The position numbers and the translations under genes were made by a program. 64,000 bases of DNA, taken from the NCBI GenBank assembly GCA_035765775.1, contig DASTWV010000021.1, positions 124,001 through 188,000 on the forward strand, read 5' to 3'. This document shows positions 1 to 64,000 of the stretch, one piece after another. How positions within the stretch are numbered: the first letter of the stretch is position 1; the number at the start of each line of letters is the position of its first letter. The notes below the pieces were generated by a model, which worked only from the letters and a program-made list of their open reading frames with translations, did no database searches and was not told where the DNA came from. The DNA comes from Actinomycetota bacterium (GTDB taxonomy: Bacteria > Actinomycetota > CADDZG01 > JAHWKV01 > JAOPZY01).

Positions 1-2
1 AG

Positions 3-584
3 GCGGGCCACGCGGTGGCTGCCCACGAGCTGCGCTCCGAGGACATGCGGATCCAGGTGATCACCATCATCAAGCGCCAGGAGGCCCTCGGGCTCGTGCA
101 CTCGATGGAGCTGGAGGAGCACTTCAGCGCCACCAAGGAGAGCCTGCTGACCGACCTGAAGGTGTCCCTGGCCGGCATGGCGGCCGAGGAGATCTGGTTC
201 GGCACCTCCACCAGCGGCGTCGCCGGCGACCTGCAGACCGCCACCCGCGTGGCCCTGCAGTACCTGGGCGTCTACGGCATGGGCGACCAGCTCATCTCCT
301 ACACCGTCATCCCCAACGGCGTGACCGGCGACCCCCAGGGGGCGGCCTTCATGCTGGGCCAGAAAGAGATCCGGGCCGAGGTGGACGCCCTGCTGCGGCG
401 CTGCAAGGACGAGGTCTCGGAGATCCTGCGCAACCGGCGGGTCGCGGTCGAGCGCATCCGGGACGAGCTCCTGGACCGGGAGGAACTGGTGGGCGACCAG
501 CTGGAGTCCCTGATGTCGGAGATCTTCCCCGACAAGGTGGCCGCCCGGACGGCCAAGCAGCTGCCCCCCGGCGCGATCTTGTAG
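3..584 (+). CDS. ftsH: ATP-dependent zinc metalloprotease FtsH, C-terminal part (5' end outside window)
   Basis: Membrane AAA+ protease that degrades misfolded and short-lived membrane and cytosolic proteins. Only the last 193 residues of the M41 peptidase domain are in the window. The frame opens with AGHAVAAHE, the tail of the HEAGH zinc motif whose first two residues lie upstream. The segment GVAGDLQTATRVA carries the conserved Asp that supplies the third zinc ligand (family GASNDLQxAT). The tail is short, with no extra domain. It stops with TAG, and a small protein gene with a strong Shine-Dalgarno follows after 23 bases. The AAA+ domain and membrane segments cannot be seen, so an FtsH-like paralog is possible, but the peptidase assignment is firm. 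Confidence 0.93.
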   Translation, partial: AGHAVAAHELRSEDMRIQVITIIKRQEALGLVHSMELEEHFSATKESLLTDLKVSLAGMAAEEIWFGTSTSGVAGDLQTATRVALQYLGVYGMGDQLISYTVIPNGVTGDPQGAAFMLGQKEIRAEVDALLRRCKDEVSEILRNRRVAVERIRDELLDREELVGDQLESLMSEIFPDKVAARTAKQLPPGAIL

Positions 585-607
585 CCGACCCCGAAAGGAG
601 GCCCGCC

Positions 608-1015
608 ATGGCGGATCCGAAGCTGAAGAGCGAGCTGAAGGAGACCCAGAAGCACCTGCGCGACGCGGTCTCGAGCCTGAAGAAGGCAGCCGACCGGGCA
701 GGGCACATCGCCAAGGCCACCGGCGACGAGCTGCGCCACTCCAAGGAGTTCCACGACGCCCACTCCCAGGCCGGCGACGCCATCAAGGCGATGGAAGCGG
801 CGGCCAAGGCGGCCACCCGGGTGCTGGCCGCCGGGGCGGCGGGGATCGGCAAGTCCGACGAGGTGAAGAAGGTCGCGGCCAAGACTGCGGGCGTCGCCCG
901 CTCGACGGTCGAGGTGGCGAAGACCGCGGGCAAGGTGGCCTCGGACGCCGTGCGCTCCTCGGCCGCGTCCGCGGGCCGGAAAGGGGCCGGGACCAAGGAG
1001 AAGAAGGACTCGTAG
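608..1015 (+). CDS. Small Lys/Ala-rich protein, histone H1-like or LEA-like
   Basis: Unrecognised 135-residue protein. It is almost entirely helical by composition: the N-terminal half is charged (Lys/Glu/His, e.g. SELKETQKHLRDAV) and the C-terminal half has Ala/Lys/Val repeats such as KKVAAKTAGVA and VAKTAGKVA, ending in a basic tail (GTKEKKDS). No signal peptide, membrane segment or catalytic motif is visible. The composition resembles H1-like nucleoid proteins and LEA-type stress proteins, which is only a resemblance. The start is well placed: AAAGGAGG lies about 8 bases before the ATG. It follows ftsH closely and may be co-transcribed with it. Confidence 0.75.
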   Translation: MADPKLKSELKETQKHLRDAVSSLKKAADRAGHIAKATGDELRHSKEFHDAHSQAGDAIKAMEAAAKAATRVLAAGAAGIGKSDEVKKVAAKTAGVARSTVEVAKTAGKVASDAVRSSAASAGRKGAGTKEKKDS

Positions 1016-1054
1016 CCGGTCCGGCCGGCGGGCTACGACTGGCTCAGGACTGGC

Positions 1055-1405
1055 TCAGGATTGGCTGGTCTGGCGGGGCGCCCACCTGGTGCCGAGCAGT
1101 TCGGCCTGCGGGCAGGCGGAGGATTCCAGCTCGGAGAGCAGATCCAGGATCTCGTCCCACAGCAGGGGCGGGCCGTTGCGCCGCTCCAGCAGTTCGAAGG
1201 GGACGAGGCCGGTGATGGCGCTGCCGCCCGAGTTGAGGATGAGGACGACTCCCTCGGCGGTGGTGCGTGCCCAGACCAGGCGGTGGCAGACCGGGCACTC
1301 GAGCTGGCACAGTGCCGCTTCGCCCTCCGGGTCCATGGCACAGCGGACCTGCTGGGGCTTGACCGTCACCAGGCCGCACCACGGGCATTCCGCCTGCACT
1401 TCCAC
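1055..1405 (-). CDS. Small zinc-ribbon-like protein
   Basis: Hypothetical 116-residue protein. Two pairs of cysteines, CPWC near residue 8 and CPVC near residue 38, suggest one treble-clef or zinc-ribbon fold. The C-terminal half (from about residue 50) is a helical/strand region with a further Cys and no known motif. It starts at GTG with AAGGGGGAG about 7 bases upstream. It is transcribed toward the small Lys/Ala-rich gene and ends 39 bases from it. Function unknown; such proteins often bind nucleic acid or act in small regulatory complexes, which is inference. Confidence 0.65.
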   Translation of the reverse strand: MEVQAECPWCGLVTVKPQQVRCAMDPEGEAALCQLECPVCHRLVWARTTAEGVVLILNSGGSAITGLVPFELLERRNGPPLLWDEILDLLSELESSACPQAELLGTRWAPRQTSQS

Positions 1406-1430
1406 CGTGCACTCCCCCTTACCCCAGGTT

Positions 1431-1468
1431 CCCCCTCGTAACCCTCCTGCATGGGTGCTACGAGGGGG
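1431..1468. promoter_or_regulatory. Long hairpin upstream of the zinc-ribbon gene
   Basis: CCCCCTCGTA (1431-1440) is perfectly complementary to TACGAGGGGG (1459-1468). The 18-base loop contains a second possible stem (ACCC / GGGT). It lies 26 bases upstream of the GTG start of the minus-strand zinc-ribbon gene, so it would fall in its leader or promoter. It could be an operator, an attenuator or a bidirectional terminator; the sequence does not decide. Confidence 0.45.
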
Positions 1469-1593
1469 CTACGAAGACCTGCGTAGGAGAGTTATCGGCC
1501 CACTCGGGGAGAGAGGCAAGGGGTGCCAGCATGCCTGTTTTGCGGGGGTGCTAGCACCACCATCACACCGGCCGTTTGGGGGACAACGCGTCT

Positions 1594-2697
1594 CTACGAG
1601 GGGCTGGGGCTCGGCAGTGGGGTGGTGATTGGCGAGGGAATTGGGCTCGGGCTGGGCGACGGGAGCGGGCTCGGCGGCGGGGTCGGGCTGGGCGAGGGGG
1701 CGAGCAGATTCAGCAGCCCCGGGGCGCTGGGCGAGGGGATCGGGCTCGGGGTCGGCGAGGTGGCCGGGGCGTTGTCGTTCAGGCTGGTGGGCGGGGCCTC
1801 GGTGGCGGTCGAGTTCTGCTGCACCGGGTCGGGGTTCGGGCCGCTCGGGCCGCCGTAGACGTACACCGTCTCACCGTAGGGGGCGGCGCTGGTGAAAAAC
1901 CAGTCGGCGAACTCCATCGGGAGCCGGGAGCAGCCGTGCGAGGCGGGGTAAGTCGGCACCGAGGGGTACCCATGGAAGGCGATGCCCCCGTTGAAGAACG
2001 ACGGCTTGTAGAGGTCGCCCAGGGGGGCCTGGTGCCAACCGTTGACCTTCCAGTACACGGTGAAGACGCCGTTGGGCGTGATGGCCTTCTCCGGCTTGGA
2101 GTAGCCCTTCTCGGTGTAGGTGCGGCCCGACCCCGTCGACGTGGGCAGGATCTCGCTGACCGTGCCGCCCCGCACGACGTAGACCACCTGGTGGGCGATG
2201 TCGAGTTCGATGTGGTCTGCAGGGGTGGCATAGGCCGGCGCCGGGGTCGTGGCGCTGGCGAGCTTGGCCAGGGTGGCGGGGTCGCCCTCGCCCGAGCGGG
2301 TCAGGCCCTCGACCTTCTGGAAGGCGACCAGCCCGTCACGGGTGCCGCCGCCGAACTGGCCGTCGACGCTGCCCACCATGTAGTGCAGGGCGGTCAGGCT
2401 GGTCTGGATCTGGGTGACCTGGGGACCGGATGTCCCGAGATGCGGGTTGGGGTCGGGCGGCGGCACCGGGCTGGGGCTCGGGCTGGGGGCGGGCGAGGGG
2501 CTCGGGCTGGGCGACGGGCTGGGGCTCGGGCTCTGACCCGGGGCGGCGAGGGCGGCGTGGCCGCTGCGGGGGGCGGCCTTCGTGGCCCCGTCCTGGGAGG
2601 CGACGAGCGCCAGCACCACGACTGTCGCGGCGGCGATGCTCAGTGCGCCCATCCCGACGCGGCCATGTACCAGGCTCTGCACGTGGGGAAGTTTCAC
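1594..2697 (-). CDS. L,D-transpeptidase (YkuD) with peptidoglycan-binding domain
   Basis: Cell-wall enzyme forming 3-3 peptide crosslinks. Order of parts in 367 residues: a hydrophobic signal/anchor segment at about 15-34; a Pro-Ser repeat linker at 55-83; a peptidoglycan-binding domain at about 87-135; the YkuD catalytic domain at about 158-285 with the signature H242 ... S253-H254-G255-C256-x-R258; and a second long Pro-Ser-rich tail from about 310 to the end. Cys256 is the expected nucleophile. Pro-Ser stretches at both ends are unusual; they probably span the wall or are simple-repeat expansions. The antisense strand gives long open frames only because of this composition. It stands alone, transcribed away from thyX. 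Confidence 0.9.
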   Translation of the reverse strand: MKLPHVQSLVHGRVGMGALSIAAATVVVLALVASQDGATKAAPRSGHAALAAPGQSPSPSPSPSPSPSPAPSPSPSPVPPPDPNPHLGTSGPQVTQIQTSLTALHYMVGSVDGQFGGGTRDGLVAFQKVEGLTRSGEGDPATLAKLASATTPAPAYATPADHIELDIAHQVVYVVRGGTVSEILPTSTGSGRTYTEKGYSKPEKAITPNGVFTVYWKVNGWHQAPLGDLYKPSFFNGGIAFHGYPSVPTYPASHGCSRLPMEFADWFFTSAAPYGETVYVYGGPSGPNPDPVQQNSTATEAPPTSLNDNAPATSPTPSPIPSPSAPGLLNLLAPSPSPTPPPSPLPSPSPSPIPSPITTPLPSPSPS

Positions 2698-2774
2698 CCA
2701 CCCCGGCGGAACGCGCCACTGGCTCGCTCCGGGACCTCGGCCTGGCGATCCGGCGCCAAGGGTAGTCTGGGGGC

Positions 2775-3467
2775 ATGCCCGGCCCCGGCGACTCGCTGCC
2801 CGTCCTCGACCACGGCTTCGTCCGCCTCGACGCCGCCGAGGCGTCGGACCTCTCGGTGGTGAACGGCGCCCGGGTCTCGTTCCTGCAGATGACCGAGGAG
2901 ATGCGGCCCAAGGACGAGGGCCTGATCCGCTTCCTCATGCGCAACGGGCACGCCTCGCCCTTCGAGCACAACTTCTTCCGCTACCACATCCGGTGCCCCA
3001 TCGCCGTGGCCCGGGAGTGGATGCGCCACCGCTGGAGCAGCTTCAACGAGCACAGCCTGCGCTACTCCTCGGCGATCGACGATTTCTACATCCCGGCCGC
3101 CGAGAACATGCGCACCCAGGTGGGCAAGCCCGGCGCCTACACCTTTGAGCCGGTGGCACCCGACGTGGCGGCGGCGGCGCAGGACCTGCTGGCCAAGCAG
3201 TACCAGGAGGCGTGGAACCGCTACCAGGAGCTGCTGGAGATGGGCGTCGCCCGGGAGCTCGCCCGCCTGGTCCTTCCTGTGGGCATCTACACCGAGTTCT
3301 ACTGGAGCGTCAACGCCCGGGCGCTCATGAATTTCCTCGCCCTGCGCAACGCCGAGGCGGCCATGTGGGAGATCCGCCAGTACGCCGCCGCCGCCGAGGA
3401 GTTCTTCGCCACCCTGATGCCGGCGACACACGCCGCCTTCGAAGAGTTCGGACGAAAGGCACCTTAA
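2775..3467 (+). CDS. thyX: Flavin-dependent thymidylate synthase ThyX
   Basis: Makes dTMP from dUMP with methylene-tetrahydrofolate, using FAD and NAD(P)H. The 230-residue length is typical. The diagnostic RHRx7S motif is complete (R84-H85-R86 ... S94). The segment GHASPFEHNFF near residue 58 is the usual FAD/dUMP-site sequence, and YWSVNARALMNFL near 180 matches the C-terminal substrate region. Its stop codon overlaps the start of the following PIG-L gene (TAATG), so the two are translationally linked. No thyA is present in this window. Confidence 0.95.
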   Translation: MPGPGDSLPVLDHGFVRLDAAEASDLSVVNGARVSFLQMTEEMRPKDEGLIRFLMRNGHASPFEHNFFRYHIRCPIAVAREWMRHRWSSFNEHSLRYSSAIDDFYIPAAENMRTQVGKPGAYTFEPVAPDVAAAAQDLLAKQYQEAWNRYQELLEMGVARELARLVLPVGIYTEFYWSVNARALMNFLALRNAEAAMWEIRQYAAAAEEFFATLMPATHAAFEEFGRKAP

Positions 3468-4219
3468 TGGATGACCCGCTGCTTGCGATCGACTTCACCA
3501 GCGCCCTTGTGGTGTGCGCCCACCCCGACGACGGCGAGTTCTCGTCCGGCGGGACCATGGCCCGATGGGCGGCCGAGGGCAAGGATGTTGTCCTCGTGAT
3601 CATCTCCAACGGGGCCATGGGCTCCAACAACCCCGATGTCGCCCGGGAAGACCTCATCGCCCTGCGGGAGGCCGAACAGCGGGCCGCGGCTGCGGTGGCC
3701 GGCCTCAAAGGCGTGGTGTTCCTGGGCTACGAGGACGGCTACCTCGAGGACAGCCATGAGATCCGCCGGGATGTCATCCGCGAGATCCGCCGCTACAAGC
3801 CCGATGTCGTGGTCGGCCCCGATCCCTCCACGTTCTATGCCGAGCAGCGCTACGTGAACCATCCCGACCACCGGGCGGCGGGCCTGGTCTTCGCCGCCGC
3901 CGTGAACCCGGGCGCCTCGACAACGCCCCTGTACCGGGCGGAGCTCTACGACCAGGGGTTCCTGCCGCACAGCCCGAAGGCCGCCCTGCTGGCGAACACC
4001 AACAACGCCGACTACTACGTGGACATCACCGCCCACATCGAGACCAAGCTCGAGGCCCTGCGGGCGCACCACTCCCAGCTAGGGGGGTATGGGGCGCTGG
4101 GCGACCGGGTCCGGGAGATGGCGAAGCTGACCGCCGAGCGGGGCGGCACCGGCTTCGAGTACGCCGAGGCGTTCAAGGGGTTCTTTTTCGAGTCCCGCCC
4201 CAACGCCCAGACGACGTAG
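3467..4219 (+). CDS. PIG-L/LmbE family zinc-dependent N-deacetylase
   Basis: Zn-dependent deacetylase of the family that includes mycothiol MshB and GlcNAc-PI deacetylases. The signature AHPDDGE sits at residues 18-24, and a second ligand region NHPDHRAAG lies at about residue 130. Length is 250 residues. The ATG overlaps the thyX stop by one base, so it is translated from the same message; a longer upstream frame exists but runs through thyX and is not real. The substrate cannot be told; involvement in mycothiol metabolism is possible in an actinobacterium but not shown. Confidence 0.88.
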   Translation: MDDPLLAIDFTSALVVCAHPDDGEFSSGGTMARWAAEGKDVVLVIISNGAMGSNNPDVAREDLIALREAEQRAAAAVAGLKGVVFLGYEDGYLEDSHEIRRDVIREIRRYKPDVVVGPDPSTFYAEQRYVNHPDHRAAGLVFAAAVNPGASTTPLYRAELYDQGFLPHSPKAALLANTNNADYYVDITAHIETKLEALRAHHSQLGGYGALGDRVREMAKLTAERGGTGFEYAEAFKGFFFESRPNAQTT

Positions 4220-4230
4220 CGTCGCCGGCG

Positions 4231-4533
4231 ATGCCGCGGCGCAGCCGGCGCCTCCCGCCCGGGGTCCGGCGGTGGGGGACCGAACCGGTCGTCGTGCCGC
4301 TGGAGGAGATTGCCCAGAGGATCGCCGGCCCGGCGGGGGCGATCGGGGAGGCGGGCTTCGAGGGCCGCTACGTCCGGGGCACGAAGCGCTACCTCTGCCC
4401 GTACTGCCAGGGGTGGATCCTGCCGGACGCCGTCCACGTGGTGGCGTTCCCCGCCGGGCTGCCCGAGGAGCGCCGCCACTACCACTCCGGGTGCTGGGCG
4501 AAGGTAGGGCGCCGGGGGCTTCCCGGAGGCTGA
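4231..4533 (+). CDS. Small zinc-binding protein of the actinobacterial 'ATP/GTP-binding protein' type
   Basis: A 100-residue protein with basic N-terminus and a metal-binding core: CPYC at about 56-59, followed by VHVVAFPAG and then HYHSGCW. The CxxC ... HVVAxP ... H-x-H-xx-CW arrangement is common in short actinobacterial proteins often labelled ATP/GTP-binding without evidence. No nucleotide-binding motif is seen here. It follows the PIG-L gene by 11 bases and is probably the third gene of the thyX operon. Function unknown. Confidence 0.65.
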   Translation: MPRRSRRLPPGVRRWGTEPVVVPLEEIAQRIAGPAGAIGEAGFEGRYVRGTKRYLCPYCQGWILPDAVHVVAFPAGLPEERRHYHSGCWAKVGRRGLPGG

Positions 4534-4568
4534 ACGGCGGTGGTGTGACCCCTCAGGTCGGCTGAACT

Positions 4569-4607
4569 CGGGGACATTCGTCCCGGCCAGTGGGACAAAT
4601 GTCCCCG
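4569..4607. repeat. 39-bp palindromic intergenic repeat, family A copy 1
   Basis: CGGGGACATTCGTCCC and GGGACAAATGTCCCCG are inverted arms around a 7-base loop. In the opposite orientation the element is identical except for one loop base to 12411-12449, and weaker similarity continues beyond one arm. It lies between convergent genes (zinc-binding protein and a minus-strand membrane protein). Confidence 0.75.
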
Positions 4608-4691
4608 AGATGACGTGGGCGCCGGCCCGGGCGACGGCATTGGGCTCGAGGAAGGGCGCCACCCGGGCGGCCGGATCGGTATCGCTGATGG

Positions 4692-5666
4692 TCAGGCGGC
4701 CGCCCTGCTCCGGGGGCGGGGGCGCTGCGAGGAGGCCGGGCGCCGGGTGGGCCGTTTCGCCGGCTTCTGGGGCGGCCGGAAGAGGGCCCGGCCGAACCAC
4801 CGGATCGTGGCGTCCAGCATCCGGAAGGCGGGGGCGAAGCCGGCGAAGAGCAGCATGAACACGCCCGCGACCAGCAGGGTCGGGCCGCCGCTGGTGGCGA
4901 GGCGGTCCGTGCCCATGACGGTCAGGATGCCGCCCCCCAGGATGAGGGAGGCCAGGGCGATGGCGCCAAAGAGCACCGAGTGCGGGATGGGAATCGACAC
5001 CTTGCGCCGGCGGCGCTCAGTGATCATCCAGACGCACCCGGCGTCGTAGGCCAGCAGGAGGATCAGGGGCAGGGTCGCCTGGTGGGGGAGCAGCCCGTTG
5101 AAGGCGACCACCAGCACCAGGGCGGTGAAGACGATCGGGGCGTACACCAGCCAGAGCCACTTGAAGAAGATGCCTCGCTCCCGACGGGCCTTGTCACGGG
5201 GACTGGGCCGCGGGATGCGGGGGCGGGAGGCCTTGGGGGCCGCTTTCGCGGCGCCAGCCGGCGGGGCCGTCTGCCCCCGGCCGGTCTGGGGCGGGCGCTT
5301 CGATGCCGGGCCGGACTCGGGCTTCGTGTGGATCTTCTGGGGGAAGGGTGCCTGGACGCCGGCTTTGGGGGCACCCTTCGCCGGGGCTGCGGGCCTCGGC
5401 GCCGCCGCGCGCGAGGCCGCGGGGCGCGGTGACTGTTGCCGGGGGGGCTGCCGTGGGGCCGCTGGCTTCGGCGGGGCGAGATCGACCGTGCGTCCTTTCA
5501 CGGGATACTCCCGAGCCGGAGGGCGGGCCCTTACGGGCGCTGCGCCCCTCGCTGCGCTGGAAGGCGGTTGCCCGGTTGACCCCGGGGCGCGCCTGTTAGG
5601 GGCACCCGGCGATGCTGCAGGCCGGGGACCGGAGGGGGGTGCTGGCCGCCGTGTCGCTGTGGCCAT
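4692..5666 (-). CDS. Membrane protein with long disordered Pro/Ala/Arg-rich N-terminus
   Basis: Unrecognised 324-residue protein. Residues 1 to about 160 are low-complexity Pro/Ala/Arg/Lys with no predicted fold. Four hydrophobic segments follow at roughly 166-190, 196-214, 228-250 and 262-284, then a basic tail rich in Pro and Arg. Pairs of basic clusters (RRRR after the second segment, KRPTRR at the end) suggest a cytoplasmic N- and C-terminus. No catalytic or transport motif is visible. It stands alone, followed downstream by a family A palindrome. The basic disordered region may bind nucleic acid or acidic lipids; that is conjecture. Confidence 0.7.
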   Translation of the reverse strand: MATATRRPAPPSGPRPAASPGAPNRRAPGSTGQPPSSAARGAAPVRARPPAREYPVKGRTVDLAPPKPAAPRQPPRQQSPRPAASRAAAPRPAAPAKGAPKAGVQAPFPQKIHTKPESGPASKRPPQTGRGQTAPPAGAAKAAPKASRPRIPRPSPRDKARRERGIFFKWLWLVYAPIVFTALVLVVAFNGLLPHQATLPLILLLAYDAGCVWMITERRRRKVSIPIPHSVLFGAIALASLILGGGILTVMGTDRLATSGGPTLLVAGVFMLLFAGFAPAFRMLDATIRWFGRALFRPPQKPAKRPTRRPASSQRPRPRSRAAA

Positions 5667-5770
5667 GGACGAACTGTAGCGCGAGTGGGGCTAAGAAACT
5701 ATCCGCGTCGTTCCGCAGCCGCCGGGCAGGGTCGCACGGAGAGGTGTGCGGACGGCCCCTGCGCCACTAA

Positions 5771-5791
5771 CGCCCCATCTGGCATGGGGCG
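5771..5791. terminator. Hairpin, terminator-like
   Basis: CGCCCCAT and ATGGGGCG form an 8-bp stem with a 5-base loop. No T-run follows. It lies downstream of the minus-strand SRPBCC gene and next to a family B repeat, so it may end that transcript. Confidence 0.45.
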
Positions 5792-5810
5792 CCATCTGTC
5801 CTACCTGCGC

Positions 5811-5860
5811 TTTCCTGCGAGTCTCGCCGCCATCTTGGCGGTCAGGCTCGCAGGAAACGA
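5811..5860. repeat. 50-bp nested palindromic repeat, family B copy 1
   Basis: Outer arms TTTCCTGCGAG and CTCGCAGGAAA enclose inner arms CCGCCA and TGGCGG. The same sequence occurs at 36150-36198 and 41626-41675 with few changes. It lies between a minus-strand membrane-protein start and the end of the SRPBCC gene. The 245-base gap 5667-5911 otherwise holds only the hairpin at 5771. Confidence 0.8.
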
Positions 5861-5911
5861 GTGGATGTACTACTCCACCAGCCCCGCCCCCGCCGCACTG
5901 CCGCTCGGGGC

Positions 5912-6376
5912 CTACCTGCCGCCTTCGAGCAGGCGCCTGAGCTCGCGCAGGTCCCGGGCGAAGACCCGCTGCATCACCGGCGCCAGCGCGTGCAGCCCGG
6001 CCCCCGTCGCCAGCCGCCAGGGGAAGGCCCCCGGAGGGATGAGCGACTCCCGCCACCAGAGGTAGGAGCCCGACGGGGTCGGGCGGCAGTGCATGAGGCC
6101 CGAGCCCTTCACCCAGCCACGGTGGCGGATCTCCAGCCAGTGCGGGGGCTCCCAGCGGCTGACCACCACGGTGTCGGTGGTGGTGATACCGGCGATGCGC
6201 ACCGACGCCTTCGCCCGCACGCCCAGACCCTCGCGCTGGTCGCCGATCACCTCGAAGCCGGAGGCCTCCTTCATCCACTCGCCGAGGCGCTCCCAGTCCA
6301 CCAGCCACGGCCACACCTGCTCGGGCGGGGCGGGCAAAGCGATGGCCATCTCGATGGCGACCGGTTGGACGGGCAC
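5912..6376 (-). CDS. SRPBCC (START/polyketide-cyclase-like) family protein
   Basis: A 154-residue helix-grip protein. The N-terminal VEMAIALPAPPEQVWPWL-type segment (strand then EQVW helix, followed by DWERLGEWM) is the family hallmark. The middle contains IAGITTTDTVVVSRWEPP and the C-terminus ends in the long helix LHALAPVMQRVFARDLRELRRL that closes the ligand cavity. Members bind hydrophobic ligands or act as cyclases; the ligand here is unknown. It is divergent from the kelch-amidase gene, separated by 86 bases that contain three imperfect copies of a 9-base unit (AGCGYTACC). Confidence 0.82.
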   Translation of the reverse strand: MPVQPVAIEMAIALPAPPEQVWPWLVDWERLGEWMKEASGFEVIGDQREGLGVRAKASVRIAGITTTDTVVVSRWEPPHWLEIRHRGWVKGSGLMHCRPTPSGSYLWWRESLIPPGAFPWRLATGAGLHALAPVMQRVFARDLRELRRLLEGGR

Positions 6377-6462
6377 CCGGGCACCGTACCAGCGCGATCA
6401 GCGTTACCAGCGCTACCGGCGCTACCAGCCAAGATTACGCTGGCATTGATAGGTTCGAGCGG

Positions 6463-8211
6463 GTGCGGCCGGTCCTCGCTCTCCTCGCGCTGCTCCTGGT
6501 CGCCACCGTGGCATGCGGCCGGCCGGCTCCTCCCCAGGGCCTGCAGGTGCGGGCTGAGCCCTGGAAGCTCGCCGCTCCGGTCTCCCGGCCCGTGGTCCTG
6601 CCGCTCGGCGGGAGCCTCCTCATCCTGGGGGGCCGCACGGCCCAGGGCTCCCCGTCCACCGGCGTCTTCCAGTTGGATCCCGCCACCGGCGGGCTTACCG
6701 CCGCCGGCACCCTCGCCCAGGCCACCGACTCCGCTGCCGGTGCCATCCTGAACGGCGCCGCATTGGTTCTCGGCGGGTCGGGGCCGGCAGGCTCGGTGGT
6801 GGAGATCACCTCGGCCGGCGGGAATCCCTCGCTGGGCGCGCTGCCCTCCTCCCGGTCGGGCGCGGCGGCCGCGGTCGTGGGTGCCACGGCCTACGTGCTG
6901 GGCGGTGCCCACGCCGGCAAGCCGGTGGCGGACATCCTGGCCACCACCGACGGGACCCACTTCCGGAGCGTCGCCCGGCTGGCGGTCCCGGTGACCAACG
7001 CCGCAGTCGCCGTGCACGGCACCGACGTCTACCTCTTCGGTGGGTCCACCACCTTGCAGCCGGTGGACGACATCCAGGTGCTCGACACCCGCTCCCGGCG
7101 GGTCAGCGTCGCCGGCCACCTGCCCCGGCCGCTGGCCGGGGCGAGCGCTCTGGCCCTGGACGGGACGATCTACGTCGCGGGCGGGTCCGACGGCGACCGG
7201 CCGGTGGACAGCGTCTCGGCCTTCGACCCTTCCCGGCGGCACGTGCGCCGGGCGGGCACACTGCCCCACCCGGTGGCCTTCGCCGGGGCGGCGGTGCAGC
7301 ACGGCGCCGGCTACCTGATCGGCGGTGAGACGCCGGCGGCCACGGCGGCCGTGGTGACGCTGCAGATCGGGCCGGGGACCCGGGCACCGACGTCCCCGCC
7401 GGTCCCGACCGCGAGGGCGGTCAATGCCTCCGTTTTCGCGGCGGGCTCCTGCCTCGCCTTCCCGCCGACCGCCGGCAACCGCCACCAGACCGTGTTCCTC
7501 GACGCCGGCCACGGCGGCCCCGACCCGGGCGCCCAGGGATCCACCAGCGACGGCACCCCGATCGCCGAGCGGGAGCTCACGCTGCCGGTGGTCATGGACG
7601 CCCTCCCGCTGCTGCGGGCCCACGGCTTCCGGGTGGTCGTGTCGCGTACGACCAATGGCCCGGTGGTGAAGCTGGGGCCGGGCGACGTCAGCGGCCAGAT
7701 CCTGAGCGTGCAGGGGGAGTTCAACGACACGGCCGCCCGGACGCAGTGCGCCAACGAGGCGCACGCCGCGGTCCTGGTCTCGGTGCACTTCAACTCGGCG
7801 GCCAGTGCCTCGGCGGCGGGCATGATGACCGCCTACGACAGTGCCCGGCCGTTCGCCGGCTCGAACAACACCCTCGCCAGCCTGCTGCAGAGCGACATCA
7901 TCGGGGCGATGAATGCCCGCGGGTGGCAGATCCCCGACCAGGGTGTGGTGGACGACTCGGGGGCCGGCGCCCCGGCGCTGTCCAGCGCGGCGGCCAACTA
8001 CGGGCACCTCCTGATCCTCGGCCCGGCCGACCCGGGGTATTTCACCACCCCAAGCCAGATGCCCGGCGCCCTGGTCGAGCCGCTCTACCTCACCGACCCG
8101 TTCGAGGGCTCGATCGCCGCCAGCGCAGCGGGCCAGCAGGCGATCGCCAGCGGCATCGCCGCCGCGGTCACCAGCTTCCTGACGGCGCCGGCCTCGCCCT
8201 CGCCCAAGTAA
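6463..8211 (+). CDS. Lipoprotein: kelch-like beta-propeller fused to N-acetylmuramoyl-L-alanine amidase
   Basis: A 582-residue exported lipoprotein starting at GTG. A signal peptide ends in the lipobox VATVAC (Cys at about 18). Residues about 40-320 are repeated blades with the kelch pattern (IYVAGGSDGDRPV, AYVLGGAH, VYLFGGST). Residues about 343-575 are an Amidase_3 domain: VFLDAGHGGPDPGA (zinc His at 350), ERELTLP (zinc Glu), LVSVHFNS (third ligand) and a C-terminal PGALVEPLYLTDP with the catalytic Glu. The enzyme would cut the amide between MurNAc and L-Ala. The propeller may dock to wall or a partner. An MBL hydrolase gene follows after 10 bases. Confidence 0.88.
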   Translation: MRPVLALLALLLVATVACGRPAPPQGLQVRAEPWKLAAPVSRPVVLPLGGSLLILGGRTAQGSPSTGVFQLDPATGGLTAAGTLAQATDSAAGAILNGAALVLGGSGPAGSVVEITSAGGNPSLGALPSSRSGAAAAVVGATAYVLGGAHAGKPVADILATTDGTHFRSVARLAVPVTNAAVAVHGTDVYLFGGSTTLQPVDDIQVLDTRSRRVSVAGHLPRPLAGASALALDGTIYVAGGSDGDRPVDSVSAFDPSRRHVRRAGTLPHPVAFAGAAVQHGAGYLIGGETPAATAAVVTLQIGPGTRAPTSPPVPTARAVNASVFAAGSCLAFPPTAGNRHQTVFLDAGHGGPDPGAQGSTSDGTPIAERELTLPVVMDALPLLRAHGFRVVVSRTTNGPVVKLGPGDVSGQILSVQGEFNDTAARTQCANEAHAAVLVSVHFNSAASASAAGMMTAYDSARPFAGSNNTLASLLQSDIIGAMNARGWQIPDQGVVDDSGAGAPALSSAAANYGHLLILGPADPGYFTTPSQMPGALVEPLYLTDPFEGSIAASAAGQQAIASGIAAAVTSFLTAPASPSPK

Positions 8212-8221
8212 GGTCTGGCGC

Positions 8222-8875
8222 ATGGCCCTCATCGTCTTCGACCAGCTGGTGGTCGGCGCCCTCCAGTGCAACTGCTACCTGGTCGGGGACCCGGTCACCC
8301 GGGAGGCGATCGTGATCGACCCGGGCGACGACCCGGACCGCATCATCGCGGCAGCCGAGGCCCACACCCTGAAGCTGGTGGCAGCGGTGGCCACCCACGC
8401 CCACTTCGACCACGTCCTGGCGGCCGACGCCCTCCGGCAGCGCCTCGGGATCCCCTTCCACCTGCACGGCGACGACCTCACCATCCTGGCCATGCAGCAG
8501 GAGGCGGGCCTGCTCTTCCTGGGCGAGCGGCTGCCGCCGCCCACCGATGTGGACCACCGCCTGGCCGACGGCGACGAGCTGACCGCCGGGGCGGCCCGGC
8601 TGGGGGTGCTGCACACCCCCGGTCACTCGCCGGGCAGCATCAGCCTCCTGGCCCCGGGCGAAGCCCTGTTCTCAGGCGACACTCTCTTCTTCGGCTCCAT
8701 CGGCCGCACCGACCTCCCCGGGGGCGATGGCGAGGCGGAGCTGGAGTCGATCCGCCGCCGGCTCTTCCCGCTGGGCGACCTCCCCGTGTTCCCGGGCCAC
8801 GGCCCGGCCACCACCATCGACCAGGAGCGCCGCACCAACCCGTTCGTCGGCGAGCTGGGGGGCTGGGGCGGCTGA
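8222..8875 (+). CDS. Metallo-beta-lactamase-fold hydrolase, glyoxalase II-like
   Basis: A 217-residue cytosolic hydrolase. The MBL signature THAHFDH is at 58-64, LHTPGHSPGS supplies the next His, FSGDTLFFGSIGRTD contains the bridging Asp, and FPGHGPATTI holds the last His. This pattern (SGDTLFxxSIGRTD) is that of the YcbL/hydroxyacylglutathione-hydrolase-like group acting on thioesters or persulfides. It is probably co-transcribed with the upstream amidase gene. Its last 200 bases overlap the 3' end of the opposite-strand nuclease gene. Confidence 0.9.
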   Translation: MALIVFDQLVVGALQCNCYLVGDPVTREAIVIDPGDDPDRIIAAAEAHTLKLVAAVATHAHFDHVLAADALRQRLGIPFHLHGDDLTILAMQQEAGLLFLGERLPPPTDVDHRLADGDELTAGAARLGVLHTPGHSPGSISLLAPGEALFSGDTLFFGSIGRTDLPGGDGEAELESIRRRLFPLGDLPVFPGHGPATTIDQERRTNPFVGELGGWGG

Positions 8876-9706
8876 GCCGGCCTCGGCCGAAACCCACGCC
8901 GGGCAGAGGCCGCGGTGTGCGCACCGGGTGCACAGGGTGCTGGGCCGGGGGCGCCAGTCGCCGGTGCGCATCGCCCGCAGCACGGCGGCGCCCAGGGCGT
9001 CCAGCTTGCGCTCCAGGCTCTCCAGCATCTCTAGGGTGGGCCGCAGGGTGAGCACCTCGGGGACGCCGAGCTGGAACAGGCGCAGCTCCCGGGGCAGCTC
9101 GCCGAAGGCCCGCCAGCAGATCAGGGCATAGAACTGCAGGCCGAAGAAGGCCCCGAGCGCGTAGGTGTCCGAGGGGCTGCGACCGGTTTTGTAGTCGGCC
9201 AAGATCCACCCGCCGTCCGGGTGGCGCTCGATGCGGTCGACGATGCCCCGCAGGGCGGTGTGCTCGGTGGCGTGTGCCACCTTGACCTCGACGTCCTCGA
9301 CCGCCACGGCGGTGGGGTCCTCAAGCAGGAATGCATTGCGCAGCATGGTTTCGGCCGTGGCGAGCCAGGCGTCCTCGGCATCTCCCGGCAGATCGAGGCC
9401 TGCCAGGATCTCCTCCGCCCGGCAGGCATCCCAGACCTCCTGCAGCAGGCGTTCGGCCGCCTCCGGCGTGCGCTCGTCGGGCGGCAGGCGGTAGAGCTCC
9501 TCCAGGACGGCGTGGACCAGCGAGCCCCGCGCCCGGTAGGGGTCGGCGGGCTCGGGGAGCCGATCGATGGCCCGGAACTTGTACAGCTGCGGGCAGGCCT
9601 TGAAATCCGACGCCCGGGAGGGGGATAGGGAAACCAGCGGGTGCTGCGCCGCCTCAGCAGGTTCCGCCGCTCCGGCGGCGGGGCGCAGCTGGCTGGCGAA
9701 TTCCAT
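8672..9706 (-). CDS. RecB-family PD-(D/E)XK nuclease with iron-sulfur cysteines
   Basis: A 344-residue single-domain nuclease related to the AddB/RecB C-terminal nuclease and Cas4. The catalytic motif is D157 ... D171-Y-K173 (GIVDRIE, ILADYKTGR), and QFYALICW is the downstream Q-motif. Four cysteines (C38 in KACPQLY, then C259, C262 and C268 in the C-terminus) match the iron-sulfur clasp of AddB/Cas4-type enzymes. The ATG at 9706 is chosen over an upstream start because AGGAT precedes it. No Cas genes are nearby. The last about 68 residues run antisense through the MBL hydrolase gene, so the true end may be near residue 280 if a base was lost. Confidence 0.82.
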   Translation of the reverse strand: MEFASQLRPAAGAAEPAEAAQHPLVSLSPSRASDFKACPQLYKFRAIDRLPEPADPYRARGSLVHAVLEELYRLPPDERTPEAAERLLQEVWDACRAEEILAGLDLPGDAEDAWLATAETMLRNAFLLEDPTAVAVEDVEVKVAHATEHTALRGIVDRIERHPDGGWILADYKTGRSPSDTYALGAFFGLQFYALICWRAFGELPRELRLFQLGVPEVLTLRPTLEMLESLERKLDALGAAVLRAMRTGDWRPRPSTLCTRCAHRGLCPAWVSAEAGSAAPAPQLADERVGAALLVDGGGRAVAREHGEVAQREEPAADRLQLRLAIAPGEVGAADGAEEESVA

Positions 9707-9841
9707 GGACGTAATCCTACGGCGGTCACTCGTCGCCGGCGAACCGGCGCCCGGTGAGCACCAATGCAAGCGGAGCTGACCCCCGCCACGGCCCCGTGCC
9801 CTGCCCTTTCGCCGGGTCCGCCGACGAGGCAGCCGAAGAGG

Positions 9842-10177
9842 TCAGCCGAAGAGGGCCAGCTGCCCCGACACCGGCCGCCGCCCCCGGCGGGGCGGCCGGG
9901 CCTGCGGCTCCCGCGTGGGCGGGCGCACCGTGACCGCCGCCAGCAGCGCCGCCTCCTCCCACAACGTGGGTGGCGGCAGGAGGCTCGGCTGGAGCGGCTC
10001 GGGCTCGACGTCCCAGACCTCGAGCTGCTCCCAGCCGAAGCGCAGCTGGCTGGGGCCGGGCGCCAGGTCCTCGGGGTCGATCGGCGGGGGGACCAGCCGG
10101 AGGGCCGGGCGCAGCCCGTAGTCCATGCCCGGGAACGGGGCCTGGACATCGTCGAAGACCGGGAGCAGGTCGAACAT
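9842..10177 (-). CDS. Hypothetical Pro-rich protein
   Basis: Unrecognised 111-residue protein. The N-terminus (MFDLLPVFDDVQAPFPGMDYG) has an acidic/aromatic character; the rest is Pro/Leu/Glu rich with a basic segment (RPPRRGRRP) before the end GQLALFG. The ending QLALFG resembles clamp-binding or partner-docking tails (QLxLF), which hints at a DNA-metabolism partner; this is inference from the motif alone. It lies upstream of, and in the same direction as, the RecB-like nuclease, with a 135-base gap containing a short direct repeat (CAGCCGAAGAGG). Confidence 0.6.
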   Translation of the reverse strand: MFDLLPVFDDVQAPFPGMDYGLRPALRLVPPPIDPEDLAPGPSQLRFGWEQLEVWDVEPEPLQPSLLPPPTLWEEAALLAAVTVRPPTREPQARPPRRGRRPVSGQLALFG

Positions 10178-10255
10178 GGGGGTCGAAGGTTACCCCTGAG
10201 AACGGGAAATCTCCGGATTTGTCTTTCGACCGGGCGTTCTGCGACCGGGCGCCAC

Positions 10256-11584
10256 TCAGGAGACGGGCGGCAGGTGCACCTCGAACTCGGCGCCCCCTCC
10301 CGGGTGGTTGCGGGCCCCCACCGAGCCGCCCTCGGCATCGACCACGTCCCGCACGATGGCCAGCCCCAGGCCCGATCCCGGCCGGCCCCGGGCGGCGGCG
10401 GACCGGTAGAAGCGCTCGAAGATGTGGGGCAGGTCGGCGTCGGGGATCCCGGGGCCGTGATCCCGCACCACGACCGAGCCCCGGGCGCTGATCACCTCGA
10501 CCGTCCCCCCGGGGGGGCTCCATTTCACCGCGTTGTCCAGCAGGTTGGCGATCGCCCGCTCCAGGCGGGCGGGCACCACCCGTACCGAAGAAGCCTCCAG
10601 GTCCGTGGCGAAGCTCACCCCCCGGGTCCGGGCGTGGACCTCGGCCCGGGCCACCATCCCGCCCACCAGGTCGGCCAGGTCGGTCTCCTCCCGGGGGGCG
10701 GAGCCCACCTCGCCCCGGGCCAGCTCGGAGAGGTTGGCGATCAGCGAGGTGAGCTCGTCCATCTGGAGGACTACATCCCGGCGGATGCCGTCGCGCTCGG
10801 CGGGCTCCAGCTCGTCGTAGCGCTGCAGGACCTCGATGTTCGTGCGCAGGCTGGTCAGGGGCGTGCGCAGTTCGTGGGAGGCGTCGGCCACCAGTTGGCG
10901 CTGTCGGCTCTGGGATTGCTCGAGCGCCTCCAACAGCCGGTTGAAGTCGGCGGCCAGCTGCCCCAGCTCGTCGCCCGAGGTGACGGCCACGCGCCGGGAA
11001 AGGTCGGTGGTGTCGGCCACGGCGCCGACGGTCTCAGTCAGGCGCTCCAGGGGGACCGTGGCCGCCCGGGAGACCAGCCACCCGACGAGGCCGGCCAGCA
11101 GGATCCCGGCCGCCGCCACCAGGGAGAGGTTGATGGCCAGCACGCGCAGGTCACGGCGGAACTCATCGAGCGGGATGCCGAGCTCGATGGCCTGGCCCCG
11201 GTGCAGGGGCACGGTGAGCACCCGGACCTGGTTGTCCTCGGGGCCGACGGTGGCGAATTGCGCGGCCAGCGTGCCCCGGGCGACCGCCTCGGCGCCGGCA
11301 GGGATGGGGAACGTCGGGGTCGCGGGGGCGATGACCGTGCCGGTGACCCCGATGATCTGGGCCAGGCCCCCGGGCCGGTCCACCTCTTCCGAGAGGTCCA
11401 CGCTGGCGTCGGGGTCGTTGGTGGTGACCACCTGGGTCAAGCCCGCCGTCCGGTCCCGGAGCGTGTCGTCCACCGCGTCGCCCAGCGATCGGCGCAGCAG
11501 CACGAAGGTGATGGCGGCTGCGGCGGCGATACTCACCGCCACCGCCAAAGCGGCGGCGAGGGTGACGCGGGCCCGGAAGGTCAC
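10256..11584 (-). CDS. Sensor histidine kinase, MprB/OmpR-partner type
   Basis: A 442-residue membrane kinase. Transmembrane segments at about 8-30 and 150-172 flank an extracellular sensor domain of about 115 residues. A HAMP domain (about 172-225) is followed by the dimerisation helix with phospho-accepting His237 in DASHELRTPLTSL, then the ATPase domain with N box (NLLDNAVKWSPPGG), G1 box (DHGPGIP) and G2 box (GSGLGLAI). It starts at GTG, 36 bases after the stop of its response regulator gene, so the two form an operon. The signal is unknown; the layout resembles MprAB-type envelope-stress systems. Confidence 0.93.
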   Translation of the reverse strand: MTFRARVTLAAALAVAVSIAAAAAITFVLLRRSLGDAVDDTLRDRTAGLTQVVTTNDPDASVDLSEEVDRPGGLAQIIGVTGTVIAPATPTFPIPAGAEAVARGTLAAQFATVGPEDNQVRVLTVPLHRGQAIELGIPLDEFRRDLRVLAINLSLVAAAGILLAGLVGWLVSRAATVPLERLTETVGAVADTTDLSRRVAVTSGDELGQLAADFNRLLEALEQSQSRQRQLVADASHELRTPLTSLRTNIEVLQRYDELEPAERDGIRRDVVLQMDELTSLIANLSELARGEVGSAPREETDLADLVGGMVARAEVHARTRGVSFATDLEASSVRVVPARLERAIANLLDNAVKWSPPGGTVEVISARGSVVVRDHGPGIPDADLPHIFERFYRSAAARGRPGSGLGLAIVRDVVDAEGGSVGARNHPGGGAEFEVHLPPVS

Positions 11585-11620
11585 GCAGCCATCAAAGCAG
11601 CAAACGGATGCCGCGCGGGG

Positions 11621-12325
11621 TCAGTCCGGCTGGGGTTCCCGGAGGGTGTAGCCGACGCCCCGGACGTTGTGGATGAGCCGGGGCTCACCCTCCGCCTCCA
11701 TCTTGCGGCGCAGGTAGCTGATGAAGACCTCCAGCGAGTTGGTGGACGACGTGAGGTCGAAGCCCCACACCCGGTCGAGGATCACCCCCCGGGACAGCAC
11801 CTGGCGGGGGTTGCGCAGGAACAGCTCCAGCAGCAGGAACTCGGTGCGGGTGAGCTCCAGGCGCCGGCTGCCCCGGTAGGCCTCGTGGGCGGCGGGCATG
11901 AGGGTGACGTCGGCGAAGCGCAGCTGCTCGGCATCGGCCAGCCCGTCGTCGCCCCAGTCGCCCACCGGCGTCCGGCGCAGCAGCGCGGCCAGCCGGGCGA
12001 CCAGCTCGGCGAGGGCAAACGGCTTGACCACGTAGTCGTCCGCCCCGGCATCCAGGCCCTCGACCCGGTCGCCGACCGCCTCCCGGGCGGTCAGCATGAG
12101 GATGGGCGTCTGGTTGCCGGAGCGCCGCAGCCGCCGGCACACCTCCAGCCCGTCGGGGGCGGGCATGAGGATGTCGAGCACGATGGCGTCGGGGTTCTGG
12201 GTCTCCACCCGGCCGAGGGCCTCGGCCCCGTCGGCCGCCAGGTCGACCGCATAGCCCTCCAGCCGCAGGGCGCGCCCGAGCGACGTCCGCACCGCCTCGT
12301 CGTCGTCCACCACCAGGATCTGCAT
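11621..12325 (-). CDS. OmpR/PhoB-family response regulator
   Basis: A 234-residue regulator, first gene of the two-component operon. The receiver domain has the acidic pocket DDD at 7-9, phosphoacceptor D51 (VLDILMP) and Lys in VVKPFA near 100. The winged-helix DNA-binding domain covers about 135-230 ([22 protein letters not shown], then SYLRRKM and VRGVGYTL). The ATG at 12325 opens directly with MQILVVDDD; an upstream extension in the same frame crosses a non-coding stretch and is rejected. Partner kinase lies immediately downstream. Confidence 0.94.
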
Positions 12326-12410
12326 GCCACCATTGTCCGTGCCCCGGTGAAGGGCCTGCTGAGAGCCGGCCCGGGAGTCAGCCCTGCCGTCACCCAGGGC
12401 CAAATCATCG

Positions 12411-12449
12411 CGGGGACATTTGTCCCACTGCCCGGGACGAATGTCCCCG
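12411..12449. repeat. 39-bp palindromic intergenic repeat, family A copy 2
   Basis: Arms CGGGGACATTTGTCCC and GGGACGAATGTCCCCG around the loop ACTGCCC. Compared with the reverse complement of 4569-4607 only one loop base differs. It sits between the start of the response-regulator gene and the end of the thioesterase gene, both on the minus strand, about 85 bases upstream of the regulator ATG. Confidence 0.75.
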
Positions 12450-12479
12450 ACCTCAGCCGGGGGGTGACGTTGCCTTTGG

Positions 12480-12992
12480 TCAGTCCAGAGGCGAGGACCG
12501 GTCGGCGAGGATGCTCGCCCGGCGCGCCAGCCGGGCCTGCCGCCGGATCCCGGCCTCCCGCATGCGGCGCTTCTCGTCGGGCGTCTCGGGTATGAGCGCC
12601 GGCGCCGGGCGGGGCCTGCCGGTCTTGTCGTCGAGGGCGACGAAGACGAGATAGGCGCTGGAGGCGTGGGCCCGCTCGCTGGTCATGACGTCCTCGGTCT
12701 CCACCCGCACCCCGACCTCCATCGAGGTGGTCCCGACCAGGTTGACCGATGCCTTCACGGTCACCAGGGACCCGAGCTGGATCGGGCAGACGAACACCAT
12801 CTCGTCGATCGCGGCGGTCACCACCGGTCCCCGGGCATGGCGGATGGCGCACAGGCCCCCGGCCGAGTCGACCAGCTTCATGATGACCCCACCGTGGACG
12901 AAGCCCGCCAGGTTGGCGTCGCCGAGTCCCATCGCCGCGGAGAGTTCCACCTGCGATTCCCGTACGGTCTTGGCGGGGCCGGTGTCAGACAT
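12480..12992 (-). CDS. Acyl-CoA thioesterase, hotdog fold
   Basis: A 170-residue 4HBT-type thioesterase. The core helix region [29 protein letters not shown] carries the conserved Asn/Asp and HGG seen in YciA/BFIT-type enzymes, and [21 protein letters not shown] is the matching strand pair. The C-terminal 40 residues are a basic Arg-rich tail. It hydrolyses acyl-CoA to free acid and CoA, but substrate length is unknown. It is divergent from the M3 peptidase gene. Confidence 0.88.
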
Positions 12993-13075
12993 ACGGTCGG
13001 TAGACTAATCCGCAGGCTGCTCGCCAGCCGCTCCGCACCCTCATCGCACCATCACGCACGTTCAGGAGGCCGCCC

Positions 13076-14893
13076 ATGAGTACAACTGCAACGAGTCTTT
13101 CCCGCGGGCCGACCGGTGCCGAGGGCGTCGCCTGGGAGCTGGGCGACCTCTACCGCGGGCCGGACGATCCCCGGCTCGAAGCCGACATGGCCCAGGCCCT
13201 CTCCGACGCCAAGGCGTTCCGCACCCGGTTCCACGGCCAGGTCGCCGGCCTTGCCGCCTCTGAGCTGGCGGACGCGGTCGCCGAGTTGGAAGAGATCCAG
13301 GCCACGTTCGTGCGGGCCGAGTCGTTCGCCTTCCTGCACTTCGCCACCGACACCGCTGACCCCGCCCGGGGTGCCCTCCTGCAGCGGGTGCAGGAGCAGT
13401 CCGCCGCCCTGTCCACCGAGGTGCTGTTCTTCGGCCTCGAGTGGGTGGCCGCCCCCGAGGAGCACGCCGACGCCGTGCTGGCCGACCCGGCGGTCGAGCG
13501 CTTCCGCCACTTCCTGGCGTCCGCGCGGCGCTACCGGCCCTACCTGTTGTCCGAGCCCGAGGAGACCCTTCTGGCCGAGAAGGCGCTGACCTCGTCCTCG
13601 GCGTGGGCCCGCCTGTTCACCGAGCTGTCCTCCGCCCTCCGCATCCCGGCGGGCGACGGCGAGCCGGTGTCGCTGGAGGAGGCCCTGTCCCGGCTGCAGC
13701 AGCCCGACCGCGACGTGCGCCGGGCCACCGCCGAGGCGGTCTCGACCGTGCTGTCCGGGGAGCTGCGGACGCGGTCATACATCTTCAACACCCTGTTGCT
13801 GGACAAGGCGACCGAGGACCGCCGGCGGGGCTACGAGAGCTGGATCGCCCCCCGCAACCTGTCCAACGAGGCCTCGGATGCCTCGGTGCAGGCCCTCATC
13901 GACGCGGTGATCGCCCGCTACGACATCCCGCAGCGGTTCTACAAGCTCAAGGCCCGGCTGCTGGGCCTGGAGACGCTGGCCGACTACGACCGGATGGCGC
14001 CCATCCTGGCCACCTCGGTGCCCACCTCGTGGGACGAGGCCCGGGACATCGTGATGGACGCCTACACGTCGTTCTCCCCGGTCACCGGGGCCATCGTCGG
14101 GGACTTCTTCGAGCGGAGCTGGATCGACGCCGCGGTCCGCCCCAACAAGCAGCCCGGGGCGTTCTGCGCCACGACCATCCCGGGCGTGCATCCCTACGTG
14201 CTGCTGAGCTTCACCGGCGAGCGGCGCTCGGTGCTGACCCTGGCGCACGAGCTGGGCCACGGCGTCCACGGCGTCCTGGCGGGGGAGCAGGGGCTGATCA
14301 ACGCCCAGACCCCGTTGACCCTGGCGGAGACCGCCTCGGTCTTCGGTGAAGCCCTCGTCTTTGGGCGCCTGGTGGCGGCCGAGTCCGATCCCGGCCGGCG
14401 CCTCGAGCTGCTGGTCGGCCGCCTGGAGGACGCCATTGCCACGATCTTCCGCCAGGTGGCCATGAACCGCTTCGAAGACGCCGTGCACACCGCCCGGCGC
14501 AGCGAGGGCGAGTTGGCACCCGACCGGATCTGCGAGCTGTGGATCGCCTCGCAGCGGGCGATGCTGGGCGATTCGGTAGAGCTCACCGACGGCTACCGCA
14601 TGTGGTGGAGCTACATCCCCCACTTCATCGGGTCACCGGGCTACGTGTACGCCTACGCGTTCGGCTACCTGTTCTCGCTGGCCATCTTCCAGCGCTACCA
14701 GCAGGAGGGGCCACCCGTGGTGGGGCCGTACCTGGACCTGCTGCGGGCGGGCGGCTCGGATGCGCCCGAGACCCTGGCCAAGATCGTGGGCCTGGACCTG
14801 GCCGACCCCGGCTTCTGGGCCGGTGGCCTGGAGGCGGTCGACCAGCTGCTGGCCGAGGCCGAGGCCCTGGCGGCGGAGACCGGCAAGGGCTGA
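13076..14893 (+). CDS. pepF: M3-family oligoendopeptidase F-like metalloprotease
   Basis: A 605-residue cytosolic oligopeptidase. The zinc motif HELGH is at residues 391-395 (LAHELGHGVHG), with the third ligand Glu in TLAETASVFGE about 30 residues later. An N-terminal helical region (PTGAEGVAWELGDLY) and the C-terminal HFIGSPGYVYAYAFGYLFSLAIF are typical of PepF/oligoendopeptidase F. Catalysis trims short peptides. AGGAGG lies about 9 bases before the ATG. It stands alone between a divergent thioesterase and a convergent HAD gene 8 bases away. Confidence 0.92.
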   Translation: MSTTATSLSRGPTGAEGVAWELGDLYRGPDDPRLEADMAQALSDAKAFRTRFHGQVAGLAASELADAVAELEEIQATFVRAESFAFLHFATDTADPARGALLQRVQEQSAALSTEVLFFGLEWVAAPEEHADAVLADPAVERFRHFLASARRYRPYLLSEPEETLLAEKALTSSSAWARLFTELSSALRIPAGDGEPVSLEEALSRLQQPDRDVRRATAEAVSTVLSGELRTRSYIFNTLLLDKATEDRRRGYESWIAPRNLSNEASDASVQALIDAVIARYDIPQRFYKLKARLLGLETLADYDRMAPILATSVPTSWDEARDIVMDAYTSFSPVTGAIVGDFFERSWIDAAVRPNKQPGAFCATTIPGVHPYVLLSFTGERRSVLTLAHELGHGVHGVLAGEQGLINAQTPLTLAETASVFGEALVFGRLVAAESDPGRRLELLVGRLEDAIATIFRQVAMNRFEDAVHTARRSEGELAPDRICELWIASQRAMLGDSVELTDGYRMWWSYIPHFIGSPGYVYAYAFGYLFSLAIFQRYQQEGPPVVGPYLDLLRAGGSDAPETLAKIVGLDLADPGFWAGGLEAVDQLLAEAEALAAETGKG

Positions 14894-14900
14894 GGCGGGT

Positions 14901-16070
14901 TTACCCGGCGACGCTGTAGTCCGGGAAGCCCAGCACCCGAAGGTACCGGCGGGTAGCCGGGGGCAGCGCCGGCGGGCGACACGCCGGGCACCCACCCGGG
15001 GCGTGGCCGAGGAAGCGGCCCACCGCCTCCCGCAGGCCCCGCTGCACCAGGCCGCGCATGATCGGGATGCCGGCTTCCCGCAGGGCGGGGTCGGCGTTGG
15101 CTGGGGCGGCCGGGAAGGCCGCCATGCGCAGGATGGCGAGGTCCTCGGGGGCGTCGCCGATGGCGAAGGCCAGCGGGCGGCCGGCGAGCAGGCCGGCCAT
15201 GGCTGTGCCCTTGTTCACCGCCCCGGCCAGGAAGTCGGTCTGGGTGGCCCCGGCGCAGATGCGCAGCGGGACGTCGCCCGCCCGGGCGAGGGCGGCTGCG
15301 ACGAGGCCGGCCCCGAGCTGGCGCCGGGGCCCGTCCGGGCGGGGGAGGTAGGCGCGTACGACATGGACGTACCGGGTATCCACGACGACGCCGGGCTGGA
15401 CGTCGAGGAACGCCCGCACCCGGGCCAGCGCCGCCTGGGCGTCGGGCGGGACGAGGATGCGCTCGCGAGCGCCGTCGAACACCACGCTGCCGTACTCGGC
15501 GACGCCGCCGGCCAGCCCGTAGGCCCGGCACCGGTCCCGTACGTGGTCGGGGCTCCGGCCGGTGGCGAGGAAGACGGTGTAGCCGTGCGCCCGCAGGGCG
15601 CGGAGCGAGAGAGCGCCCGCCGGGGTGAGGAAGGGGAAGCCGATGAGGTCGGCTTCCAGGACCCCGTCGATGTCGATGGCGCAGGCCGGGCCGTCGGGTG
15701 CCGCCCGGGGAACGCCGGCCGGGGGAACGCCGGACAGCAGCGTTGCCGCCATGTAGCCCTGGACCGCCCGGGCGAGGCCGCGCCGGGCCTCGGAGGAGGG
15801 CAGCGACCCCCGTCGCTCCTCCGCCAGCACGGTCTCGAACTGCTCCAGGAGTCGGGTTTCCGGGCCGGGTGACGGGGGCCGGGGCGCCACCGCGCGCAGG
15901 GCGGCGACCAGCCCGCCGAGGACGCGCCGGGAGAGGGTCCAGGCCGGGTCTTCGCCCGGGCGGGGATCGCGAATTGGAGTCGGGCGGGCTCGATCTACCG
16001 CGGGCTCCAGCGCCCGCGTGCGGCTGTTCCGGGGGTTGTGTTCCACTTCGGCCAGGCCCAGCAGCTCCAT
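14901..16070 (-). CDS. HAD-superfamily hydrolase
   Basis: Phosphatase-like HAD protein of about 389 residues. The nucleophile motif is AIDIDGVLEAD, motif II is FLATGRS, the motif III Lys is in AVNKGTAMAGLL, and motif IV is AIGDAPEDLAIL, the order of Cof/sucrose-phosphatase-type HADs with a C2 cap. About 130 residues precede the HAD domain and are unrelated to any family I recognise. The end (ACRPPALPPATRRYLRVLGFPDYSV) is a short extra module. The start is uncertain: ATG at 16070 is used, and an in-frame GTG at 16154 would add 28 residues; neither has a clear Shine-Dalgarno. Confidence 0.78.
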   Translation of the reverse strand: MELLGLAEVEHNPRNSRTRALEPAVDRARPTPIRDPRPGEDPAWTLSRRVLGGLVAALRAVAPRPPSPGPETRLLEQFETVLAEERRGSLPSSEARRGLARAVQGYMAATLLSGVPPAGVPRAAPDGPACAIDIDGVLEADLIGFPFLTPAGALSLRALRAHGYTVFLATGRSPDHVRDRCRAYGLAGGVAEYGSVVFDGARERILVPPDAQAALARVRAFLDVQPGVVVDTRYVHVVRAYLPRPDGPRRQLGAGLVAAALARAGDVPLRICAGATQTDFLAGAVNKGTAMAGLLAGRPLAFAIGDAPEDLAILRMAAFPAAPANADPALREAGIPIMRGLVQRGLREAVGRFLGHAPGGCPACRPPALPPATRRYLRVLGFPDYSVAG

Positions 16071-16166
16071 CCGGGGGGCACACCCATGGCCAAGCGGCCC
16101 GCGGCTCCCGCCGTTCCATCGCCCATCTGGCCCTCCTCGTCGCTGGTCTGGCACCGAGTGTACGGG

Positions 16167-16838
16167 TCACAGGTCGTGGACGACCATCTCGGCATAGGCC
16201 TCCCCACCGGTCCCGCCGATGGGCATGTGCACCCCGTCCCTGCCGAACCACTGCGGGTTGGCATCGGCCAGGGCGTTCCAGTCGGCCACCGTGCAGTGGC
16301 GGGCCGCCGAGCACCCGGCCCGGATCACGGCGTTGTTGGCCGCCACCCAGGAGCAGTACGGGCAGTGGTTGGTGAGGAGCACGAGATGCCGCCCGGCGGC
16401 GAGCGCCACGATCTGGTCCAGCTGGGCGCGGGAGAGCCCCCCGTTCGTGCCCAGGTGGATCACCACCCGGGCGCCGAGGGCGCCGCTGGCGGCGAGGCGC
16501 TGCAGCTCGGCGATCCCGGTGGCCACCGGCCGGCTGACCATGGCATCGATGGCGATGCCGGGCACCAGCGTGCTGAGGTTGGGGGCGGCGTCGAGCATCA
16601 CGGAGTCGCCGATGGCGGTCACGCCGCCCGGCGGGGCGGTCGGGCTGGACGGGCCCGCCCCGTACGGCGATGGGATCCGCACCGGGGCCGGAGGGGGGCT
16701 CGGAGAGGGGCTGGGCACCGCCGCCGGGGACCGGGGAGGGTGCCCGCTCGCCTGGGGTGCCCGGGCTGCCGAGCGGGCCAGCTGGCAGGCGGAGGCCAGC
16801 AGGAACACGAGGGGGATCAGCCTGACTGCCCGCCTCAC
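16167..16838 (-). CDS. SGNH/GDSL hydrolase lipoprotein
   Basis: A 223-residue lipoprotein. The GTG start overlaps the stop of the upstream acyltransferase gene (GTGA), fixing the start. Signal peptide with lipobox LLASAC (Cys18), then a Pro/Ser linker to about residue 65. The SGNH domain has block I GDSVML, block III HLGTNGG and block V DGVHMP with Asp and His. It repeats the same fold as the C-terminal domain of the upstream protein (both contain VTAIGDSVML), so the pair probably arose by duplication. Likely acts on wall or surface glycan O-acetyl groups in concert with the acyltransferase. Confidence 0.86.
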   Translation of the reverse strand: MRRAVRLIPLVFLLASACQLARSAARAPQASGHPPRSPAAVPSPSPSPPPAPVRIPSPYGAGPSSPTAPPGGVTAIGDSVMLDAAPNLSTLVPGIAIDAMVSRPVATGIAELQRLAASGALGARVVIHLGTNGGLSRAQLDQIVALAAGRHLVLLTNHCPYCSWVAANNAVIRAGCSAARHCTVADWNALADANPQWFGRDGVHMPIGGTGGEAYAEMVVHDL

Positions 16839-18925
16839 GTTCCCGGCTGCAGCGCTGCCGAGATCAACTCGGCGTAGGCCTGGGCCCCGGCTGGGCGCAG
16901 GTGGATGCCGTCGCTCCAGAACCACTGCGGGTGCGCCGAGGCGATGGCGTTCCAGTCGATGAACACCACATTGGGACGGGCGTGGGCCGCTTCCGCCAGG
17001 ATCGTGTTGTCGGAGCCCTGCCAGTCCCGGGGGACGTGCACGTTCAGCAGCACCACCGTGCGGTCCCCGGTTTTGTCCAGGAGCGCCCCGAGCGCCCGGG
17101 CGTCGATGGTGCCGTTGGTCCCCACGTGGAGGACGAGCGTGGGCCCGAGGTGTCCCTCGGCGAGGATGGAGTCGATCAGGCTGAAGGCGTCGCTCGCCTG
17201 GCGGCCCTCCACCGCATTGACCGACGCCCCGGGCAGCGCCGCCTGGAGCTGGGGGGCCGCCCCCAGCATCACGGAGTCCCCGATCGCCGTTACCCCGGCC
17301 CCCGCTGGCTGGGCGGGGGCGGCCGGGCTGGCTGCTTTGGCGGCGGGGACCACGCTTTGGCTGTGGGTGGGCGCCGGTACCAGGGTGCGCGGCACCGTCA
17401 CTGCGGCACGCGATCCGGCCGCCCGGTTGACGGCGTGCGCCGGGGCGGACCCGCTGGTCACGAAGATGCCCAGTACCAGGGCGGCGAGGGCGCAGGCCGA
17501 ATAGAGCGCGATGCCCGGCCGCCACCGGCCCACGACGGCCAATGCCCGGGAGTCGCGCAGGGACTCCCACCGCAGGTGCTCCCACCGCAGGTGCTCCTGG
17601 CCGATCGACCGAAGACGAAGGGCGTTGAACATCGGGCGCCACTGCTCAACCCGGATGCTCGGGCGCCACGCACCGTCGGCTCCCGGCTCGGGCCCGGGCT
17701 CCGCCCTGGAGGCCTCCTGCAGCCGGCGCCCGAACGCCTGCACCGAGGCGGCGACCTGGCGCAGGTATGCCCGGATGCCCATCTGGCGAGCCGGCTGCTC
17801 GACCCGGCGGTAGCTGGCCTCGGCCGCCGCCACGGTGAGGGCCAGGCGGAAGACCACATCGGCAGCGCCGCCGAACGGCACGTCGAGCTGCGGCCGGGTG
17901 TAGACGAAGATCGGCCAGTGCCAGATGTACAGCGAGTACGACCGGTCGCCGATCCACCGCAGGGGGCGGGCACCGAGCAGCAGCCCCAGGCCCCCCTCGC
18001 GCTGGCTGGCCGCCACGACGGCGACCGCCGACAGCACGGCGAACGCCAGGAACCCGCCCCGGTACAGGCCGGTGGTGAACTCGCTGGCCAGCAGCATGGA
18101 TGCGCCCACGCCCGCCAGGGCGATGCCCCCGGCGAGATCCAGGAGCAGGATCCGCTCCGGGCGGCCCCACAGGCGCCCTCCCCGGCGTTCGGCGGCCGCC
18201 ACCAGGGCCGCCGCCCCGGCGCCCAGCAGCACGCCCATGGCATGGGTGTCGGTCCCCATGTACACCCGGGAGGCGTCGGTCCCGTACGGGACATGCTCAT
18301 GGATGGCCAGCACGGCCATCCATGCGGTGGAGAGCACGGCGCCGAAGACCGCCACCAGCCCGAGGCGGGTGAGGCGCTGCACGCTGGCCCGCCCGGCGAG
18401 CACGAGGGCGGCCACCACGGGCCAGACCAGGTAGAACTGCTCCTCGACCCCGAGGGACCACAGCTGCTGGAAGGGGGAGGGCCGCCCGCTGGCCTGGAAG
18501 TAGGACTGGTGCTTGATGACGAACCACCAGTTGGCCAGGTAGGTCATCGAGGCCACCACGTCGCCCTTGAATCGGCCGAGGTCGCGGTGCCAGAAGGTCA
18601 GCAGGGCCAGGGTGGTGACCACCAGGACCGCCCCGAGCGCGGGCAGGAGGCGGCGGGCGCGCCGCCGGAAGAAGTCGGGCAGCGAGATCCGGGCCGTCCG
18701 CTCCACCTCGGCGATGAGCAGCGAGGTGATGAGGAAGCCCGAGATCACGAAGAACAGGTCCACCCCGAGGAACCCGCCCGGCATCCAGCGGATCCCGGCG
18801 TGGTACAGCAGCACCCCGATGATGGCCAGCGCACGCAGGCCGTCGAGGCCCGGGCGGTGGGCGTACCGGGCGCGCCCGGTGGCCGGTCGTGCGGCTGTTC
18901 CGGGGGATGCTTCCAGCAGGCTCAT
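16835..18925 (-). CDS. Acyltransferase 3 (OafA/YrhL) membrane protein fused to SGNH domain
   Basis: A roughly 696-residue surface-polysaccharide O-acyltransferase. The N-terminal half has about ten membrane segments and the family sequences YHAGIRWMPGGFLGVDLFFVISGF, split over the first loop, and LWSLGVEEQFYLVWP. After a cytoplasmic/linker region come a further membrane segment and an extracytoplasmic SGNH domain with GDSVML, HVGTNGT and DGIHLRP. This AT3-SGNH architecture is known from OafB and OatA. The start is not certain: ATG at 18925 is chosen, and an in-frame ATG at 19021 would add 32 residues. It is co-transcribed with the SGNH lipoprotein. Confidence 0.88.
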   Translation of the reverse strand: MSLLEASPGTAARPATGRARYAHRPGLDGLRALAIIGVLLYHAGIRWMPGGFLGVDLFFVISGFLITSLLIAEVERTARISLPDFFRRRARRLLPALGAVLVVTTLALLTFWHRDLGRFKGDVVASMTYLANWWFVIKHQSYFQASGRPSPFQQLWSLGVEEQFYLVWPVVAALVLAGRASVQRLTRLGLVAVFGAVLSTAWMAVLAIHEHVPYGTDASRVYMGTDTHAMGVLLGAGAAALVAAAERRGGRLWGRPERILLLDLAGGIALAGVGASMLLASEFTTGLYRGGFLAFAVLSAVAVVAASQREGGLGLLLGARPLRWIGDRSYSLYIWHWPIFVYTRPQLDVPFGGAADVVFRLALTVAAAEASYRRVEQPARQMGIRAYLRQVAASVQAFGRRLQEASRAEPGPEPGADGAWRPSIRVEQWRPMFNALRLRSIGQEHLRWEHLRWESLRDSRALAVVGRWRPGIALYSACALAALVLGIFVTSGSAPAHAVNRAAGSRAAVTVPRTLVPAPTHSQSVVPAAKAASPAAPAQPAGAGVTAIGDSVMLGAAPQLQAALPGASVNAVEGRQASDAFSLIDSILAEGHLGPTLVLHVGTNGTIDARALGALLDKTGDRTVVLLNVHVPRDWQGSDNTILAEAAHARPNVVFIDWNAIASAHPQWFWSDGIHLRPAGAQAYAELISAALQPGT

Positions 18926-19131
18926 GGCGTCTCGGGGGGTCGGTTCTCGGGTTGTCCAGCCGAAACGGTTTCCGGCTGGCGTTCCATACTCCGCCAAACC
19001 GACGTCACTGTGGAGGGCCATATTTTACTTACTTGCACCCTTGTAAGCATCGTGGCGAGACGCCTCCCGGACTCCCGGTCGCGCCCGGGTTGGCTCCCAC
19101 TCGGCTCCCGGGTGCTGGGGAGGGCTGAGGT

Positions 19132-19818
19132 ATGCTCCGCAGCGGCGTGGCGATCCGCTTGGTCCTGGCAGAGGACCACTACCTGGTACGTGAGGGCGTC
19201 CGGAGACTCATCGAGTCGGAATCGGAGCTCGAACTCGTGGCGGTCTGTGACACCCTCGACTCGGTGCTGGCGGCGCTCGAGGAACACCGTCCCGACGTCC
19301 TGCTCACCGACATCCGGATGCCGCCGACCAACACCACCGAGGGCCTGCAGGCCGCCGACCGCCTGCGGGAACTGAACCCCAACGCCGGGGTGGTCCTGCT
19401 CAGCCAGTACGCCGACCCGCAGTACGCCCTCGCCTTCCTCGAGCACGGCTCGCGGGGCCGGGGGTACCTGCTCAAGGAGCGGATCTCGGAGATCGGCCAG
19501 CTCCTGGCCGCGGTCACCGAAGTGTCGAAGGGCGGCTCCTACATCGATGCCAAAGTGATCGACGCCCTCGTGCAGGCCCGGAGCCGGTCGGAAGCCTCCC
19601 CCCTGACGCTGCTCACCCCCCGGGAGCTGGAGATCCTGGCCACCATGGCCCAGGGCCGCAGCAACGCCGGCATCGCCGCCGCCCTGTCCCTGTCCGACCG
19701 GGCGGTCGAGAAGCACATCAGCTCGATCTTCTCGAAGCTGGGCCTGATCGAGGAGTGGGAGGTCCACCGCCGGGTGAAGGCGGTGCTGCTGTTCCTGTCC
19801 GACAAGTCCGACGACTAG
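19132..19818 (+). CDS. NarL/LuxR-family response regulator
   Basis: A 228-residue regulator. Receiver domain about 8-130 with acidic pair ED, phosphoacceptor Asp in VLLTDIRMPP and a Lys in GYLLKERIS. HTH domain about 160-225 with LTPRELEILATMAQGRSNAGIAAALSL split between the helices, then KHISSIFSKLGL. The receiver is strikingly similar to that of the receiver-cyclase at 23322-24677 (TDIRMPP-T, GVVLLSQY, YLLK), including an insert after TDIRMPP, so the two are paralogous. No adjacent kinase is in the same direction; the kinase at 20353-22500 may be the partner. Confidence 0.9.
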   Translation: MLRSGVAIRLVLAEDHYLVREGVRRLIESESELELVAVCDTLDSVLAALEEHRPDVLLTDIRMPPTNTTEGLQAADRLRELNPNAGVVLLSQYADPQYALAFLEHGSRGRGYLLKERISEIGQLLAAVTEVSKGGSYIDAKVIDALVQARSRSEASPLTLLTPRELEILATMAQGRSNAGIAAALSLSDRAVEKHISSIFSKLGLIEEWEVHRRVKAVLLFLSDKSDD

Positions 19819-19836
19819 CGGGCCACCGGCTCACTG

Positions 19837-19855
19837 CCCGGCCAAACTGGCCGGG
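19837..19855 (+). terminator. Terminator-like hairpin after the LuxR-type regulator
   Basis: CCCGGCCA and TGGCCGGG form a perfect 8-bp stem with loop AAC, 18 bases after the stop codon. No T-run follows, which is common in high-GC genomes. Confidence 0.5.
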
Positions 19856-19962
19856 AGTCGGAGGTCGGCCGCCCCCCGAGGGGGCCGGGGTGGGGGTGCC
19901 TCGCACAGAAGGGGGGGCTGGCACCCTGGCGAGGCTGGGAAAGTCTGTGTGAGGATGCTGCG

Positions 19963-20346
19963 ATGGCTGACGGAGTGGCGGTCTTAATCGTCGACGACCA
20001 GGCGCCGTTCCGGCGGGCAGCCTCCGCTGTGGTCCGCCTGACCCCCGGGTTCGCGGTGGTCGGGGAGGCCGAATCGGGTGAGGCGGCGCTCGAGATGGTG
20101 GACTCGCTGCACCCGGCCCTTGTGCTGATGGACATCAACATGCCGGGCATGAACGGCATCGAGGCCACCCGCCGGATCACCGCCGACCACCCGGAGGTGA
20201 TGGTGCTGCTGCTGTCCACCTACCAGGCGGACGACCTGCCCGCCGACGCCGCATCCTCGGGGTTCGCCGCCTACGTCAACAAGGACGATTTCGGCCCGAC
20301 CATCCTGCGCGACACCTGGGACGGCTGGAAGCCCGCCGGCGTCTGA
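19963..20346 (+). CDS. Stand-alone response regulator receiver domain
   Basis: A 127-residue single-domain receiver. Acidic pair DD at 11-12, phosphoacceptor D57 (VLMDINMPGMNG), Thr/Ser switch in LLLSTYQADD and Lys in AYVNKDDF are all present, so it should be phosphorylatable. There is no output domain. It converges on the large kinase gene at 20353 with a 6-base gap. It may act as a phosphate sink or a protein-interaction regulator for that kinase; this is inference from position. Confidence 0.88.
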   Translation: MADGVAVLIVDDQAPFRRAASAVVRLTPGFAVVGEAESGEAALEMVDSLHPALVLMDINMPGMNGIEATRRITADHPEVMVLLLSTYQADDLPADAASSGFAAYVNKDDFGPTILRDTWDGWKPAGV

Positions 20347-20352
20347 TCCGCT

Positions 20353-22500
20353 CTACGCCAGCGGGATCCGCCCCCCGATCCGGGTGCCCTTGCCCGGGGC
20401 GGAGTCCACGGTCAGGCTGCCCCCGATGGCGCCCACCCGGTCCGCCATGTTGACGAAGCCGGCCCCGAGGCGGCTACGCGAGGCCATGTCGAACCCGGCG
20501 CCGGTGTCGGCCACCTCGAAGAGCAGGCCGCCCGCCTCCTCCCGGACCGTGATGGTGGCGGTGGCCCCGGCCCCGGCGTGCTTGCCGGCGTTCTGCAGGG
20601 CCTCGAGGCAGCAGAAGTAGACCGCCGCCTCCACCTCCGGCGAGTGCCGCCCGATGCCCTTAGCGTCCACCGTGGTCGGCAGTGCCGAGCGGCCGCCAGC
20701 GGCGGCGAGCGCCTCGCCCAGCCCCCGGTCCACCAGCAGGGGCGGGTAGATGCCGTGGGCGAGGTCGCGCAGCTGCTGGATCGCCTCCTTGAGGTCGGCG
20801 GAGAGCTGCACCAGCATGGTCTTGGTCTCGCCCGGGTCGGCGTCCACCAGCCTCTGGGCCAGGCCGAGGTTCACCGCCAGGGCGACGAGGTGCTGCTGGG
20901 CGCCGTCGTGCAGGTTGCGCTCGATCTGGCGCCGGGCGGCGTCCGACGCGGCCACGATGCGGGACCGGGAGGCCCGCAGCTCCTCGGCCTGCTTGCGCAC
21001 CTGGTCCAGGGACGCCTGCAGGGCGGAGTCCAGGGCGACGTTGTGCAGGGCACCGCCCACCTGGCGGGCCAGCTCGCCCATCGCCAACTCCTCCTCGGTG
21101 CGGAAGCCGTCGTCCATTGGGTTGCGCACCGCCACGACGAGGCCCAGCAGGCGGCCGGAGTGGCTGGCGGGCGCCACCCGGATCGGGCTGTCCTCCCGGC
21201 CCGCCAGCAGGGCGGGCAGCCACACCTTCACCCAGGCGGGTCCCGAGCAGCCGGCCCGGGCCACCACGCCCTCCTCCTTGGGGCTGAGCGTGATCGTCGC
21301 CGGTGGGCTGTTGGGCACCGAGACCACCCGCTCCAGGCGTCCCTCGGACCCGGTCCACACCTCGGCCACCTTCAGCCCCATGCTGCGGCGCAGCAGCTCG
21401 GCCACCTGCAGGAGCAGCTCGTCGAGCGGGACGGCACGGGTCATGCGCGATCCGAAGGTGCGCAGGGCGATGTCGGGGGACTCCTTCTCGCCGTAGACCA
21501 GCCGGTTGGAGAAGCGGGAGAGCCGTTCCCGGGCGGGGACGTACAGCAGGGCGGCCACGCCGGCGGCCAGCATCGAGAGGCCGAGCAGGGGGCGCTCGGT
21601 GGAGGTGGGCATGTGGCCCAGGCCGATGACGATCACCAGGTAGACCGCGATCACGACGCAGGTCAGGCCCGCCAGCGAGACCGTGCGGGCGAGCAACCAG
21701 TCCACGCGGCCCATGACCCTGGGGAAGGAGCCGAAGGCGAGGGCGGCCGGGAGGGGGAGCGTGGCCGCAGCGGCGATCGCGGCGTTGTCGTGCGGCCAGC
21801 CCGCCAGCAACCGGGCGGCGAGGGCCACCAGGATGACCTCGACGCCGACGGTCACCGCCCAGCCGAACCACTGCAACCGTTGGCGCTCGATGCCGCGGGA
21901 GACCCGGTAGCGCTTGTTGGAGACCCCGATGCCGACGGCGGCGGCCAGCATGCCCTCCACCAGGATGGGCCATAGGGGCAGCGACGGCCGCAGCGCCCAC
22001 AGGACGACGCCGAGGGCCAGACCGGTGATCCAGCCGGTGGCGACCACCGCGCGGCTCACCCGGCACCGGCCATCGGGCAGCGCCAGGACTACGTTAAGGC
22101 CAGCGGCGGGCAGCAGGCCGAGGGCTACCGGGAGGACGAAGTGGGCCGTGTTGCCGGCCAGCTCGCCCAGCGGGTGGGCGTGCCCCCCGGAGCGCAGTGC
22201 CCCGGCGGCCAGCACCGCGGCACCGCCGATCAGGCAGCCGCGCAGCACCAAGTCGCCCAGGCGCTCACCCGGCCGGCGCAGGCTGGCGGCAGTGCCCGCC
22301 AGCGCCCAGGCGGCCACGACAGCCGTCTCCAGCACCCCGGTGGCCAGGCCGCCGGCCCGGTTGGCCAGGGCGGCGCCCCAGGCCGCCAGGGCTACCGACA
22401 GCGGGGCGAGCAGGACCACCAGGCCGCGGTGCAGCCCCGGGCGGACGGCGCCCTCGGGGACGGTGGAGGCCTGCTCGACCAGGCCCGACGAGGCGCTCAC
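20353..22500 (-). CDS. Multi-pass sensor histidine kinase with GAF domain (NarX/DegS-like)
   Basis: A 715-residue kinase. The N-terminal 310 residues contain about ten hydrophobic segments. A GAF-like domain covers about 340-490 (LRRSMGLKVAEVWTG ... GRLLGLVVAVRNP). The HisKA_3 helix follows with the phosphorylated His in RRQIERNLHDGAQQHLV, and the ATPase domain contains CLEALQNAGKHAG and EVADTGAGF. Third gene of a minus-strand operon after the receiver-cyclase and ABC ATPase; it starts 12 bases after the ATPase stop. Kinases of this group phosphorylate NarL/LuxR-type receivers, so the receiver-cyclase and the regulator at 19132 are plausible targets. Confidence 0.9.
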   Translation of the reverse strand: MSASSGLVEQASTVPEGAVRPGLHRGLVVLLAPLSVALAAWGAALANRAGGLATGVLETAVVAAWALAGTAASLRRPGERLGDLVLRGCLIGGAAVLAAGALRSGGHAHPLGELAGNTAHFVLPVALGLLPAAGLNVVLALPDGRCRVSRAVVATGWITGLALGVVLWALRPSLPLWPILVEGMLAAAVGIGVSNKRYRVSRGIERQRLQWFGWAVTVGVEVILVALAARLLAGWPHDNAAIAAAATLPLPAALAFGSFPRVMGRVDWLLARTVSLAGLTCVVIAVYLVIVIGLGHMPTSTERPLLGLSMLAAGVAALLYVPARERLSRFSNRLVYGEKESPDIALRTFGSRMTRAVPLDELLLQVAELLRRSMGLKVAEVWTGSEGRLERVVSVPNSPPATITLSPKEEGVVARAGCSGPAWVKVWLPALLAGREDSPIRVAPASHSGRLLGLVVAVRNPMDDGFRTEEELAMGELARQVGGALHNVALDSALQASLDQVRKQAEELRASRSRIVAASDAARRQIERNLHDGAQQHLVALAVNLGLAQRLVDADPGETKTMLVQLSADLKEAIQQLRDLAHGIYPPLLVDRGLGEALAAAGGRSALPTTVDAKGIGRHSPEVEAAVYFCCLEALQNAGKHAGAGATATITVREEAGGLLFEVADTGAGFDMASRSRLGAGFVNMADRVGAIGGSLTVDSAPGKGTRIGGRIPLA

Positions 22501-22512
22501 CGGCGGGAGTTC

Positions 22513-23325
22513 CTAGGCCTCGGGTGCCGCGGCCGGAGGCTCGACCTCACGCGCGGCGGGCACGGCCCCTGTGGCGGCCCCGGTGGCGGCCCCTGTGGCT
22601 TCGGGCACTGGCGGAGGCTCGGACAGCACCCCGGCCCGGTCCCCGACTGTCTCCTCCACCCGCCCGTCCCGCATGCGCACGATGCGGTCGGCGGGCTCGG
22701 CGACCTCGTCGGCGTGGGTGACCAGCAGGATCGACTGGCCCTCGGCGTGCAGGCGGCGGAACAGCTCCAGGATCTCGTAGCCCCCCTCGGAGTCGAGGGC
22801 GCCGGTGGGCTCGTCGGCCAGCAGCAGGGTGGGCTTGTTGGCCAGGGCGCGGGCGATGGCCAGCCGCTGGCGCTGCCCGCCGGAGAGCACGCCCGGGGCG
22901 CTGCGGGCCTTGTCCGCCAGCCCAAGGAGGTCCAGCAGGTCCCGCGCCCGGCTCTCCGCCTGCTTGCGGGGCATGCCGGCGATCACCGCGGGCAGGGTCA
23001 CGTTCTCCAGCACGCTCATGCCCTCCAGCAGGTTAAAGAACTGGAAGACGATGCCGATGTGCTTGCGCCGGATGTGAGCGAGCTGGTTCTCGTCCTTGCC
23101 CACCAGCGGCGTGCCCGCCAGCAGGATCTCACCATCGCTCGGGGTGTCCAGCCCGGCCACCAGGTTGAGGAAGGTGGACTTGCCGCAGCCCGAGGGCCCC
23201 ATGATGGCAACGAACTCGCCCTCCTCAAGGGTGAAGTCCACCCCCCGCAGCGCCCGGACCGGCGCCCCCTCAGACTCGTAGCTCTTGTGGACGCCGTGCG
23301 CTTCCAGCACCGCTTGGCTCATCAC
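22513..23325 (-). CDS. ABC transporter ATP-binding protein, MacB/LolD type
   Basis: A 270-residue ATPase of the FtsX-permease-associated class. Walker A GPSGCGKST (about 43-51), Q-loop VFQFFNLL, signature LSGGQRQRLAIARAL, Walker B LLLADEPTGALD and H-loop VTHADE. The C-terminal 40 residues are an Ala/Pro-rich tail with tandem ATGA units (residues), unusual for the family. Its ATG overlaps the stop of the receiver-cyclase gene by 4 bases. There is no permease in this operon; the FtsX-like permeases at 27287-32132 on the other strand are the nearest candidates. Confidence 0.93.
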   Translation of the reverse strand: MMSQAVLEAHGVHKSYESEGAPVRALRGVDFTLEEGEFVAIMGPSGCGKSTFLNLVAGLDTPSDGEILLAGTPLVGKDENQLAHIRRKHIGIVFQFFNLLEGMSVLENVTLPAVIAGMPRKQAESRARDLLDLLGLADKARSAPGVLSGGQRQRLAIARALANKPTLLLADEPTGALDSEGGYEILELFRRLHAEGQSILLVTHADEVAEPADRIVRMRDGRVEETVGDRAGVLSEPPPVPEATGAATGAATGAVPAAREVEPPAAAPEA

Positions 23326-24677
23326 TCACTCCCCCCTTGCACGGGCCCTGGGACGGGCGCCGATATCTCCGAAGCACGTTCCGCAGGCAGCCGCCAGGCC
23401 TGCACCGGGGTCTGCCGTCCCTTGACCAGCGCCGGCTCCAGCGGTTCCAGCCCGTCCAGCGGCTGGGACAGCGCCCCCCGGGTGGGATCGCTCAGCACCG
23501 TCTGGCCGGGTTCGGCCCACTGCTGGAGGCGCTGGGTCAGGTTGACCGTGTCGCCCACCAGCGAGTACTCCAGGCGCTCCTCGGAGCCGAGCAGGGCGGC
23601 GGCGACCTCGCCGGTGGACAGGCCGATCCCCAGGCCGAACGGCTCCCGGCCCTCAGCCTCCCACTGGTCGTTCAGCGCGGCCTGCTCGGCGTGCATCGCC
23701 CGGGCGGCGACGACGGACCGGTCGGCGTGGTCAGGCGTCGGCAGTGGGGCGCCGAACACCGCCATGACCGCGTCGCCCACGAACTGCATCACGGTGCCGC
23801 CCGTCGCCAGGATGGCGTGGTTCATGGCCGCCCGGTGCTGGTTCAGCTGGCCGGCGAGCACGGTGGGGTCGGTGTGCTCGGCGATGGTCGAGTACCCCCG
23901 GATGTCGGACATCAGCACGGTGACGTCGAGGCGCTCGGTCTCGCCGATGCGCCGCCCCTCGGTCCGCACCTTCTCCGCCAGCCCGCCGGGCAGGAGGCGG
24001 CTGAGGGTCTCGCCCTGCTCCTCCCGGGAGACGATGGCCTCATGCAGCATGCGCAGCCGGCGCAGCGAGCTCTCGGCCCCGGTGCTGGCCTGCTGAGCCA
24101 GGCGCAGGAACAGCCGCTCGACCTCCTCGGAGGCGGCAGCCGGGGTCAGCCCGCGCACCGCGGCGATCGCTTTGATCGGGCGCCCCTCGGCGATGAGGCG
24201 CAGGACCTCCTCGTCGGCCTCGGACAGGTCGGAGTCGCGCACGGGGTGGACCAGGGCCTCCACGATGGCGGGGTCGAGCATCGACCCGCCGGTGGCCACG
24301 TCTCGCACCGCCTTGGCGAGTTGGTCGCCCTCGGCGATGCGGTCCTTCAGCAGGTAGGCGTAGCCGGCGGAACCCTCGCCCAGCAACGAGATGGCGTACT
24401 CCGGGTCGTCGTACTGCGACAGGACGACCACGCCGGTGCCGGGGTGCAGCTTGCGCAGCTCCTTGGCGGCCATGATGCCCTCCTGCTGGAAGGTCGGGGG
24501 CATGCGGATGTCGGTGACGAGGACCTGGGGGGCGGCGGCCCCGGCCCCGGCGAGCAGGCTGTCGTAATCCTCGGCCACGCCCACCACCTCGATATCGGGC
24601 TCGAGGCGCAGCAGGGCCTGGACCCCGGCCCGCACCAGCAGGTTGTCGTCGGCGAGGAAGACCGTGATCGAACTCAT
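23322..24677 (-). CDS. Response regulator fused to class III adenylate/guanylate cyclase
   Basis: A 451-residue fusion. Receiver about 1-125 with acidic pair DD, phosphoacceptor in VTDIRMPP, and Lys in YLLKDR. A degenerate LuxR-like helix-turn-helix follows (about 150-200, LSEADEEVLRLIAEGRP). The cyclase domain (about 250-425) has both metal-binding aspartates (VLMSDIRGYSTIAE and FVGDAVMAVFG) and the transition-state Asn/Arg pair in LVGDTVNLTQRLQQ. The substrate-specifying positions cannot be read safely. It would make a cyclic nucleotide under control of phosphorylation. First gene of the operon with the ATPase and kinase, and divergent from a cyclic-nucleotide-binding protein gene. Confidence 0.9.
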   Translation of the reverse strand: MSSITVFLADDNLLVRAGVQALLRLEPDIEVVGVAEDYDSLLAGAGAAAPQVLVTDIRMPPTFQQEGIMAAKELRKLHPGTGVVVLSQYDDPEYAISLLGEGSAGYAYLLKDRIAEGDQLAKAVRDVATGGSMLDPAIVEALVHPVRDSDLSEADEEVLRLIAEGRPIKAIAAVRGLTPAAASEEVERLFLRLAQQASTGAESSLRRLRMLHEAIVSREEQGETLSRLLPGGLAEKVRTEGRRIGETERLDVTVLMSDIRGYSTIAEHTDPTVLAGQLNQHRAAMNHAILATGGTVMQFVGDAVMAVFGAPLPTPDHADRSVVAARAMHAEQAALNDQWEAEGREPFGLGIGLSTGEVAAALLGSEERLEYSLVGDTVNLTQRLQQWAEPGQTVLSDPTRGALSQPLDGLEPLEPALVKGRQTPVQAWRLPAERASEISAPVPGPVQGGSE

Positions 24678-24852
24678 GGGTGATCATTGTGAGGCACACG
24701 GCGCCGGGCACAAGGGGGGATGCCCCGCCAGTTCGCGGGGGGCGGGTACCCCCCCGATTTCACCGGCTGGCACGGTGGGTCACGGAGGGGCCGGGCAGTA
24801 GCCTTTCGCACCAGAGCCAGAGCGGGGAAACAGCCGTCGCAAGGAGGGGGAC

Positions 24853-25842
24853 ATGCGGATTGCTTCGTCGGTCACATCGCTGTCGTGGATTCCGTCGGAG
24901 GCGGTGGCTGGTCTGACCAAGCTGCCCTTCGAGGTGGGTATCGGCCACTACGACCCGCCGCCCCCGGATCACCTCGACGACCTCGACGCCCTGCGGGAGG
25001 CCGACCGGTTCCGCTTCGCCAACCAGCTGAAGGCGTGGATCGAGGTCGAGGGCGGCAAGATCGTGGGCTACGGCCACGAGGGCCACGGGCACATCGGGTC
25101 CACCTCGCTGCGCCTGGGGCCGGTGGCGATGTCGATCCCGGCGGTGGCGTTCCCCGACATCCAGCCCGAGCCCGAGGTCACCGCCACCTCGGTGCGCTTC
25201 GTGCAGTCGGCCGGCGGGCGCACGGGTGCCCCGGCGCCGCGACGGGTCCGGCGCCCGCCCTTCGTCCAGGTGACCGCCCCGCTGGCGTGGACCAGCCTGG
25301 CCCTCACCATCAACGCCAACGGCACGTCCCACTTCGAGGTGGCCGGCGCCAGCCCCTTCCCGCGCCACTGGGTCTACGACCGCAACGGCGACCTGGCGGC
25401 CAAGAGCGGGATGATCGACTTCAAGACCTGGTACCGCAGCGCCTTCACCCGGGACAGCCCCTGGGGTGGCACCGGGTCCAAGGCCCTCATCACCGTGGCC
25501 GAGAGCGCCACCGAGCGCCAGATCTCGGCCACCATCATGGGCGGCAAGGGGGTCGACATCCTCAACGTGGCCGAGGGCAAGACCCTGATGAACCAGGGGG
25601 ACAAGGGCACTGACCTGTTCGTGGTGCTGGACGGCGTCCTGGTGGTGGAGGTGGACGGCGTGGGGGTCGCCGAAGTCGGCCCCGGCGCCATCGTCGGCGA
25701 GCGGGCCATCCTCGAGGGGGGCAAGCGCACCGCCACCCTGCGGGCGGTGACGAAGGTGAAGGCGGCCCGGGCCACCAAGACCACGATCGACCCGGCACTC
25801 CTGGCGGAGGTGGGCAAGCAGCACCGCCGCGAGAAGGAGTGA
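24853..25842 (+). CDS. Protein with C-terminal cyclic-nucleotide-binding domain
   Basis: A 329-residue protein. The last about 110 residues form a cNMP-binding beta-barrel: LNVAEGKTLMNQGDKGTDLFVVLDGVLVVEV, split here by the usual turn, then GPGAIVGERAIL, the phosphate-binding cassette, and GGKRTATLRAVT. The PBC matches the GExA(L/I)L pattern with Arg downstream, so it should bind cAMP or cGMP. Residues 1 to about 210 have no recognised domain; they are strand-rich. AAGGAGG precedes the ATG. It is divergent from the receiver-cyclase gene and overlaps the following oxidoreductase start (GTGA), making it a likely effector of the cyclase. Confidence 0.85.
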   Translation: MRIASSVTSLSWIPSEAVAGLTKLPFEVGIGHYDPPPPDHLDDLDALREADRFRFANQLKAWIEVEGGKIVGYGHEGHGHIGSTSLRLGPVAMSIPAVAFPDIQPEPEVTATSVRFVQSAGGRTGAPAPRRVRRPPFVQVTAPLAWTSLALTINANGTSHFEVAGASPFPRHWVYDRNGDLAAKSGMIDFKTWYRSAFTRDSPWGGTGSKALITVAESATERQISATIMGGKGVDILNVAEGKTLMNQGDKGTDLFVVLDGVLVVEVDGVGVAEVGPGAIVGERAILEGGKRTATLRAVTKVKAARATKTTIDPALLAEVGKQHRREKE

Positions 25843-27290
25843 CCACGTACGACGCAGTGGTCGTCGGCGCCGGCCCCAATGGGCTGGCCGCCGCCGCCAC
25901 CCTGGCGCGGGCGGGCTGCTCCGTGCACGTCCTGGAGGCGGCCGACCGCATCGGCGGTGGGACGCGCACGGAAGCCATCACCCTGCCCGGGTTCCTGCAT
26001 GACGTCTGCTCGGCGATCCATCCCCTCGGGGTGGCATCGCCGGCGTTCCAGGCCCTGCCGCTGGCCGAGCACGGCCTCAGGTGGGTCCAGCCCGATGCCC
26101 CGGCGGCCCACCCGTTGCCCGACGGGACTGCTGCGCTCCTCGAGCACTCGCTGGACGCCACCGCCCAGGGGCTCGGCGAGGACGGGCGAGCCTGGCGGCG
26201 CATCGCCCTCCCCCTGGTGGAGCACTGGGAAGAGCTGGCCTCGTCGATCCTGGCGCCGGTGCTCCGCCCGCCGTCGCACCCGCTGGTGATGGGCCGGTTC
26301 GGCATCGGGGCGATCTGGCCGGCGACGACCTTCGCCCACACCCAGTTCCGCACCGAGCGGGCGCGGGCCCTCTTCACCGGGCTGGCGGGCCACTCCATCC
26401 TCGACCTGCGCAAGCCGCTCACCGCCTCGTTCGGCCTCACGTTCATGGGCACCGCCCACACCGGCGGGTGGCCGATGGCCGCGGGCGGCTCAGGGCGCAT
26501 CGCCGACGCCCTGGCGTCCTACCTCGCCGGGCAGGGGGGCACCATCGAGACCGGCCGGAGGGTCACCTCGCTGACCGACCTCCCCCCCAGCCGGGCGCTG
26601 CTGTTCGACGTGACGCCCCGCCAGCTGCTGGCCATCGCCGGCGACGCCCTGGCGCCCGCCTACCGGGCCCGGCTGCGCCGGTTCCGCTACGGCCCGGGAG
26701 CCTTCAAAGTGGACTACGCCCTGGACGGGCCGGTGCCCTGGAAGGCGCCCGAGGTGGCCCGGGCGGGGAGCGTGCATGTCGGGGGGACGATGGAGGAGAT
26801 CGCCGCCGGGGAGGCCGAGGTGGCCCGCGGCGGCCACCCGGAGGCGCCCTACGTCCTGTGCACGCAGACCAGCCTCTTCGACCCCTCCCGGGCGCCGGAG
26901 GGCCAGCACACGTTCTGGGCCTACTGCCACGTGCCGAACGGTTCCTCGGTGGACATGACCGACCGGATCGAGGCCCAGATCGAGCGCTTCGCCCCCGGGT
27001 TCAAGGACCGGGTGCTGGCCCGCCATGCCATGGGGCCGGCGGCGATCGAGGCGCACGACGCCAACTACATCGGCGGCGACATCACGGGGGGGTCACACGG
27101 CGGGCTCCAGCTGGTGGCCCGCCCGATGGTCACGCCGCATCCCTACTCCGTGCCGATGAAGGATCAGCGCGCGTTCCTGTGCTCGTCCTCGACCCCTCCG
27201 GGGGCCGGGGTGCACGGCATGTGCGGCTGGTGGGCGGCGCAGGCGGCCATGAAGGAACTGGGGTTGGCCCCCGACCGGGTACCGACATGA
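25839..27290 (+). CDS. FAD-dependent phytoene-dehydrogenase-like oxidoreductase
   Basis: A 483-residue flavoprotein of the COG1233 group. The N-terminal dinucleotide fold VVGAGPNGLAAAATLARAG is at about 8-26, followed by VLEAADRIGGGTRT, the second FAD contact. The C-terminal FAD-binding region is GVHGMCGWWAAQAA near residue 460. Members are amine oxidases, carotenoid desaturases/isomerases or unknown; the substrate cannot be told. It starts at GTG overlapping the cNMP-binding gene stop and ends in an ATGA overlap with the first FtsX permease gene, so it lies in the middle of that operon. Confidence 0.9.
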   Translation: MTTYDAVVVGAGPNGLAAAATLARAGCSVHVLEAADRIGGGTRTEAITLPGFLHDVCSAIHPLGVASPAFQALPLAEHGLRWVQPDAPAAHPLPDGTAALLEHSLDATAQGLGEDGRAWRRIALPLVEHWEELASSILAPVLRPPSHPLVMGRFGIGAIWPATTFAHTQFRTERARALFTGLAGHSILDLRKPLTASFGLTFMGTAHTGGWPMAAGGSGRIADALASYLAGQGGTIETGRRVTSLTDLPPSRALLFDVTPRQLLAIAGDALAPAYRARLRRFRYGPGAFKVDYALDGPVPWKAPEVARAGSVHVGGTMEEIAAGEAEVARGGHPEAPYVLCTQTSLFDPSRAPEGQHTFWAYCHVPNGSSVDMTDRIEAQIERFAPGFKDRVLARHAMGPAAIEAHDANYIGGDITGGSHGGLQLVARPMVTPHPYSVPMKDQRAFLCSSSTPPGAGVHGMCGWWAAQAAMKELGLAPDRVPT

Positions 27291-29683
27291 CCGGCGGGCG
27301 GGCGGCAGCCGCTTCCTGGGCGCGCCACGACCTGCGCCGGCGGTGGGTCTCCCTGGTGGCGCTCGGGATCCTGGCGGGGGTCACCGCCGGCGTGGCGCTC
27401 GCCGCCTTCGCCGGGGCGCGCCGGACGGCGACCGCCCTGCCCCGCCTGGAGGCGGCGACGCACGCCGCCAGCGCGGTGATCTTCGCCTCGCAGGTGGGCG
27501 AGCTGAACCCCGACTGGGGCAGGCTCCGCGCCCGGCCCGAGGTCAAGGAGCTGGCCATCTGGGACCTGCTGTTCGGCAGCATCGGCGGCCAGCCCGGTGC
27601 GGTGATCTTCGGCTCGGACGACGGCACCTATTTCGGGAGCGTCGACCATCCCATCGTTGTGCGGGGCCGGATGTACGACCCCCGGGCGCCGGACGAGGTG
27701 GTGGTGGACCAGCACGCTGTCTCCCAGGCGCCGGTCGGCAGCACGTTCTCCTTCCAGGCCAACGGCCCCGACCAGGCCAACGCGGCGTTTGGCGACCCGC
27801 CCGACGGGCCGACCTTCACCCTGCACGTCGTCGGTGAGGTGAAGGAGATCGACCAGTACCTCTTCGTCCCCGACGGCCAGGTCTTCACGTCGCCGGCATT
27901 CATCGAGCAGAACCGCAGCCGGATCCTCGCCCTGCCCAATGCCCAGGCGGTGGTGCGGCCGGGCCGGGGTGGCGTGGCCGCGCTGCAGCGCGACGTCCAC
28001 CAGCTGGTCGCCCCGGGCACCCCCGTGCTCGATCTGGCCCAGGTCAGCCGGCGCGTGACCACCACGCTCGACGTCGAGCGCGTCGCCCTCCTCCTCCTCG
28101 GTGTGGCCGTGGTGTTGGCGGGGGGCTTCCTGGTCGCCCAGGCGCTCGGCCGCTCCGCCGCCTTGATCGGCGACGACGTGGCCGCCCTGCAGGCGATCGG
28201 GCTCACCCGGAGCGACGTCGCCGTGGCGGGTGCCCTGGCGCAGATCCTGACGACCGCCGCCGCGCTGGTCGTCACGTTTGTGACCGCCGCACTTCTGTCG
28301 GACGCCTTTCCCGTGGGGCTCGGCAGGCAGATCGATCCCAACCCCGGGTTCCACATCGACTGGGTCGTGCTGGCGCCCGGCGTCCTGGTGGCGGGAGCGC
28401 TGGTCGTCGTCTACGCCTGGGCGGTGGCGCGGCGCACCTACGGCCGGGGTGCGGCGGCCGAGGCGCGGCCCTCCAGCCTCGCCAGTGCCATCCGCCGATC
28501 GGCGCCCGCCGCCGTCGGGCTCGGCGCCGGTATGGCCTTCGACAAGGGTCGCGGGGTCCGCAGCATCCCGGTACGGCCCGCCCTGGCCGGGGCGGTGGTG
28601 GGTGTGGCCGGGGTGGTCGCCACCTTCTCCATCAACCAGGGCATCGTCTATGCGCTCCACCATCCCGCCCTTGCCGGGGTGAACTGGGACGCCGAGGTGT
28701 CCCCCAATCCCGGCGATCTCACGGCCCGGGGGATCAGCCCGGACCTGGCCTCGAAGGTGGAGACGGCGGCGGGCCCCGCCGCGTCGGTGGCGGTGCGCGA
28801 CCGCTACGTGCTCCCGGTCAACGGCGTCGGGGTGCCGGCCTTCTCGCTCCGGTCCCCGACCAGCGCCACCCCGGCCGCCTTCGGCATGACGGTGACGTCG
28901 GGCCGGGCGCCGGCCGAGGATCGCGAGGCCGACATCGGCCCGGCCACCGCCCGGGAGCTGGGCGTGAAGGTGGGCGACCAGGTGCGGATCGGCGACCCGG
29001 AGACGACGGTGCGCCTGGTGGGAGCGGCCCTGTTCCCCACCGACCCCCACTCCGAGTTCGACGAGGGGATCTGGCTCACGCCGGGCGGCTACGACGCGCT
29101 GGTGCCACCGTTGGGCGACACGCTGACCGGAGGCGATGTCGACCGGCTCCTGGCGGTGCAGGCCCCCCCGGGGGAGTCGGGGGGCGCCCTGGTGGGGCAC
29201 CTGGGACAGGCTCTGGGCGGCTCCGTGGCAGGCGTGGGCCCGCCGGTCCTGCCGCCTGAGCTCACCAACCTCCGCAACATCACGGTGCTGCCCGTTGCGC
29301 TGGCGGTCTTCCTTGCCCTCGTGGCCATCGCCGCGGTCAGCCTGGCGCTGGTGGCCTCCAGCCGCCGCCGGCGGCGGGACTTCGCCATCCTGCGCGCCCT
29401 GGGCCTCGCCCCGGCGGGGACCCGCCTGGTCGTGAACTCGCAGGGCACCGCCATCGGGCTGTTCGGGCTGGTGTTCGGCGTGCCGCTGGGCATCGCCGCC
29501 GGGCGCCTCGGGTGGCGGCTGGTGGCCCAGCGGGTGCCGTTGGCGGCGGACGCCCCCCTGTCGCTGCTGGCGGTGTTGGCGCTGATCCCGATCACGGTCG
29601 CCGTGGTGAACGTCCTCGCCGTCCTGCTCGGGCGCTCCGTCGCCCGCCGTTGGTTCCCGGCGGAGGCCCTCCGTGCCGAATAG
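27287..29683 (+). CDS. FtsX-like ABC transporter permease (copy 1)
   Basis: A 798-residue permease. An N-terminal membrane segment at about 18-42 (VALGILAGVTAGVALAAF) is followed by a large extracytoplasmic domain, a block of three segments at about 265-390, a second segment and large domain from about 425, and a C-terminal three-segment FtsX block at about 665-790. RRRRRDFAILRALGL is the coupling-helix sequence contacting the ATPase. The start codon overlaps the preceding stop (ATGA), and a longer frame upstream through the oxidoreductase is rejected. Likely an exporter or substrate-release machine of the MacB/LolCE type; the ATPase at 22513-23325 is a candidate partner. Confidence 0.9.
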   Translation: MTGGRAAAASWARHDLRRRWVSLVALGILAGVTAGVALAAFAGARRTATALPRLEAATHAASAVIFASQVGELNPDWGRLRARPEVKELAIWDLLFGSIGGQPGAVIFGSDDGTYFGSVDHPIVVRGRMYDPRAPDEVVVDQHAVSQAPVGSTFSFQANGPDQANAAFGDPPDGPTFTLHVVGEVKEIDQYLFVPDGQVFTSPAFIEQNRSRILALPNAQAVVRPGRGGVAALQRDVHQLVAPGTPVLDLAQVSRRVTTTLDVERVALLLLGVAVVLAGGFLVAQALGRSAALIGDDVAALQAIGLTRSDVAVAGALAQILTTAAALVVTFVTAALLSDAFPVGLGRQIDPNPGFHIDWVVLAPGVLVAGALVVVYAWAVARRTYGRGAAAEARPSSLASAIRRSAPAAVGLGAGMAFDKGRGVRSIPVRPALAGAVVGVAGVVATFSINQGIVYALHHPALAGVNWDAEVSPNPGDLTARGISPDLASKVETAAGPAASVAVRDRYVLPVNGVGVPAFSLRSPTSATPAAFGMTVTSGRAPAEDREADIGPATARELGVKVGDQVRIGDPETTVRLVGAALFPTDPHSEFDEGIWLTPGGYDALVPPLGDTLTGGDVDRLLAVQAPPGESGGALVGHLGQALGGSVAGVGPPVLPPELTNLRNITVLPVALAVFLALVAIAAVSLALVASSRRRRRDFAILRALGLAPAGTRLVVNSQGTAIGLFGLVFGVPLGIAAGRLGWRLVAQRVPLAADAPLSLLAVLALIPITVAVVNVLAVLLGRSVARRWFPAEALRAE

Positions 29684-32132
29684 CGCGGTCGGGCTCTGCT
29701 TCCGGGCGCAGCTGCGCAGCCGGAGGGGCTCGTGGCTGGGCCTCGGGGCGGTGATCGGCCTGGTGGTGTCGGTGTCGCTGGCGGGGGTCGCCGGAGCCCG
29801 GCGGACCGCCTCGGCCTACCCGCGCCTGGAGGCGGCCACGAACCCGGCGGACGCGGTGGTGTTCGACACCACCCCCAACCCCCAGATCCCGGCGCTCGAC
29901 GCCGGGGCGGTGGCGGCCCTACCCCAGGTGGCCCAGGCGGCCAGCATGCGGGTCTTCGACAGCTTCGAGGGCCAACAGTTCGCCAACACCTTCGGGTCGC
30001 CCGGCGGCGACGCCTTCACCGTGGGCCGGGGCATCAACCAGCTCCACCTGCGGTCGGGCCGTGCCGCGGACGTGTCGCGTGCGAACGAAGTCGTCGTGGA
30101 CTACTCGACCGCCGACCGGGACCACCTGCGTCCGGGCAGCCGGCTCCGCCTCCGCCTGGTGCTGCCCGCCCCCGGCGGGCCGCAGTGGATCCCCAACTAC
30201 CAGTCCACCATGCCCTTCACCTTTACCGTGGTGGGTGTCGTGGCCACGCCGGGCCAGTTCCCGCCCGAGACCGGGTTCTACTGGTCGGGTCCGGGCATCT
30301 ACGTCACGCCGGCGTTCATCGCTGCCCATGTCAGCGATCTGTCCTACTACGACGCCAACGTGGTGCGGGTGCGGGGTGGCGCCCCCGGCGTCGACGCCCT
30401 CACCGCCGCCGTGGGCCAGCTGACGGGCACCGGGTTCCAGCCGGTCATCATCCCGATGGGCCAGCAGTCGGCCCAGACCGAGCGCAGCTTCCACCTGCAG
30501 GTAGTGGCGCTGTGGATGCTCTCCGGGCTCCTGGGCCTCGTGGCGCTCCTGGTGCTGATCGACCTGCTGGTGCGCCAGGCGGTGCTGGAGAGCCGGGACT
30601 GGCGGACGCTGTGGGCGATGGGCCTGGGGCGCGGCGAGCTGGTCCGCCTGGGCCTGGCCGGGACGGCGGTCACCGGCGGGGCGGCTGGCGTCGTGGCGAT
30701 CGCGGCGTCCCTGGCCCTCTCCCCGCTGGCGCCCATCGGCGTGATCCGCGACGCCGAGACCCACCCCGGGCTGGCCTTCGACGCCCTCGTGCTGGTCCCG
30801 GGGGCGGTGGGCCTCCTGGTGCTGGCCCTGGCGGTGGCGGCGGTACCCCTGTGGCGGGCTGCGCGGGCGGCTACCCGGGTGGAGCCCGGCGAGCAGGTGG
30901 TCCAGGAGCGCCCCACGGTTGCCGGCCGGGTGGCAGCGGCGGGGCTTCCGGTGGCGGCCACCGCCGGGGTCCGGATGGCCCTGGAGCCCGGCCGCGGGCC
31001 GACCGCGGTCCCGGTGCGCTCGACGCTCGGGGGCGGCATCGTGGGCGTGGCGGCCCTGGTCGCGGCGCTGACCTTCGCGGTGTCGCTCGGCCACCTGGTG
31101 CACACGCCGAGGCTGTACGGGGTCACGTGGGACACCGAGGTCACCAACAACAACGGGCCGGACGCCGCCGCCAAGGGGATCGACATCATCCGCTCCGATC
31201 CCGATGTCCTCGCCGCCGCGTGGGACTACAACGTGCCGGGCACCTTCAGCGCTGCGGGGCGGGGCTCGGGGGCGGATCCGGTGCAGACCAGCATCCAGGT
31301 GCTGGACCCGGTGCACGGGCTGGTCCACCCGGTGATCGTGGCCGGCCGGGAGCCCTCCGCCCCCGACGAGGTGGCCCTCGGCATCCGCACGATGCAGGGC
31401 CTGCACCTGCGGATCGGCGACAGCCTGGAGGCCAGCGCCCTCGACCAGGGGGCCCGCCCGTTGGCCGTGCGCCTGGTGGGCCAGGCGGTACTGGAACCCG
31501 GGGATAGCTCGGGGGCCCTGGGCACCGGGGCGGTCCTGACCCGGTCCGGCCTGGACCGGCTGGCGCAGGGGTCCACCACGTTCCCGCCCTTCATCATCGC
31601 CGTGCAGTTCAAGCCCGGGAGGGACGTGGGCAAGGCGACCGGTGAGCTGCAGGACCGCCTCCAGGCCCTCGACGAGAACTTCGGCGCCACCTCGCCGCAG
31701 GTGCCCGACACCCTGGTGAACTTCGGGCAGGTGCGCTACCTGCCCTACGTGCTCGGTGGCCTGCTGGGGCTGGTGGCGCTCCTCGTGCTGGTGCACCTGG
31801 TGGTCACCGCCGTCCGGCGCCGCCGGCGCGACCTCGCCATCCTGAAGACGCTCGGGTTCACCCGGGCCCAGGTGCGCCGCACCGTGCTGTGGCAGGCGAC
31901 GACCCTCGGGCTCGCTGTGCTGGTCGTGGGCATCCCGGTGGGCGTCGGCACCGGGCACTGGTTGTGGGACCTGCTGGCGAACCAGCAGGGGATCCTTCCC
32001 GAGCCGGCGACGCCCATCCTGTTGATCGCCGCGGGCGTGGCAGCCGTCCTGGCGGCCGCTAACCTGGCGTCGCTGATCCCGGCGGCCCTCGCCGGGCGGA
32101 CCCCGCCCGCCCTCGTCCTTCGATCGGAGTAG
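29673..32132 (+). CDS. FtsX-like ABC transporter permease (copy 2)
   Basis: An 819-residue permease paralogous to copy 1 and, more closely, to the inverted copy at 33568-36042: both share RLYGVTWDT and NNNGPD in the second extracytoplasmic domain and a similar VPVRSTL motif. Segments: about 22-46, a block at about 270-400, one at about 455, and a C-terminal block at about 690-810. The coupling sequence is RRRRRDLAILKTLGF. It starts at GTG, 11 bases before the end of copy 1, so the two permeases are translationally coupled and may form a heterodimer. Confidence 0.9.
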   Translation: MPNSAVGLCFRAQLRSRRGSWLGLGAVIGLVVSVSLAGVAGARRTASAYPRLEAATNPADAVVFDTTPNPQIPALDAGAVAALPQVAQAASMRVFDSFEGQQFANTFGSPGGDAFTVGRGINQLHLRSGRAADVSRANEVVVDYSTADRDHLRPGSRLRLRLVLPAPGGPQWIPNYQSTMPFTFTVVGVVATPGQFPPETGFYWSGPGIYVTPAFIAAHVSDLSYYDANVVRVRGGAPGVDALTAAVGQLTGTGFQPVIIPMGQQSAQTERSFHLQVVALWMLSGLLGLVALLVLIDLLVRQAVLESRDWRTLWAMGLGRGELVRLGLAGTAVTGGAAGVVAIAASLALSPLAPIGVIRDAETHPGLAFDALVLVPGAVGLLVLALAVAAVPLWRAARAATRVEPGEQVVQERPTVAGRVAAAGLPVAATAGVRMALEPGRGPTAVPVRSTLGGGIVGVAALVAALTFAVSLGHLVHTPRLYGVTWDTEVTNNNGPDAAAKGIDIIRSDPDVLAAAWDYNVPGTFSAAGRGSGADPVQTSIQVLDPVHGLVHPVIVAGREPSAPDEVALGIRTMQGLHLRIGDSLEASALDQGARPLAVRLVGQAVLEPGDSSGALGTGAVLTRSGLDRLAQGSTTFPPFIIAVQFKPGRDVGKATGELQDRLQALDENFGATSPQVPDTLVNFGQVRYLPYVLGGLLGLVALLVLVHLVVTAVRRRRRDLAILKTLGFTRAQVRRTVLWQATTLGLAVLVVGIPVGVGTGHWLWDLLANQQGILPEPATPILLIAAGVAAVLAAANLASLIPAALAGRTPPALVLRSE

Positions 32133-32136
32133 CGCC

Positions 32137-32988
32137 ATGCAGGTCAGCATCTGCGGGGTGCGCGGATCGACGCCGTCGCCCGGGGCCGAGTTCGTCCGCT
32201 ACGGGGGCCACACCTCGTGCGTGGCGATCACCGCACCCGGGGACGACCGGCCGCGGCTGGTGCTGGACGCCGGCACCGGGCTGCGCGAGCTGTCGCGGTA
32301 CCTCGGGGGCGAGGCGTTCCAGGGGACGATCCTGCTCGGCCACCTGCACTGGGACCACACCCACGGCCTGCCCTTCTTCCCGGGCGGGGGGGACCGGCGG
32401 GACTCGAAGGTCTCCGTCCTGCTGCCCGAGCAGGGGGCGCCCGCCCGGGACGTGCTGGCCCGGATGATGTCGCCCCCCCACTTCCCGATCATGCCCTGGG
32501 ACCTGCTCGGGGAATGGTCGTTCGGGTCGCTGGAGGAGGGGGCGCACCGCATCGAGGGGTTGTCCGTGCTGGCCCGGGACATCCCGCACAAGGGCGGCCG
32601 GACCTTCGGGTTCCGCATCACCGACGACACCGGAGCCAGCCTCGCCTACCTCTCGGACCACAGCCCGAACAACTTCGGCCCGGGCCCGGAGGGCTTCGGC
32701 GAGTACCACGAGGCGGCCCGCACCCTGATCGACGGCGTGGACGTGCTGATCCACGACTCGCAGTACACCGCCGCCGAGTTCCCTGCCAGGGCACACTTCG
32801 GGCACTCGGCGATCGACTACACGGTGCACCTGGCCGAGCTGTGCGGGGTCGGCCAGCTCCTGCTGTTCCACCACGACCCGCCCCGCACCGACGATCAGCT
32901 AGACGCCATCGTCTCCTCGCTGGCGGCAGCCTCCGTCCCGGTGGCGGCGGCGGCGCAGGGGATGGTGCTGGAGGTGGCCGGGCGGTAG
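32137..32988 (+). CDS. MBL-fold metallo-hydrolase (Lactamase_B_2 type)
   Basis: A 283-residue hydrolase. GVRGSTPSPG at the N-terminus, LDAGTGLREL, the metal motif HLHWDHTHGLPFF, then LSDHSP, HDSQYT and a C-terminal FHHDPPRTD give all expected ligands. Proteins of this sort (GVRGSxPxPG, HxHWDHxxG) are distantly related to RNase Z, PhnP and MBL phosphodiesterases. It follows the second permease by 4 bases and ends the operon headed by the cNMP-binding gene, so a role in cyclic-nucleotide hydrolysis is possible but unproven. Confidence 0.87.
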   Translation: MQVSICGVRGSTPSPGAEFVRYGGHTSCVAITAPGDDRPRLVLDAGTGLRELSRYLGGEAFQGTILLGHLHWDHTHGLPFFPGGGDRRDSKVSVLLPEQGAPARDVLARMMSPPHFPIMPWDLLGEWSFGSLEEGAHRIEGLSVLARDIPHKGGRTFGFRITDDTGASLAYLSDHSPNNFGPGPEGFGEYHEAARTLIDGVDVLIHDSQYTAAEFPARAHFGHSAIDYTVHLAELCGVGQLLLFHHDPPRTDDQLDAIVSSLAAASVPVAAAAQGMVLEVAGR

Positions 32989-32996
32989 CGACACCC

Positions 32997-33539
32997 TCAC
33001 AGATTGTCCACAGCCCGCTCCTGTCCACCTGCGGTCTCCGCCGCTGAGCGCCGGCGTTCCTCGCGCTGGCGGACCAGTGCTTCGACGGCACTCGGCAGCG
33101 TCGTTTCGAAGTCGATGAGCTTTGCCCACGTGGGAGTAACCACGATCCGGACCATGCCGTCGTACAGCGAACGGACCTCAGCCTCCCAGTCGACCCGCTG
33201 CTCGGCGGTCATGTTGGTCACGCCGGAGGTCTGCAGGAACTCGGCCGGGATGCCCTCGACGATGTCCAATTCGGCAACGCCGCGCAGCAGCAGGATCTTG
33301 GGCGGGTGCTCCTCGGTGTCGATGGTCAGCGCAACCGCGGGATGGTGGCGCAGGGCCTTGAGCTTGGGGGCGTTCTTGGTGGTGCACATGACGATGTGCG
33401 AGCCGTTCCAGGCAAACCCGATCGGGATGCTGCGGGGTGTCCCGTCGTTGGCGATGTAGGCGAGCCGGGTCATCCCGCGCCCCAGGAGTGCTTGGCTGAG
33501 GGGGCGGTTCAGGATCTCGGCAATCTCGTTGGGCTGCAC
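32997..33539 (-). CDS. Pyridoxamine 5'-phosphate oxidase-like FMN-binding protein
   Basis: A 180-residue split-barrel flavin-binding protein. RLAYIANDGTPRSIPIGFAWNG and MCTTKNAPKLKALRHHPAVALTID are the typical strand and cofactor-contact regions of the PNPOx-like/F420-dependent group; LLLRGVAEL follows. The C-terminal 40 residues are Arg/Glu-rich. It may use FMN or F420; the deciding residues cannot be read with confidence. It is convergent with the MBL gene (8-base gap). Confidence 0.85.
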   Translation of the reverse strand: MQPNEIAEILNRPLSQALLGRGMTRLAYIANDGTPRSIPIGFAWNGSHIVMCTTKNAPKLKALRHHPAVALTIDTEEHPPKILLLRGVAELDIVEGIPAEFLQTSGVTNMTAEQRVDWEAEVRSLYDGMVRIVVTPTWAKLIDFETTLPSAVEALVRQREERRRSAAETAGGQERAVDNL

Positions 33540-33567
33540 GCTGAAGAACCTACCAGCGGCGCCGGGC

Positions 33568-36042
33568 CTACTCGGTGCGCAGGGCGTCGGCCGGGTGGAT
33601 CCGGGCGGCGAGGGCCGCCGGGCCCGCGGCGACCAGGTTCGCCAGCACCAGGGTGCCGGGGATGACGAGTATGAGGGTCAGGGCCGGCGTGATCGGGTCC
33701 ACCACCGTCCCGAGCGCCCCGGCGATCAGGTCCCAGCCCAGCCGCCCGGCGGCGATGCCGAGGGGAATCCCCACGATCGACGCGATGAGCGCCAGCGTGG
33801 TTGCCTGCCAGGCCACGGTGCGGCGCACCTGGCTGCGGTCGAAGCCGAACGTCTTCAGCACGGCGAGGTCGCCCCGGCGCCGGCGCACCGAGCTCACCAG
33901 TAGGTGGGTGACCGTGGCGGCCGCCAGGAGGGCGAGAAGGCCAGCCAGCACCAGCGGCAGGTTCTGGACCCGCCCGAAGTTGACCAGGTCGTTGGGCTGC
34001 GGCGGGCGCTGGATGAGGAACTGCGGATCGGCGGCGGTCAGGGCGGACAGGAGCCGCTTCTGGGCCCGGGCGACGTTGGCTCCCGGGCGGTAGGCCACCG
34101 AGATGATGTACGGCCGCCGCAGCTGGTAGCCGTGCGCCACGTCGGCCATCCGCTCCAGCCCCGCCTCGGTGACCACCACTCCGACCCCCAGGCGCCCGAC
34201 GAACTCGCCCGGTGGGAGGACGCTCCGGCCCACCACCTGCAGGCTCACCGGGGGGGCGTTCTGGTTCTCGGCGACGGCCTGGATCGTGTTGCCGATCTTC
34301 AGGTGCAGCTGGTCCATCGTCCGGGTGCCGAGGGCGATTTCACTGTCGCCGGCCGGCGCCCGGCCCGCCACCACGCGCGGGCCGAGGGCCCCCTTCACCG
34401 GGATGAAGGCGATCCCTTGGGTGAGGTAGTGCCCACCGATCTGCACGTCGATGCCGGCGTAGCGGTAGGCGGCCGCCGCCACGTCGGGATCCTTCTGGAG
34501 AACCGGCACGGCGGCCGGGACCCCGTCCGGGCCGTTGTTGTTCAGGATGTCGGTGTCCCAGGTGACGCCGTACAGCCGGGGGCTGCCGAGCAGGTGCGTG
34601 AGGCTGGCGCCCAGGGTCAGCGCTCCGGCCAGGGCGGCCAGTCCGATGGCGGCTCCGGCCAGCGTGGAGCGGACGGGCACCGCCCGGCGGCCCCGCCCGG
34701 GCTCGAGCGCCATCCACACGCCGCAGGTTGCCGCCGGGGAGGCACCACCGGCCGAGAGCCGGGCGACGGCGATCGAGGGCTGGGTCCGGCGCCCGGCGTC
34801 GGCTGCCCGGTTGGGGGCCGTGGCCAGCCACAGCGGCAGCGCCCCGAGGACGGGGCACCCGGCGGCGACCGCCAGAAAGCCCAGCCCCAGCACCGCCCAG
34901 TTCAGGGCGAAGCCGGGCGAGGGCTCGGCGACCCGCGCCAGGCCGATCGGGGTCAGGGGGGAGATCGCCACGGCCAGGAGCACCGCCAGGGCGCCGCCCA
35001 CGACGCCGATGATCGCCAGCCGCAGCAGGCCCAGGGCGAAGCCCTGCCCGCGGGTGAGGCCCATCGAGCGCAGCGTGGGGAAGTCGGCCGCGTCGAAGGC
35101 GGCGGCCCGGGCGAGGATGTGGCCTAGCACCAGCAGGCCCACAACCCCGATCAGCCCGGCGACCACCCAGAGGGCGAGCGCTTCCAGGTGGGTCGAGCGC
35201 TCCACCTCGGCGGCCTGCTCGGACTGCGCGTTCACGGGCACCTGCCGGGTATCCGGGCTCAGGGTCTGCAACTGGTTCTCGGCCCGGTCCGGCGTGGTGC
35301 CCGCAGCCAGGCGGACCAGGTCGATGTCCAGCCCGATCAGGTCGCCGGTGTGGGCCCGGTAGAAGGCCGGGGTGGCGTACATGGCGGCACCCGTGTAGTA
35401 GTTGTTCGGGGTCTGCGGCGGGAACTGTCCCGGTGCCGCCACCACGCCGACGATGGTGAACGTGATGGGGATGGGGTTCGCCTGCTGGTCGGGCTGGTGG
35501 GGGTCACCGTCGAGGCTCCTGTCGGCCAGCACCGTGACCTTGGTGCCCAGCCGGGTGCGGGGGAATGTGAAGTCGACGGCGACCTCGCTCGGGTTCGCCG
35601 GGTCGGGGAACCGGCCGGCCAGCAGCTTGGGGCGGTCCATCCCCGACCCGTACGCCTGGCCGTCGGCGCTGGCGATCACCTCGAGGCTGTCCTGGCCGGC
35701 GGCCGTGAGGGCCGCCGTGGTGGTGTCCGGGTTCGAGCCGTCGAAGCCGACCTCCTCGAAGCCGAACGAGCGCACGTTCTCCGCTTCGGCGACGCCCTTG
35801 GTGGCGGCCACCTGGGCGTGGGTGACCGTGGCCGCATCGGGGTTCGGGATGAAGTCCTCGACGAGGAGGTCGGCGCCCTTGTGGGCCTTGTTGAAGCGGG
35901 CGTAGGCGGTGTCCGTGCGGATGGCGCCCGCCATGCCGGCGAGGGCCGGGCCGGCGAACCCCGCGGCCAGCAGCGCGATGGCGAGCCAACCCCGCCACCG
36001 CGCGCGCCACTCGGCGCCAAACCGGTACCGCACCGCCCCCAC
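33568..36042 (-). CDS. FtsX-like ABC transporter permease (copy 3, inverted paralog)
   Basis: An 824-residue permease closely related to copy 2 (29673-32132) but on the opposite strand. Shared features: N-terminal segment after ARWRGWLAIALLAAG, the GVVAAPGQFPP motif, RLYGVTWDT followed by NNNGPDG, and the coupling sequence RRRRGDLAVLKTFGF. Two FtsX blocks at about 295-430 and 690-815, with two large extracytoplasmic domains. Its own ATPase is not adjacent. Together copies 2 and 3 form an inverted pair around the MBL and PNPOx-like genes. Confidence 0.9.
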   Translation of the reverse strand: MGAVRYRFGAEWRARWRGWLAIALLAAGFAGPALAGMAGAIRTDTAYARFNKAHKGADLLVEDFIPNPDAATVTHAQVAATKGVAEAENVRSFGFEEVGFDGSNPDTTTAALTAAGQDSLEVIASADGQAYGSGMDRPKLLAGRFPDPANPSEVAVDFTFPRTRLGTKVTVLADRSLDGDPHQPDQQANPIPITFTIVGVVAAPGQFPPQTPNNYYTGAAMYATPAFYRAHTGDLIGLDIDLVRLAAGTTPDRAENQLQTLSPDTRQVPVNAQSEQAAEVERSTHLEALALWVVAGLIGVVGLLVLGHILARAAAFDAADFPTLRSMGLTRGQGFALGLLRLAIIGVVGGALAVLLAVAISPLTPIGLARVAEPSPGFALNWAVLGLGFLAVAAGCPVLGALPLWLATAPNRAADAGRRTQPSIAVARLSAGGASPAATCGVWMALEPGRGRRAVPVRSTLAGAAIGLAALAGALTLGASLTHLLGSPRLYGVTWDTDILNNNGPDGVPAAVPVLQKDPDVAAAAYRYAGIDVQIGGHYLTQGIAFIPVKGALGPRVVAGRAPAGDSEIALGTRTMDQLHLKIGNTIQAVAENQNAPPVSLQVVGRSVLPPGEFVGRLGVGVVVTEAGLERMADVAHGYQLRRPYIISVAYRPGANVARAQKRLLSALTAADPQFLIQRPPQPNDLVNFGRVQNLPLVLAGLLALLAAATVTHLLVSSVRRRRGDLAVLKTFGFDRSQVRRTVAWQATTLALIASIVGIPLGIAAGRLGWDLIAGALGTVVDPITPALTLILVIPGTLVLANLVAAGPAALAARIHPADALRTE

Positions 36043-36083
36043 GTCCGCAAGTGTGGCATCCCGCAGGTGCGGCGCACAGGGGG

Positions 36084-36104
36084 CCAGCCCCCGTTTTGGG
36101 CTGG
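36084..36104. terminator. Terminator-like hairpin
   Basis: CCAGCCC and GGGCTGG form a 7-bp stem with the loop CCGTTTT. It lies upstream of permease copy 3 and downstream of copy 4 on the minus strand, next to a family B repeat. Confidence 0.45.
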
Positions 36105-36149
36105 GGGCCGCCCCTCCGTTCGGGCTCGCGTTTGCGCAGGGTGGGCGGC

Positions 36150-36198
36150 TTTCCTGCGAATCTCGCCGCCATTTTGGCGGTCAAGCTCGCACGAACGA
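36150..36198. repeat. 49-bp nested palindromic repeat, family B copy 2
   Basis: Matches 5811-5860 and 41626-41675: outer arms TTTCCTGCGAA / CTCGCACGAA, inner CCGCCA / TGGCGG with TTT between. The outer arms are less perfect here than in copy 1. Intergenic, 33 bases after the end of permease copy 4. Confidence 0.8.
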
Positions 36199-36231
36199 CC
36201 CCTTCGCCCCGCCGCTGGGCCCGGCCGGCCC

Positions 36232-38772
36232 CTACTCGGCCGTGATCGCTCCCAGGAGCGGCATGCGGGCAGCCCGGCGGGCGGGGCGGATGGCGGCCAG
36301 GAGCCCGGCGACGGCGCCCAGGGCCAGGATGACGACCAACTGCGGCACCGGGACCGACAACTTCGTGAGGCCGTCGGACTGGCCCGCTGCCTCGGCCAGG
36401 GCGAGGCCGAGCACGAGGCCGAGGCCCACCCCGCCGATCGCCCCGAACAGGGAGATGACCACCGACTCCAAGCGGATCATCGTGCGCAGTTGGCGTCGGG
36501 TCTGGCCGACTGCCCGCAGCAGGCCGATCTCCCGGGTGCGCTCGTGGACCGCCAGCGACAGCGTGTTGGCGATGCCCAGCACGGCGATCACGATCGCCAG
36601 GGCCAAGAGGACGTAGACGATGCCGAGGACGACGTTGATGGCCGAGCCCGCCTGGGCGAGGTACGTCGCCCGGTCCTCAACCGACGGTTTGCCGAAGGGC
36701 GCCGCCGCCTTCTTGACCGCCGCCAGTTGCGGGCCGGCCGGCGCCCCCGGCGGCAGGGTGACGTAGATCTCGGCGTCCAGGCTCTGCAGGGCGTGCGGTG
36801 CCCACAGCGCCTGGGGGAGGAGGTAGTCGCCGGTGAGCACCCGGGAGCCGTACAGCGCCCCTACCGTGAGCGCCTGGCGGGTCCCGTCGGGGAGCACCGC
36901 CGTGACCGTGCTGCCCAGGTGCCATCCCCGCTTGGTGGCCTCGGCCTGCGACACCGCCAGCTGGTCCGGCTGCAGCTTCGCCAGCGAGCCCGCGGCCGGA
37001 GCCAGGTCCAGGACGGCCGGGAGGGTGGCGGGGTCGATGACGCTGACCTGCTCGGCCCGCCCACCGATCAGCGCCTGGCCCTCGCCGATCCCCGACACCG
37101 TACCGATGCCGGGGAGGGCGGCGATCGCGCCCACCAACTGGGGGGCGACGCCGCCTGGGCCGAAGCCATCGGCCACCACGGCGATGTCGCCCTTGAAGGC
37201 ATCGCTCACGCCCGCGGTGCCGGCGGCCGAGATCGACCGGGCGAACACCGTGAACAGCGACACGACGGCCACCCCCACCATGAGCGCGGTGGCGGCGGCC
37301 GCCGTCCGGCGCGGGTTGCGCCGGGCGTTCTCCCGGGCGAGGGCGCCCGGCATGCCGCGCAGCGACTCGAACGGGGTGCCGATCCAACCGGCCACGCTCC
37401 GAGCTGCCACCGGGCCCAGCACGACCACTGCCACCGTGGCCAGCAGCGAGCCCAGACCCACCCAGCGCAGGCCGTTGGCCGCGGTGGTGACGCCCACCGC
37501 CAGGAGGATCGCCCCCAGAACGCCCGCCCCGGCGCCGAGGATCAGCCGGCGGCGCAGCGAGGGCGGAGCCTCCACCGCGGCCCCCCGGAGGGCGGCCAGG
37601 GGCGGCACCCGGGACGCCCGCAGGGCGGGGAACAGGCCGGCGCCCACAGTGACCCCGATGCCGACCACGAGGGCGGCGATCACCGTCGTCGGCGAGATGA
37701 CGAGTCCACCGGCCGGGAGGGCGAAACCGAAGCTGTCGAAGACGCCTTTCAGCAGGCCGGCGATGGCCAGACCGCACGCCAGCCCCAGCCCGCTGGCGGC
37801 GATCCCGAGCGCCAGGGCCTCGGCCAGCACGGCGAGGAGGAGCTGGCGCCGGGTGCCGCCCAGCGAGCGGAGCAGAGCCTGCTCCCGGGAGCGCTGGGCC
37901 ATGAGGATCGAGAAGGTGTTCACGATGGAGAACGTGGCCACCAGCAGGGCGATGGCGGCGAAGATCACCAGGAGCGCCCGCAGGGCGGAGAGGAAGCCGC
38001 CGGTCAGGTCGGCGATGGTCTGCTGGGTGACCACAGCCCCGGTCAGGGCCTGGACGTTGGCGGGTAGCACTCGGGCGATGCGGGCGGCCAGCTCCGGCTG
38101 GGTGACGCCAGAGGCGGCCCGGACCAGGATGCTGGACACCGAGCCCGGGCGTCCGGTCACGTAGGCCTGCGCCCCCGGCAGGCTGAAGCCCACGTAGGTC
38201 GCTTGGCCGAAGCCGTTGGCGTCGCCGAAGGTGACGATGCCCACGATGCGTACCTGGATGGCAGCCGGCGTTTCGACCGTGATCTCCTGTCCGAGCTGCA
38301 GGTGGCCGCTGAGGGCGGCGCCCTTGTTGATGACCACCTCGTTGGCGCCGGCGGGGGCCCGGCCCTCGACCAGGCGGTAGGGCGTGAGAGCGGGGTCGGA
38401 GATCCAGGCGCCGGCGGTGCGGGGCGGGCCGAGGCCGCCCACCGCGTTGCCGTCCGAGCCGATGATCTGCCCGGAGCCGGTGATCGAGGGCTGGGCGTCG
38501 GCCACGCCGGGCACCTTGGCGATCGCGGCCACCAGCGACTGGGGGATGAGCGGCCGGGAGGCATCCAGGCCGGTACCCACCGCGGCGGGAGCGCGGACGA
38601 CGACGTCGGTCCCGGCGCTGGCCTGGGTGAAGAGCTGGTTGAAGTTGGCGCTCAGGGTGTCGCCCAGGGCGAGCGCCCCGGCGAGGAACCCGACCCCGAG
38701 GACGACGGCGGCCAGCATGCCGATGAGGCGGCGCTTGCGGGCCCACAGCCCGGTGAGGATGACGGACAGCAT
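36232..38772 (-). CDS. FtsX-like ABC transporter permease (copy 4)
   Basis: An 846-residue permease of a different subgroup from copies 1-3. N-terminal segment about 15-38 (LIGMLAAVVLGVGFLAGALALG), extracytoplasmic domain, FtsX block about 265-400, a segment near 425-475, second domain, and a C-terminal FtsX block at about 725-840. Coupling sequences are RSREQALLRSLGG and RTREIGLLRAVGQ. It follows the LolD-like ATPase gene by 36 bases in the same direction, a standard ATPase-permease pair. Probably a lipid or peptide exporter/efflux complex controlled by the divergent two-component genes. Confidence 0.93.
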   Translation of the reverse strand: MLSVILTGLWARKRRLIGMLAAVVLGVGFLAGALALGDTLSANFNQLFTQASAGTDVVVRAPAAVGTGLDASRPLIPQSLVAAIAKVPGVADAQPSITGSGQIIGSDGNAVGGLGPPRTAGAWISDPALTPYRLVEGRAPAGANEVVINKGAALSGHLQLGQEITVETPAAIQVRIVGIVTFGDANGFGQATYVGFSLPGAQAYVTGRPGSVSSILVRAASGVTQPELAARIARVLPANVQALTGAVVTQQTIADLTGGFLSALRALLVIFAAIALLVATFSIVNTFSILMAQRSREQALLRSLGGTRRQLLLAVLAEALALGIAASGLGLACGLAIAGLLKGVFDSFGFALPAGGLVISPTTVIAALVVGIGVTVGAGLFPALRASRVPPLAALRGAAVEAPPSLRRRLILGAGAGVLGAILLAVGVTTAANGLRWVGLGSLLATVAVVVLGPVAARSVAGWIGTPFESLRGMPGALARENARRNPRRTAAAATALMVGVAVVSLFTVFARSISAAGTAGVSDAFKGDIAVVADGFGPGGVAPQLVGAIAALPGIGTVSGIGEGQALIGGRAEQVSVIDPATLPAVLDLAPAAGSLAKLQPDQLAVSQAEATKRGWHLGSTVTAVLPDGTRQALTVGALYGSRVLTGDYLLPQALWAPHALQSLDAEIYVTLPPGAPAGPQLAAVKKAAAPFGKPSVEDRATYLAQAGSAINVVLGIVYVLLALAIVIAVLGIANTLSLAVHERTREIGLLRAVGQTRRQLRTMIRLESVVISLFGAIGGVGLGLVLGLALAEAAGQSDGLTKLSVPVPQLVVILALGAVAGLLAAIRPARRAARMPLLGAITAE

Positions 38773-38808
38773 TGGCGGGTCTCCTTTGGTGGCGGGTACC
38801 AGGCCTGG

Positions 38809-39549
38809 CTAGGCGCCCAGGGCCTTCAGGCGGTCGAGGACGGCGCCCTCGGTGGGTTCGGGGAGCGTCCCGACGATGCGGCCGTCGGACAGGAACACCA
38901 CGGCGTCGGCCACGGCGGCAGCCCGGGGGTCGTGGGTGACCATGACGATGGTCTGGCCCAGGCGGTCCACCGCCCCCCGCAGGTGGAGGAGCAGCTCGGC
39001 CCCGGTGCGGGAGTCCAGGTTGCCGGTGGGCTCGTCGGCGAAGATCAGCTCGGGCCGGGTGACCAGCGCCCGGGCGACGGCCACCCGCTGCTGCTGGCCG
39101 CCGGAGAGCTCGGACGGGCGGTGGCGCAGGCGGTCCTCGAGGTGGAGCTGGCGGGCGACCTCGTCCACCCACGCCGGGTCGGCGCGGGTGCCTGCCAGTC
39201 GGAGCGGGAGGGTGATGTTCTCAGCTGCGGTCAGGGTGGGCAGCAGGTTGAAGGACTGGAAGATGAAGCCGAGGCGGGTGCGCCGCAGGACGGTGAGCTC
39301 GGTGTCGGACAGGGTGCCGAGGTCCACCTCGCCCAGGAAGACCTGCCCGTCGGTGAGCTGGTCGAGGCCGGCCAGGCAGTGCATCAGCGTGGACTTGCCC
39401 GATCCCGAGGGCCCCATGATGGCGGTGAAGCGGGCAGCGGGGATGTCGACGGTCACCGCGTCGAGGGCGACGACCGCGGTGGGCCCGGTGCCGTAGACCT
39501 TGGTGGCGGCGACCGCCCGGGCGGCGGTGCGGAGCATGGTTCGTTGCAT
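38809..39549 (-). CDS. ABC transporter ATP-binding protein, LolD/MacB type
   Basis: A 246-residue ATPase. Walker [11 protein letters not shown]-loop [11 protein letters not shown], signature [15 protein letters not shown], Walker [14 protein letters not shown]-loop VTHDPRAA. The ATG at 39549 is preceded by AGGAGG, so it is preferred to the internal Met at residue 5. Pairs with permease copy 4 downstream and is divergent from a kinase/regulator pair, the usual arrangement of antimicrobial-peptide-responsive exporters. Confidence 0.94.
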
Positions 39550-39764
39550 GGCAAGCCTCCTAGGGCCGGGTGAACCTGCGCGATGGGCAGGGTCACCATG
39601 CTGGGCGCCGGGGGCTCCCGAGTCGTCAGCCGGTGGGCCCTTTCGGTGTCCTCCCGGCCGCCCGTTCCGGGCCGGCCGCGTACCACGCCGGGAGTAGGCC
39701 GGGGTCGTCCAGGGTCATACCTCCGGCCGATGACGCCGAGCGCGCGGTGGCCTACGCTCGCGGG

Positions 39765-40940
39765 ATGAGCACGGCGTCGTCGTGGCGGCCACGGCTGGGG
39801 GATGTGGCCCTGGCCGCCCTCCTGGCCGGGGTCATGGAGGCCGGCAGCTTCGGGACGTCGCACCACCTCCACGCCCATCGCCCGATGGACGCCGCCGGCG
39901 GCCTGCTCATCCTGGCGATCGCCGGGGCGCTGGCGTTCCGGCGCCGCCAGCCGGCGATCGTCCTCGGGGCAGTCTCCGGCCTGCTGCTCGTGTACTTCCT
40001 CATCGGCTACGGCCCCGGGCCGGTATGGCTTGCCCTCCTGGTGGCGTATGCCACCGCCGTCGTCCACGGCCAGCGCCTGGCGGCGGGGATCGCCGCGGTC
40101 GTGGGTTTCTCGGTCTTTCCCTGGCTGGACGACTGGCTGGGGCGGGGGCCGGCGCCCAATGCGCTAGGCCTGACGTTGCTGGCGGCCGGGCTGTTGGTGC
40201 TCTTCGGGGCGGCCGAGGCGGTGCGCGCCCGGCGTGCCCGGCGTGACGAGGAGCGCCGCCGGCGTGAGGAGGAGGCCGCCCGGACGGCCACGGAGGAGCG
40301 GCTGCGCATCGCACGCGACCTGCACGACGTGCTGGCCCACAACATCTCGCTGATCAGCGTCCAGGCCGGGGTCGCGCTCCACGTCAACGGCGAGCTGCCC
40401 GACCAGGCCCGCTCGGCGCTCACCGCCATCCGGGCGGCCAGCAAGGAGGCGCTCGGCGAGCTGCGCTCGGCGCTGGACGCCCTGCGCCAGACCGGCGACG
40501 CCGCCCCCCACAGGCCATCGCCCGGGCTCGCCCAGCTCGACGACCTGGTGGCCGGTGCCCGGGCTGCCGGGCTGCACGTGGCGGTGTCGGTGGAGGGGGT
40601 CGGGGGGCCGGTTCCGGTGCCGGTTCCGGTGCCGGTCGATGTCGCCGCCTACCGGATCGTGCAGGAGGCGCTCACCAACGTCATCCGCCACGCCGGTGCG
40701 GGTTCGGCCGAGGTAACCATCCGGCGGACCGGCGCGGCCCTGGTGCTCACCGTCGAGGACGACGGGCACGGCTCCGGGGCCGGGACCCTACCGTCCCCGG
40801 GCAGCGGCATCCTGGGTATGCGGGAGCGGGCGGCTGCACTCGGGGGGACCCTTAACGCCGGCCCCCGGCCGGGCGGCGGGTTCCGGGTGCACGCCGAGTT
40901 GCCGGCGGGGGCTCCGGTGGCCGCGGAGCCCGGGCAGTGA
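39765..40940 (+). CDS. Sensor histidine kinase, NarL-partner (DesK-like)
   Basis: A 391-residue kinase. Four to five membrane segments occupy residues about 14-155, followed by an Arg/Glu-rich coiled linker (ARRDEERRRREEEAARTATEE). The HisKA_3 motif is RIARDLHDVLAHNISLI with the phospho-His, and the ATPase domain has IVQEALTNVIRHAG, VEDDGHGSG and GSGILGMRERAAALGG. There is no separate sensor domain, as in intramembrane-sensing kinases. A VPVPVPVPV run precedes the ATPase N box. Its stop overlaps the regulator start (GTGA). The ATG at 39765 follows a 215-base divergent promoter region. Confidence 0.92.
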   Translation: MSTASSWRPRLGDVALAALLAGVMEAGSFGTSHHLHAHRPMDAAGGLLILAIAGALAFRRRQPAIVLGAVSGLLLVYFLIGYGPGPVWLALLVAYATAVVHGQRLAAGIAAVVGFSVFPWLDDWLGRGPAPNALGLTLLAAGLLVLFGAAEAVRARRARRDEERRRREEEAARTATEERLRIARDLHDVLAHNISLISVQAGVALHVNGELPDQARSALTAIRAASKEALGELRSALDALRQTGDAAPHRPSPGLAQLDDLVAGARAAGLHVAVSVEGVGGPVPVPVPVPVDVAAYRIVQEALTNVIRHAGAGSAEVTIRRTGAALVLTVEDDGHGSGAGTLPSPGSGILGMRERAAALGGTLNAGPRPGGGFRVHAELPAGAPVAAEPGQ

Positions 40941-41599
40941 TCACGGTGGTCCTCGCCGACGACCAGGCCCTGGTGCGGGCCGGGTTCCGGGCGCTGCTGG
41001 AGTCCGAGGACGGCGTCTCGGTCGTGGGCGAGGCAGCCACCGGCTCCGAGGCGGTCAGCCAGGCGCGTCGCCTGCGACCTGATGTCGTCCTGATGGACAT
41101 CCGCATGCCGGGCACCGATGGCCTCGAAGCCACCCGGGCCATCGCGAGCGATCCCGGGCTGAGCGGCGTGAAGGTGGTGGTGCTCACCACCTTCCAACTC
41201 GACGAGTACGTCTTCGAAGCCCTCCGCTCGGGCGCCAGCGGCTTCCTGGTGAAGGACATCGAGCCCGCCGACCTCGTGCGCGGGGTGCGGGCGGTGGCCG
41301 GTGGGGAGGCGCTGCTGGCCCCCAGTGTCACCCGCCGGCTCATCGAGGAGTTCGTGGCGAAGTCCCGCCCGCCGGCCCCCCTCCCCGAGCTGCGGCTGCT
41401 CACCGAGCGGGAGCGGGAGGTGGTGGCCCTGGTGGCCGAAGGGCTCTCCAACGCCGAGATCGGCGAGCGCCTGTTCGTGAGCGTCGCCACCGCCAAGACC
41501 CACGTGAGCCGGGCGATGACGAAGCTCCAGGCCCGGGACCGGGCGCAGCTGGTGGTGAAGGCCTACGAGTCCGGCCTGGTGCGCCCGGGCTGGGCGTGA
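40937..41599 (+). CDS. NarL/LuxR-family response regulator
   Basis: A 220-residue regulator. Receiver with DD, phosphoacceptor in VLMDIRMPGTDG and Lys in GFLVKDIEP; HTH domain about 152-215 with LTEREREVVALVAEGLSNAEI, then VSVATAKTHVSRAMTKLQ. It starts at GTG overlapping the kinase stop, so the two are coupled. Likely controls the divergent ATPase-permease operon 38772-39549. Confidence 0.94.
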   Translation: MITVVLADDQALVRAGFRALLESEDGVSVVGEAATGSEAVSQARRLRPDVVLMDIRMPGTDGLEATRAIASDPGLSGVKVVVLTTFQLDEYVFEALRSGASGFLVKDIEPADLVRGVRAVAGGEALLAPSVTRRLIEEFVAKSRPPAPLPELRLLTEREREVVALVAEGLSNAEIGERLFVSVATAKTHVSRAMTKLQARDRAQLVVKAYESGLVRPGWA

Positions 41600-41600
41600 G

Positions 41601-41628
41601 GCCCCCGCCTGGGCCGGGTGGGGGCTTT
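41601..41628 (+). terminator. Rho-independent-type terminator
   Basis: GCCCCCGCC pairs with GGTGGGGGC (one G-T pair), followed by TTT. It begins 1 base after the response-regulator stop and runs into a family B repeat. Confidence 0.65.
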
Positions 41629-41675
41629 CATGCGAGTCTCGCCGCCATTTTGGCGGTCAGGCTCGCACGAAACGA
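41626..41675. repeat. 50-bp nested palindromic repeat, family B copy 3
   Basis: Outer arms TTTCATGCGAG and CTCGCACGAAA (with two compensating-like changes against copy 1), inner CCGCCA / TGGCGG. It sits between convergent genes, directly after a terminator. Confidence 0.8.
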
Positions 41676-41710
41676 CTCTCCGCCCCGCCCGGGCCGCCCG
41701 GGGCCACCTG

Positions 41711-42649
41711 CTACATCCCCAGAGCTTCCCGGATCTGGGCGACGACCTTGTCCGGGTGGTTGACGAGGTCGTCCCAGGTGACATGCAGCACCCTCCAGCC
41801 CAGCAGCATCAGTTGGTTGCTGCGAGCGAGGTCGTACCTCCATTTCTTCCGGCCCCAGTGCCAGGTGAAGCCATCGAACTCGATCGCCAGCTTGATGCTG
41901 GGGTAGGAAAAATCGATCCGGTAGGTCTTGCCGCCGATCTTCACCTCGAACTGGCGGACGGGTGGCGGGAGGCCGGCGGAGACGATGAGGCGCTCGAGGA
42001 ACACCTCGGGCGCGCTGCCGGCGACCGCCGCCCCTGGGTCGCGTGAGTGCACCAGTTGAGCCAGCGCCTGTACCGCCGGCCGGCCCCGCAGCCCGGACTG
42101 GTCAAGCCGGCGGCGCAGGAGTTCGAATCGCTCGTCGTCGCGGCGCAGCGCGTCCTCGAACGCCACCGCAAGCTGTGCGGGCGCCAGCACTGAACCCAGG
42201 TCGAAGAGCGTCCGCACGATGCCAGTGACGTTGAAGGGGTGCAGCAGCCCGTGCTCCCAGCGCCTCAGGTTGCCGCTGCGGTGCAGCGTGATGCCCTCCG
42301 GAGCCACGCTGCGCCGGCTCGTGATGGCCACCACGCCCTGCGGGACCCCATCGAGGCCGAACAGGGCTCCGGCAGACTCATGCGAGATCACCGTCCCGGG
42401 GCCACCCCAGAGCTGTGCGGCCAACAGATCGCCCTCCCAGGTGGGCGCTGTGCCGGCCATCCGGTACACGTTCGGGTAGGCCAGCTGCCATGCACCCGAC
42501 TTCAGCCGGTAGGCGATGGCGTCGGGCTTGATGCCGATCGCCGATACTTGTTTGCGGCTCATAAGTCCTTGTTGACGGGCCGCTAGCTGCCTGAGGGCGT
42601 CCTCTCTTTCCCTCTTGGTGCTTTCGCTGCCGTCTGCATCGTCGTCCAT
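41711..42649 (-). CDS. DUF559 endonuclease-like protein with N-terminal AbiEi-type winged helix
   Basis: A 312-residue protein common in actinobacteria. Residues about 15-75 (LAARQQGLMSRKQVSAIGI ... LAYPNVYRMAGTAP, in two helices and wing) match the AbiEi antitoxin N-terminal domain. The C-terminal about 100 residues form a Vsr/DUF559-like fold with YRIDFSYPSIKLAIEFDG and HWGRKKWRYDLARSNQL, then GWRVLHVTWDDL; the Asp-Glu pair resembles a PD-(D/E)XK core. The start at 42649 (MDDDADG) is chosen because the longer frame runs into the GntR promoter. No AbiEii partner is seen, so it is not a toxin-antitoxin pair here. Activity is unproven. Confidence 0.75.
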   Translation of the reverse strand: MDDDADGSESTKREREDALRQLAARQQGLMSRKQVSAIGIKPDAIAYRLKSGAWQLAYPNVYRMAGTAPTWEGDLLAAQLWGGPGTVISHESAGALFGLDGVPQGVVAITSRRSVAPEGITLHRSGNLRRWEHGLLHPFNVTGIVRTLFDLGSVLAPAQLAVAFEDALRRDDERFELLRRRLDQSGLRGRPAVQALAQLVHSRDPGAAVAGSAPEVFLERLIVSAGLPPPVRQFEVKIGGKTYRIDFSYPSIKLAIEFDGFTWHWGRKKWRYDLARSNQLMLLGWRVLHVTWDDLVNHPDKVVAQIREALGM

Positions 42650-42739
42650 CGGCAGAAGCGTACTGAGAGGGTATGACAGTCCGGCGCTACCCGGGGCGCT
42701 ACCCGGGGACTTGACGGCCCCGCTCTTCCGTGCCACCAT

Positions 42740-42759
42740 TTATCTATGGTGATAGATAA
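42740..42759. promoter_or_regulatory. Palindromic operator overlapping the GntR start codon
   Basis: TTATCTA and TAGATAA are perfect inverted arms around TGGTGA. This AT-rich palindrome is conspicuous in the GC-rich surroundings and contains the ATG at 42746. No Shine-Dalgarno precedes, so the transcript may be leaderless and repressor binding would block initiation directly. Probable autoregulatory site of the YtrA-like repressor. Confidence 0.65.
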
Positions 42760-43237
42760 AGAGGGTAACGGTGTCCCGGTCACTTTCCGGCTCGACCCGG
42801 GGTCCGGGGTGCCGACCTACCAGCAGATCGTCCGCCAGGTGGAGCATGCGCTGCGCCTCGGCTACCTGGCGCCGGGGGACCAGCTCCCGACCGTCAAGGA
42901 TGTGGTGGCCGCCCTGGCCATCAATCCCAACACCGTCCTCAAGGCCTACCGGGAGCTGGAGCACAAGGGCCTGGTGGGTGGCCGCCCCGGGCAGGGAACT
43001 TTCGTCGAGCGGGCGCTGGATGTCGTGCCGCTGCGGGACCAGCAGGCCCTGCGCAAGGGCCTGGCCCGCTGGCTGGACACCGCCTTCGAGGCGGGGCTCG
43101 ACGCCGAGGGCGTCGCCGCCCTCTTCGCCAACGCCCTCCAGGACCGCGCTGCGGCCGGGCCAGCGCCGGGGCCGAAGGGGGATCCCCGGGGAAACCTCCC
43201 TTCTGAGCAGGACCGGGCCGGGGGCGCCGCGTCGTGA
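42746..43237 (+). CDS. GntR-family transcriptional regulator, YtrA subfamily
   Basis: A 163-residue repressor. The winged helix-turn-helix (about 12-80) has SGVPTYQQIVRQVEHALRLG, LAPGDQLPTVKDVVAAL and INPNTVLKAYRELEHKGLV, diagnostic for YtrA, followed only by a short helical tail, as in that subfamily. The tail ends in a low-complexity Pro/Gly stretch. Start codon is ATG at 42746 or GTG at 42749, within a palindromic operator. It overlaps the ATPase gene start (GTGA) and heads a three-gene exporter operon, as ytrA does in Bacillus. Confidence 0.93.
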   Translation: MVIDKEGNGVPVTFRLDPGSGVPTYQQIVRQVEHALRLGYLAPGDQLPTVKDVVAALAINPNTVLKAYRELEHKGLVGGRPGQGTFVERALDVVPLRDQQALRKGLARWLDTAFEAGLDAEGVAALFANALQDRAAAGPAPGPKGDPRGNLPSEQDRAGGAAS

Positions 43238-44139
43238 ACGCCATCGAGACCCAGGGCCTCGCCAAACGGTACCGGCGGACCTGGGCCCTGGCCGGGTGCA
43301 ACCTCACCATCCCCGCCGGCCGGGTGGTGGCCCTGGTGGGCCCGAACGGGGCGGGCAAGAGCACGCTCATCCACCTGACCGTCGGCCTGCTGGCCCCCAC
43401 CACCGGCAGCATCGCCGTGCTGGGCGGGCAGGTCCCCGGGTCGCCGGGCGCCCTCCAGCGGGTCGCCTTCGTCGCCCAGGACACACCGCTCTACAAGAAC
43501 CTCAGTGCCGCCGACACCCTGCGCCTGGTCGCCAGCATGAGCGCCACCTGGGACGAGGCCAACGCCCGGGAGCGCCTGGGGGCACTGGAGATCCCGCTCG
43601 ACCGCAGGGTGGGCCAGCTCTCGGGCGGGCAGTACGCCCAGGTGGCCCTGGCCGTCGCCCTGGCCCGCCACCCGGAGCTGCTGGTGCTGGACGAGCCCGT
43701 CGCCCGCCTGGATCCCCTCGCCCGCCACGACTTCCTGGCCACCCTCATGGCGGCGGTTGCCGAGGAGGGCATCTCGGTGGTGCTCTCCTCGCACGTCGTG
43801 GCAGAGCTCCAGCGGGTCTGTGACTACCTGGTGGTCCTGAACCGGGGGACGGTGCAGCTGGCCGGCGACGTCGACGAGCTGCTGGTGGAGCACCGCATCC
43901 TCTCGGGGCCGGCGGAGGGGGCGGCGTCCCTGCCGGCGTCGCTGGCTGTGGTCTCCGAGCAGCGCACCGACCGCCACGCCACCCTGCTGGCCCGCACCGG
44001 GGCGGCAGTCTCCCCGCCGCCGGGCTGGGAGGTGTCATCGACCAACCTCGAGGAACTGGTCCTGGCCTACCTGCGCTCCCCGAGCGCCTCCGCCCTGCCC
44101 GGCCCGCAGCGGTCGGCGGAGAGCCGGGCCTCGGCATGA
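43234..44139 (+). CDS. ABC transporter ATP-binding protein (ABC-2 exporter)
   Basis: A 301-residue ATPase. Walker A GPNGAGKST, Q-loop VAQDTPLYKNLSA, signature LSGGQYAQVALAVAL (slightly unusual, YAQ in place of xQR), Walker B LLVLDEPVARLD and H-loop LSSHVV. The C-terminal about 80 residues form the extra domain seen in drug and lipid exporters. The GTG start overlaps the GntR stop and the ATGA junction with the permease follows, so all three are translationally coupled. Confidence 0.93.
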   Translation: MNAIETQGLAKRYRRTWALAGCNLTIPAGRVVALVGPNGAGKSTLIHLTVGLLAPTTGSIAVLGGQVPGSPGALQRVAFVAQDTPLYKNLSAADTLRLVASMSATWDEANARERLGALEIPLDRRVGQLSGGQYAQVALAVALARHPELLVLDEPVARLDPLARHDFLATLMAAVAEEGISVVLSSHVVAELQRVCDYLVVLNRGTVQLAGDVDELLVEHRILSGPAEGAASLPASLAVVSEQRTDRHATLLARTGAAVSPPPGWEVSSTNLEELVLAYLRSPSASALPGPQRSAESRASA

Positions 44140-45224
44140 GCACTGCCGCCCTCTCCCTGCCGCGCCGGCGGCTCCTCCCGGGACTCAGCTGGGTGACCTG
44201 GCGCCAGCACCGGCTGGCCCTGGCCGGCACGTTCCTGCTCCTCGCCGCCTTCACCGTCCTGATGGTGGTGAACGGGCGGGCGATGCACCACGCCTACGTC
44301 GCCGACGGCCTCACCACCTGCGGCATCGTGACCGGGCCCGGCTGCGCCGTGCAGCTCGGCCTCTTCGAACAGGCCTACCAGGGCTGGGTGTCGGCCCTCC
44401 CCGCCTTCCTGATGCTCCTCCCGATGGTCATCGGCACCTTCCTCGGAGCCCCGGTGGTCGCCCGGGAGCTGGAGTCGGGCACGTTCCGCTTCGCCTGGAC
44501 CCAGGGCGCCAGCCGGACCCGGTGGACGGTCATCCGGCTCGCGCTCCTGGGGGCCGCGGTCACCGGCCTCGCCCTCGCCTTCGCCGGCGTCTTCACCTGG
44601 TGGTACGGCCCGTGGACCGCCATCGACGGCCGGCTGTCCAACAGCATCGGCGCCTACGAGGTGTCGGGCCTCGTCTTCGCCGCCCGGACGCTGTTCACCC
44701 TCATGCTGGGGGCGTTTCTCGGTGCGCTGATCCGGCGCACGGTCGCGGCGATGGGGGCCACGTTGCTGGTGTCGGTCGGCGCCGTGCTGGCCTCAGCCCG
44801 GTGGCTCCGGTCCCATATCGAGAAGCCCATCCTGGCCGTCATCTCGTCGGCGCACCCGGTCAGCGGCGCCGCCCCGCCCCGCCTGGCCGACAAGCCCACC
44901 GCCTGGATCATCTCGCAGTGGACCACCAACGCCGCCGGGGCGCACCTGACCAGCGCCCAGGTGCGCTCCGTCATGCAGCAGGCAGCCGCCACCCTGTTCG
45001 GGTCGGGACCCGCCGGGCCGGGCCGGGGGCCGGTGAAGGTGGCGCCGGACTCGCGTGGGCCGCTGCAGAGCTACTTCACCCAACATGGTTTCACGCAGTG
45101 GGCGACCTTCGAGCCGGGGAGCCGCTTCTGGCACTTCCAGGGCGTGGAGGCGGCAGCCTACGTGCTGGTTGCCCTGCTGCTGGCCGGCGCCACCGTGTGG
45201 TTGGTGCGCCGGCGGAGGGCCTAG
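44136..45224 (+). CDS. ABC-2 type permease
   Basis: A 362-residue membrane protein with about six hydrophobic segments: near 28-46, 85-105, 130-155, 170-195, 205-225 and a last one at 335-355, separated by an extracytoplasmic region of about 110 residues between the fifth and sixth. RELESGTFRFAWTQGASRTRW is the cytoplasmic loop that contacts the ATPase in ABC-2 permeases, present here in one piece of about 20 residues. It is the third gene of the YtrA-like operon and ends tail-to-tail with the desaturase gene (4-base overlap). Confidence 0.88.
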   Translation: MSTAALSLPRRRLLPGLSWVTWRQHRLALAGTFLLLAAFTVLMVVNGRAMHHAYVADGLTTCGIVTGPGCAVQLGLFEQAYQGWVSALPAFLMLLPMVIGTFLGAPVVARELESGTFRFAWTQGASRTRWTVIRLALLGAAVTGLALAFAGVFTWWYGPWTAIDGRLSNSIGAYEVSGLVFAARTLFTLMLGAFLGALIRRTVAAMGATLLVSVGAVLASARWLRSHIEKPILAVISSAHPVSGAAPPRLADKPTAWIISQWTTNAAGAHLTSAQVRSVMQQAAATLFGSGPAGPGRGPVKVAPDSRGPLQSYFTQHGFTQWATFEPGSRFWHFQGVEAAAYVLVALLLAGATVWLVRRRRA

Positions 45225-46189
45225 ACCCCTTCGGTGACCTCCACGGGCTCGCCGTGGACCGCCTTCTTGGCCAGCTGCTTCTCGGAGGGCATCCGCAGAT
45301 TGCGCACCAGGCCGACCCGGCGCAGCAGACGGAGGACCAGGCCGGTGAGGTCCACCTGCCACCACTCGAGGCCGTGGAACGCCGAGCTGGGGAAGGCGTG
45401 GTGGTTGTTGTGCCATCCCTCACCGAAGGACACGATCGACATCAGCCAGTTGTTGGTGGAGAAGTCACCGGTCTCGTAGGGGCGCTTGCCGAAGAAGTGG
45501 CAGATCGAGTTGACACTCCACGTGACGTGGTGCAGCAGGAAGATGCGCACCAGGCTGCCCCAGACCAGGGCGGTCAGGGCGTCGTGCCACGAGTGCGTGA
45601 GCGCCAGGGCGATAGCCGGCGCGGTGGCGAGGGAAAGCACGGTCCACAGGGGGAACAGGGCGCTCACGACGACGATCGGACGATCCTTCAGCAGGTCGGG
45701 GGCGAAGCGGGGGACCACCGTGGTCTCCTCGACGAAGAACCAGCCGATGTGGGCGTGCCACAGGCCCCGCAGGGTCCCGCGCCAGGTCTCGTCGTCGATG
45801 AGGTGGGGGGAGTGGGGGTCGCCCTCCCGGTCGGTGAACATGTGGTGGCGGCGGTGGTCGGCCACCCAGCGGATCACCGAGCCCTCGACCGCGAAGGAGC
45901 CGGCGATGGCGAGGCCCACCCGCACCCAGGTCGGGGCCTCGAACGCCCCGTGGGTGAGCATCCGGTGGAAGCCCAGCGTGACGCCGAGGATCGAGAAGCT
46001 GTAGAGGCCGACCAGCAGTCCCAGGTCCAGGGCGGTGATGCCCCCCCAGAGCAGGCGTAGGCCGACCAGGAGCCCGATGAAGGGGATGATCGTGATGGCA
46101 AGCGTGAGGCACTTCTGAGTGCGGAGGAGGGTCGGGAGTTGGACGATCTCGCCCCCGCGGGCGCGCGTGTCTACGGATGATACGGACAA
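45221..46189 (-). CDS. Acyl-CoA delta-9 desaturase (membrane di-iron)
   Basis: A 322-residue desaturase. Three histidine boxes bind the di-iron centre: HRMLTH (box 1, after GVTLGF), DHRRHH (box 2) and HNNHH (box 3, in EGWHNNHHAFP). Four membrane segments bracket them. It starts at TTG, preceded by GGAGG at a good distance, so the start is credible despite the rare codon. Introduces a cis double bond into saturated acyl chains, probably to adjust membrane fluidity. The 158-base region upstream contains no gene and separates it from the divergent OsmC gene. Confidence 0.93.
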   Translation of the reverse strand: MSVSSVDTRARGGEIVQLPTLLRTQKCLTLAITIIPFIGLLVGLRLLWGGITALDLGLLVGLYSFSILGVTLGFHRMLTHGAFEAPTWVRVGLAIAGSFAVEGSVIRWVADHRRHHMFTDREGDPHSPHLIDDETWRGTLRGLWHAHIGWFFVEETTVVPRFAPDLLKDRPIVVVSALFPLWTVLSLATAPAIALALTHSWHDALTALVWGSLVRIFLLHHVTWSVNSICHFFGKRPYETGDFSTNNWLMSIVSFGEGWHNNHHAFPSSAFHGLEWWQVDLTGLVLRLLRRVGLVRNLRMPSEKQLAKKAVHGEPVEVTEGV

Positions 46190-46347
46190 ATGAACCTCCG
46201 CTCAGAGCGCCAGAGAGGCACTGCCGGAAGAAGACCCGGAGCGCGTTGGACAGTAGCACAAGCATTGTAAGGCAAGACCCTGGGCCCGAGGTGTGCCCGT
46301 TCCGGTAGTGTCGGGGTGCTCGGGAACCGGATGAACTGGAGGGCGCG

Positions 46348-46779
46348 ATGAGAAGCCATGCCGAAGCGGTCTGGACGGGGGATCTCCTGCGGGGATCGGG
46401 GGTAACGAAGCTCGGTAGCGGCAGCTCCGAGCTCCCGGTGTCCTGGCACTCCCGCACCGAGGCCGCCGGCGGCAAGACGAGCCCCGAGGAGCTGATCGCC
46501 GCCGCTCACGCCGCGTGCTACTGCATGGCGCTCGCCTACGAGCTGGGCCAGGCCGGGCATGTCCCCGAACGGCTCGCCACCGAGGCGGTGTGCACCTTCG
46601 ACCAGCGGGCGGGCAACTGGAAGATCACCTCCATGAGCCTGACCGCCACCGGCCGGGTGCCGGGCTGCGACGACGAGTCGTTCCAGAAGCTCGCCCTGGC
46701 GGCCAAGGACGGCTGCCCGGTGTCGCTCGCCCTGGAGGGCAACGTCGCCATCGGCGTGGCGGCGACCCTGCAGCGCTAG
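46348..46779 (+). CDS. OsmC/Ohr-family peroxiredoxin
   Basis: A 143-residue OsmC protein. The peroxidatic Cys is in AAHAACYCMAL and the second Cys in KDGCPVSLAL, with the conserved Glu in GGKTSPEELIAA. It reduces organic hydroperoxides. The first site reads CYC rather than the usual CF/CYS, which adds a third cysteine. GGAGG precedes the ATG. It converges on a decayed hydrolase gene (4-base overlap). Confidence 0.92.
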   Translation: MRSHAEAVWTGDLLRGSGVTKLGSGSSELPVSWHSRTEAAGGKTSPEELIAAAHAACYCMALAYELGQAGHVPERLATEAVCTFDQRAGNWKITSMSLTATGRVPGCDDESFQKLALAAKDGCPVSLALEGNVAIGVAATLQR

Positions 46780-47321
46780 ACCTCGACGCCTTCGGTCTGG
46801 CCCGGCAGGATCCAGCGGGCCGGGAATCTGGCGGCGTTCATCGTGTAGCGCATCGGGCCGGAGGCTTGGAACCGGGCCCTCCCAGGTTGAGGACGGTAGA
46901 ACTGGCCGTGGACCTGACCCTCCCAGGCGAGGCAGAAGCCGGTGACCGGACCGGCGGTCAGCGTCGCCCCGGGCGGCCCGTGGCGGGCGGGCGTGGCCGT
47001 CACCCGGATTTCCCGGCCGTCGCTGGCGGTGAGCGTCGTGGTCTCCCAGGTCTTCGAGCCCCGGGCGTTGCCGCCCAGCCGGCGGGCGCCCTGCGGGGTG
47101 GTGGGGACGATCGGGATCGTGGGCAGCAGCGCCCGACCGGCCGGATCGAGGTTGTCGAAGTGCTGGTCGTGCGAGAGCAGCGCGGCGTCGATGCGCCCGA
47201 TCGCGTCGGCGGCGATGGCGGGGCCGGTGACCTTGGTGCACCCGAAGCCCGGCAGCGGGGCGGCCCGGTACTTGCCGCCAGGAGGGTCGAAGGCGGGTCG
47301 CGGGTGAGTACGCCCCGTTAG
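46776..47321 (-). pseudogene. Decayed MBL-fold (UlaG-like) hydrolase
   Basis: The frame encodes the middle of a UlaG-type metallo-hydrolase: FDPPGGKY, IDAALLSHDQHFDNLD (normally LSHDHHDDNLD), GARRLGGNARG, VTATPARHGPPG and later ASGPMRYTMNAARFPA. The N-terminal about 20 residues with the first strands and any start codon are missing: the frame upstream runs out of coding sense at the lipoprotein gene. The part that should hold SGDT and the last His is also deleted between HGQF and ASGPM, and the C-terminus is cut short. The second His of the metal motif is Gln-His-Phe here. I read it as a pseudogene. Confidence 0.75.
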
Positions 47322-47326
47322 GCTGC

Positions 47327-48403
47327 TCAGGAATCCCAGTCCAAGCAGGTCATCGGTCCGAGGGCCCCGAGCTCCAGGGTCACCGCCGCACCGGTGGCGA
47401 CGGCGACCAGGGTCACGGCGGAGCCGTGGGCCACGGCGAGGGTGCCGGCGGTCAAGGCCAACGCGGTGACCGGACCGGGCGACGTCCAGAGCAGCCGGCC
47501 GACCGCCATGGGGGTGGCGGTGGGCACGACCCGAACCTCGCCCGCCCGGGTGGCGACAGCCAACTGGCTGCCGTCCGGTGAAAAGGCGAAGGCGGTGCCC
47601 TTCTGGGCGCTGTCGGTCTCGCAGCACGTGTCGTCCCCCACCGGATACTCGGTGCTGATCTCCCCACCCAGCACCATGCCCGCCACCGGGTTGGCGTGCG
47701 CCGCCACGACGGCGGTCTGGCTGGCCGACGGGGCGTTTGGGCCCGCAAACAGGCCGTACGGGGGCAGGCTGGGCTTGGGTGCACCGTCGGCGGTGCGGAC
47801 CTCCATGGACAAGCCCTCCGGGCTGGCGCAGCGCCAGGGCGGTTCCGTAGCTCCGGGCGGGAGGGGCGGGCATGAGTGCTCGATGGGACCGGCGCTGTGG
47901 CGGAGCAGGATCAGGCCCTCCGGGCTGGCCGCGAAGCCCGTGAGGTAGCCATTGATCGGGCAGAATCCCGCCGGGGCAGAGGCTTTCACTGTGTAGGGAA
48001 GGGTCACGAACGGGGTGGCCCGGCCCGGGGCCGAGAGGCGATCGAGGCGGACGGTCCCTCCCGCCACCGTGCTCGCCAGGATGCTGCCGCCCGCCTGCCA
48101 CTGGCCCCATTCGTAGCCGCCGGTGACCTCGCCCGTGGTCCAGCGGGTGAGCACTTCGCCGGAAAGAACCCAGAGCTGGCCGTCGGTGCCGATCAGGAGC
48201 AACTGTGGGAGGTCCGCCGGCAGGGTCTCGGTCACCGATTGGGTTGCGGGCGGCGCCACAGCCGTGGGCTGCAGGGCCGGGAAGCACAGAGCCGCAGCCT
48301 GGTTGGCGGCCGATCCGGCCCGGACCTGTGCCGCCCGGGAGGCCGCCGAGCACCCCGCCAGCAGCGCGGCAAGGGTAAGGGTAACCACGCGCAACGATCG
48401 CAC
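47327..48403 (-). CDS. Secreted lipoprotein with WD40/beta-propeller-like repeats
   Basis: A 358-residue lipoprotein starting at GTG. The signal peptide ends in LLAGC (Cys18). The rest is strand-rich with propeller-like units such as QLLLIGTDGQLWVLSGE, AFSPDGSQLAVATRAGEVRVV and VTALALTAGTLAVAHG, the last two being clear WD40/TolB-like blades. Several Cys pairs (CPPLPPG, CASPE, DDTCCETD) suggest disulfides. No enzyme motif. An in-frame upstream extension to 48529 lacks a signal and is rejected. Probably a surface binding protein. Confidence 0.78.
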   Translation of the reverse strand: MRSLRVVTLTLAALLAGCSAASRAAQVRAGSAANQAAALCFPALQPTAVAPPATQSVTETLPADLPQLLLIGTDGQLWVLSGEVLTRWTTGEVTGGYEWGQWQAGGSILASTVAGGTVRLDRLSAPGRATPFVTLPYTVKASAPAGFCPINGYLTGFAASPEGLILLRHSAGPIEHSCPPLPPGATEPPWRCASPEGLSMEVRTADGAPKPSLPPYGLFAGPNAPSASQTAVVAAHANPVAGMVLGGEISTEYPVGDDTCCETDSAQKGTAFAFSPDGSQLAVATRAGEVRVVPTATPMAVGRLLWTSPGPVTALALTAGTLAVAHGSAVTLVAVATGAAVTLELGALGPMTCLDWDS

Positions 48404-48528
48404 GGCGAAAGTGTAGTGCGACACGCGACTCGCCCGGGCTCGCCTCGCACCCGGTATCCGGGGGTTGCCGCACGGGGTAAGGTCTCCGTAGCCACAGAGC
48501 CAAGCCACGCGATGGGAGGGAACCTGCA

Positions 48529-48615
48529 ATGAAGAAACTGCTGATCATTCTTGCGGTCCTGGGCCTCGTCGCGGGCGGTGCCGCCTTCCTGAAGACCCGG
48601 GGCGCCGCGCGCTAG
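48529..48615 (+). CDS. 28-residue single-span membrane peptide
   Basis: A small ORF starting MKKLLIILAVLGLVAGGAA and ending FLKTRGAAR. GGGAGGG lies about 7 bases before the ATG, a better ribosome site than many genes here. It consists of a Lys-Lys start, one hydrophobic segment and a basic end, and resembles the short DLW-39-like actinobacterial peptides but lacks the DLW motif. It sits between the divergent lipoprotein and an HTH gene. Confidence 0.6.
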   Translation: MKKLLIILAVLGLVAGGAAFLKTRGAAR

Positions 48616-48668
48616 ACGCCGCTCATGCCCGGGCGGGCAGTCCGCTGCCCGCCCGGCGGAACACCTCG

Positions 48669-49280
48669 ATGGATCTCCTGCTCCTGCGGGCGCTGCGCCT
48701 CCACCGGTTGTCCGGGCCCGACGCGCTGGCCCGTGCCACCGGGCTGGAGCGGGATGCCGTCCTGCACCGGTTGGTGGAGATGGACGAGGAGGGACTCGTC
48801 GAACTCCGCACCGGCCGCATCGCCGGCTGGACCCTGACGCCCGGTGGCCAGACTCGTTTGTCTCAGCTTGCCGCCGAAGAGCTGGCGTCCGGGCACACCA
48901 GGGCGGTGGTGGGACGGAGCTACGCGCGCTTCGGGGCCCTCAACGGGCAGTTCAAGGAGCTGTGCACCCGCTGGCAGCTGCGCAGCCGGGACCCCTTGAC
49001 CCCCAACGACCACCGCGATGTGGGCTACGACCAGGCGATCGTCGACGACTTGTCGTCGTTGCACCGGGGGGCGATGAGTGTGCTCTCCGAGACCGCTGCC
49101 GCACTCCCCAGGTTCGGGGCGTACGCCGGGCGCCTGGGCGGCGCTCTCGAGCGCCTGCAGGCCGGAGGCCTGGAGTGGTTCACGAAGCCCGGCATCGGTT
49201 CGTACCACGACGTGTGGATGGAGCTGCATGAGGACTTCCTGATGACGTTGGGGCGCGAGCGGGGGGCCGAGGATGCTTGA
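48669..49280 (+). CDS. Helix-turn-helix regulator, MarR-like N-terminus
   Basis: A 203-residue conserved actinobacterial protein. The first 70 residues form a winged helix (LRLHRLSGPDALARATGL, LHRLVEMDEEGLVEL, WTLTPGGQTRLSQL). The C-terminal 120 residues are helical with a conserved ending (SYHDVWMELHEDFLMTLGRERG). Such proteins are often found near PEP-synthase-like genes, but none is here. It probably binds DNA; the effector is unknown. Confidence 0.75.
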   Translation: MDLLLLRALRLHRLSGPDALARATGLERDAVLHRLVEMDEEGLVELRTGRIAGWTLTPGGQTRLSQLAAEELASGHTRAVVGRSYARFGALNGQFKELCTRWQLRSRDPLTPNDHRDVGYDQAIVDDLSSLHRGAMSVLSETAAALPRFGAYAGRLGGALERLQAGGLEWFTKPGIGSYHDVWMELHEDFLMTLGRERGAEDA

Positions 49281-49317
49281 CGTGTCCTCGTCCGGATGAA
49301 GCTGAGAGGTTTGCGGC

Positions 49318-49650
49318 ATGGCAAGTGCTGTGTCGGTCCGTCTCGACGATGAGGCGCTGCGTGCATTGGGACAGCTGCAGGCGACCGGGCTCAGCCGGTC
49401 AGCGGCAATCCGTCAGGCCCTCCTTGAGTCCGCCTCTCGGCTGCGTCGGCGCCACGCCCTTGCGGCGGAAGTGGCGCGTCTGGAGGCCGATGAGGAGGAC
49501 AGACGTGAGATGCGCGGCGAACGATGGCTTGGCCGATGGAACCTGCCCCCGATGAGGACCACGACGGAGCGCATCAGGCGTGCTTCCGGTCCGTGGGTGC
49601 CGAGTTTGCTGGTGGGCATCGTCATGAGCGGCTCTCGTGGTCGGGGATGA
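49318..49650 (+). CDS. Ribbon-helix-helix (CopG-like) antitoxin-type protein, C-terminus altered
   Basis: A 110-residue protein. Residues 1-50 (VSVRLDDEALRALGQLQATGLSRSAAIRQALL, in strand-helix-helix order) are a clear RHH DNA-binding domain. In related VapB/MazE-type antitoxins the chain ends about residue 75 and a toxin gene follows. Here the frame instead continues to a Gly/Arg-rich end overlapping the opposite-strand DUF2255 gene, and no toxin gene is present. A frameshift near residue 62 is possible. Probably an orphan or damaged antitoxin. Confidence 0.6.
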   Translation: MASAVSVRLDDEALRALGQLQATGLSRSAAIRQALLESASRLRRRHALAAEVARLEADEEDRREMRGERWLGRWNLPPMRTTTERIRRASGPWVPSLLVGIVMSGSRGRG

Positions 49651-50011
49651 GTTGGACGGTGACGCGGTGGGCGTCGGGGCCAGTGACGGCACCGACGGGG
49701 CGCGGGCCGTAGCGGTCGTACTTGGCGTGGTAGGCCGCGTCGATGGCGTCATGCGGAGCGCTCCCCGCGGCGTCCACGAACGTGGCGTCGACGTCGATGC
49801 CTGCGGCGCGGATGCGGCCGGCGCCGGCGGCACGGGCACGGCGATACCACGGGCGATCGGGGCCGCCGGCGGAGCGGACGTAGATGTCGTCGCCGATGGC
49901 GACGACCCACATCGTGGTGAACGGTCGCAGCGTTCCGTCTGCCCTTCGTGACGCGAGTTCGAGCTCGGTCGCTTCGCCGATGCGGGCAGCTTCCTTGGCG
50001 CGCCGGCTCAC
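49622..50011 (-). CDS. DUF2255 family protein
   Basis: A 129-residue protein with the DUF2255 pattern: an N-terminal helix, ELASRRADGTLRPFTTMWVVAIGDDIYVRS in two strands, then GPDRPWYRRARAAGAGRIRA and a C-terminal DAAYHAKYDRYG. The fold resembles nitroreductase/PNPOx-type split barrels. The GTG overlaps the stop of the alcohol dehydrogenase gene (GTGA), so the two are coupled. Function unknown; often found with XRE/MmyB regulators. Confidence 0.8.
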   Translation of the reverse strand: MSRRAKEAARIGEATELELASRRADGTLRPFTTMWVVAIGDDIYVRSAGGPDRPWYRRARAAGAGRIRAAGIDVDATFVDAAGSAPHDAIDAAYHAKYDRYGPRPVGAVTGPDAHRVTVQLIPDHESRS

Positions 50012-51045
50012 AGCGAGCCCACGCGGATCAGCGACTTGATGGCCCGGCGTTCGTCCATGGCCGCGTAGGCGTCGGGTGTGTGCTCGAGATCTGTCTCGTA
50101 GTCGAGCACGAGGCCGGGGTTTATCTTGCCGGCGAGGACGTCGTCGAGCAGTTCGGGGATGTAGATGCGTGCGGGAGCCGGACCACCACGCCAGGCGACG
50201 TTCCGGAAGAACGTCTGGTTGAAGGGCACCGCGCCGTGGGGAACGCCGACGATGCCGATCGTCGAGCCGGGCCGGGCGATGGCCGCCGCCGTGTCGATCG
50301 ACTGTTGCGTGCCGACGCATTCGAGCGCGGCGTCGACGCCGACCCCGCCGGTCATCTCGACGACGGCCTGGTTGGCTTCCTCGCCGCGGGACTCGACGAT
50401 GTCGGTGGCACCGAACTCGCGAGCGAGCCGTTGACGGTCGGGATGCCGGCTCAACGCGATGATCCGTTCCGCGCCCAGCCGCTTCGAGGCGAGCACGGCC
50501 GAGAGCCCGACCGCCCCGTCGCCGACGACCGCGACCGTGTCGCCACGCCGCACGCCGGCACTCACTGCCGCGTGGTGGCCGGTCGCCATCACGTCGGACA
50601 GGGTGAGCAGCGACTTCATGCTCTCGTTCGAGTGACCGCTGCCTGGGACGGGCACGAGCGTGCTGCCGGCGAGCGGGACGCGCACCGCCTCGCCCTGGCC
50701 GCCGTCGATGGTGCCGTTGCCGAAGTTCCCGCCCTGGACGCAGGAGATGGTCGAGCCGTTCTGGCAGTGGGGGCATGACATGTCGCTGTAGATGAAGGGC
50801 GCCACCACCAGGTCGCCCACCGAGACGGTGTCGACGTCGGCGCCGACGTCCTCGACGACGCCGATGAACTCGTGGCCGATCGGCCCGATCGCGTGGTCGG
50901 ACTCGCCTCGGTAGTACCACAGGTCCGAGCCGCACACGCAGGCCAACGCCACCCGCACGACCGCGTCGCTCGAGTTCTGGATACGCGGGTCCGGACGGTC
51001 ACCGACAGTGATGTTTTTCGGTCCGTTGAACAGTGCAGCACGCAT
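50008..51045 (-). CDS. Zinc-dependent medium-chain alcohol dehydrogenase
   Basis: A 345-residue MDR enzyme. Catalytic zinc region CVCGSDLWYYRG and GPIGHEFIGVVEDVG; structural-zinc loop SCPHCQNGSTISC with three rather than four cysteines; NAD(P) fold VVGDGAVGLSAVLASKRLGA. ATG at 51045 follows GAGAGGAA, so a longer frame to 51240 is rejected. It is coupled to the DUF2255 gene and divergent from an XRE/MmyB regulator that probably controls it. Substrate unknown. Confidence 0.91.
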   Translation of the reverse strand: MRAALFNGPKNITVGDRPDPRIQNSSDAVVRVALACVCGSDLWYYRGESDHAIGPIGHEFIGVVEDVGADVDTVSVGDLVVAPFIYSDMSCPHCQNGSTISCVQGGNFGNGTIDGGQGEAVRVPLAGSTLVPVPGSGHSNESMKSLLTLSDVMATGHHAAVSAGVRRGDTVAVVGDGAVGLSAVLASKRLGAERIIALSRHPDRQRLAREFGATDIVESRGEEANQAVVEMTGGVGVDAALECVGTQQSIDTAAAIARPGSTIGIVGVPHGAVPFNQTFFRNVAWRGGPAPARIYIPELLDDVLAGKINPGLVLDYETDLEHTPDAYAAMDERRAIKSLIRVGSL

Positions 51046-51175
51046 GGGAAATTCCTCTCGATCGCTCTTCGGGTTCCCGGCCTCGTATCGATTGAACCGC
51101 GGATCGGCGCAGCGAGGGAGACCGGGCTGATAGGGGTACTGGCAGGGCCTCCCTCCTCGGGGGTAGGACCGTAGG

Positions 51176-52054
51176 GTGAGTGTCGTGGACCCCAGGGACG
51201 ACATCCGCGAGTTCCTGACCTCGCGGCGAGCGAAGATCACCCCTGAACAGGCCGGCCTGCCCGCCTACGGATACAACCGCCGAGTCAAAGGGCTGCGCCG
51301 CGAGGAGGCGGCAATGCTCGCCGGCATCAGCGTCGAGTACTACACCCGCCTCGAGCGCGGCAACGCCGCCGGCGTGTCCGAGGACGTCCTCGAAGGAATC
51401 TCCCGCGCCTTGCATCTCGACGAAGCCGAACGCGCCCACCTGTTCGACCTCGTGCGCGCCGCCAACGCCACGTCGACAACAAGCCGTCGGCACCCGTCAC
51501 AGGAACGGGTCCGCCCCACGATCCAGCGGATCCTCGACTCGATCACCGCCCCCGCCTACGTTCGCAACGGCCGCCTCGACCTGCTCGCCGCCAACGCCCT
51601 GGGAGCCGCGCTCTACGCACCCGTGTTCGACACGGCGACCGGGACCCCGAACATGGCGCGGTTCATCTTCCTGAACAAGCGTGCGAGCGAGTTCTTCGAC
51701 AGCTGGGAGAACATCGCCAACGACGCCGTGGCGATCCTGCGGGCCGAGGCCGGGCGCGACCCCTACGACAAGCGGCTCTCCGACCTCATCGGCGAACTGT
51801 CGACCCGCAGTGACGAGTTCCGCGTCCGCTGGGCCGCGCACAACGTGAAGTTCCACCGCACCGGCGCCAAGACCTTGCACCACCCGGTGGTCGGGGACCT
51901 GACCCTCGACTACGAGGCACTCGACCTTCCCGGCGACGACGGCCAGCGCATCCTCATCTACAGCGCGGAGCCGGCCAGCCGCTCCCAGGAAGCTCTCGAC
52001 CTCCTCGCCAGCTGGAGGACCGCACCCGCCGCCATCGACATCGACGAGCGCTGA
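51176..52054 (+). CDS. XRE-family regulator with MmyB-like ligand domain
   Basis: A 292-residue regulator. N-terminal HTH (about 8-80): DIREFLTSRRAKITPEQAGLP, GLRREEAAMLAGISVEYYTRLERG. The MmyB-like domain (about 105-275) contains the RNGRLDLLAANALGAALYAP and FDSWENIANDAV segments thought to bind a fatty-acid-like ligand. It starts at GTG 51176 or 51185. Such regulators usually repress a divergent dehydrogenase gene, as at 50008-51045. The intergenic region includes GGTACTGGCAGGGCCTCCC, a short imperfect palindrome suited to an operator. Confidence 0.9.
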   Translation: MSVVDPRDDIREFLTSRRAKITPEQAGLPAYGYNRRVKGLRREEAAMLAGISVEYYTRLERGNAAGVSEDVLEGISRALHLDEAERAHLFDLVRAANATSTTSRRHPSQERVRPTIQRILDSITAPAYVRNGRLDLLAANALGAALYAPVFDTATGTPNMARFIFLNKRASEFFDSWENIANDAVAILRAEAGRDPYDKRLSDLIGELSTRSDEFRVRWAAHNVKFHRTGAKTLHHPVVGDLTLDYEALDLPGDDGQRILIYSAEPASRSQEALDLLASWRTAPAAIDIDER

Positions 52055-52074
52055 CCCGCACCACAGGAGGACCC

Positions 52075-52268
52075 ATGGGCTTGCAACCGCAGCGCCCGAC
52101 CGTGAAGGGCCCCGCCGACTGGTTCACCGGCGACGTCTACATCGACTCCACGTCCAACCGCAAGACGACTCGACGCTCAACATCGGCACCGTCCACGACA
52201 CCCCGGCGCCCGCACCGCCTAGAGGGTCCGGGCAGACACGAGCAGACGACGCGACCTGGTCAGACTAA
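52075..52268 (+). pseudogene. Decayed cupin-domain gene
   Basis: A good ribosome site (AGGAGG) precedes ATG and the sequence MGLQPQRPTVKGPADWFTGD, the typical start of small cupins of the mandelonitrile-lyase-like group. After VYID the reading frame changes: another frame gives STLNIGTVHDTPAP and then jumps to ADDATWSD, which fits the family's GTVxFTPxAR and C-terminal DATWGD. The central cupin barrel is deleted and at least one frameshift is present. It lies directly downstream of the XRE/MmyB gene. Confidence 0.7.
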
Positions 52269-52322
52269 TTGAGCAGCCGATGAACTACGCACTGGTGCGC
52301 TTATTAAAACACCTCAACACGG

Positions 52323-52405
52323 TGCGGGCGGGGGGACTCGAACCCCCAGTGGGTTGCCCCACCAGATCCTAAGTCTGGCGCCTATACCAATTCGGCCACG
52401 CCCGC
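52323..52405 (-). tRNA. tRNA-Leu (anticodon TAG)
   Basis: Reading the minus strand, the acceptor arms GCGGGCG / CGCCCGC pair fully. The anticodon stem CCAGA / TCTGG encloses the loop CTTAGGA with anticodon TAG, a long variable arm (TGGGGCAACCCA) follows, and the T arm is GGGGGTTCGAGTCCCCC. No CCA is encoded. Length 83. Confidence 0.95.
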
Positions 52406-52457
52406 TCCGACTGCCCCGCCATGATAGGGCTGCGTCCCTCAAACAACCCCGGACGCG

Positions 52458-52487
52458 CCACGCGGGCCGATAACCCGGCCCGCGTGG
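52458..52487 (-). terminator. Terminator of the furA-katG operon
   Basis: CCACGCGGGCCG and CGGCCCGCGTGG make a perfect 12-bp stem with the loop ATAACC, 18 bases beyond the katG stop. No T-run. The strongest hairpin in the region. Confidence 0.7.
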
Positions 52488-52504
52488 TACCTCAAGCGGC
52501 CTGA

Positions 52505-55176
<2,672 letters not shown>

Positions 55177-55316
55177 AGGTCCACCCTACCGGACCTCTCT
55201 GGAGTGTGTCTAGATCTGGGGGGACACTAATTCCGGACTGGATCCATGACGGGCGCCATTTCTCTTGGGATAGGGTTGGCTCTCGACTAACTCCCTCATC
55301 ACTGGAAGGAGAGCCC

Positions 55317-56198
55317 GTGCAGGTTGGCATCGGACTTCCCAACACCGTTCCGGGTTCCACTGGCTCCAGTCTCCTCGAGTGGGCGAGGCGGGCGGACCGA
55401 GCCGGCTTCTCCAGCCTGGCAACCATCGGCGCGGTCTCCTACCCCTGCTTCGAGGAGCTGACCTCCTTTGCCGCCGCCGGGGCAGTCACCGAGCGGATCC
55501 GCTTCTTCTCCAACATCCTCGTGGCCCCGGCGCGCAGTTCCGCCGAGCTCGCCAAGCAGTCAGCGACCGTGGACCAGCTCACCGGCGGCCGGCTCACCCT
55601 CGGGATGGGCGTCGGTTGGCGCACCACCGACTTCCAGCTCACCGGGCGCGACTACAAGCGCCGGGGCAGGGCCTTCGACCAGCAGCTTGCCGACCTGCAG
55701 AAGTCGTGGTCGGGCGAGCCCATCCTCGAGGGCACGCGGGAGGTCGGGCCTCCCCTGGTGCAGCAGCCCGGCATCCCGATCCTCATCGGCGGCACGGACG
55801 ACGCCTCGTTCCGGCGGGCGGCGAAGTACGGCGTCGGCTGGACCGCCGGCGGCCTGCCGCCCGATGCAGTGATCGCCAACCGGGCTCGGGCTGAGGCCGC
55901 CTGGCAACAGGCCGGCAGGGCCGACCAGCCCCGGGTCGTCGCCCTCATCTACTTCGGCCTTGGCGACACCCAACAGGCGTCGTATGACTACCTCATCGAC
56001 TACTACAAGGCCGGTGGGATGGAGTTCGCCGAGATGGTCGCCGGCTCCCCGCCCCGCTCAGCCGAGGCGCTGGCCGGGGCGATCGGCGCTTACGCGGCGA
56101 CGGGCATCGACGAACTGATCCTCGACCCAACCTTCGCTGACCCGGACCAGGTGGACCTGTGCGCCGAGGTGGTGTTCAACCACCCGGCGGTGGGCTGA
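55317..56198 (+). CDS. LLM-class F420-dependent oxidoreductase
   Basis: A 293-residue luciferase-like barrel enzyme. VGIGLPNTVPG starts the barrel, ILVAPARSSAELAKQSATVDQLTGGRLTLGMGVGW, in its usual three pieces, is the flavin/F420 region, and PILIGGTDDASFRRAAKYGVGW follows. GTG at 55317 with AAGGAGAG upstream is chosen; a longer frame starts inside the furA promoter. The cofactor is F420 or FMN. Divergent from furA. Confidence 0.88.
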   Translation: MQVGIGLPNTVPGSTGSSLLEWARRADRAGFSSLATIGAVSYPCFEELTSFAAAGAVTERIRFFSNILVAPARSSAELAKQSATVDQLTGGRLTLGMGVGWRTTDFQLTGRDYKRRGRAFDQQLADLQKSWSGEPILEGTREVGPPLVQQPGIPILIGGTDDASFRRAAKYGVGWTAGGLPPDAVIANRARAEAAWQQAGRADQPRVVALIYFGLGDTQQASYDYLIDYYKAGGMEFAEMVAGSPPRSAEALAGAIGAYAATGIDELILDPTFADPDQVDLCAEVVFNHPAVG

Positions 56199-56281
56199 CC
56201 GGCCAGCAAACCATGGGCGAACTCGTCGCCACCAGCCGGCTCTTCGGCCGCCTGCGCAGGCGCACGGACAAGCAAGGCTGA

Positions 56282-56650
56282 CTACGCCGCGGGGAGCGCC
56301 GCCACTGCTTTCACGAGCTCCTTGGGGTCGAACGGTTTCGTGAGGTAGCGGTCGCAGCCCAGCGCCGAGATGTCCTGGATGGTGGGCGACCCGGCGTGCG
56401 CCGACACCACGACCACCGGCAGGCGGTGGAGGGCGTGGTCCGATCGCACCTGGCGCAGCACTTCCCGGCCCCCGATGCCGGGCAGGCCGAGGTCCAGGAT
56501 GAGCACCGAGGGGGCCTGGCGGCGGAGCCGGGCGAGGGCGTCCTCCCCGGAGGGGGCGATGGCGACCTCGTTGCCCGCCAGGCGCAGGGTCACCGACATC
56601 ATCAGGGCGATGTCCGGGTCGTCCTCCACGATGAGCACGGTGCGCATCAC
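56282..56650 (-). CDS. Stand-alone response regulator receiver
   Basis: A 122-residue receiver. Acidic pocket EDD, phosphoacceptor in LILDLGLPGIGG, Ser/Thr in VVVSAHAG and Lys in LTKPFDP are complete. No output domain. It starts at GTG overlapping the kinase stop by 4 bases, so it is the partner of the upstream kinase. It may act on other proteins through binding. Confidence 0.93.
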   Translation of the reverse strand: MMRTVLIVEDDPDIALMMSVTLRLAGNEVAIAPSGEDALARLRRQAPSVLILDLGLPGIGGREVLRQVRSDHALHRLPVVVVSAHAGSPTIQDISALGCDRYLTKPFDPKELVKAVAALPAA

Positions 56651-58362
56651 GCCACCGGCTTGCGCAGGTGCAGGGCGAACCGGGCGCCGCTCGGCCGGGC
56701 AGCCTCGTAGCCGATCCGGCCCCCGAACCCCTCGACCAGCTCCCGGGTGATGGCCAGGCCGAGCCCGGAGCCGCTGATGCCGCCCGTGGCCGGCCCCCGG
56801 GTGAAGGGGTCGAACAGGTTGGGCACGAGGTCGGCCGGGACTCCTTCGCCGTTGTCGGTCACGGTGAGCAGCACCTCGCGCTCCAGGGTCCGGGCCTCCA
56901 CCCGCACCCTCGGCCCCCCGTAGCGGTAGGCGTTCACCAGCAGGTTGGTGAGCGCCCGCTCCAGCCCGCGGACATCGGCCAGGGCGGCGACGCCCTCACC
57001 GACCTCCAGCTCGACGGAGCTCCCGCTCGGCGGGGGGGCGGCCTCGAGAGCGCTGCGCCCGGCCTCGGCCAGCGACACCGCCCGCAGGGCCACCGCCGGG
57101 GTGACGTTCTCGATATGGGACAGGTCCAGCAGGTTCTGCACCAGGTCCCGCACCCGCACGCTCTGACGGTTGATGGCGTCGAGGCAGTCCTCGATGGTCT
57201 CCAGGTTCATCTGCCGCCAGGTGTCGGTCAGGATGCCCGCCATGCCGGCAATGGTGGTCAGCGGGGTGCGCAGCTCGTGGCTGGCGTTGGCGATGAAGCT
57301 GCGCTCCCGGGCGAAGAGCTCGCAGCGTTCCAGGGCGAGATCGGCCAGGTCGGCGAGGTAGCGCAGGAAGCTCATGTCGTCGGTCCCGAAGTAGGGGGTG
57401 AAGGCGCTGGCCCAGATGAGCAGCGACCCCGAGCGCAGCCCCATGGCGATGAGGCCGGGGCGGATCTCGCCATCGCGCAGGCTGTCGCCGATCGTGGTCA
57501 TCGCCTCCAGCTCGTACTCCAGGCTGCCGTTGAGCCCGTACGAGGCGATCAGCCGGCCCCGGCTGTCGGTGAGGGCGGCCGCCTGGCCGCAGACCATCGA
57601 GGTGATGGCCGGGATCAGGACCTCGGCGACCTCCTCCACGGTGCGGGCGGTCATGAGGCGGGCGACCGCTCCCCGGAACGCTTCCTCCTCGTGCTGGAGC
57701 CAGGACTTGCGCAGGAACCTCGGCGGGGCGAAGCCGAGGCCGAAGAGGGCAGCGGCCACTAGTGACAGCGACTGGGTGCCGATCGCGATCCCCTGGCGGG
57801 CACCTACCGGCGAGGCGCCCGCCAAGAGGATGATGATCGCCATCCCGGTCGACCCCAACGCCAGGAGCCGGAGCCGTCTCCGGGCGATCGCCGGCTCGCC
57901 CCGGGCCGCATTCCACAGGCCCACCGCCACGGTGGCCACCAGTACGGTCCACTGCGCCACCAGCGCCAGGGTGTACAGCTCGAACCACGCCGGCCGGTGC
58001 CCGGGCTGGGGGAAGTAGGGCAGGGCCAGCGTGGCCCCGATGACGATGCCGGTCATCGTGGGCCCCGCCTGGTGCAGCCAGGGCCGCTGGGGCTTGAGCG
58101 ACGCCATGAAGCGGTAGAGGCAGTAGGGGAACAGCATCAAGATTGCCAGGAGGCCCTTGGCGGGCCAGAACAGGTCGGGATGCTGGTTCAGGTTCTGGGG
58201 GAACTGGTGACCGACCACAATGACGACGGCAACGATGCCGAAGGCTGCCGCGACCCAGCCGGCTGCCTTTCCCCGGCGGGCCCGCCACGCCCGGTAGGAA
58301 ACGAGCGCCAGGCCCCCGAATGCAACGAGCTGTAGTTCCGTCAGGATCTTGATGGTCTGCAC
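56647..58362 (-). CDS. Membrane sensor histidine kinase with GAF domain
   Basis: A 571-residue kinase. Six to seven hydrophobic segments occupy about residues 8-210 (a sensor module without known name). A GAF-like domain lies at about 225-350. The HisKA motif is NASHELRTPLTTIAGMAG (phospho-His at about 360), and the ATPase domain has NLLVNAYRYGG, VTDNGEGVP and GSGLGLAITRELVEGFGG. It drives the single-domain receiver that follows. Confidence 0.92.
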   Translation of the reverse strand: MQTIKILTELQLVAFGGLALVSYRAWRARRGKAAGWVAAAFGIVAVVIVVGHQFPQNLNQHPDLFWPAKGLLAILMLFPYCLYRFMASLKPQRPWLHQAGPTMTGIVIGATLALPYFPQPGHRPAWFELYTLALVAQWTVLVATVAVGLWNAARGEPAIARRRLRLLALGSTGMAIIILLAGASPVGARQGIAIGTQSLSLVAAALFGLGFAPPRFLRKSWLQHEEEAFRGAVARLMTARTVEEVAEVLIPAITSMVCGQAAALTDSRGRLIASYGLNGSLEYELEAMTTIGDSLRDGEIRPGLIAMGLRSGSLLIWASAFTPYFGTDDMSFLRYLADLADLALERCELFARERSFIANASHELRTPLTTIAGMAGILTDTWRQMNLETIEDCLDAINRQSVRVRDLVQNLLDLSHIENVTPAVALRAVSLAEAGRSALEAAPPPSGSSVELEVGEGVAALADVRGLERALTNLLVNAYRYGGPRVRVEARTLEREVLLTVTDNGEGVPADLVPNLFDPFTRGPATGGISGSGLGLAITRELVEGFGGRIGYEAARPSGARFALHLRKPVA

Positions 58363-58522
58363 CTCATCTCCCGCCCTGACTGCGTACCGGCCCGGTGGGC
58401 ACCGGCGATCTCGGTCCCTCTCATCGTCGGAACCTGGGCAGGAGTAGACGATGGCGCGTTGGGATCATTTTTCACCTCACCCAGATGGGGGATCGACGAC
58501 TAGTGCGCGGGTCAGCGGGGGC

Positions 58523-59060
58523 TCAGCGGGGGTCCGGGCGGTCGATGTTCCAGTGCCGGCTGACCAGTGCCACCCACCGGCCATCCTCGACGGGGGAGAG
58601 GGCAAAGCGCGACACCGTGCGCTGGCCGCTCTCATGGTCGCCGTAGAGGAGCTCAACGGTGACCGGGCGCCGGGCACCGATGGCGCCGACCGCGGCCTGG
58701 AACAGCGGGTCGGAGCCGTCGCGGAGGGCGCCCTGCCAGAACCCGGTGCTGCCGGGCGGCACGCAGAGGTCCCGGCTCAGGCGGCGGAAGTCATCGAGGC
58801 CGGTGTGCGCCACGGCGCTGGTCAGCCGGTCGGGGCGGAAGCTCCAGCCGTGCAGCACGGCGATGCCGGCGCCCACGTTGCGCAGGGAGATGGTGAGGTA
58901 GACGACATCCCCGGGGATCTCGACCCCGGCGTGGCCCCGTCCACGATCACCTAGTGGTCGTCGATGAAGGCGATGTGCTCGGGGGGTCCTGCAGGGCCAC
59001 CGCCAGCACCAGGGTGGCGCCTGCGGTGCCCAAGGTGGAGAGGGTCGCCCAGTCCGGCAT
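58523..59060 (-). pseudogene. Decayed conserved actinobacterial membrane-anchored protein
   Basis: The gene begins with ATG at 59060 (MPDWATLSTLGTAGATLVLAV, shown here as the N-terminal anchor) and ends with the conserved ISLRNVGAGIAVLHGWSF, GFWQGALRD and VSRHWNIDRPDPR. Between them the frame is lost: one base seems missing in a C-run (LQDPP to EHIAFIDDH), a TAG replaces a probable Trp after IDDH, and one base is missing in a G-run before HAGVEIPGDVVYL. Related proteins also carry a loop of about 25 residues after the anchor that is absent here. Either a recent pseudogene or assembly errors in runs; the TAG supports real decay. Confidence 0.7.
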
Positions 59061-59105
59061 GGTGGGGCGAGCCTGCCATATGCCCGGGTGGGGAGGCGGG
59101 TCCGG

Positions 59106-59177
59106 TGGGCCGCCCGGGTTTCGAACCCGGAACCTTGGGCTTAAGAGGCCCCTGCTCTACCGTTGAGCTAACGGCCC
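59106..59177 (-). tRNA. tRNA-Lys (anticodon CTT)
   Basis: Minus strand: acceptor arms GGGCCGT / GCGGCCC (one T-G pair), D arm GCTC ... GAGC, anticodon loop CTCTTAA with anticodon CTT, T arm CCGGG TTCGAAA CCCGG. The first anticodon-stem pair is mismatched (G-A). No CCA encoded; length 72. Confidence 0.92.
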
Positions 59178-59200
59178 GCAAGCAGACGCCATCGTACCAA

Positions 59201-59572
59201 TCACGAGTCGTACCCCGGGTAGTCGTAGGGGTCCGGGTACGGGACCGGCGGCGCCGGGGCCTCGTGCTGCTGTTGCTGGTAGAGCCACTGGCTGGCGGGA
59301 TGCGCCGACGCCGGCGGGCCGGCCGGCCCCGGTGGTTCCCGGTATCTGCCTCGGTACGAGGGGCGGCCGTCGTCCTCCGCCACCGCCATGATGAGCGCGA
59401 TCACCCAGCCGATGATCGTCCAGCTGGTCAGCACGTTGACCACGATGATGTGGAGGAGGTCGGAGCGCCGCTTGAAGGCGGCAATCAGGGTGGGCAGGAA
59501 GTAGATGTCGGTCAGGGCTCCGGCGAGGAGGTAGGCCCTGAGGACGTCGTGGCCGAAGGTGTTGGGGAACAT
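59201..59572 (-). CDS. Superinfection-immunity-like membrane protein
   Basis: A 123-residue protein. An N-terminal two-segment hydrophobic region contains DIYFLPTLIAAFKRR and then IIVVNVLTSWTIIGWVIALIMA, the signature of the T4 Imm-like superinfection-immunity family (NxxxxWTxxGWxxAL). The C-terminal half is a Pro/Tyr/Gln-rich tail (QQQQHEAPAPPVPYPDPYDYP). In bacteria these proteins are widespread and their role is unknown; protection from phage DNA injection is known only for the phage protein. Lies next to tRNA-Lys. Confidence 0.8.
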   Translation of the reverse strand: MFPNTFGHDVLRAYLLAGALTDIYFLPTLIAAFKRRSDLLHIIVVNVLTSWTIIGWVIALIMAVAEDDGRPSYRGRYREPPGPAGPPASAHPASQWLYQQQQHEAPAPPVPYPDPYDYPGYDS

Positions 59573-59718
59573 GGGCCCCGGATGGTACCACCGGGGGTCT
59601 TTGCGACTCTCAAGCGACGGGCGATATTGGTCACCCGCGGCGGGTGGGGAGCTGCGTTCGGGCCTCTATAGTGAAGGGGACCGCCTCGACGCCGTGACCC
59701 CCGGGAGAACGCCAAGCC

Positions 59719-60099
59719 GTGCCGCGCACCGACCGCCCCATCGTGCTGATCGTCACCACCGATGCCCGGGTGCTCCAGGCGGCCCACTCCCTGCCCCAGG
59801 ACCGCTTCGAGGTGGGCTACGCCCGCTCCTCCCAGGAAGCCCTGGCAGTCGCCCGGCAGGACCCGCCCGAGGTGGCGGTCCTCGAGTTGCGCTCGGGGGA
59901 CTTCGGGGGCTTCGCCCTGGCCAAGGAGCTGCGCGACATCCCGGGCATGCCACCCTTCAAGCTGGTGATGACCTGCGACCGCCCGCATGACCGCTGGCTC
60001 TGCCGGCAGGCGGGCGCCGAGTCCGTGCTGGTCAAACCGTTGTCTGACCCGTCCGCTCTTCTGGAGGCCCTGGACTCCGTTCTGCAGCTCACCGGCTGA
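59719..60099 (+). CDS. Degenerate receiver-domain protein
   Basis: A 126-residue protein with the receiver fold but altered active site. The N-terminal acidic pair is replaced by TTD, and the phosphoacceptor position reads VAVLELRSGDFGG, with Glu instead of Asp. Lys is kept in VLVKPLSDP. Thus it probably cannot be phosphorylated normally and may be a pseudo-receiver locked in one state. Starts at GTG after GGGAGAA. No adjacent kinase. Confidence 0.8.
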   Translation: MPRTDRPIVLIVTTDARVLQAAHSLPQDRFEVGYARSSQEALAVARQDPPEVAVLELRSGDFGGFALAKELRDIPGMPPFKLVMTCDRPHDRWLCRQAGAESVLVKPLSDPSALLEALDSVLQLTG

Positions 60100-60165
60100 T
60101 CTTCCCTGCGCTCTAGCGCGGTTTTTCCCGATCTGACTTGACGCCGACCTGAATCACGTGCTTAG

Positions 60166-60183
60166 AATTACCGAACGGTAATT
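60166..60183. promoter_or_regulatory. Perfect palindrome upstream of whiB
   Basis: AATTACCG and CGGTAATT separated by AA, 27 bases before the whiB ATG. AT-rich against the background. Position fits an operator overlapping the promoter. Confidence 0.55.
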
Positions 60184-60210
60184 ACACGAGCGCACGGAGT
60201 TGATTGGTAC

Positions 60211-60438
60211 ATGCGGGAACTCTTGTCCTGGCAGTCCATGGCGCGCTGCCTTGAGGTGGACCCCGAGATCTTCTTCCCGGAACGCGGGGGTTCCTCCCGG
60301 GCGGCACGCGCGGTCTGCAATACGTGTTATGTGCGGGCCCAGTGCCTGCGCTACGCCCTGGCCAACCGGGAGCAGTTCGGCATCTGGGGCGGGACCAGCG
60401 AGCGGGAGCGCCGGAAGCTCAAGAAGCTCGCCTCCTAA
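60211..60438 (+). CDS. WhiB-family iron-sulfur transcription regulator
   Basis: A 75-residue WhiB-like protein. Four cluster cysteines C13, C36, C39 and C45 (CxxC followed by x5C) and the GIWGG turn at 57-61 are all present, then a basic DNA-contact tail (RERRKLKKL). WhiB proteins bind the sigma factor through the 4Fe-4S form and respond to redox signals or NO. The length and lack of extensions fit WhiB1/WhiB2 types, but a subtype cannot be assigned. Ends tail-to-tail with the glutamate formiminotransferase gene. Confidence 0.95.
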   Translation: MRELLSWQSMARCLEVDPEIFFPERGGSSRAARAVCNTCYVRAQCLRYALANREQFGIWGGTSERERRKLKKLAS

Positions 60439-61322
60439 ATCGGTCCCGGATCCTCCAGGTCCAACGCCACTCCAAAGGCACGGGCAAGCTCGTCCTCCAG
60501 CACCTTGGCGGGGCGGGCCAAGTGCAGGGCGTCCATCGAGGACGGCAACGAATGGCGCGGCGCCAAGCCGACCAGTTCGCTCCGCAGAACGCGCACATGT
60601 TCGTGCGCGGCCAGCTGTGCTACCTCGTCGTAGGCCGCGCCCACGCCCGTGACTAACGGGCGGATCAAGTTCATCGATACCTGGCACGCCGCCCAGCTGG
60701 GCAGCGCGAACCCGAGCGCCCGGACATGCGGCAGCCCCCCGTCCCGCGAGCGGACCTGGGCCGCGATCTGGCGGGCGATGCGCACCCGCGAGGTGTCGAG
60801 ATCCACGTTGAAGGCCACCAGGAACCCCCGGGCACCGACGGCGACGGCCCCGGCCGTGCGATGGGGGGTGGGCGGCCCGGCGGAGGGGGCCAGGTCCTGG
60901 AAGGCCCGCCGGCGGACGTCGGGCAGGCTCACCGGGTCGCCGGCGGCGGCTCCCTGGTAGAGGAACGCCGGCACGCCGAGGTCGCCCGCCCGCTGAGCGT
61001 ACCGGCGGGCGGCGGCGACAGCAGCCGGGAGGCCGGCGGCCGAAAGGGGGACGAAGGGCACCACGTCCACCGCCCCGAAGCGGGGGTGCACGCCTGCGTG
61101 ACGGCGGAGATCGATGGCCTCGATGGCGGCCTGGGTCAGGCGGACCAGTGCCTCCTCGAGGGCGGGAGCCGGCCCGGCGACGGTGAGCACACTGCGGTGA
61201 TGGTCGAGGTCACTGTGGACGTCGAGGACCGCCACCCCCGCCACCCCCGTGGCGGCACCTTCGAGGGCGAGGAGTATGCCGGTGTCCCGGCCCTCCGAGA
61301 TGTTGACCGGGCAGACCAGCAG
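60435..61322 (-). CDS. Glutamate formiminotransferase-like protein, start codon non-standard
   Basis: About 295 residues matching the formiminotransferase (FTCD N-terminal) domain: LLVCPVNISEGRDTGILLALEG at the start (here given in the first two strands), VLDVHSDLDHHRSVLTVAG, then HAGVHPRFGAVDVVPFVPL, and LVAFNVDLDTSRVRIARQIA. It transfers the formimino group of N-formimino-glutamate to tetrahydrofolate, a step of histidine degradation or folate one-carbon supply. The region from LLVCPV onward aligns with the family start, but no ATG, GTG or TTG lies between it and an in-frame TAG (the stop of the preceding gene, 42 bases upstream). CTG at 61322 is the only near-start. It is in the same frame as the preceding selenoprotein gene. 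Confidence 0.8.
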   Translation of the reverse strand: MLVCPVNISEGRDTGILLALEGAATGVAGVAVLDVHSDLDHHRSVLTVAGPAPALEEALVRLTQAAIEAIDLRRHAGVHPRFGAVDVVPFVPLSAAGLPAAVAAARRYAQRAGDLGVPAFLYQGAAAGDPVSLPDVRRRAFQDLAPSAGPPTPHRTAGAVAVGARGFLVAFNVDLDTSRVRIARQIAAQVRSRDGGLPHVRALGFALPSWAACQVSMNLIRPLVTGVGAAYDEVAQLAAHEHVRVLRSELVGLAPRHSLPSSMDALHLARPAKVLEDELARAFGVALDLEDPGPI

Positions 61323-61364
61323 GGGGTCGGGCGCGGCCGGCTCCGGGATGGCTGGGCCCGCCCG

Positions 61365-62147
61365 CTACGGGTAGGGCAGCTCGGACGGGGCCACCGGGTC
61401 GGGGCCGGCTGGGGTGTCGCCGGCACCGTCCGGGGTGCCGTTGGCGCCGGCCGGGCCGCCGAGCGCCTGCTGGATGGCGTCGAGGAACACCTCCTCGGGC
61501 ACCGCCCCCAAGACCTCCAGCCGGTCGTTGATCACGATCTTGGGCACCGCCGACACGGCGTAGGCCTGCGCCATCTCGGGGAACTCCTGCGCCTCGATGG
61601 AGGCCGAGCGCACGTTCGGGCTCGCCAGCGCCAGCCGGTGGGCGGTCACGACCGCCCGGGGGCAGTGCGGTCAGGTGGGGGTGACGAAGACCTTCAGCTC
61701 GACGGGGGCGGGCAGCTGCGCCAGGGCCTCGACGGTCTCGGCGCTTAGGCCGTGGCCCGCCGCCGACCCGGCCGAGGCGATGGTCTCGATCAGCGAGGTG
61801 AACTCGTAGCCGTCGGGCAGGCCCACGAAGCGGACGCCGGCGTCCTCGGCGTCGGGGGTCCCGTTCGCTGGGGCGACCGAGAGCGTCGGCAGGCGGTTCA
61901 CGCCCCAGCGGGACGCCGCCTCGGGATCCTCCCGCACGTCCACGACCTTCAGGCGTAGGTGCTCGGACAGCGCCGCCAGCTCCTCGAGCAGCTCCTGGGC
62001 GGCGCCGCACGTCTCGCAGGTCTGCCGCCCGGGGACGTACAGTCCGGTGTCCGCCTCGGTGAACAGGCGCAGCTCGACGTCGCCGGCCAGCACCGTGGCA
62101 AACTGCTCCCGCAGGTAGGCGGAGTCCGTGTCGCTCAGAAAGGCCAT
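61365..62147 (-). CDS. Selenoprotein: two-domain thioredoxin/glutaredoxin-like protein disulfide oxidoreductase (UPHC)
   Basis: A 260-residue protein read through one in-frame TGA. Domain 1 (about 1-120) has CETC at 44-47; domain 2 (about 148-235) begins ELKVFVTPT, then TGA at 61673-61671 as residue 159, then PHCPRAVVTAHRLALAS. In homologs this reads TPTCPYCPRAV, so TGA replaces the N-terminal active-site Cys, giving UxxC with C162 as resolving residue. SAVPKIVINDRLEVLGAVPE is the cis-Pro region of domain 2. A hairpin with SECIS features follows the TGA. The architecture is that of PDO/glutaredoxin-like disulfide oxidoreductases. TGA is used as a normal stop in many neighbours. Shares its promoter region with the other selenoprotein gene. 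Confidence 0.85.
61640..61657 (-). promoter_or_regulatory. Bacterial SECIS-like hairpin downstream of TGA 61671-61673
   Basis: Minus strand: 13 bases after the TGA, GGGCGGT pairs with ACCGCCC (perfect 7-bp stem) around the loop CGTG. The loop starts 20 bases after the TGA with G in its second position, within the range of known bacterial SECIS elements. Confidence 0.75.
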
Positions 62148-62231
62148 GAGCCCAGCTTAGCCGGGAATGCAGCGGCGACTTCGCGACGTTATAACGGTGG
62201 AGACATAGGAAAAAGACGACAGGGAGAGGTC
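62148..62231. promoter_or_regulatory. Divergent promoter region between two selenoprotein genes
   Basis: An 84-base region with both starts outward. It contains TATAAC at about 62188-62195 (candidate -10 for the plus-strand gene) and AT-rich GGAAAAAGA just before the ribosome site GGGAGAGG. No palindrome is evident. Confidence 0.55.
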
Positions 62232-63617
62232 ATGGCTGAGCCGAAGCGGGGTCGGGACATCGTCAAAGAGGCCAGGGCGGAGGTCGAGCCTCTCGAACTG
62301 GAGCAGCTCAACGACATCATCCGGCGCCGGGAACCGGTGACCATCGTCGACGTCCGGGAGGGCGACGAGTGGCGGGCCGGGCACGTGCCGGGTGCCATCC
62401 ACATCCCCCGGGCCTACCTCGAGCTGCAGGTGGACGACGCCCTGCCGGACAAGGAGGCCCCCGTCATCCTGTACTGCGCCGGCGGCAACCGCTCCGCCAT
62501 GGCTGCCCGCACGCTGCGGCAGATGGGCTACACGAACCTGCGCTCGCTGACCCGGGGCTTCTCCGGCTGGCGGGACGGCGGGTTCAGCGTCGTCGTGCCC
62601 CGCAAATGGACGCCCGACCAGCGGGAGCGCTACTCACGCCACTTCACCCTCCCCGAGGTCGGCCAGGAGGGCCAGGCCAGGATCGCCGACGGCAAGGTGC
62701 TCGTGGTGGGGGCCGGCGGCCTCGGCGCGCCCGCCCTCTACTACCTGGCGGCGGCGGGGGTGGGCACGCTCGGCATCGTGGACTTCGACGCCGTGGACAT
62801 CTCCAACCTGCAGCGCCAGATCATCCACTCGACGTCGCGCATCGGGATGAACAAGGCCGAGAGCGCTCAGCAGACCATCAACGACCTGAACCCGGACGTC
62901 AACGTGCGGATCTGGACCGAGCGGCTGACCCCGGACAACGTCGAGGCCATCGTCTCGGACTTCGACGTGGTCATCGACGCCACCGACAACTTCTCCACCC
63001 GCTACATGGTGAACGAGGCGTGCGTGCGCCACGGCATCCCGTACGTCTACGGATCCATCTTCCGCTTCGAGGGCTACGCCAGCGTGTTCTGGCCCGCACA
63101 GGGGGCGCCGTGCTACCGCTGCTTCTATCCCGAGGCGGCCCCCGACAACCTGGCCCCCACTTGAAACGAGGCCGGGGTCCTGGGCGTGCTCCCAGGCATC
63201 GTCGGTGTTGTGCAGGCCAATGAGGCTCTGAAGATCCTCGTCGGCTACGGCGAGCCGCTCACCGGGCGGCTGCTGATGTTCGACGCCATGCAGACCAGCT
63301 TCCGCACCCTGAAGCTGCGCCGCGACCCGGAGTGCGCCACCTGCGGCGCCCACGCCGAGGCCTGGCAGGCATGGGAGGAGGGGCAGGCCGGGAAGTCAAG
63401 GGGGCCGGCGAAGGAGGCGGTGGCGGTGCGGATGGATTCGCTGCCGGCGGCTGGTCAGTCAGCTGCTGCGCCTGCAGCCGAGCCCGCCAGCGCCAATGGC
63501 GCCAATGGCGCCCATGACGCCGATGCCGCTCATGCGAACGGGGCGAAGGCGAAAGAAGGCAAGACCAAGGACAAGGCCAAGCACAAAGCAGGCAAGGCCG
63601 CTACCTCTTCCGTCTAG
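62232..63617 (+). CDS. Selenoprotein: rhodanese-MoeB/ThiF-type E1 adenylyltransferase with Sec at the conserved Cys
   Basis: A 461-residue protein read through TGA at 63162-63164 (residue 311). Order: rhodanese domain (about 15-125; VTIVDVREGDEW, active-site C82 in YCAGGNRS), then an E1/MoeB fold (about 128-375) with GAGGLG at 160-165, SNLQRQIIHST, DATDNFSTRY, zinc cysteines C294/C297 (CYRC) and C368/C371 (CATC). Between the zinc pairs the sequence is PDNLAPT-U-NEAGVLGVLPG; homologs read APSC-x-EAGVLG, so Sec replaces the conserved Cys that acts in acyl/persulfide transfer in MOCS3 and ThiF-like enzymes. A Lys/Ala-rich tail ends the protein. Rhodanese precedes the E1 domain, the reverse of MoeZ. 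ATG follows GGGAGAGG. Confidence 0.85.
63179..63196 (+). promoter_or_regulatory. Bacterial SECIS-like hairpin downstream of TGA 63162-63164
   Basis: 14 bases after the TGA, CCTGGG pairs with CCCAGG (6-bp stem) around the loop CGTGCT. The loop begins exactly 20 bases after the TGA and starts with CGTG, as in the other selenoprotein gene. Confidence 0.75.
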
Positions 63618-63664
63618 CCCTGGCTGGGCGGTTTCCGGTTCCGGCGCCGTCGGGGCTGGTCCCG

Positions 63665-63716
63665 ATTCTGTGTACGCCGGGGTGCCATCGCCAGGCACGC
63701 CCATGTGCACAGAATT
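63665..63716. repeat. Large imperfect hairpin between convergent genes
   Basis: ATTCTGTG and CACAGAAT are outer arms; GGGGTGCC and GGCACGCC lie inside with a short loop. About 50 bases, in the 147-base gap after the selenoprotein gene. Could be a bidirectional terminator or a REP-like element; only one copy seen. Confidence 0.5.
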
Positions 63717-63764
63717 CAAGTCACGACGAATTGTTCGACCGCCCCAGTCACCAGCGGCCGGGTG

Positions 63765-64000
63765 CTACGAGCCGAAATTGTCGAAGGTCGGGACGTCGGC
63801 GACGCCTGCGACCAGGGCAGGCGCCGGGTCGGTGATGGCCGCCGGGGTCCCGAAGTCGTAGTTCTCGACGGTGAAGGTCATCACCGGCGTTGCCGGCAAT
63901 GCGGTCCCGAAGGCACTGCCGAAACCATTCAGGAACTGCATCAGGGCGTGGTTCGCCGAGGCGAAGTCGTAGGTGATCATCATCCGCAACACCCGCCCCC
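63765..64000 (-). CDS. Hypothetical protein, probably 5'-truncated by the window edge
   Basis: An open frame of about 78 residues ending FDNFGS; the frame stays open to the end of the window, so the N-terminus may be missing (internal starts at 63992 GTG and 63983 ATG exist). The visible part (MITYDFASANHALMQFLNGF, PATPVMTFTVENYDFG) has no recognised domain. Codon use fits the neighbourhood. Confidence 0.4.
   Translation of the reverse strand, partial: GRVLRMMITYDFASANHALMQFLNGFGSAFGTALPATPVMTFTVENYDFGTPAAITDPAPALVAGVADVPTFDNFGS

Follow-up and report, generated by a model that had tools for sequence, protein, structure and literature searches.

Selenocysteine (Sec) containing protein disulfide oxidoreductases (PDOs) were reported from Carboxydothermus and Symbiobacterium in 2006 (PMC1794560), and Asgard archaea supplied later examples. 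The family has an entry among the catalogued selenoprotein families, 'predicted with high confidence' (PMC13188914). The PDOs of Pyrococcus furiosus (1a8l) and Aquifex aeolicus (2ywm, 2ayt) consist of tandem thioredoxin folds with two CxxC sites, and a tandem fold is also found in the N-terminal domain of AhpF (5h29, 1zyn). Sec-containing MoeB is likewise a known family (PMC1088965).

Here we describe a locus within a window of DNA, by which we mean the whole stretch of 64,000 nucleotides analysed. Its PDO gene belongs to a known but rare selenoprotein kind in a little-studied bacterial lineage, distinct from the published examples that we found (Carboxydothermus, Symbiobacterium and Asgard archaea). 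In common with these it has the TIGR02187 model and a UxxC motif with one Sec. The tandem folds and the two active sites are shared with the Pyrococcus and Aquifex PDOs, and the TPTxPxC context with 1a8l, but the second-site nucleophile is Cys in those proteins and predicted to be Sec in the window PDO. Compared to AhpF, whose tandem fold it shares, the window gene has no flavoprotein part and the identity is lower. On the side of the window, Sec-PDOs extend over three family groups and are paired with a Sec-MoeB in the window's order. The less expected parts are this pair of Sec genes and a one-site form of the PDO in a related family (f43).

One reading frame across a TGA codon

Two adjacent minus-strand open reading frames, 62147-61671 and 61649-61365, had been described in an initial annotation as one gene split by a single TGA. 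They do form a single frame with one TGA at 61673-61671, and the resulting gene (61365..62147, minus strand) encodes 260 aa with an ATG start and a TAG stop. Reading through the TGA (61671..61673, minus strand) places U159 in the context TPT-U-PHCPRAV as the first residue of the second CxxC motif. The same annotation had claimed 101 intact codons beyond this point; we counted as many and found their composition to be of the coding type. The GC content by codon position is 0.75/0.51/0.96 upstream of the TGA and 0.73/0.47/1.00 downstream, a coding-type pattern on either side.

Only three in-frame TGAs in the 64 kb window have coding-like flanks on both sides. One is in the PDO gene, one in the neighbouring MoeB gene, and the third is an ordinary gene end with another gene following in frame. 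That TGA is an ordinary stop in the neighbouring genes, as had been stated, agrees with our gene predictions, where it terminates 22 of the 41 genes of the window. The code in use is thus the standard one, with no general recoding.

The product had been named thioredoxin-like, which stands as far as the thioredoxin folds are concerned and can be sharpened to protein disulfide oxidoreductase. Pfam finds thioredoxin-like domains, and the NCBIfam model TIGR02187 (PDO_seleno_TRX) matches at 232 bits (curated cut-off 185), residues 6-228 aligning to positions 2-209 of 209. The closest solved sequences are the Pyrococcus and Aquifex PDOs. Structure prediction from the sequence alone gave a poor model (pLDDT 40), and we use instead an AlphaFold model built from a 28-sequence alignment (mean pLDDT 89.9). 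The best PDB matches of this model are 2ywm, 1a8l and 2ayt, followed by the N-terminal domain of AhpF, with a TM-score by target length of 0.89 against each of 2ywm and 1a8l. As modelled, the protein is thus made of two tandem thioredoxin folds. The first active site is an N-terminal CxxC (CETC, residues 44-47; 62007..62018, minus strand) and the second is UPHC (residues 159-162); the four Cys columns of the two sites are invariant in the alignment with U counted as C. Activity as a disulfide reductase, oxidase or isomerase is predicted from family membership.

Conservation of the TGA and the Sec machinery

Unbiased searches of relatives found a TGA at exactly the homologous PDO codon in 28 genomes of one phylum, the window's included, with 3 in the window's order, 7 in family f20 and 18 in family f43. 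All 84 non-TGA homologues (80 from named genomes and 4 from the phylum of the 28) have Cys at position 159. Since the pattern behind the first homologue search, KVFVTPTC, itself favoured Cys forms, this count is no measure of frequency. The homologue alignment, with Cys in 84 and TGA in 28, thereby agrees with the earlier claim that the TGA sits at the nucleophilic Cys of the second CxxC. A quick tree has at least two changes between the Sec and Cys states and is also compatible with a single origin. We conclude that the apparent stop of the PDO gene is very probably read as Sec at the active site, judging from the sequence comparisons.

Downstream of the TGA, comparison of the window PDO to its two closest relatives gives a pN of 0.17-0.27 and a pS of 0.44-0.67. 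Substitution after the TGA is therefore mainly synonymous, suggesting that the downstream part is under purifying selection. In family f43, the N-terminal CxxC is absent in all 18 Sec-PDOs (L121, L122, L130-L145), leaving UPHC as the sole CxxC-type motif, a finding in favour of catalysis at the Sec site.

The window genome is a draft of 62 contigs with 95.8 % completeness. The presence of selA, selB, selD and tRNA-Sec had been put forward as a check on the Sec reading, and all four are encoded in this genome. The selA and selB genes adjoin each other on contig C44. Two tRNA-Sec genes with a UCA anticodon (L009 1501-1592 and L010 361-452) differ from each other at three positions and have unrelated flanks; two matches are seen in several relatives too. 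The SelD gene (L019, contig C32:7484-8413) has a TGA at its own catalytic position (HGAG-U-ACK). A second, C-terminal SelA-like piece with a weak score (55.6 bits) lies at a contig start (L018, contig C37:8-346) and does not resemble the main selA at the DNA level. Among the 28 Sec-PDO genomes, 22 have a tRNA-Sec match and the remaining six are drafts. SelA is present in the window genome and in all three of the Sec-PDO genomes tested (G001, G004 and G055); the draft assembly of G001, with both Sec-PDO and SelA, gave no tRNA-Sec match.

A candidate SECIS hairpin and alternative readings of the TGA

A candidate SECIS apical hairpin, GGGCGGU-CGUG-ACCGCCC, is located at 61640..61657 (minus strand) with its loop 20 nt after the TGA. 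According to the published model (PMC13188914), a bacterial SECIS has a stem of 4-16 bp and a loop of 3-9 nt whose first two bases include a G, the spacing is 16-37 nt, and the MFE is −7.5 or lower. The PDO hairpin, with its 7 bp stem, CGUG loop and 20 nt spacing, is within these constraints, its MFE being −18 to −25 for 40-55 nt, and the expectation of a bacterial SECIS after the TGA was borne out to that extent. Taken by itself, the window hairpin does not exceed what synonymous shuffling of the gene produces (p=0.26). The two relatives, G001 and G004, give 0.14 and 0.05 when any place within the allowed range counts, and the three-genome product at the fixed hairpin place is 0.003, which is weak as the sequences are related. 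The loop CGUG is identical in G001 and G004, and two stem pairs are altered on both sides at synonymous positions. These compensatory pairs join the third base of an Ala codon with the third base of a Thr codon and read G-C, U-A and C-G in the three sequences; covariation as observed was reached by 31 of 500 column shuffles.

Hairpins are stronger in Sec genes than in Cys genes with GC ≥ 0.6 (p=1.6e-6, computed on related rows). Family f43 has a near-invariant hairpin (CGCCGGC-CGUGYU-GCUGGCG) and raised codon conservation near the TGA (p=0.005), and family f20 has a loop of its own, again with raised codon conservation (p=0.02). No such rise in codon conservation is seen around the TGA within the window's order. 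Because of this, and because the window hairpin is unexceptional alone, the case for a SECIS rests on comparison. Two further leads were set aside: a search of Rfam with the PDO hairpin gave a single match, to a microRNA family, which we attribute to chance, and a loop motif common with the SelD gene found no support; neither of the first two loop bases in the SelD hairpin is a G.

Could the TGA be other than a Sec codon? A single base change from TGC or TGT would suffice to create it, whether by mutation in a pseudogene or by error in a draft assembly of 62 contigs such as this one. We regard such an origin as extremely improbable: the same codon is TGA in relatives from three family groups and 28 genomes in all, which argues against a sequencing error, pN is far lower than pS in the conserved downstream half, and the genome has every component of the Sec machinery. 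It is also very unlikely that the locus makes two proteins, one of 158 residues up to the TGA and one of 94 residues restarting at the GTG at 61649. This GTG follows soon after the TGA and accounts for the two open reading frames in the mechanical list, but a protein begun there would have neither the UxxC motif nor the opening strand of the second thioredoxin fold, whereas the model is one continuous fold and the Cys homologues are fused across the TGA point.

Near-cognate suppression, by which the UGA would be read as Trp or Cys without SelB, would fit a window hairpin that is statistically unexceptional alone. Against it are the Cys found in every one of the 84 non-TGA homologues, which points to Sec, the tRNA-Sec, SelA, SelB and Sec-containing SelD encoded together in the genome, and the use of TGA to end 22 of 41 window genes; we give this reading hardly any weight. 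We are therefore highly confident in a genuine selenoprotein PDO, predicted from the combined comparisons, in which SelB and tRNA-Sec(UCA) would decode UGA 159 under the direction of the hairpin.

The divergent rhodanese-MoeB gene and a possible sulfur relay

An 84 bp gap separates the PDO gene from a divergent gene (62232..63617, plus strand, 461 aa) for a rhodanese-MoeB/ThiF E1-like enzyme, which has one in-frame TGA (63162..63164, plus strand) encoding U311 in the context LAPT-U-NEAGVLGVLPG. Within the class, 13 genomes have TGA at codon 311, among them all 8 from the order, and 3 have Cys. A candidate SECIS hairpin (CCUGGG-CGUGCU-CCCAGG) is found at 63179..63196 (plus strand). The Sec forms keep CCUGGG-CGUGCU-YCC, while the Cys forms are without the hairpin or without the CGUG loop. 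The divergent rhodanese-MoeB gene is thus, as predicted from its sequence, a second selenoprotein gene. We take U311 to be at the position of the crossover-loop catalytic Cys, 14 residues from a CxxC zinc motif, presumably the same spacing as in Uba4/MOCS3. In Uba4, the crossover-loop Cys forms a thioester with Urm1 that is then attacked by the rhodanese persulfide (PMC7527816). The Sargasso Sea Sec-MoeB (PMC1088965) is, like the window neighbour, a MoeB/ThiF protein with one Sec; the window protein, compared with it by Sec only, has an N-terminal rhodanese domain and is encoded divergently beside a Sec-PDO.

The pair of Sec-PDO and Sec-MoeB is kept in G001 and G004, divergent and with a TGA in both genes, although in G004 the two are separated by one other gene. 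Sec-MoeB is also found in members of the order without PDO, and so MoeB does not need PDO. Downstream of the PDO gene is a formiminotransferase gene, and a WhiB-type regulator is encoded at 60211-60438 (plus strand). Taken with the high GC content, this regulator points to a probable actinobacterial origin.

We propose that SelB and tRNA-Sec(UCA) would decode UGA 159 as Sec in a cytosolic two-domain PDO, directed by the hairpin beginning about 13 nt past the UGA. The selenolate of Sec159 would attack client proteins at their disulfides (or persulfides), with Cys162 resolving the selenenylsulfide. By analogy with archaeal PDO and AhpF, electrons may come from a thioredoxin-reductase-type flavoenzyme via CETC; archaeal PDO is reduced by thioredoxin reductase (PMC7278568). 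Such an enzyme could function in redox repair or in a sulfur relay. A joint role with the Sec-rhodanese-MoeB is possible, the conserved gene pair being the one observation that suggests it. More speculatively, and with a low probability in our own estimate, the two may form a selenium-dependent sulfur-relay pair in which Sec311 of MoeB would bind a sulfur-carrier protein as an acyl-seleno intermediate, Sec159 of the PDO would reduce leftover mixed (seleno)disulfides or persulfides, and the PDO of the related family would be a one-site Sec enzyme.

Pipelines that treat TGA as a stop would split the PDO and MoeB genes alike. With the present data, Sec-PDO now covers three family groups in a phylum where many genomes have tRNA-Sec. 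Family f43, having kept the Sec and lost the other CxxC, provides a natural experiment on which of the two sites works. The conserved pair brings together a thiol-disulfide enzyme and an E1-like sulfur-transfer enzyme, each with a predicted Sec, and a role of selenium in sulfur-carrier chemistry thereby becomes testable.

Follow-up and report, generated by a model that had tools for sequence, protein, structure and literature searches.

An in-frame TGA in the gene of a rhodanese-fused MoeB/MoeZ-type E1 enzyme almost certainly encodes selenocysteine (Sec) in place of the crossover-loop cysteine, as the earlier note on this DNA had proposed. The gene lies in the window, the 64,000-nucleotide stretch of an Actinomycetota genome that was analyzed here. 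Codon 311 is assigned to Sec because TGA and Cys codons pair at this position across the class, a hairpin is conserved at synonymous sites, the Sec machinery is complete, and a second selenoprotein gene is the direct neighbor. The whole account, in which a true selenoprotein of this architecture uses Sec instead of the crossover-loop Cys and thiocarboxylates its carriers, has in our estimate a probability of about 0.8.

The coordinates of the E1 gene, its neighbor, and the associated elements are collected in Table 1. The reading frame of the E1 gene is interrupted by a single internal stop, the TGA, and then stays open for 150 codons up to a TAG, confirming the frame first described in the earlier note. 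With the TGA read through, Pfam returned one unbroken ThiF match across it (277 bits; the truncated part scored 218), and the segment after the TGA matched the ThiF C-terminus by itself (E 1.4e-9). The protein scored 522.5 bits with the NCBIfam model NF006444 (MoeB), above the curated cut-off of 449. In the alignment, C82, the GAGGLG region (the ATP-site motif), D252, and the cysteines C294, C297, C368, and C371 are invariant or nearly so; from what is known of MoeB and ThiF, we take the C294/C297 motif to be a zinc site.

Table 1 Features of the E1 selenoprotein gene, its divergent neighbor, and the selD cluster.
Feature	Position	Strand	Basis or remark
Rhodanese-MoeB/ThiF E1 selenoprotein gene, 461 residues with U311	62232..63617	+	Frame, Pfam, NCBIfam NF006444
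N-terminal rhodanese domain, residues 24-114	62301..62573	+	Pfam PF00581
Rhodanese catalytic Cys82, codon TGC	62475-62477	+	C82 invariant in 34 aligned proteins
ThiF/MoeB adenylation domain, residues 134-369, unbroken across the TGA	62631..63338	+	Pfam
First CxxC, presumed zinc site (C294, C297)	63111..63122	+	Invariant in alignment of 34 proteins
In-frame TGA, predicted selenocysteine U311, crossover-loop position	63162..63164	+	Alignment to catalytic-type Cys of MoeB, ThiF, and Uba4; codon in homologs
SECIS-like hairpin, CCUGGG-CGUGCU-CCCAGG	63179..63196	+	Conserved in Sec forms; nt 18-35 from UGA
Second zinc CxxC (C368, C371), 3′ of the TGA	63333..63344	+	Invariant in alignment of 34 proteins
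Protein disulfide oxidoreductase (PDO) selenoprotein, PDO/glutaredoxin type (AhpF-N-like), motif UPHC	61365..62147	-	TIGR02187
In-frame TGA (Sec) of the PDO gene, at the redox motif	61671..61673	-	Frame and TIGR02187
SECIS-like hairpin of the PDO gene, GGGCGGU-CGUG-ACCGCCC	61640..61657	-	Compensatory stem changes in G001 and G137
selD-mec-cysO-cysM cluster	L136 3222-6758 (G000:C32); class counterparts L141-L163		

The 150 codons after the TGA, with the second CxxC among them, had been put down as lost if the TGA were a stop. The number of codons and the presence of C368 and C371 stand, but only ~60 of these residues form a conserved core, and the remainder is a low-complexity tail without counterpart in relatives. 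This tail (63348–63614, + strand) is rich in Ala, Gly, Asn, and Lys and is long only in the window's protein. In the predicted structure, pLDDT is below 50 for residues 390–458, and confidence is also reduced in residues 301–320, as expected of a flexible crossover loop. A different, Cys-bearing C-terminal tail follows C371 in the outgroup Cys forms (EYDDLCMPH, DYEAFC, PEFVC) and is absent class-wide, whether the form has Sec or Cys; within the class, a Cys occurs in the tail of G001 alone and is unrelated to the outgroup one. The outgroup tail Cys could act as a resolving residue, with Sec having assumed its function in the class.

In the alignment, residue 311 falls on the crossover-loop Cys of E. 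coli MoeB, ThiF, and Uba4. The enzyme was found in 22 of the 24 genomes of the window's class, and the codon, read in each homolog, is TGA in 17 and TGC in five. Homologs with the same TGA, which had been suggested as a check on the Sec reading, therefore do exist; they are distinct sequences from several families and genera, the other TGA forms being 54–76% identical to the window protein, and such a recurrence is, judging from the sequences, more than chance. Within the window's order, TGA stands at this codon in all eight genomes. The residue before the site is Thr in every TGA form (LAPTU) and Ser, once Asn, in the Cys forms, so that the replacement of Cys by TGA is real but is not the only change, as had been claimed. 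Forms read from other parts of the phylum and from Acidobacteriota and Myxococcota have Cys (TGC or TGT where the codon was inspected); one scan of genome contigs for a Sec form outside Actinomycetota gave Cys forms only, and the relatives in plasmid records were all below 60% identity. A TGA considered in G148 is the normal stop of that gene, with Cys at the site. In a tree built with the site masked, all 22 class enzymes form one clade (support 100/99), and at least three Sec/Cys switches are required, most simply four, which counts against the account given here. This topology fits one gain of Sec at the base of the class followed by several reversions to Cys, a direction that we infer.

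Each of the 17 distinct TGA forms has the RNA sequence GUCCUGGGCGUGCU at an identical position, and in nearly all of them the 3′ stem arm is CCCGGG or CCCAGG, giving a 6-bp hairpin with a CGUGCU loop (63185–63190, nt 24–29 counted from the U of UGA). Where the Sec forms share a residue, codon identity is 100% at positions +5 to +8 and 0.88 at +9, against a gene-wide mean of 0.54, while at the hairpin codons of the class's Cys (TGC) forms it is 0.20–0.40. The most conserved of the 119 eight-codon windows of the Sec forms begins at +5. The hairpin is too invariant to show covarying pairs (none had both sides changed, and two sequences break one pair); its support is conservation at synonymous sites, not covariation. 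An Rfam scan of the window returned two tRNAs only and no match to a SECIS family.

The PDO gene lies 84 bp upstream of the E1 gene, in divergent orientation. Its protein scores over the cut-off of TIGR02187 (PDO_seleno_TRX), and its TGA is retained in G001 and G137. The CGUG loop of its hairpin is at nt 24–27 from the UGA, the same offset and loop as in the E1 hairpin, and compensatory stem changes were seen among three genomes (GGGCGGU/ACCGCCC, GCGCUGU/ACAGCGC, and GCGCCGU/ACGGCG). The minimum-energy fold of the window's PDO copy is the CGUG hairpin on 54 nt and a different fold on a 59-nt stretch. As the SelD hairpins are without a CGUG loop, no genome-wide loop rule is claimed.

The genome of the window encodes two tRNA-Sec, SelB, SelA adjoining SelB, and a SelD with its own in-frame TGA. 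Among the 24 genomes of the class, SelD was found in 23, SelA in 21, SelB in 20 (at a threshold of E ≤ 1e-60), and tRNA-Sec in 16. selA, selB, and tRNA-Sec were not detected in two genomes with the TGA form, G072 (98% complete) and G169 (83%), a point against the Sec reading, although both assemblies are fragmented. The two tRNA-Sec genes (L108 3940–4029 and L109 363–452) each lie near a similar ABC transporter gene pair. The in-frame TGA of selD (GUACK) is present in most class genomes, and Cys takes its place in G048 and in several Cys-MoeB genomes (G002, G126, and G148).

ThiS/MoaD-like carriers, whose presence elsewhere in the genome had been proposed as a further check, are represented by five ThiS-family proteins (ThiS/MoaD/CysO). 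CysO ends in VAGG, and mec and cysM are present too. A MoaD-MoaE fusion with an internal VAGG (L137 2821–3564) is reminiscent of mycobacterial MoaX. The genome has one rhodanese-E1 gene of this type, and no second MoeB-type E1 was found in it, the sole further ThiF-like match being partial and 23% identical; the enzyme is apparently the only sulfur-carrier E1 of the genome. With a single MoeB-type E1 and five carriers, it is simplest to assume that several carriers share the E1, as they do with mycobacterial MoeZR, which sulfurates both MoaD and CysO (PMC3227635). A multi-carrier E1 is very likely, and it would probably serve CysO, MoaD, and ThiS. A possible multi-ubiquitin-like and ThiF-type gene group (L005, G000:C10) is apparently separate from the sulfur-carrier E1.

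The genome being a 62-contig assembly, the TGA might be a sequencing error or a nonsense mutation that breaks the gene in this genome only, yet it recurs in 17 distinct sequences with identities as low as 54%, with the protein conserved on both sides and a frozen hairpin downstream. We regard this explanation as already refuted by conservation and give it next to no probability. A real stop is another reading, with the enzyme split into a protein of 310 residues and a second product translated from a restart at GTG 63186, and a GTG-started ORF does exist there (63186–63617). Such a stop would interrupt the crossover loop and take away helix 319–337 and two strands of the predicted structure together with half of the zinc site, and the restart would lie within the conserved EAGVLGVLPG stretch, whose first part would be lost; the residues on both sides are, moreover, conserved as in the one-piece Cys forms. 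A split enzyme is therefore very improbable, and so is the decoding of the TGA as a different amino acid, by Trp insertion or near-cognate read-through, since the residue paired with it is Cys, not Trp, and tRNA-Sec, SelA, SelB, and SelD are all in the genome.

With Sec at position 311, SelB would deliver the residue at UGA311, the E1 would use ATP to adenylate the C-terminal Gly-Gly of the CysO, MoaD, and ThiS homologs to carrier-CO-AMP, and the rhodanese Cys82 would hold persulfide sulfur, the expected product being a carrier with a C-terminal thiocarboxylate. What U311 contributes could take two forms. It may accept the acyl group as a carrier-selenoester, a step for which a selenolate, as the better nucleophile and leaving group, would be suited; but ThiF Cys184 makes an acyl-disulfide, and the redoxin genes adjoining the E1 point to a Se–S or disulfide step. 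The Uba4 C202 thioester with Urm1, which precedes thiocarboxylation (PMC7527816), speaks for the acyl acceptor, whereas bacterial MoeB and ThiF reportedly form no thioester (PMC12954526), and this role for Sec is one that we entertain only tentatively. We lean slightly toward Sec as a resolving or redox residue, because a redoxin gene adjoins the E1 gene in both families. As such, U311 would resolve a Cys82 acyl-disulfide or form an acyl-selenosulfide, as Cys184 of ThiF does with ThiS, and the Se–S bond left behind would be reduced by the neighboring redoxin. This would be the PDO selenoprotein in the window's family; in the sister family it would be a glutaredoxin-like CGHC/CGYC protein, the gene of which is directly upstream of the E1 in eight Sec-form genomes and one Cys-form genome. 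Uba4 retains partial activity when its crossover Cys is changed to Ser (PMC5349211), which, together with the reported lack of a thioester in bacterial MoeB and ThiF, suggests that Sec may enhance the reaction and not be essential to it. The earlier suggestion that Sec would change the sulfur-transfer chemistry is plausible.

The novelty implied by the earlier note was not supported. MoeB was reported as a predicted selenoprotein family from 11 Sargasso Sea sequences in 2005 (PMC1088965) and from 19 GOS sequences in 2008 (PMC2398784), and has entries in reviews of 2022 and 2026 (PMC9312934, PMC13188914), with MBT7809913.1 as an example. Since the family has been published since 2005, the window E1 is a new lineage of a known predicted family, not a first. 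By description, the published proteins are likewise MoeB/ThiF E1s with one Sec replacing a Cys and no CxxC-type motif given; their motif entry "-" and pfam05237 would be compatible with Sec at the corresponding Cys. They come from marine metagenomes, whereas the window E1 belongs to a class of uncultured Actinomycetota; set against the earlier ocean-DNA predictions, the feature is here shared throughout the class and adjoins a second selenium protein.

The domains and core residues of the window E1 are those of the NF006444 rhodanese-MoeB proteins and of mycobacterial MoeZR/MoeBR, but it has Sec instead of the crossover Cys, and its class is missing the Cys-bearing tail seen in outgroup Cys forms. 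Its rhodanese domain is N-terminal, whereas that of MoeZR is C-terminal. Uba4/MOCS3 also joins adenylation and rhodanese domains in a single chain, with a crossover Cys202 that aligns with U311, but differs in its C-terminal rhodanese, in having Cys and not Sec, and in its substrate, Urm1. Our literature search, which covered few subscription journals, found nothing on the actinobacterial lineage, the rhodanese-fused form, or a SelD-CysO link, and in the literature searched, selenium forms of E1-type enzymes are computational predictions only. The class offers a natural experiment: a single enzyme occurs with Sec or with Cys, the two have been exchanged repeatedly, the SECIS is defined, a redoxin gene is linked, and the carriers have been identified. 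The disputed role of the crossover-loop Cys in MoeB/Uba4-type E1s becomes directly testable.

The genes mec (JAB domain), cysO, and cysM come after selD in a cluster conserved within the class, an apparently undescribed linkage of selD to the CysO cysteine pathway. Of the 23 genomes with selD, 22 have mec next to it or close by, and the remaining case is at a contig end; cysO and cysM come next in 19 genomes, the window's among them, and in the rest the stretch read is too short to decide. Genomes with a Cys-form MoeB have the cluster as well, so that it is independent of Sec in the E1. It seems quite unlikely that the cluster and the U311 E1 together make up a selenium-linked CysO system, in which the carrier would hold selenium, as a selenocarboxylate, besides sulfur, and CysM and Mec would form free selenocysteine or else supply SelD with selenide. 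In the window's genome, a glyoxalase-family gene is inserted in the cluster. Throughout the sister family, the E1 gene is directly followed by a metallophosphoesterase gene (L123 7179–7661, L128, L129, and others).
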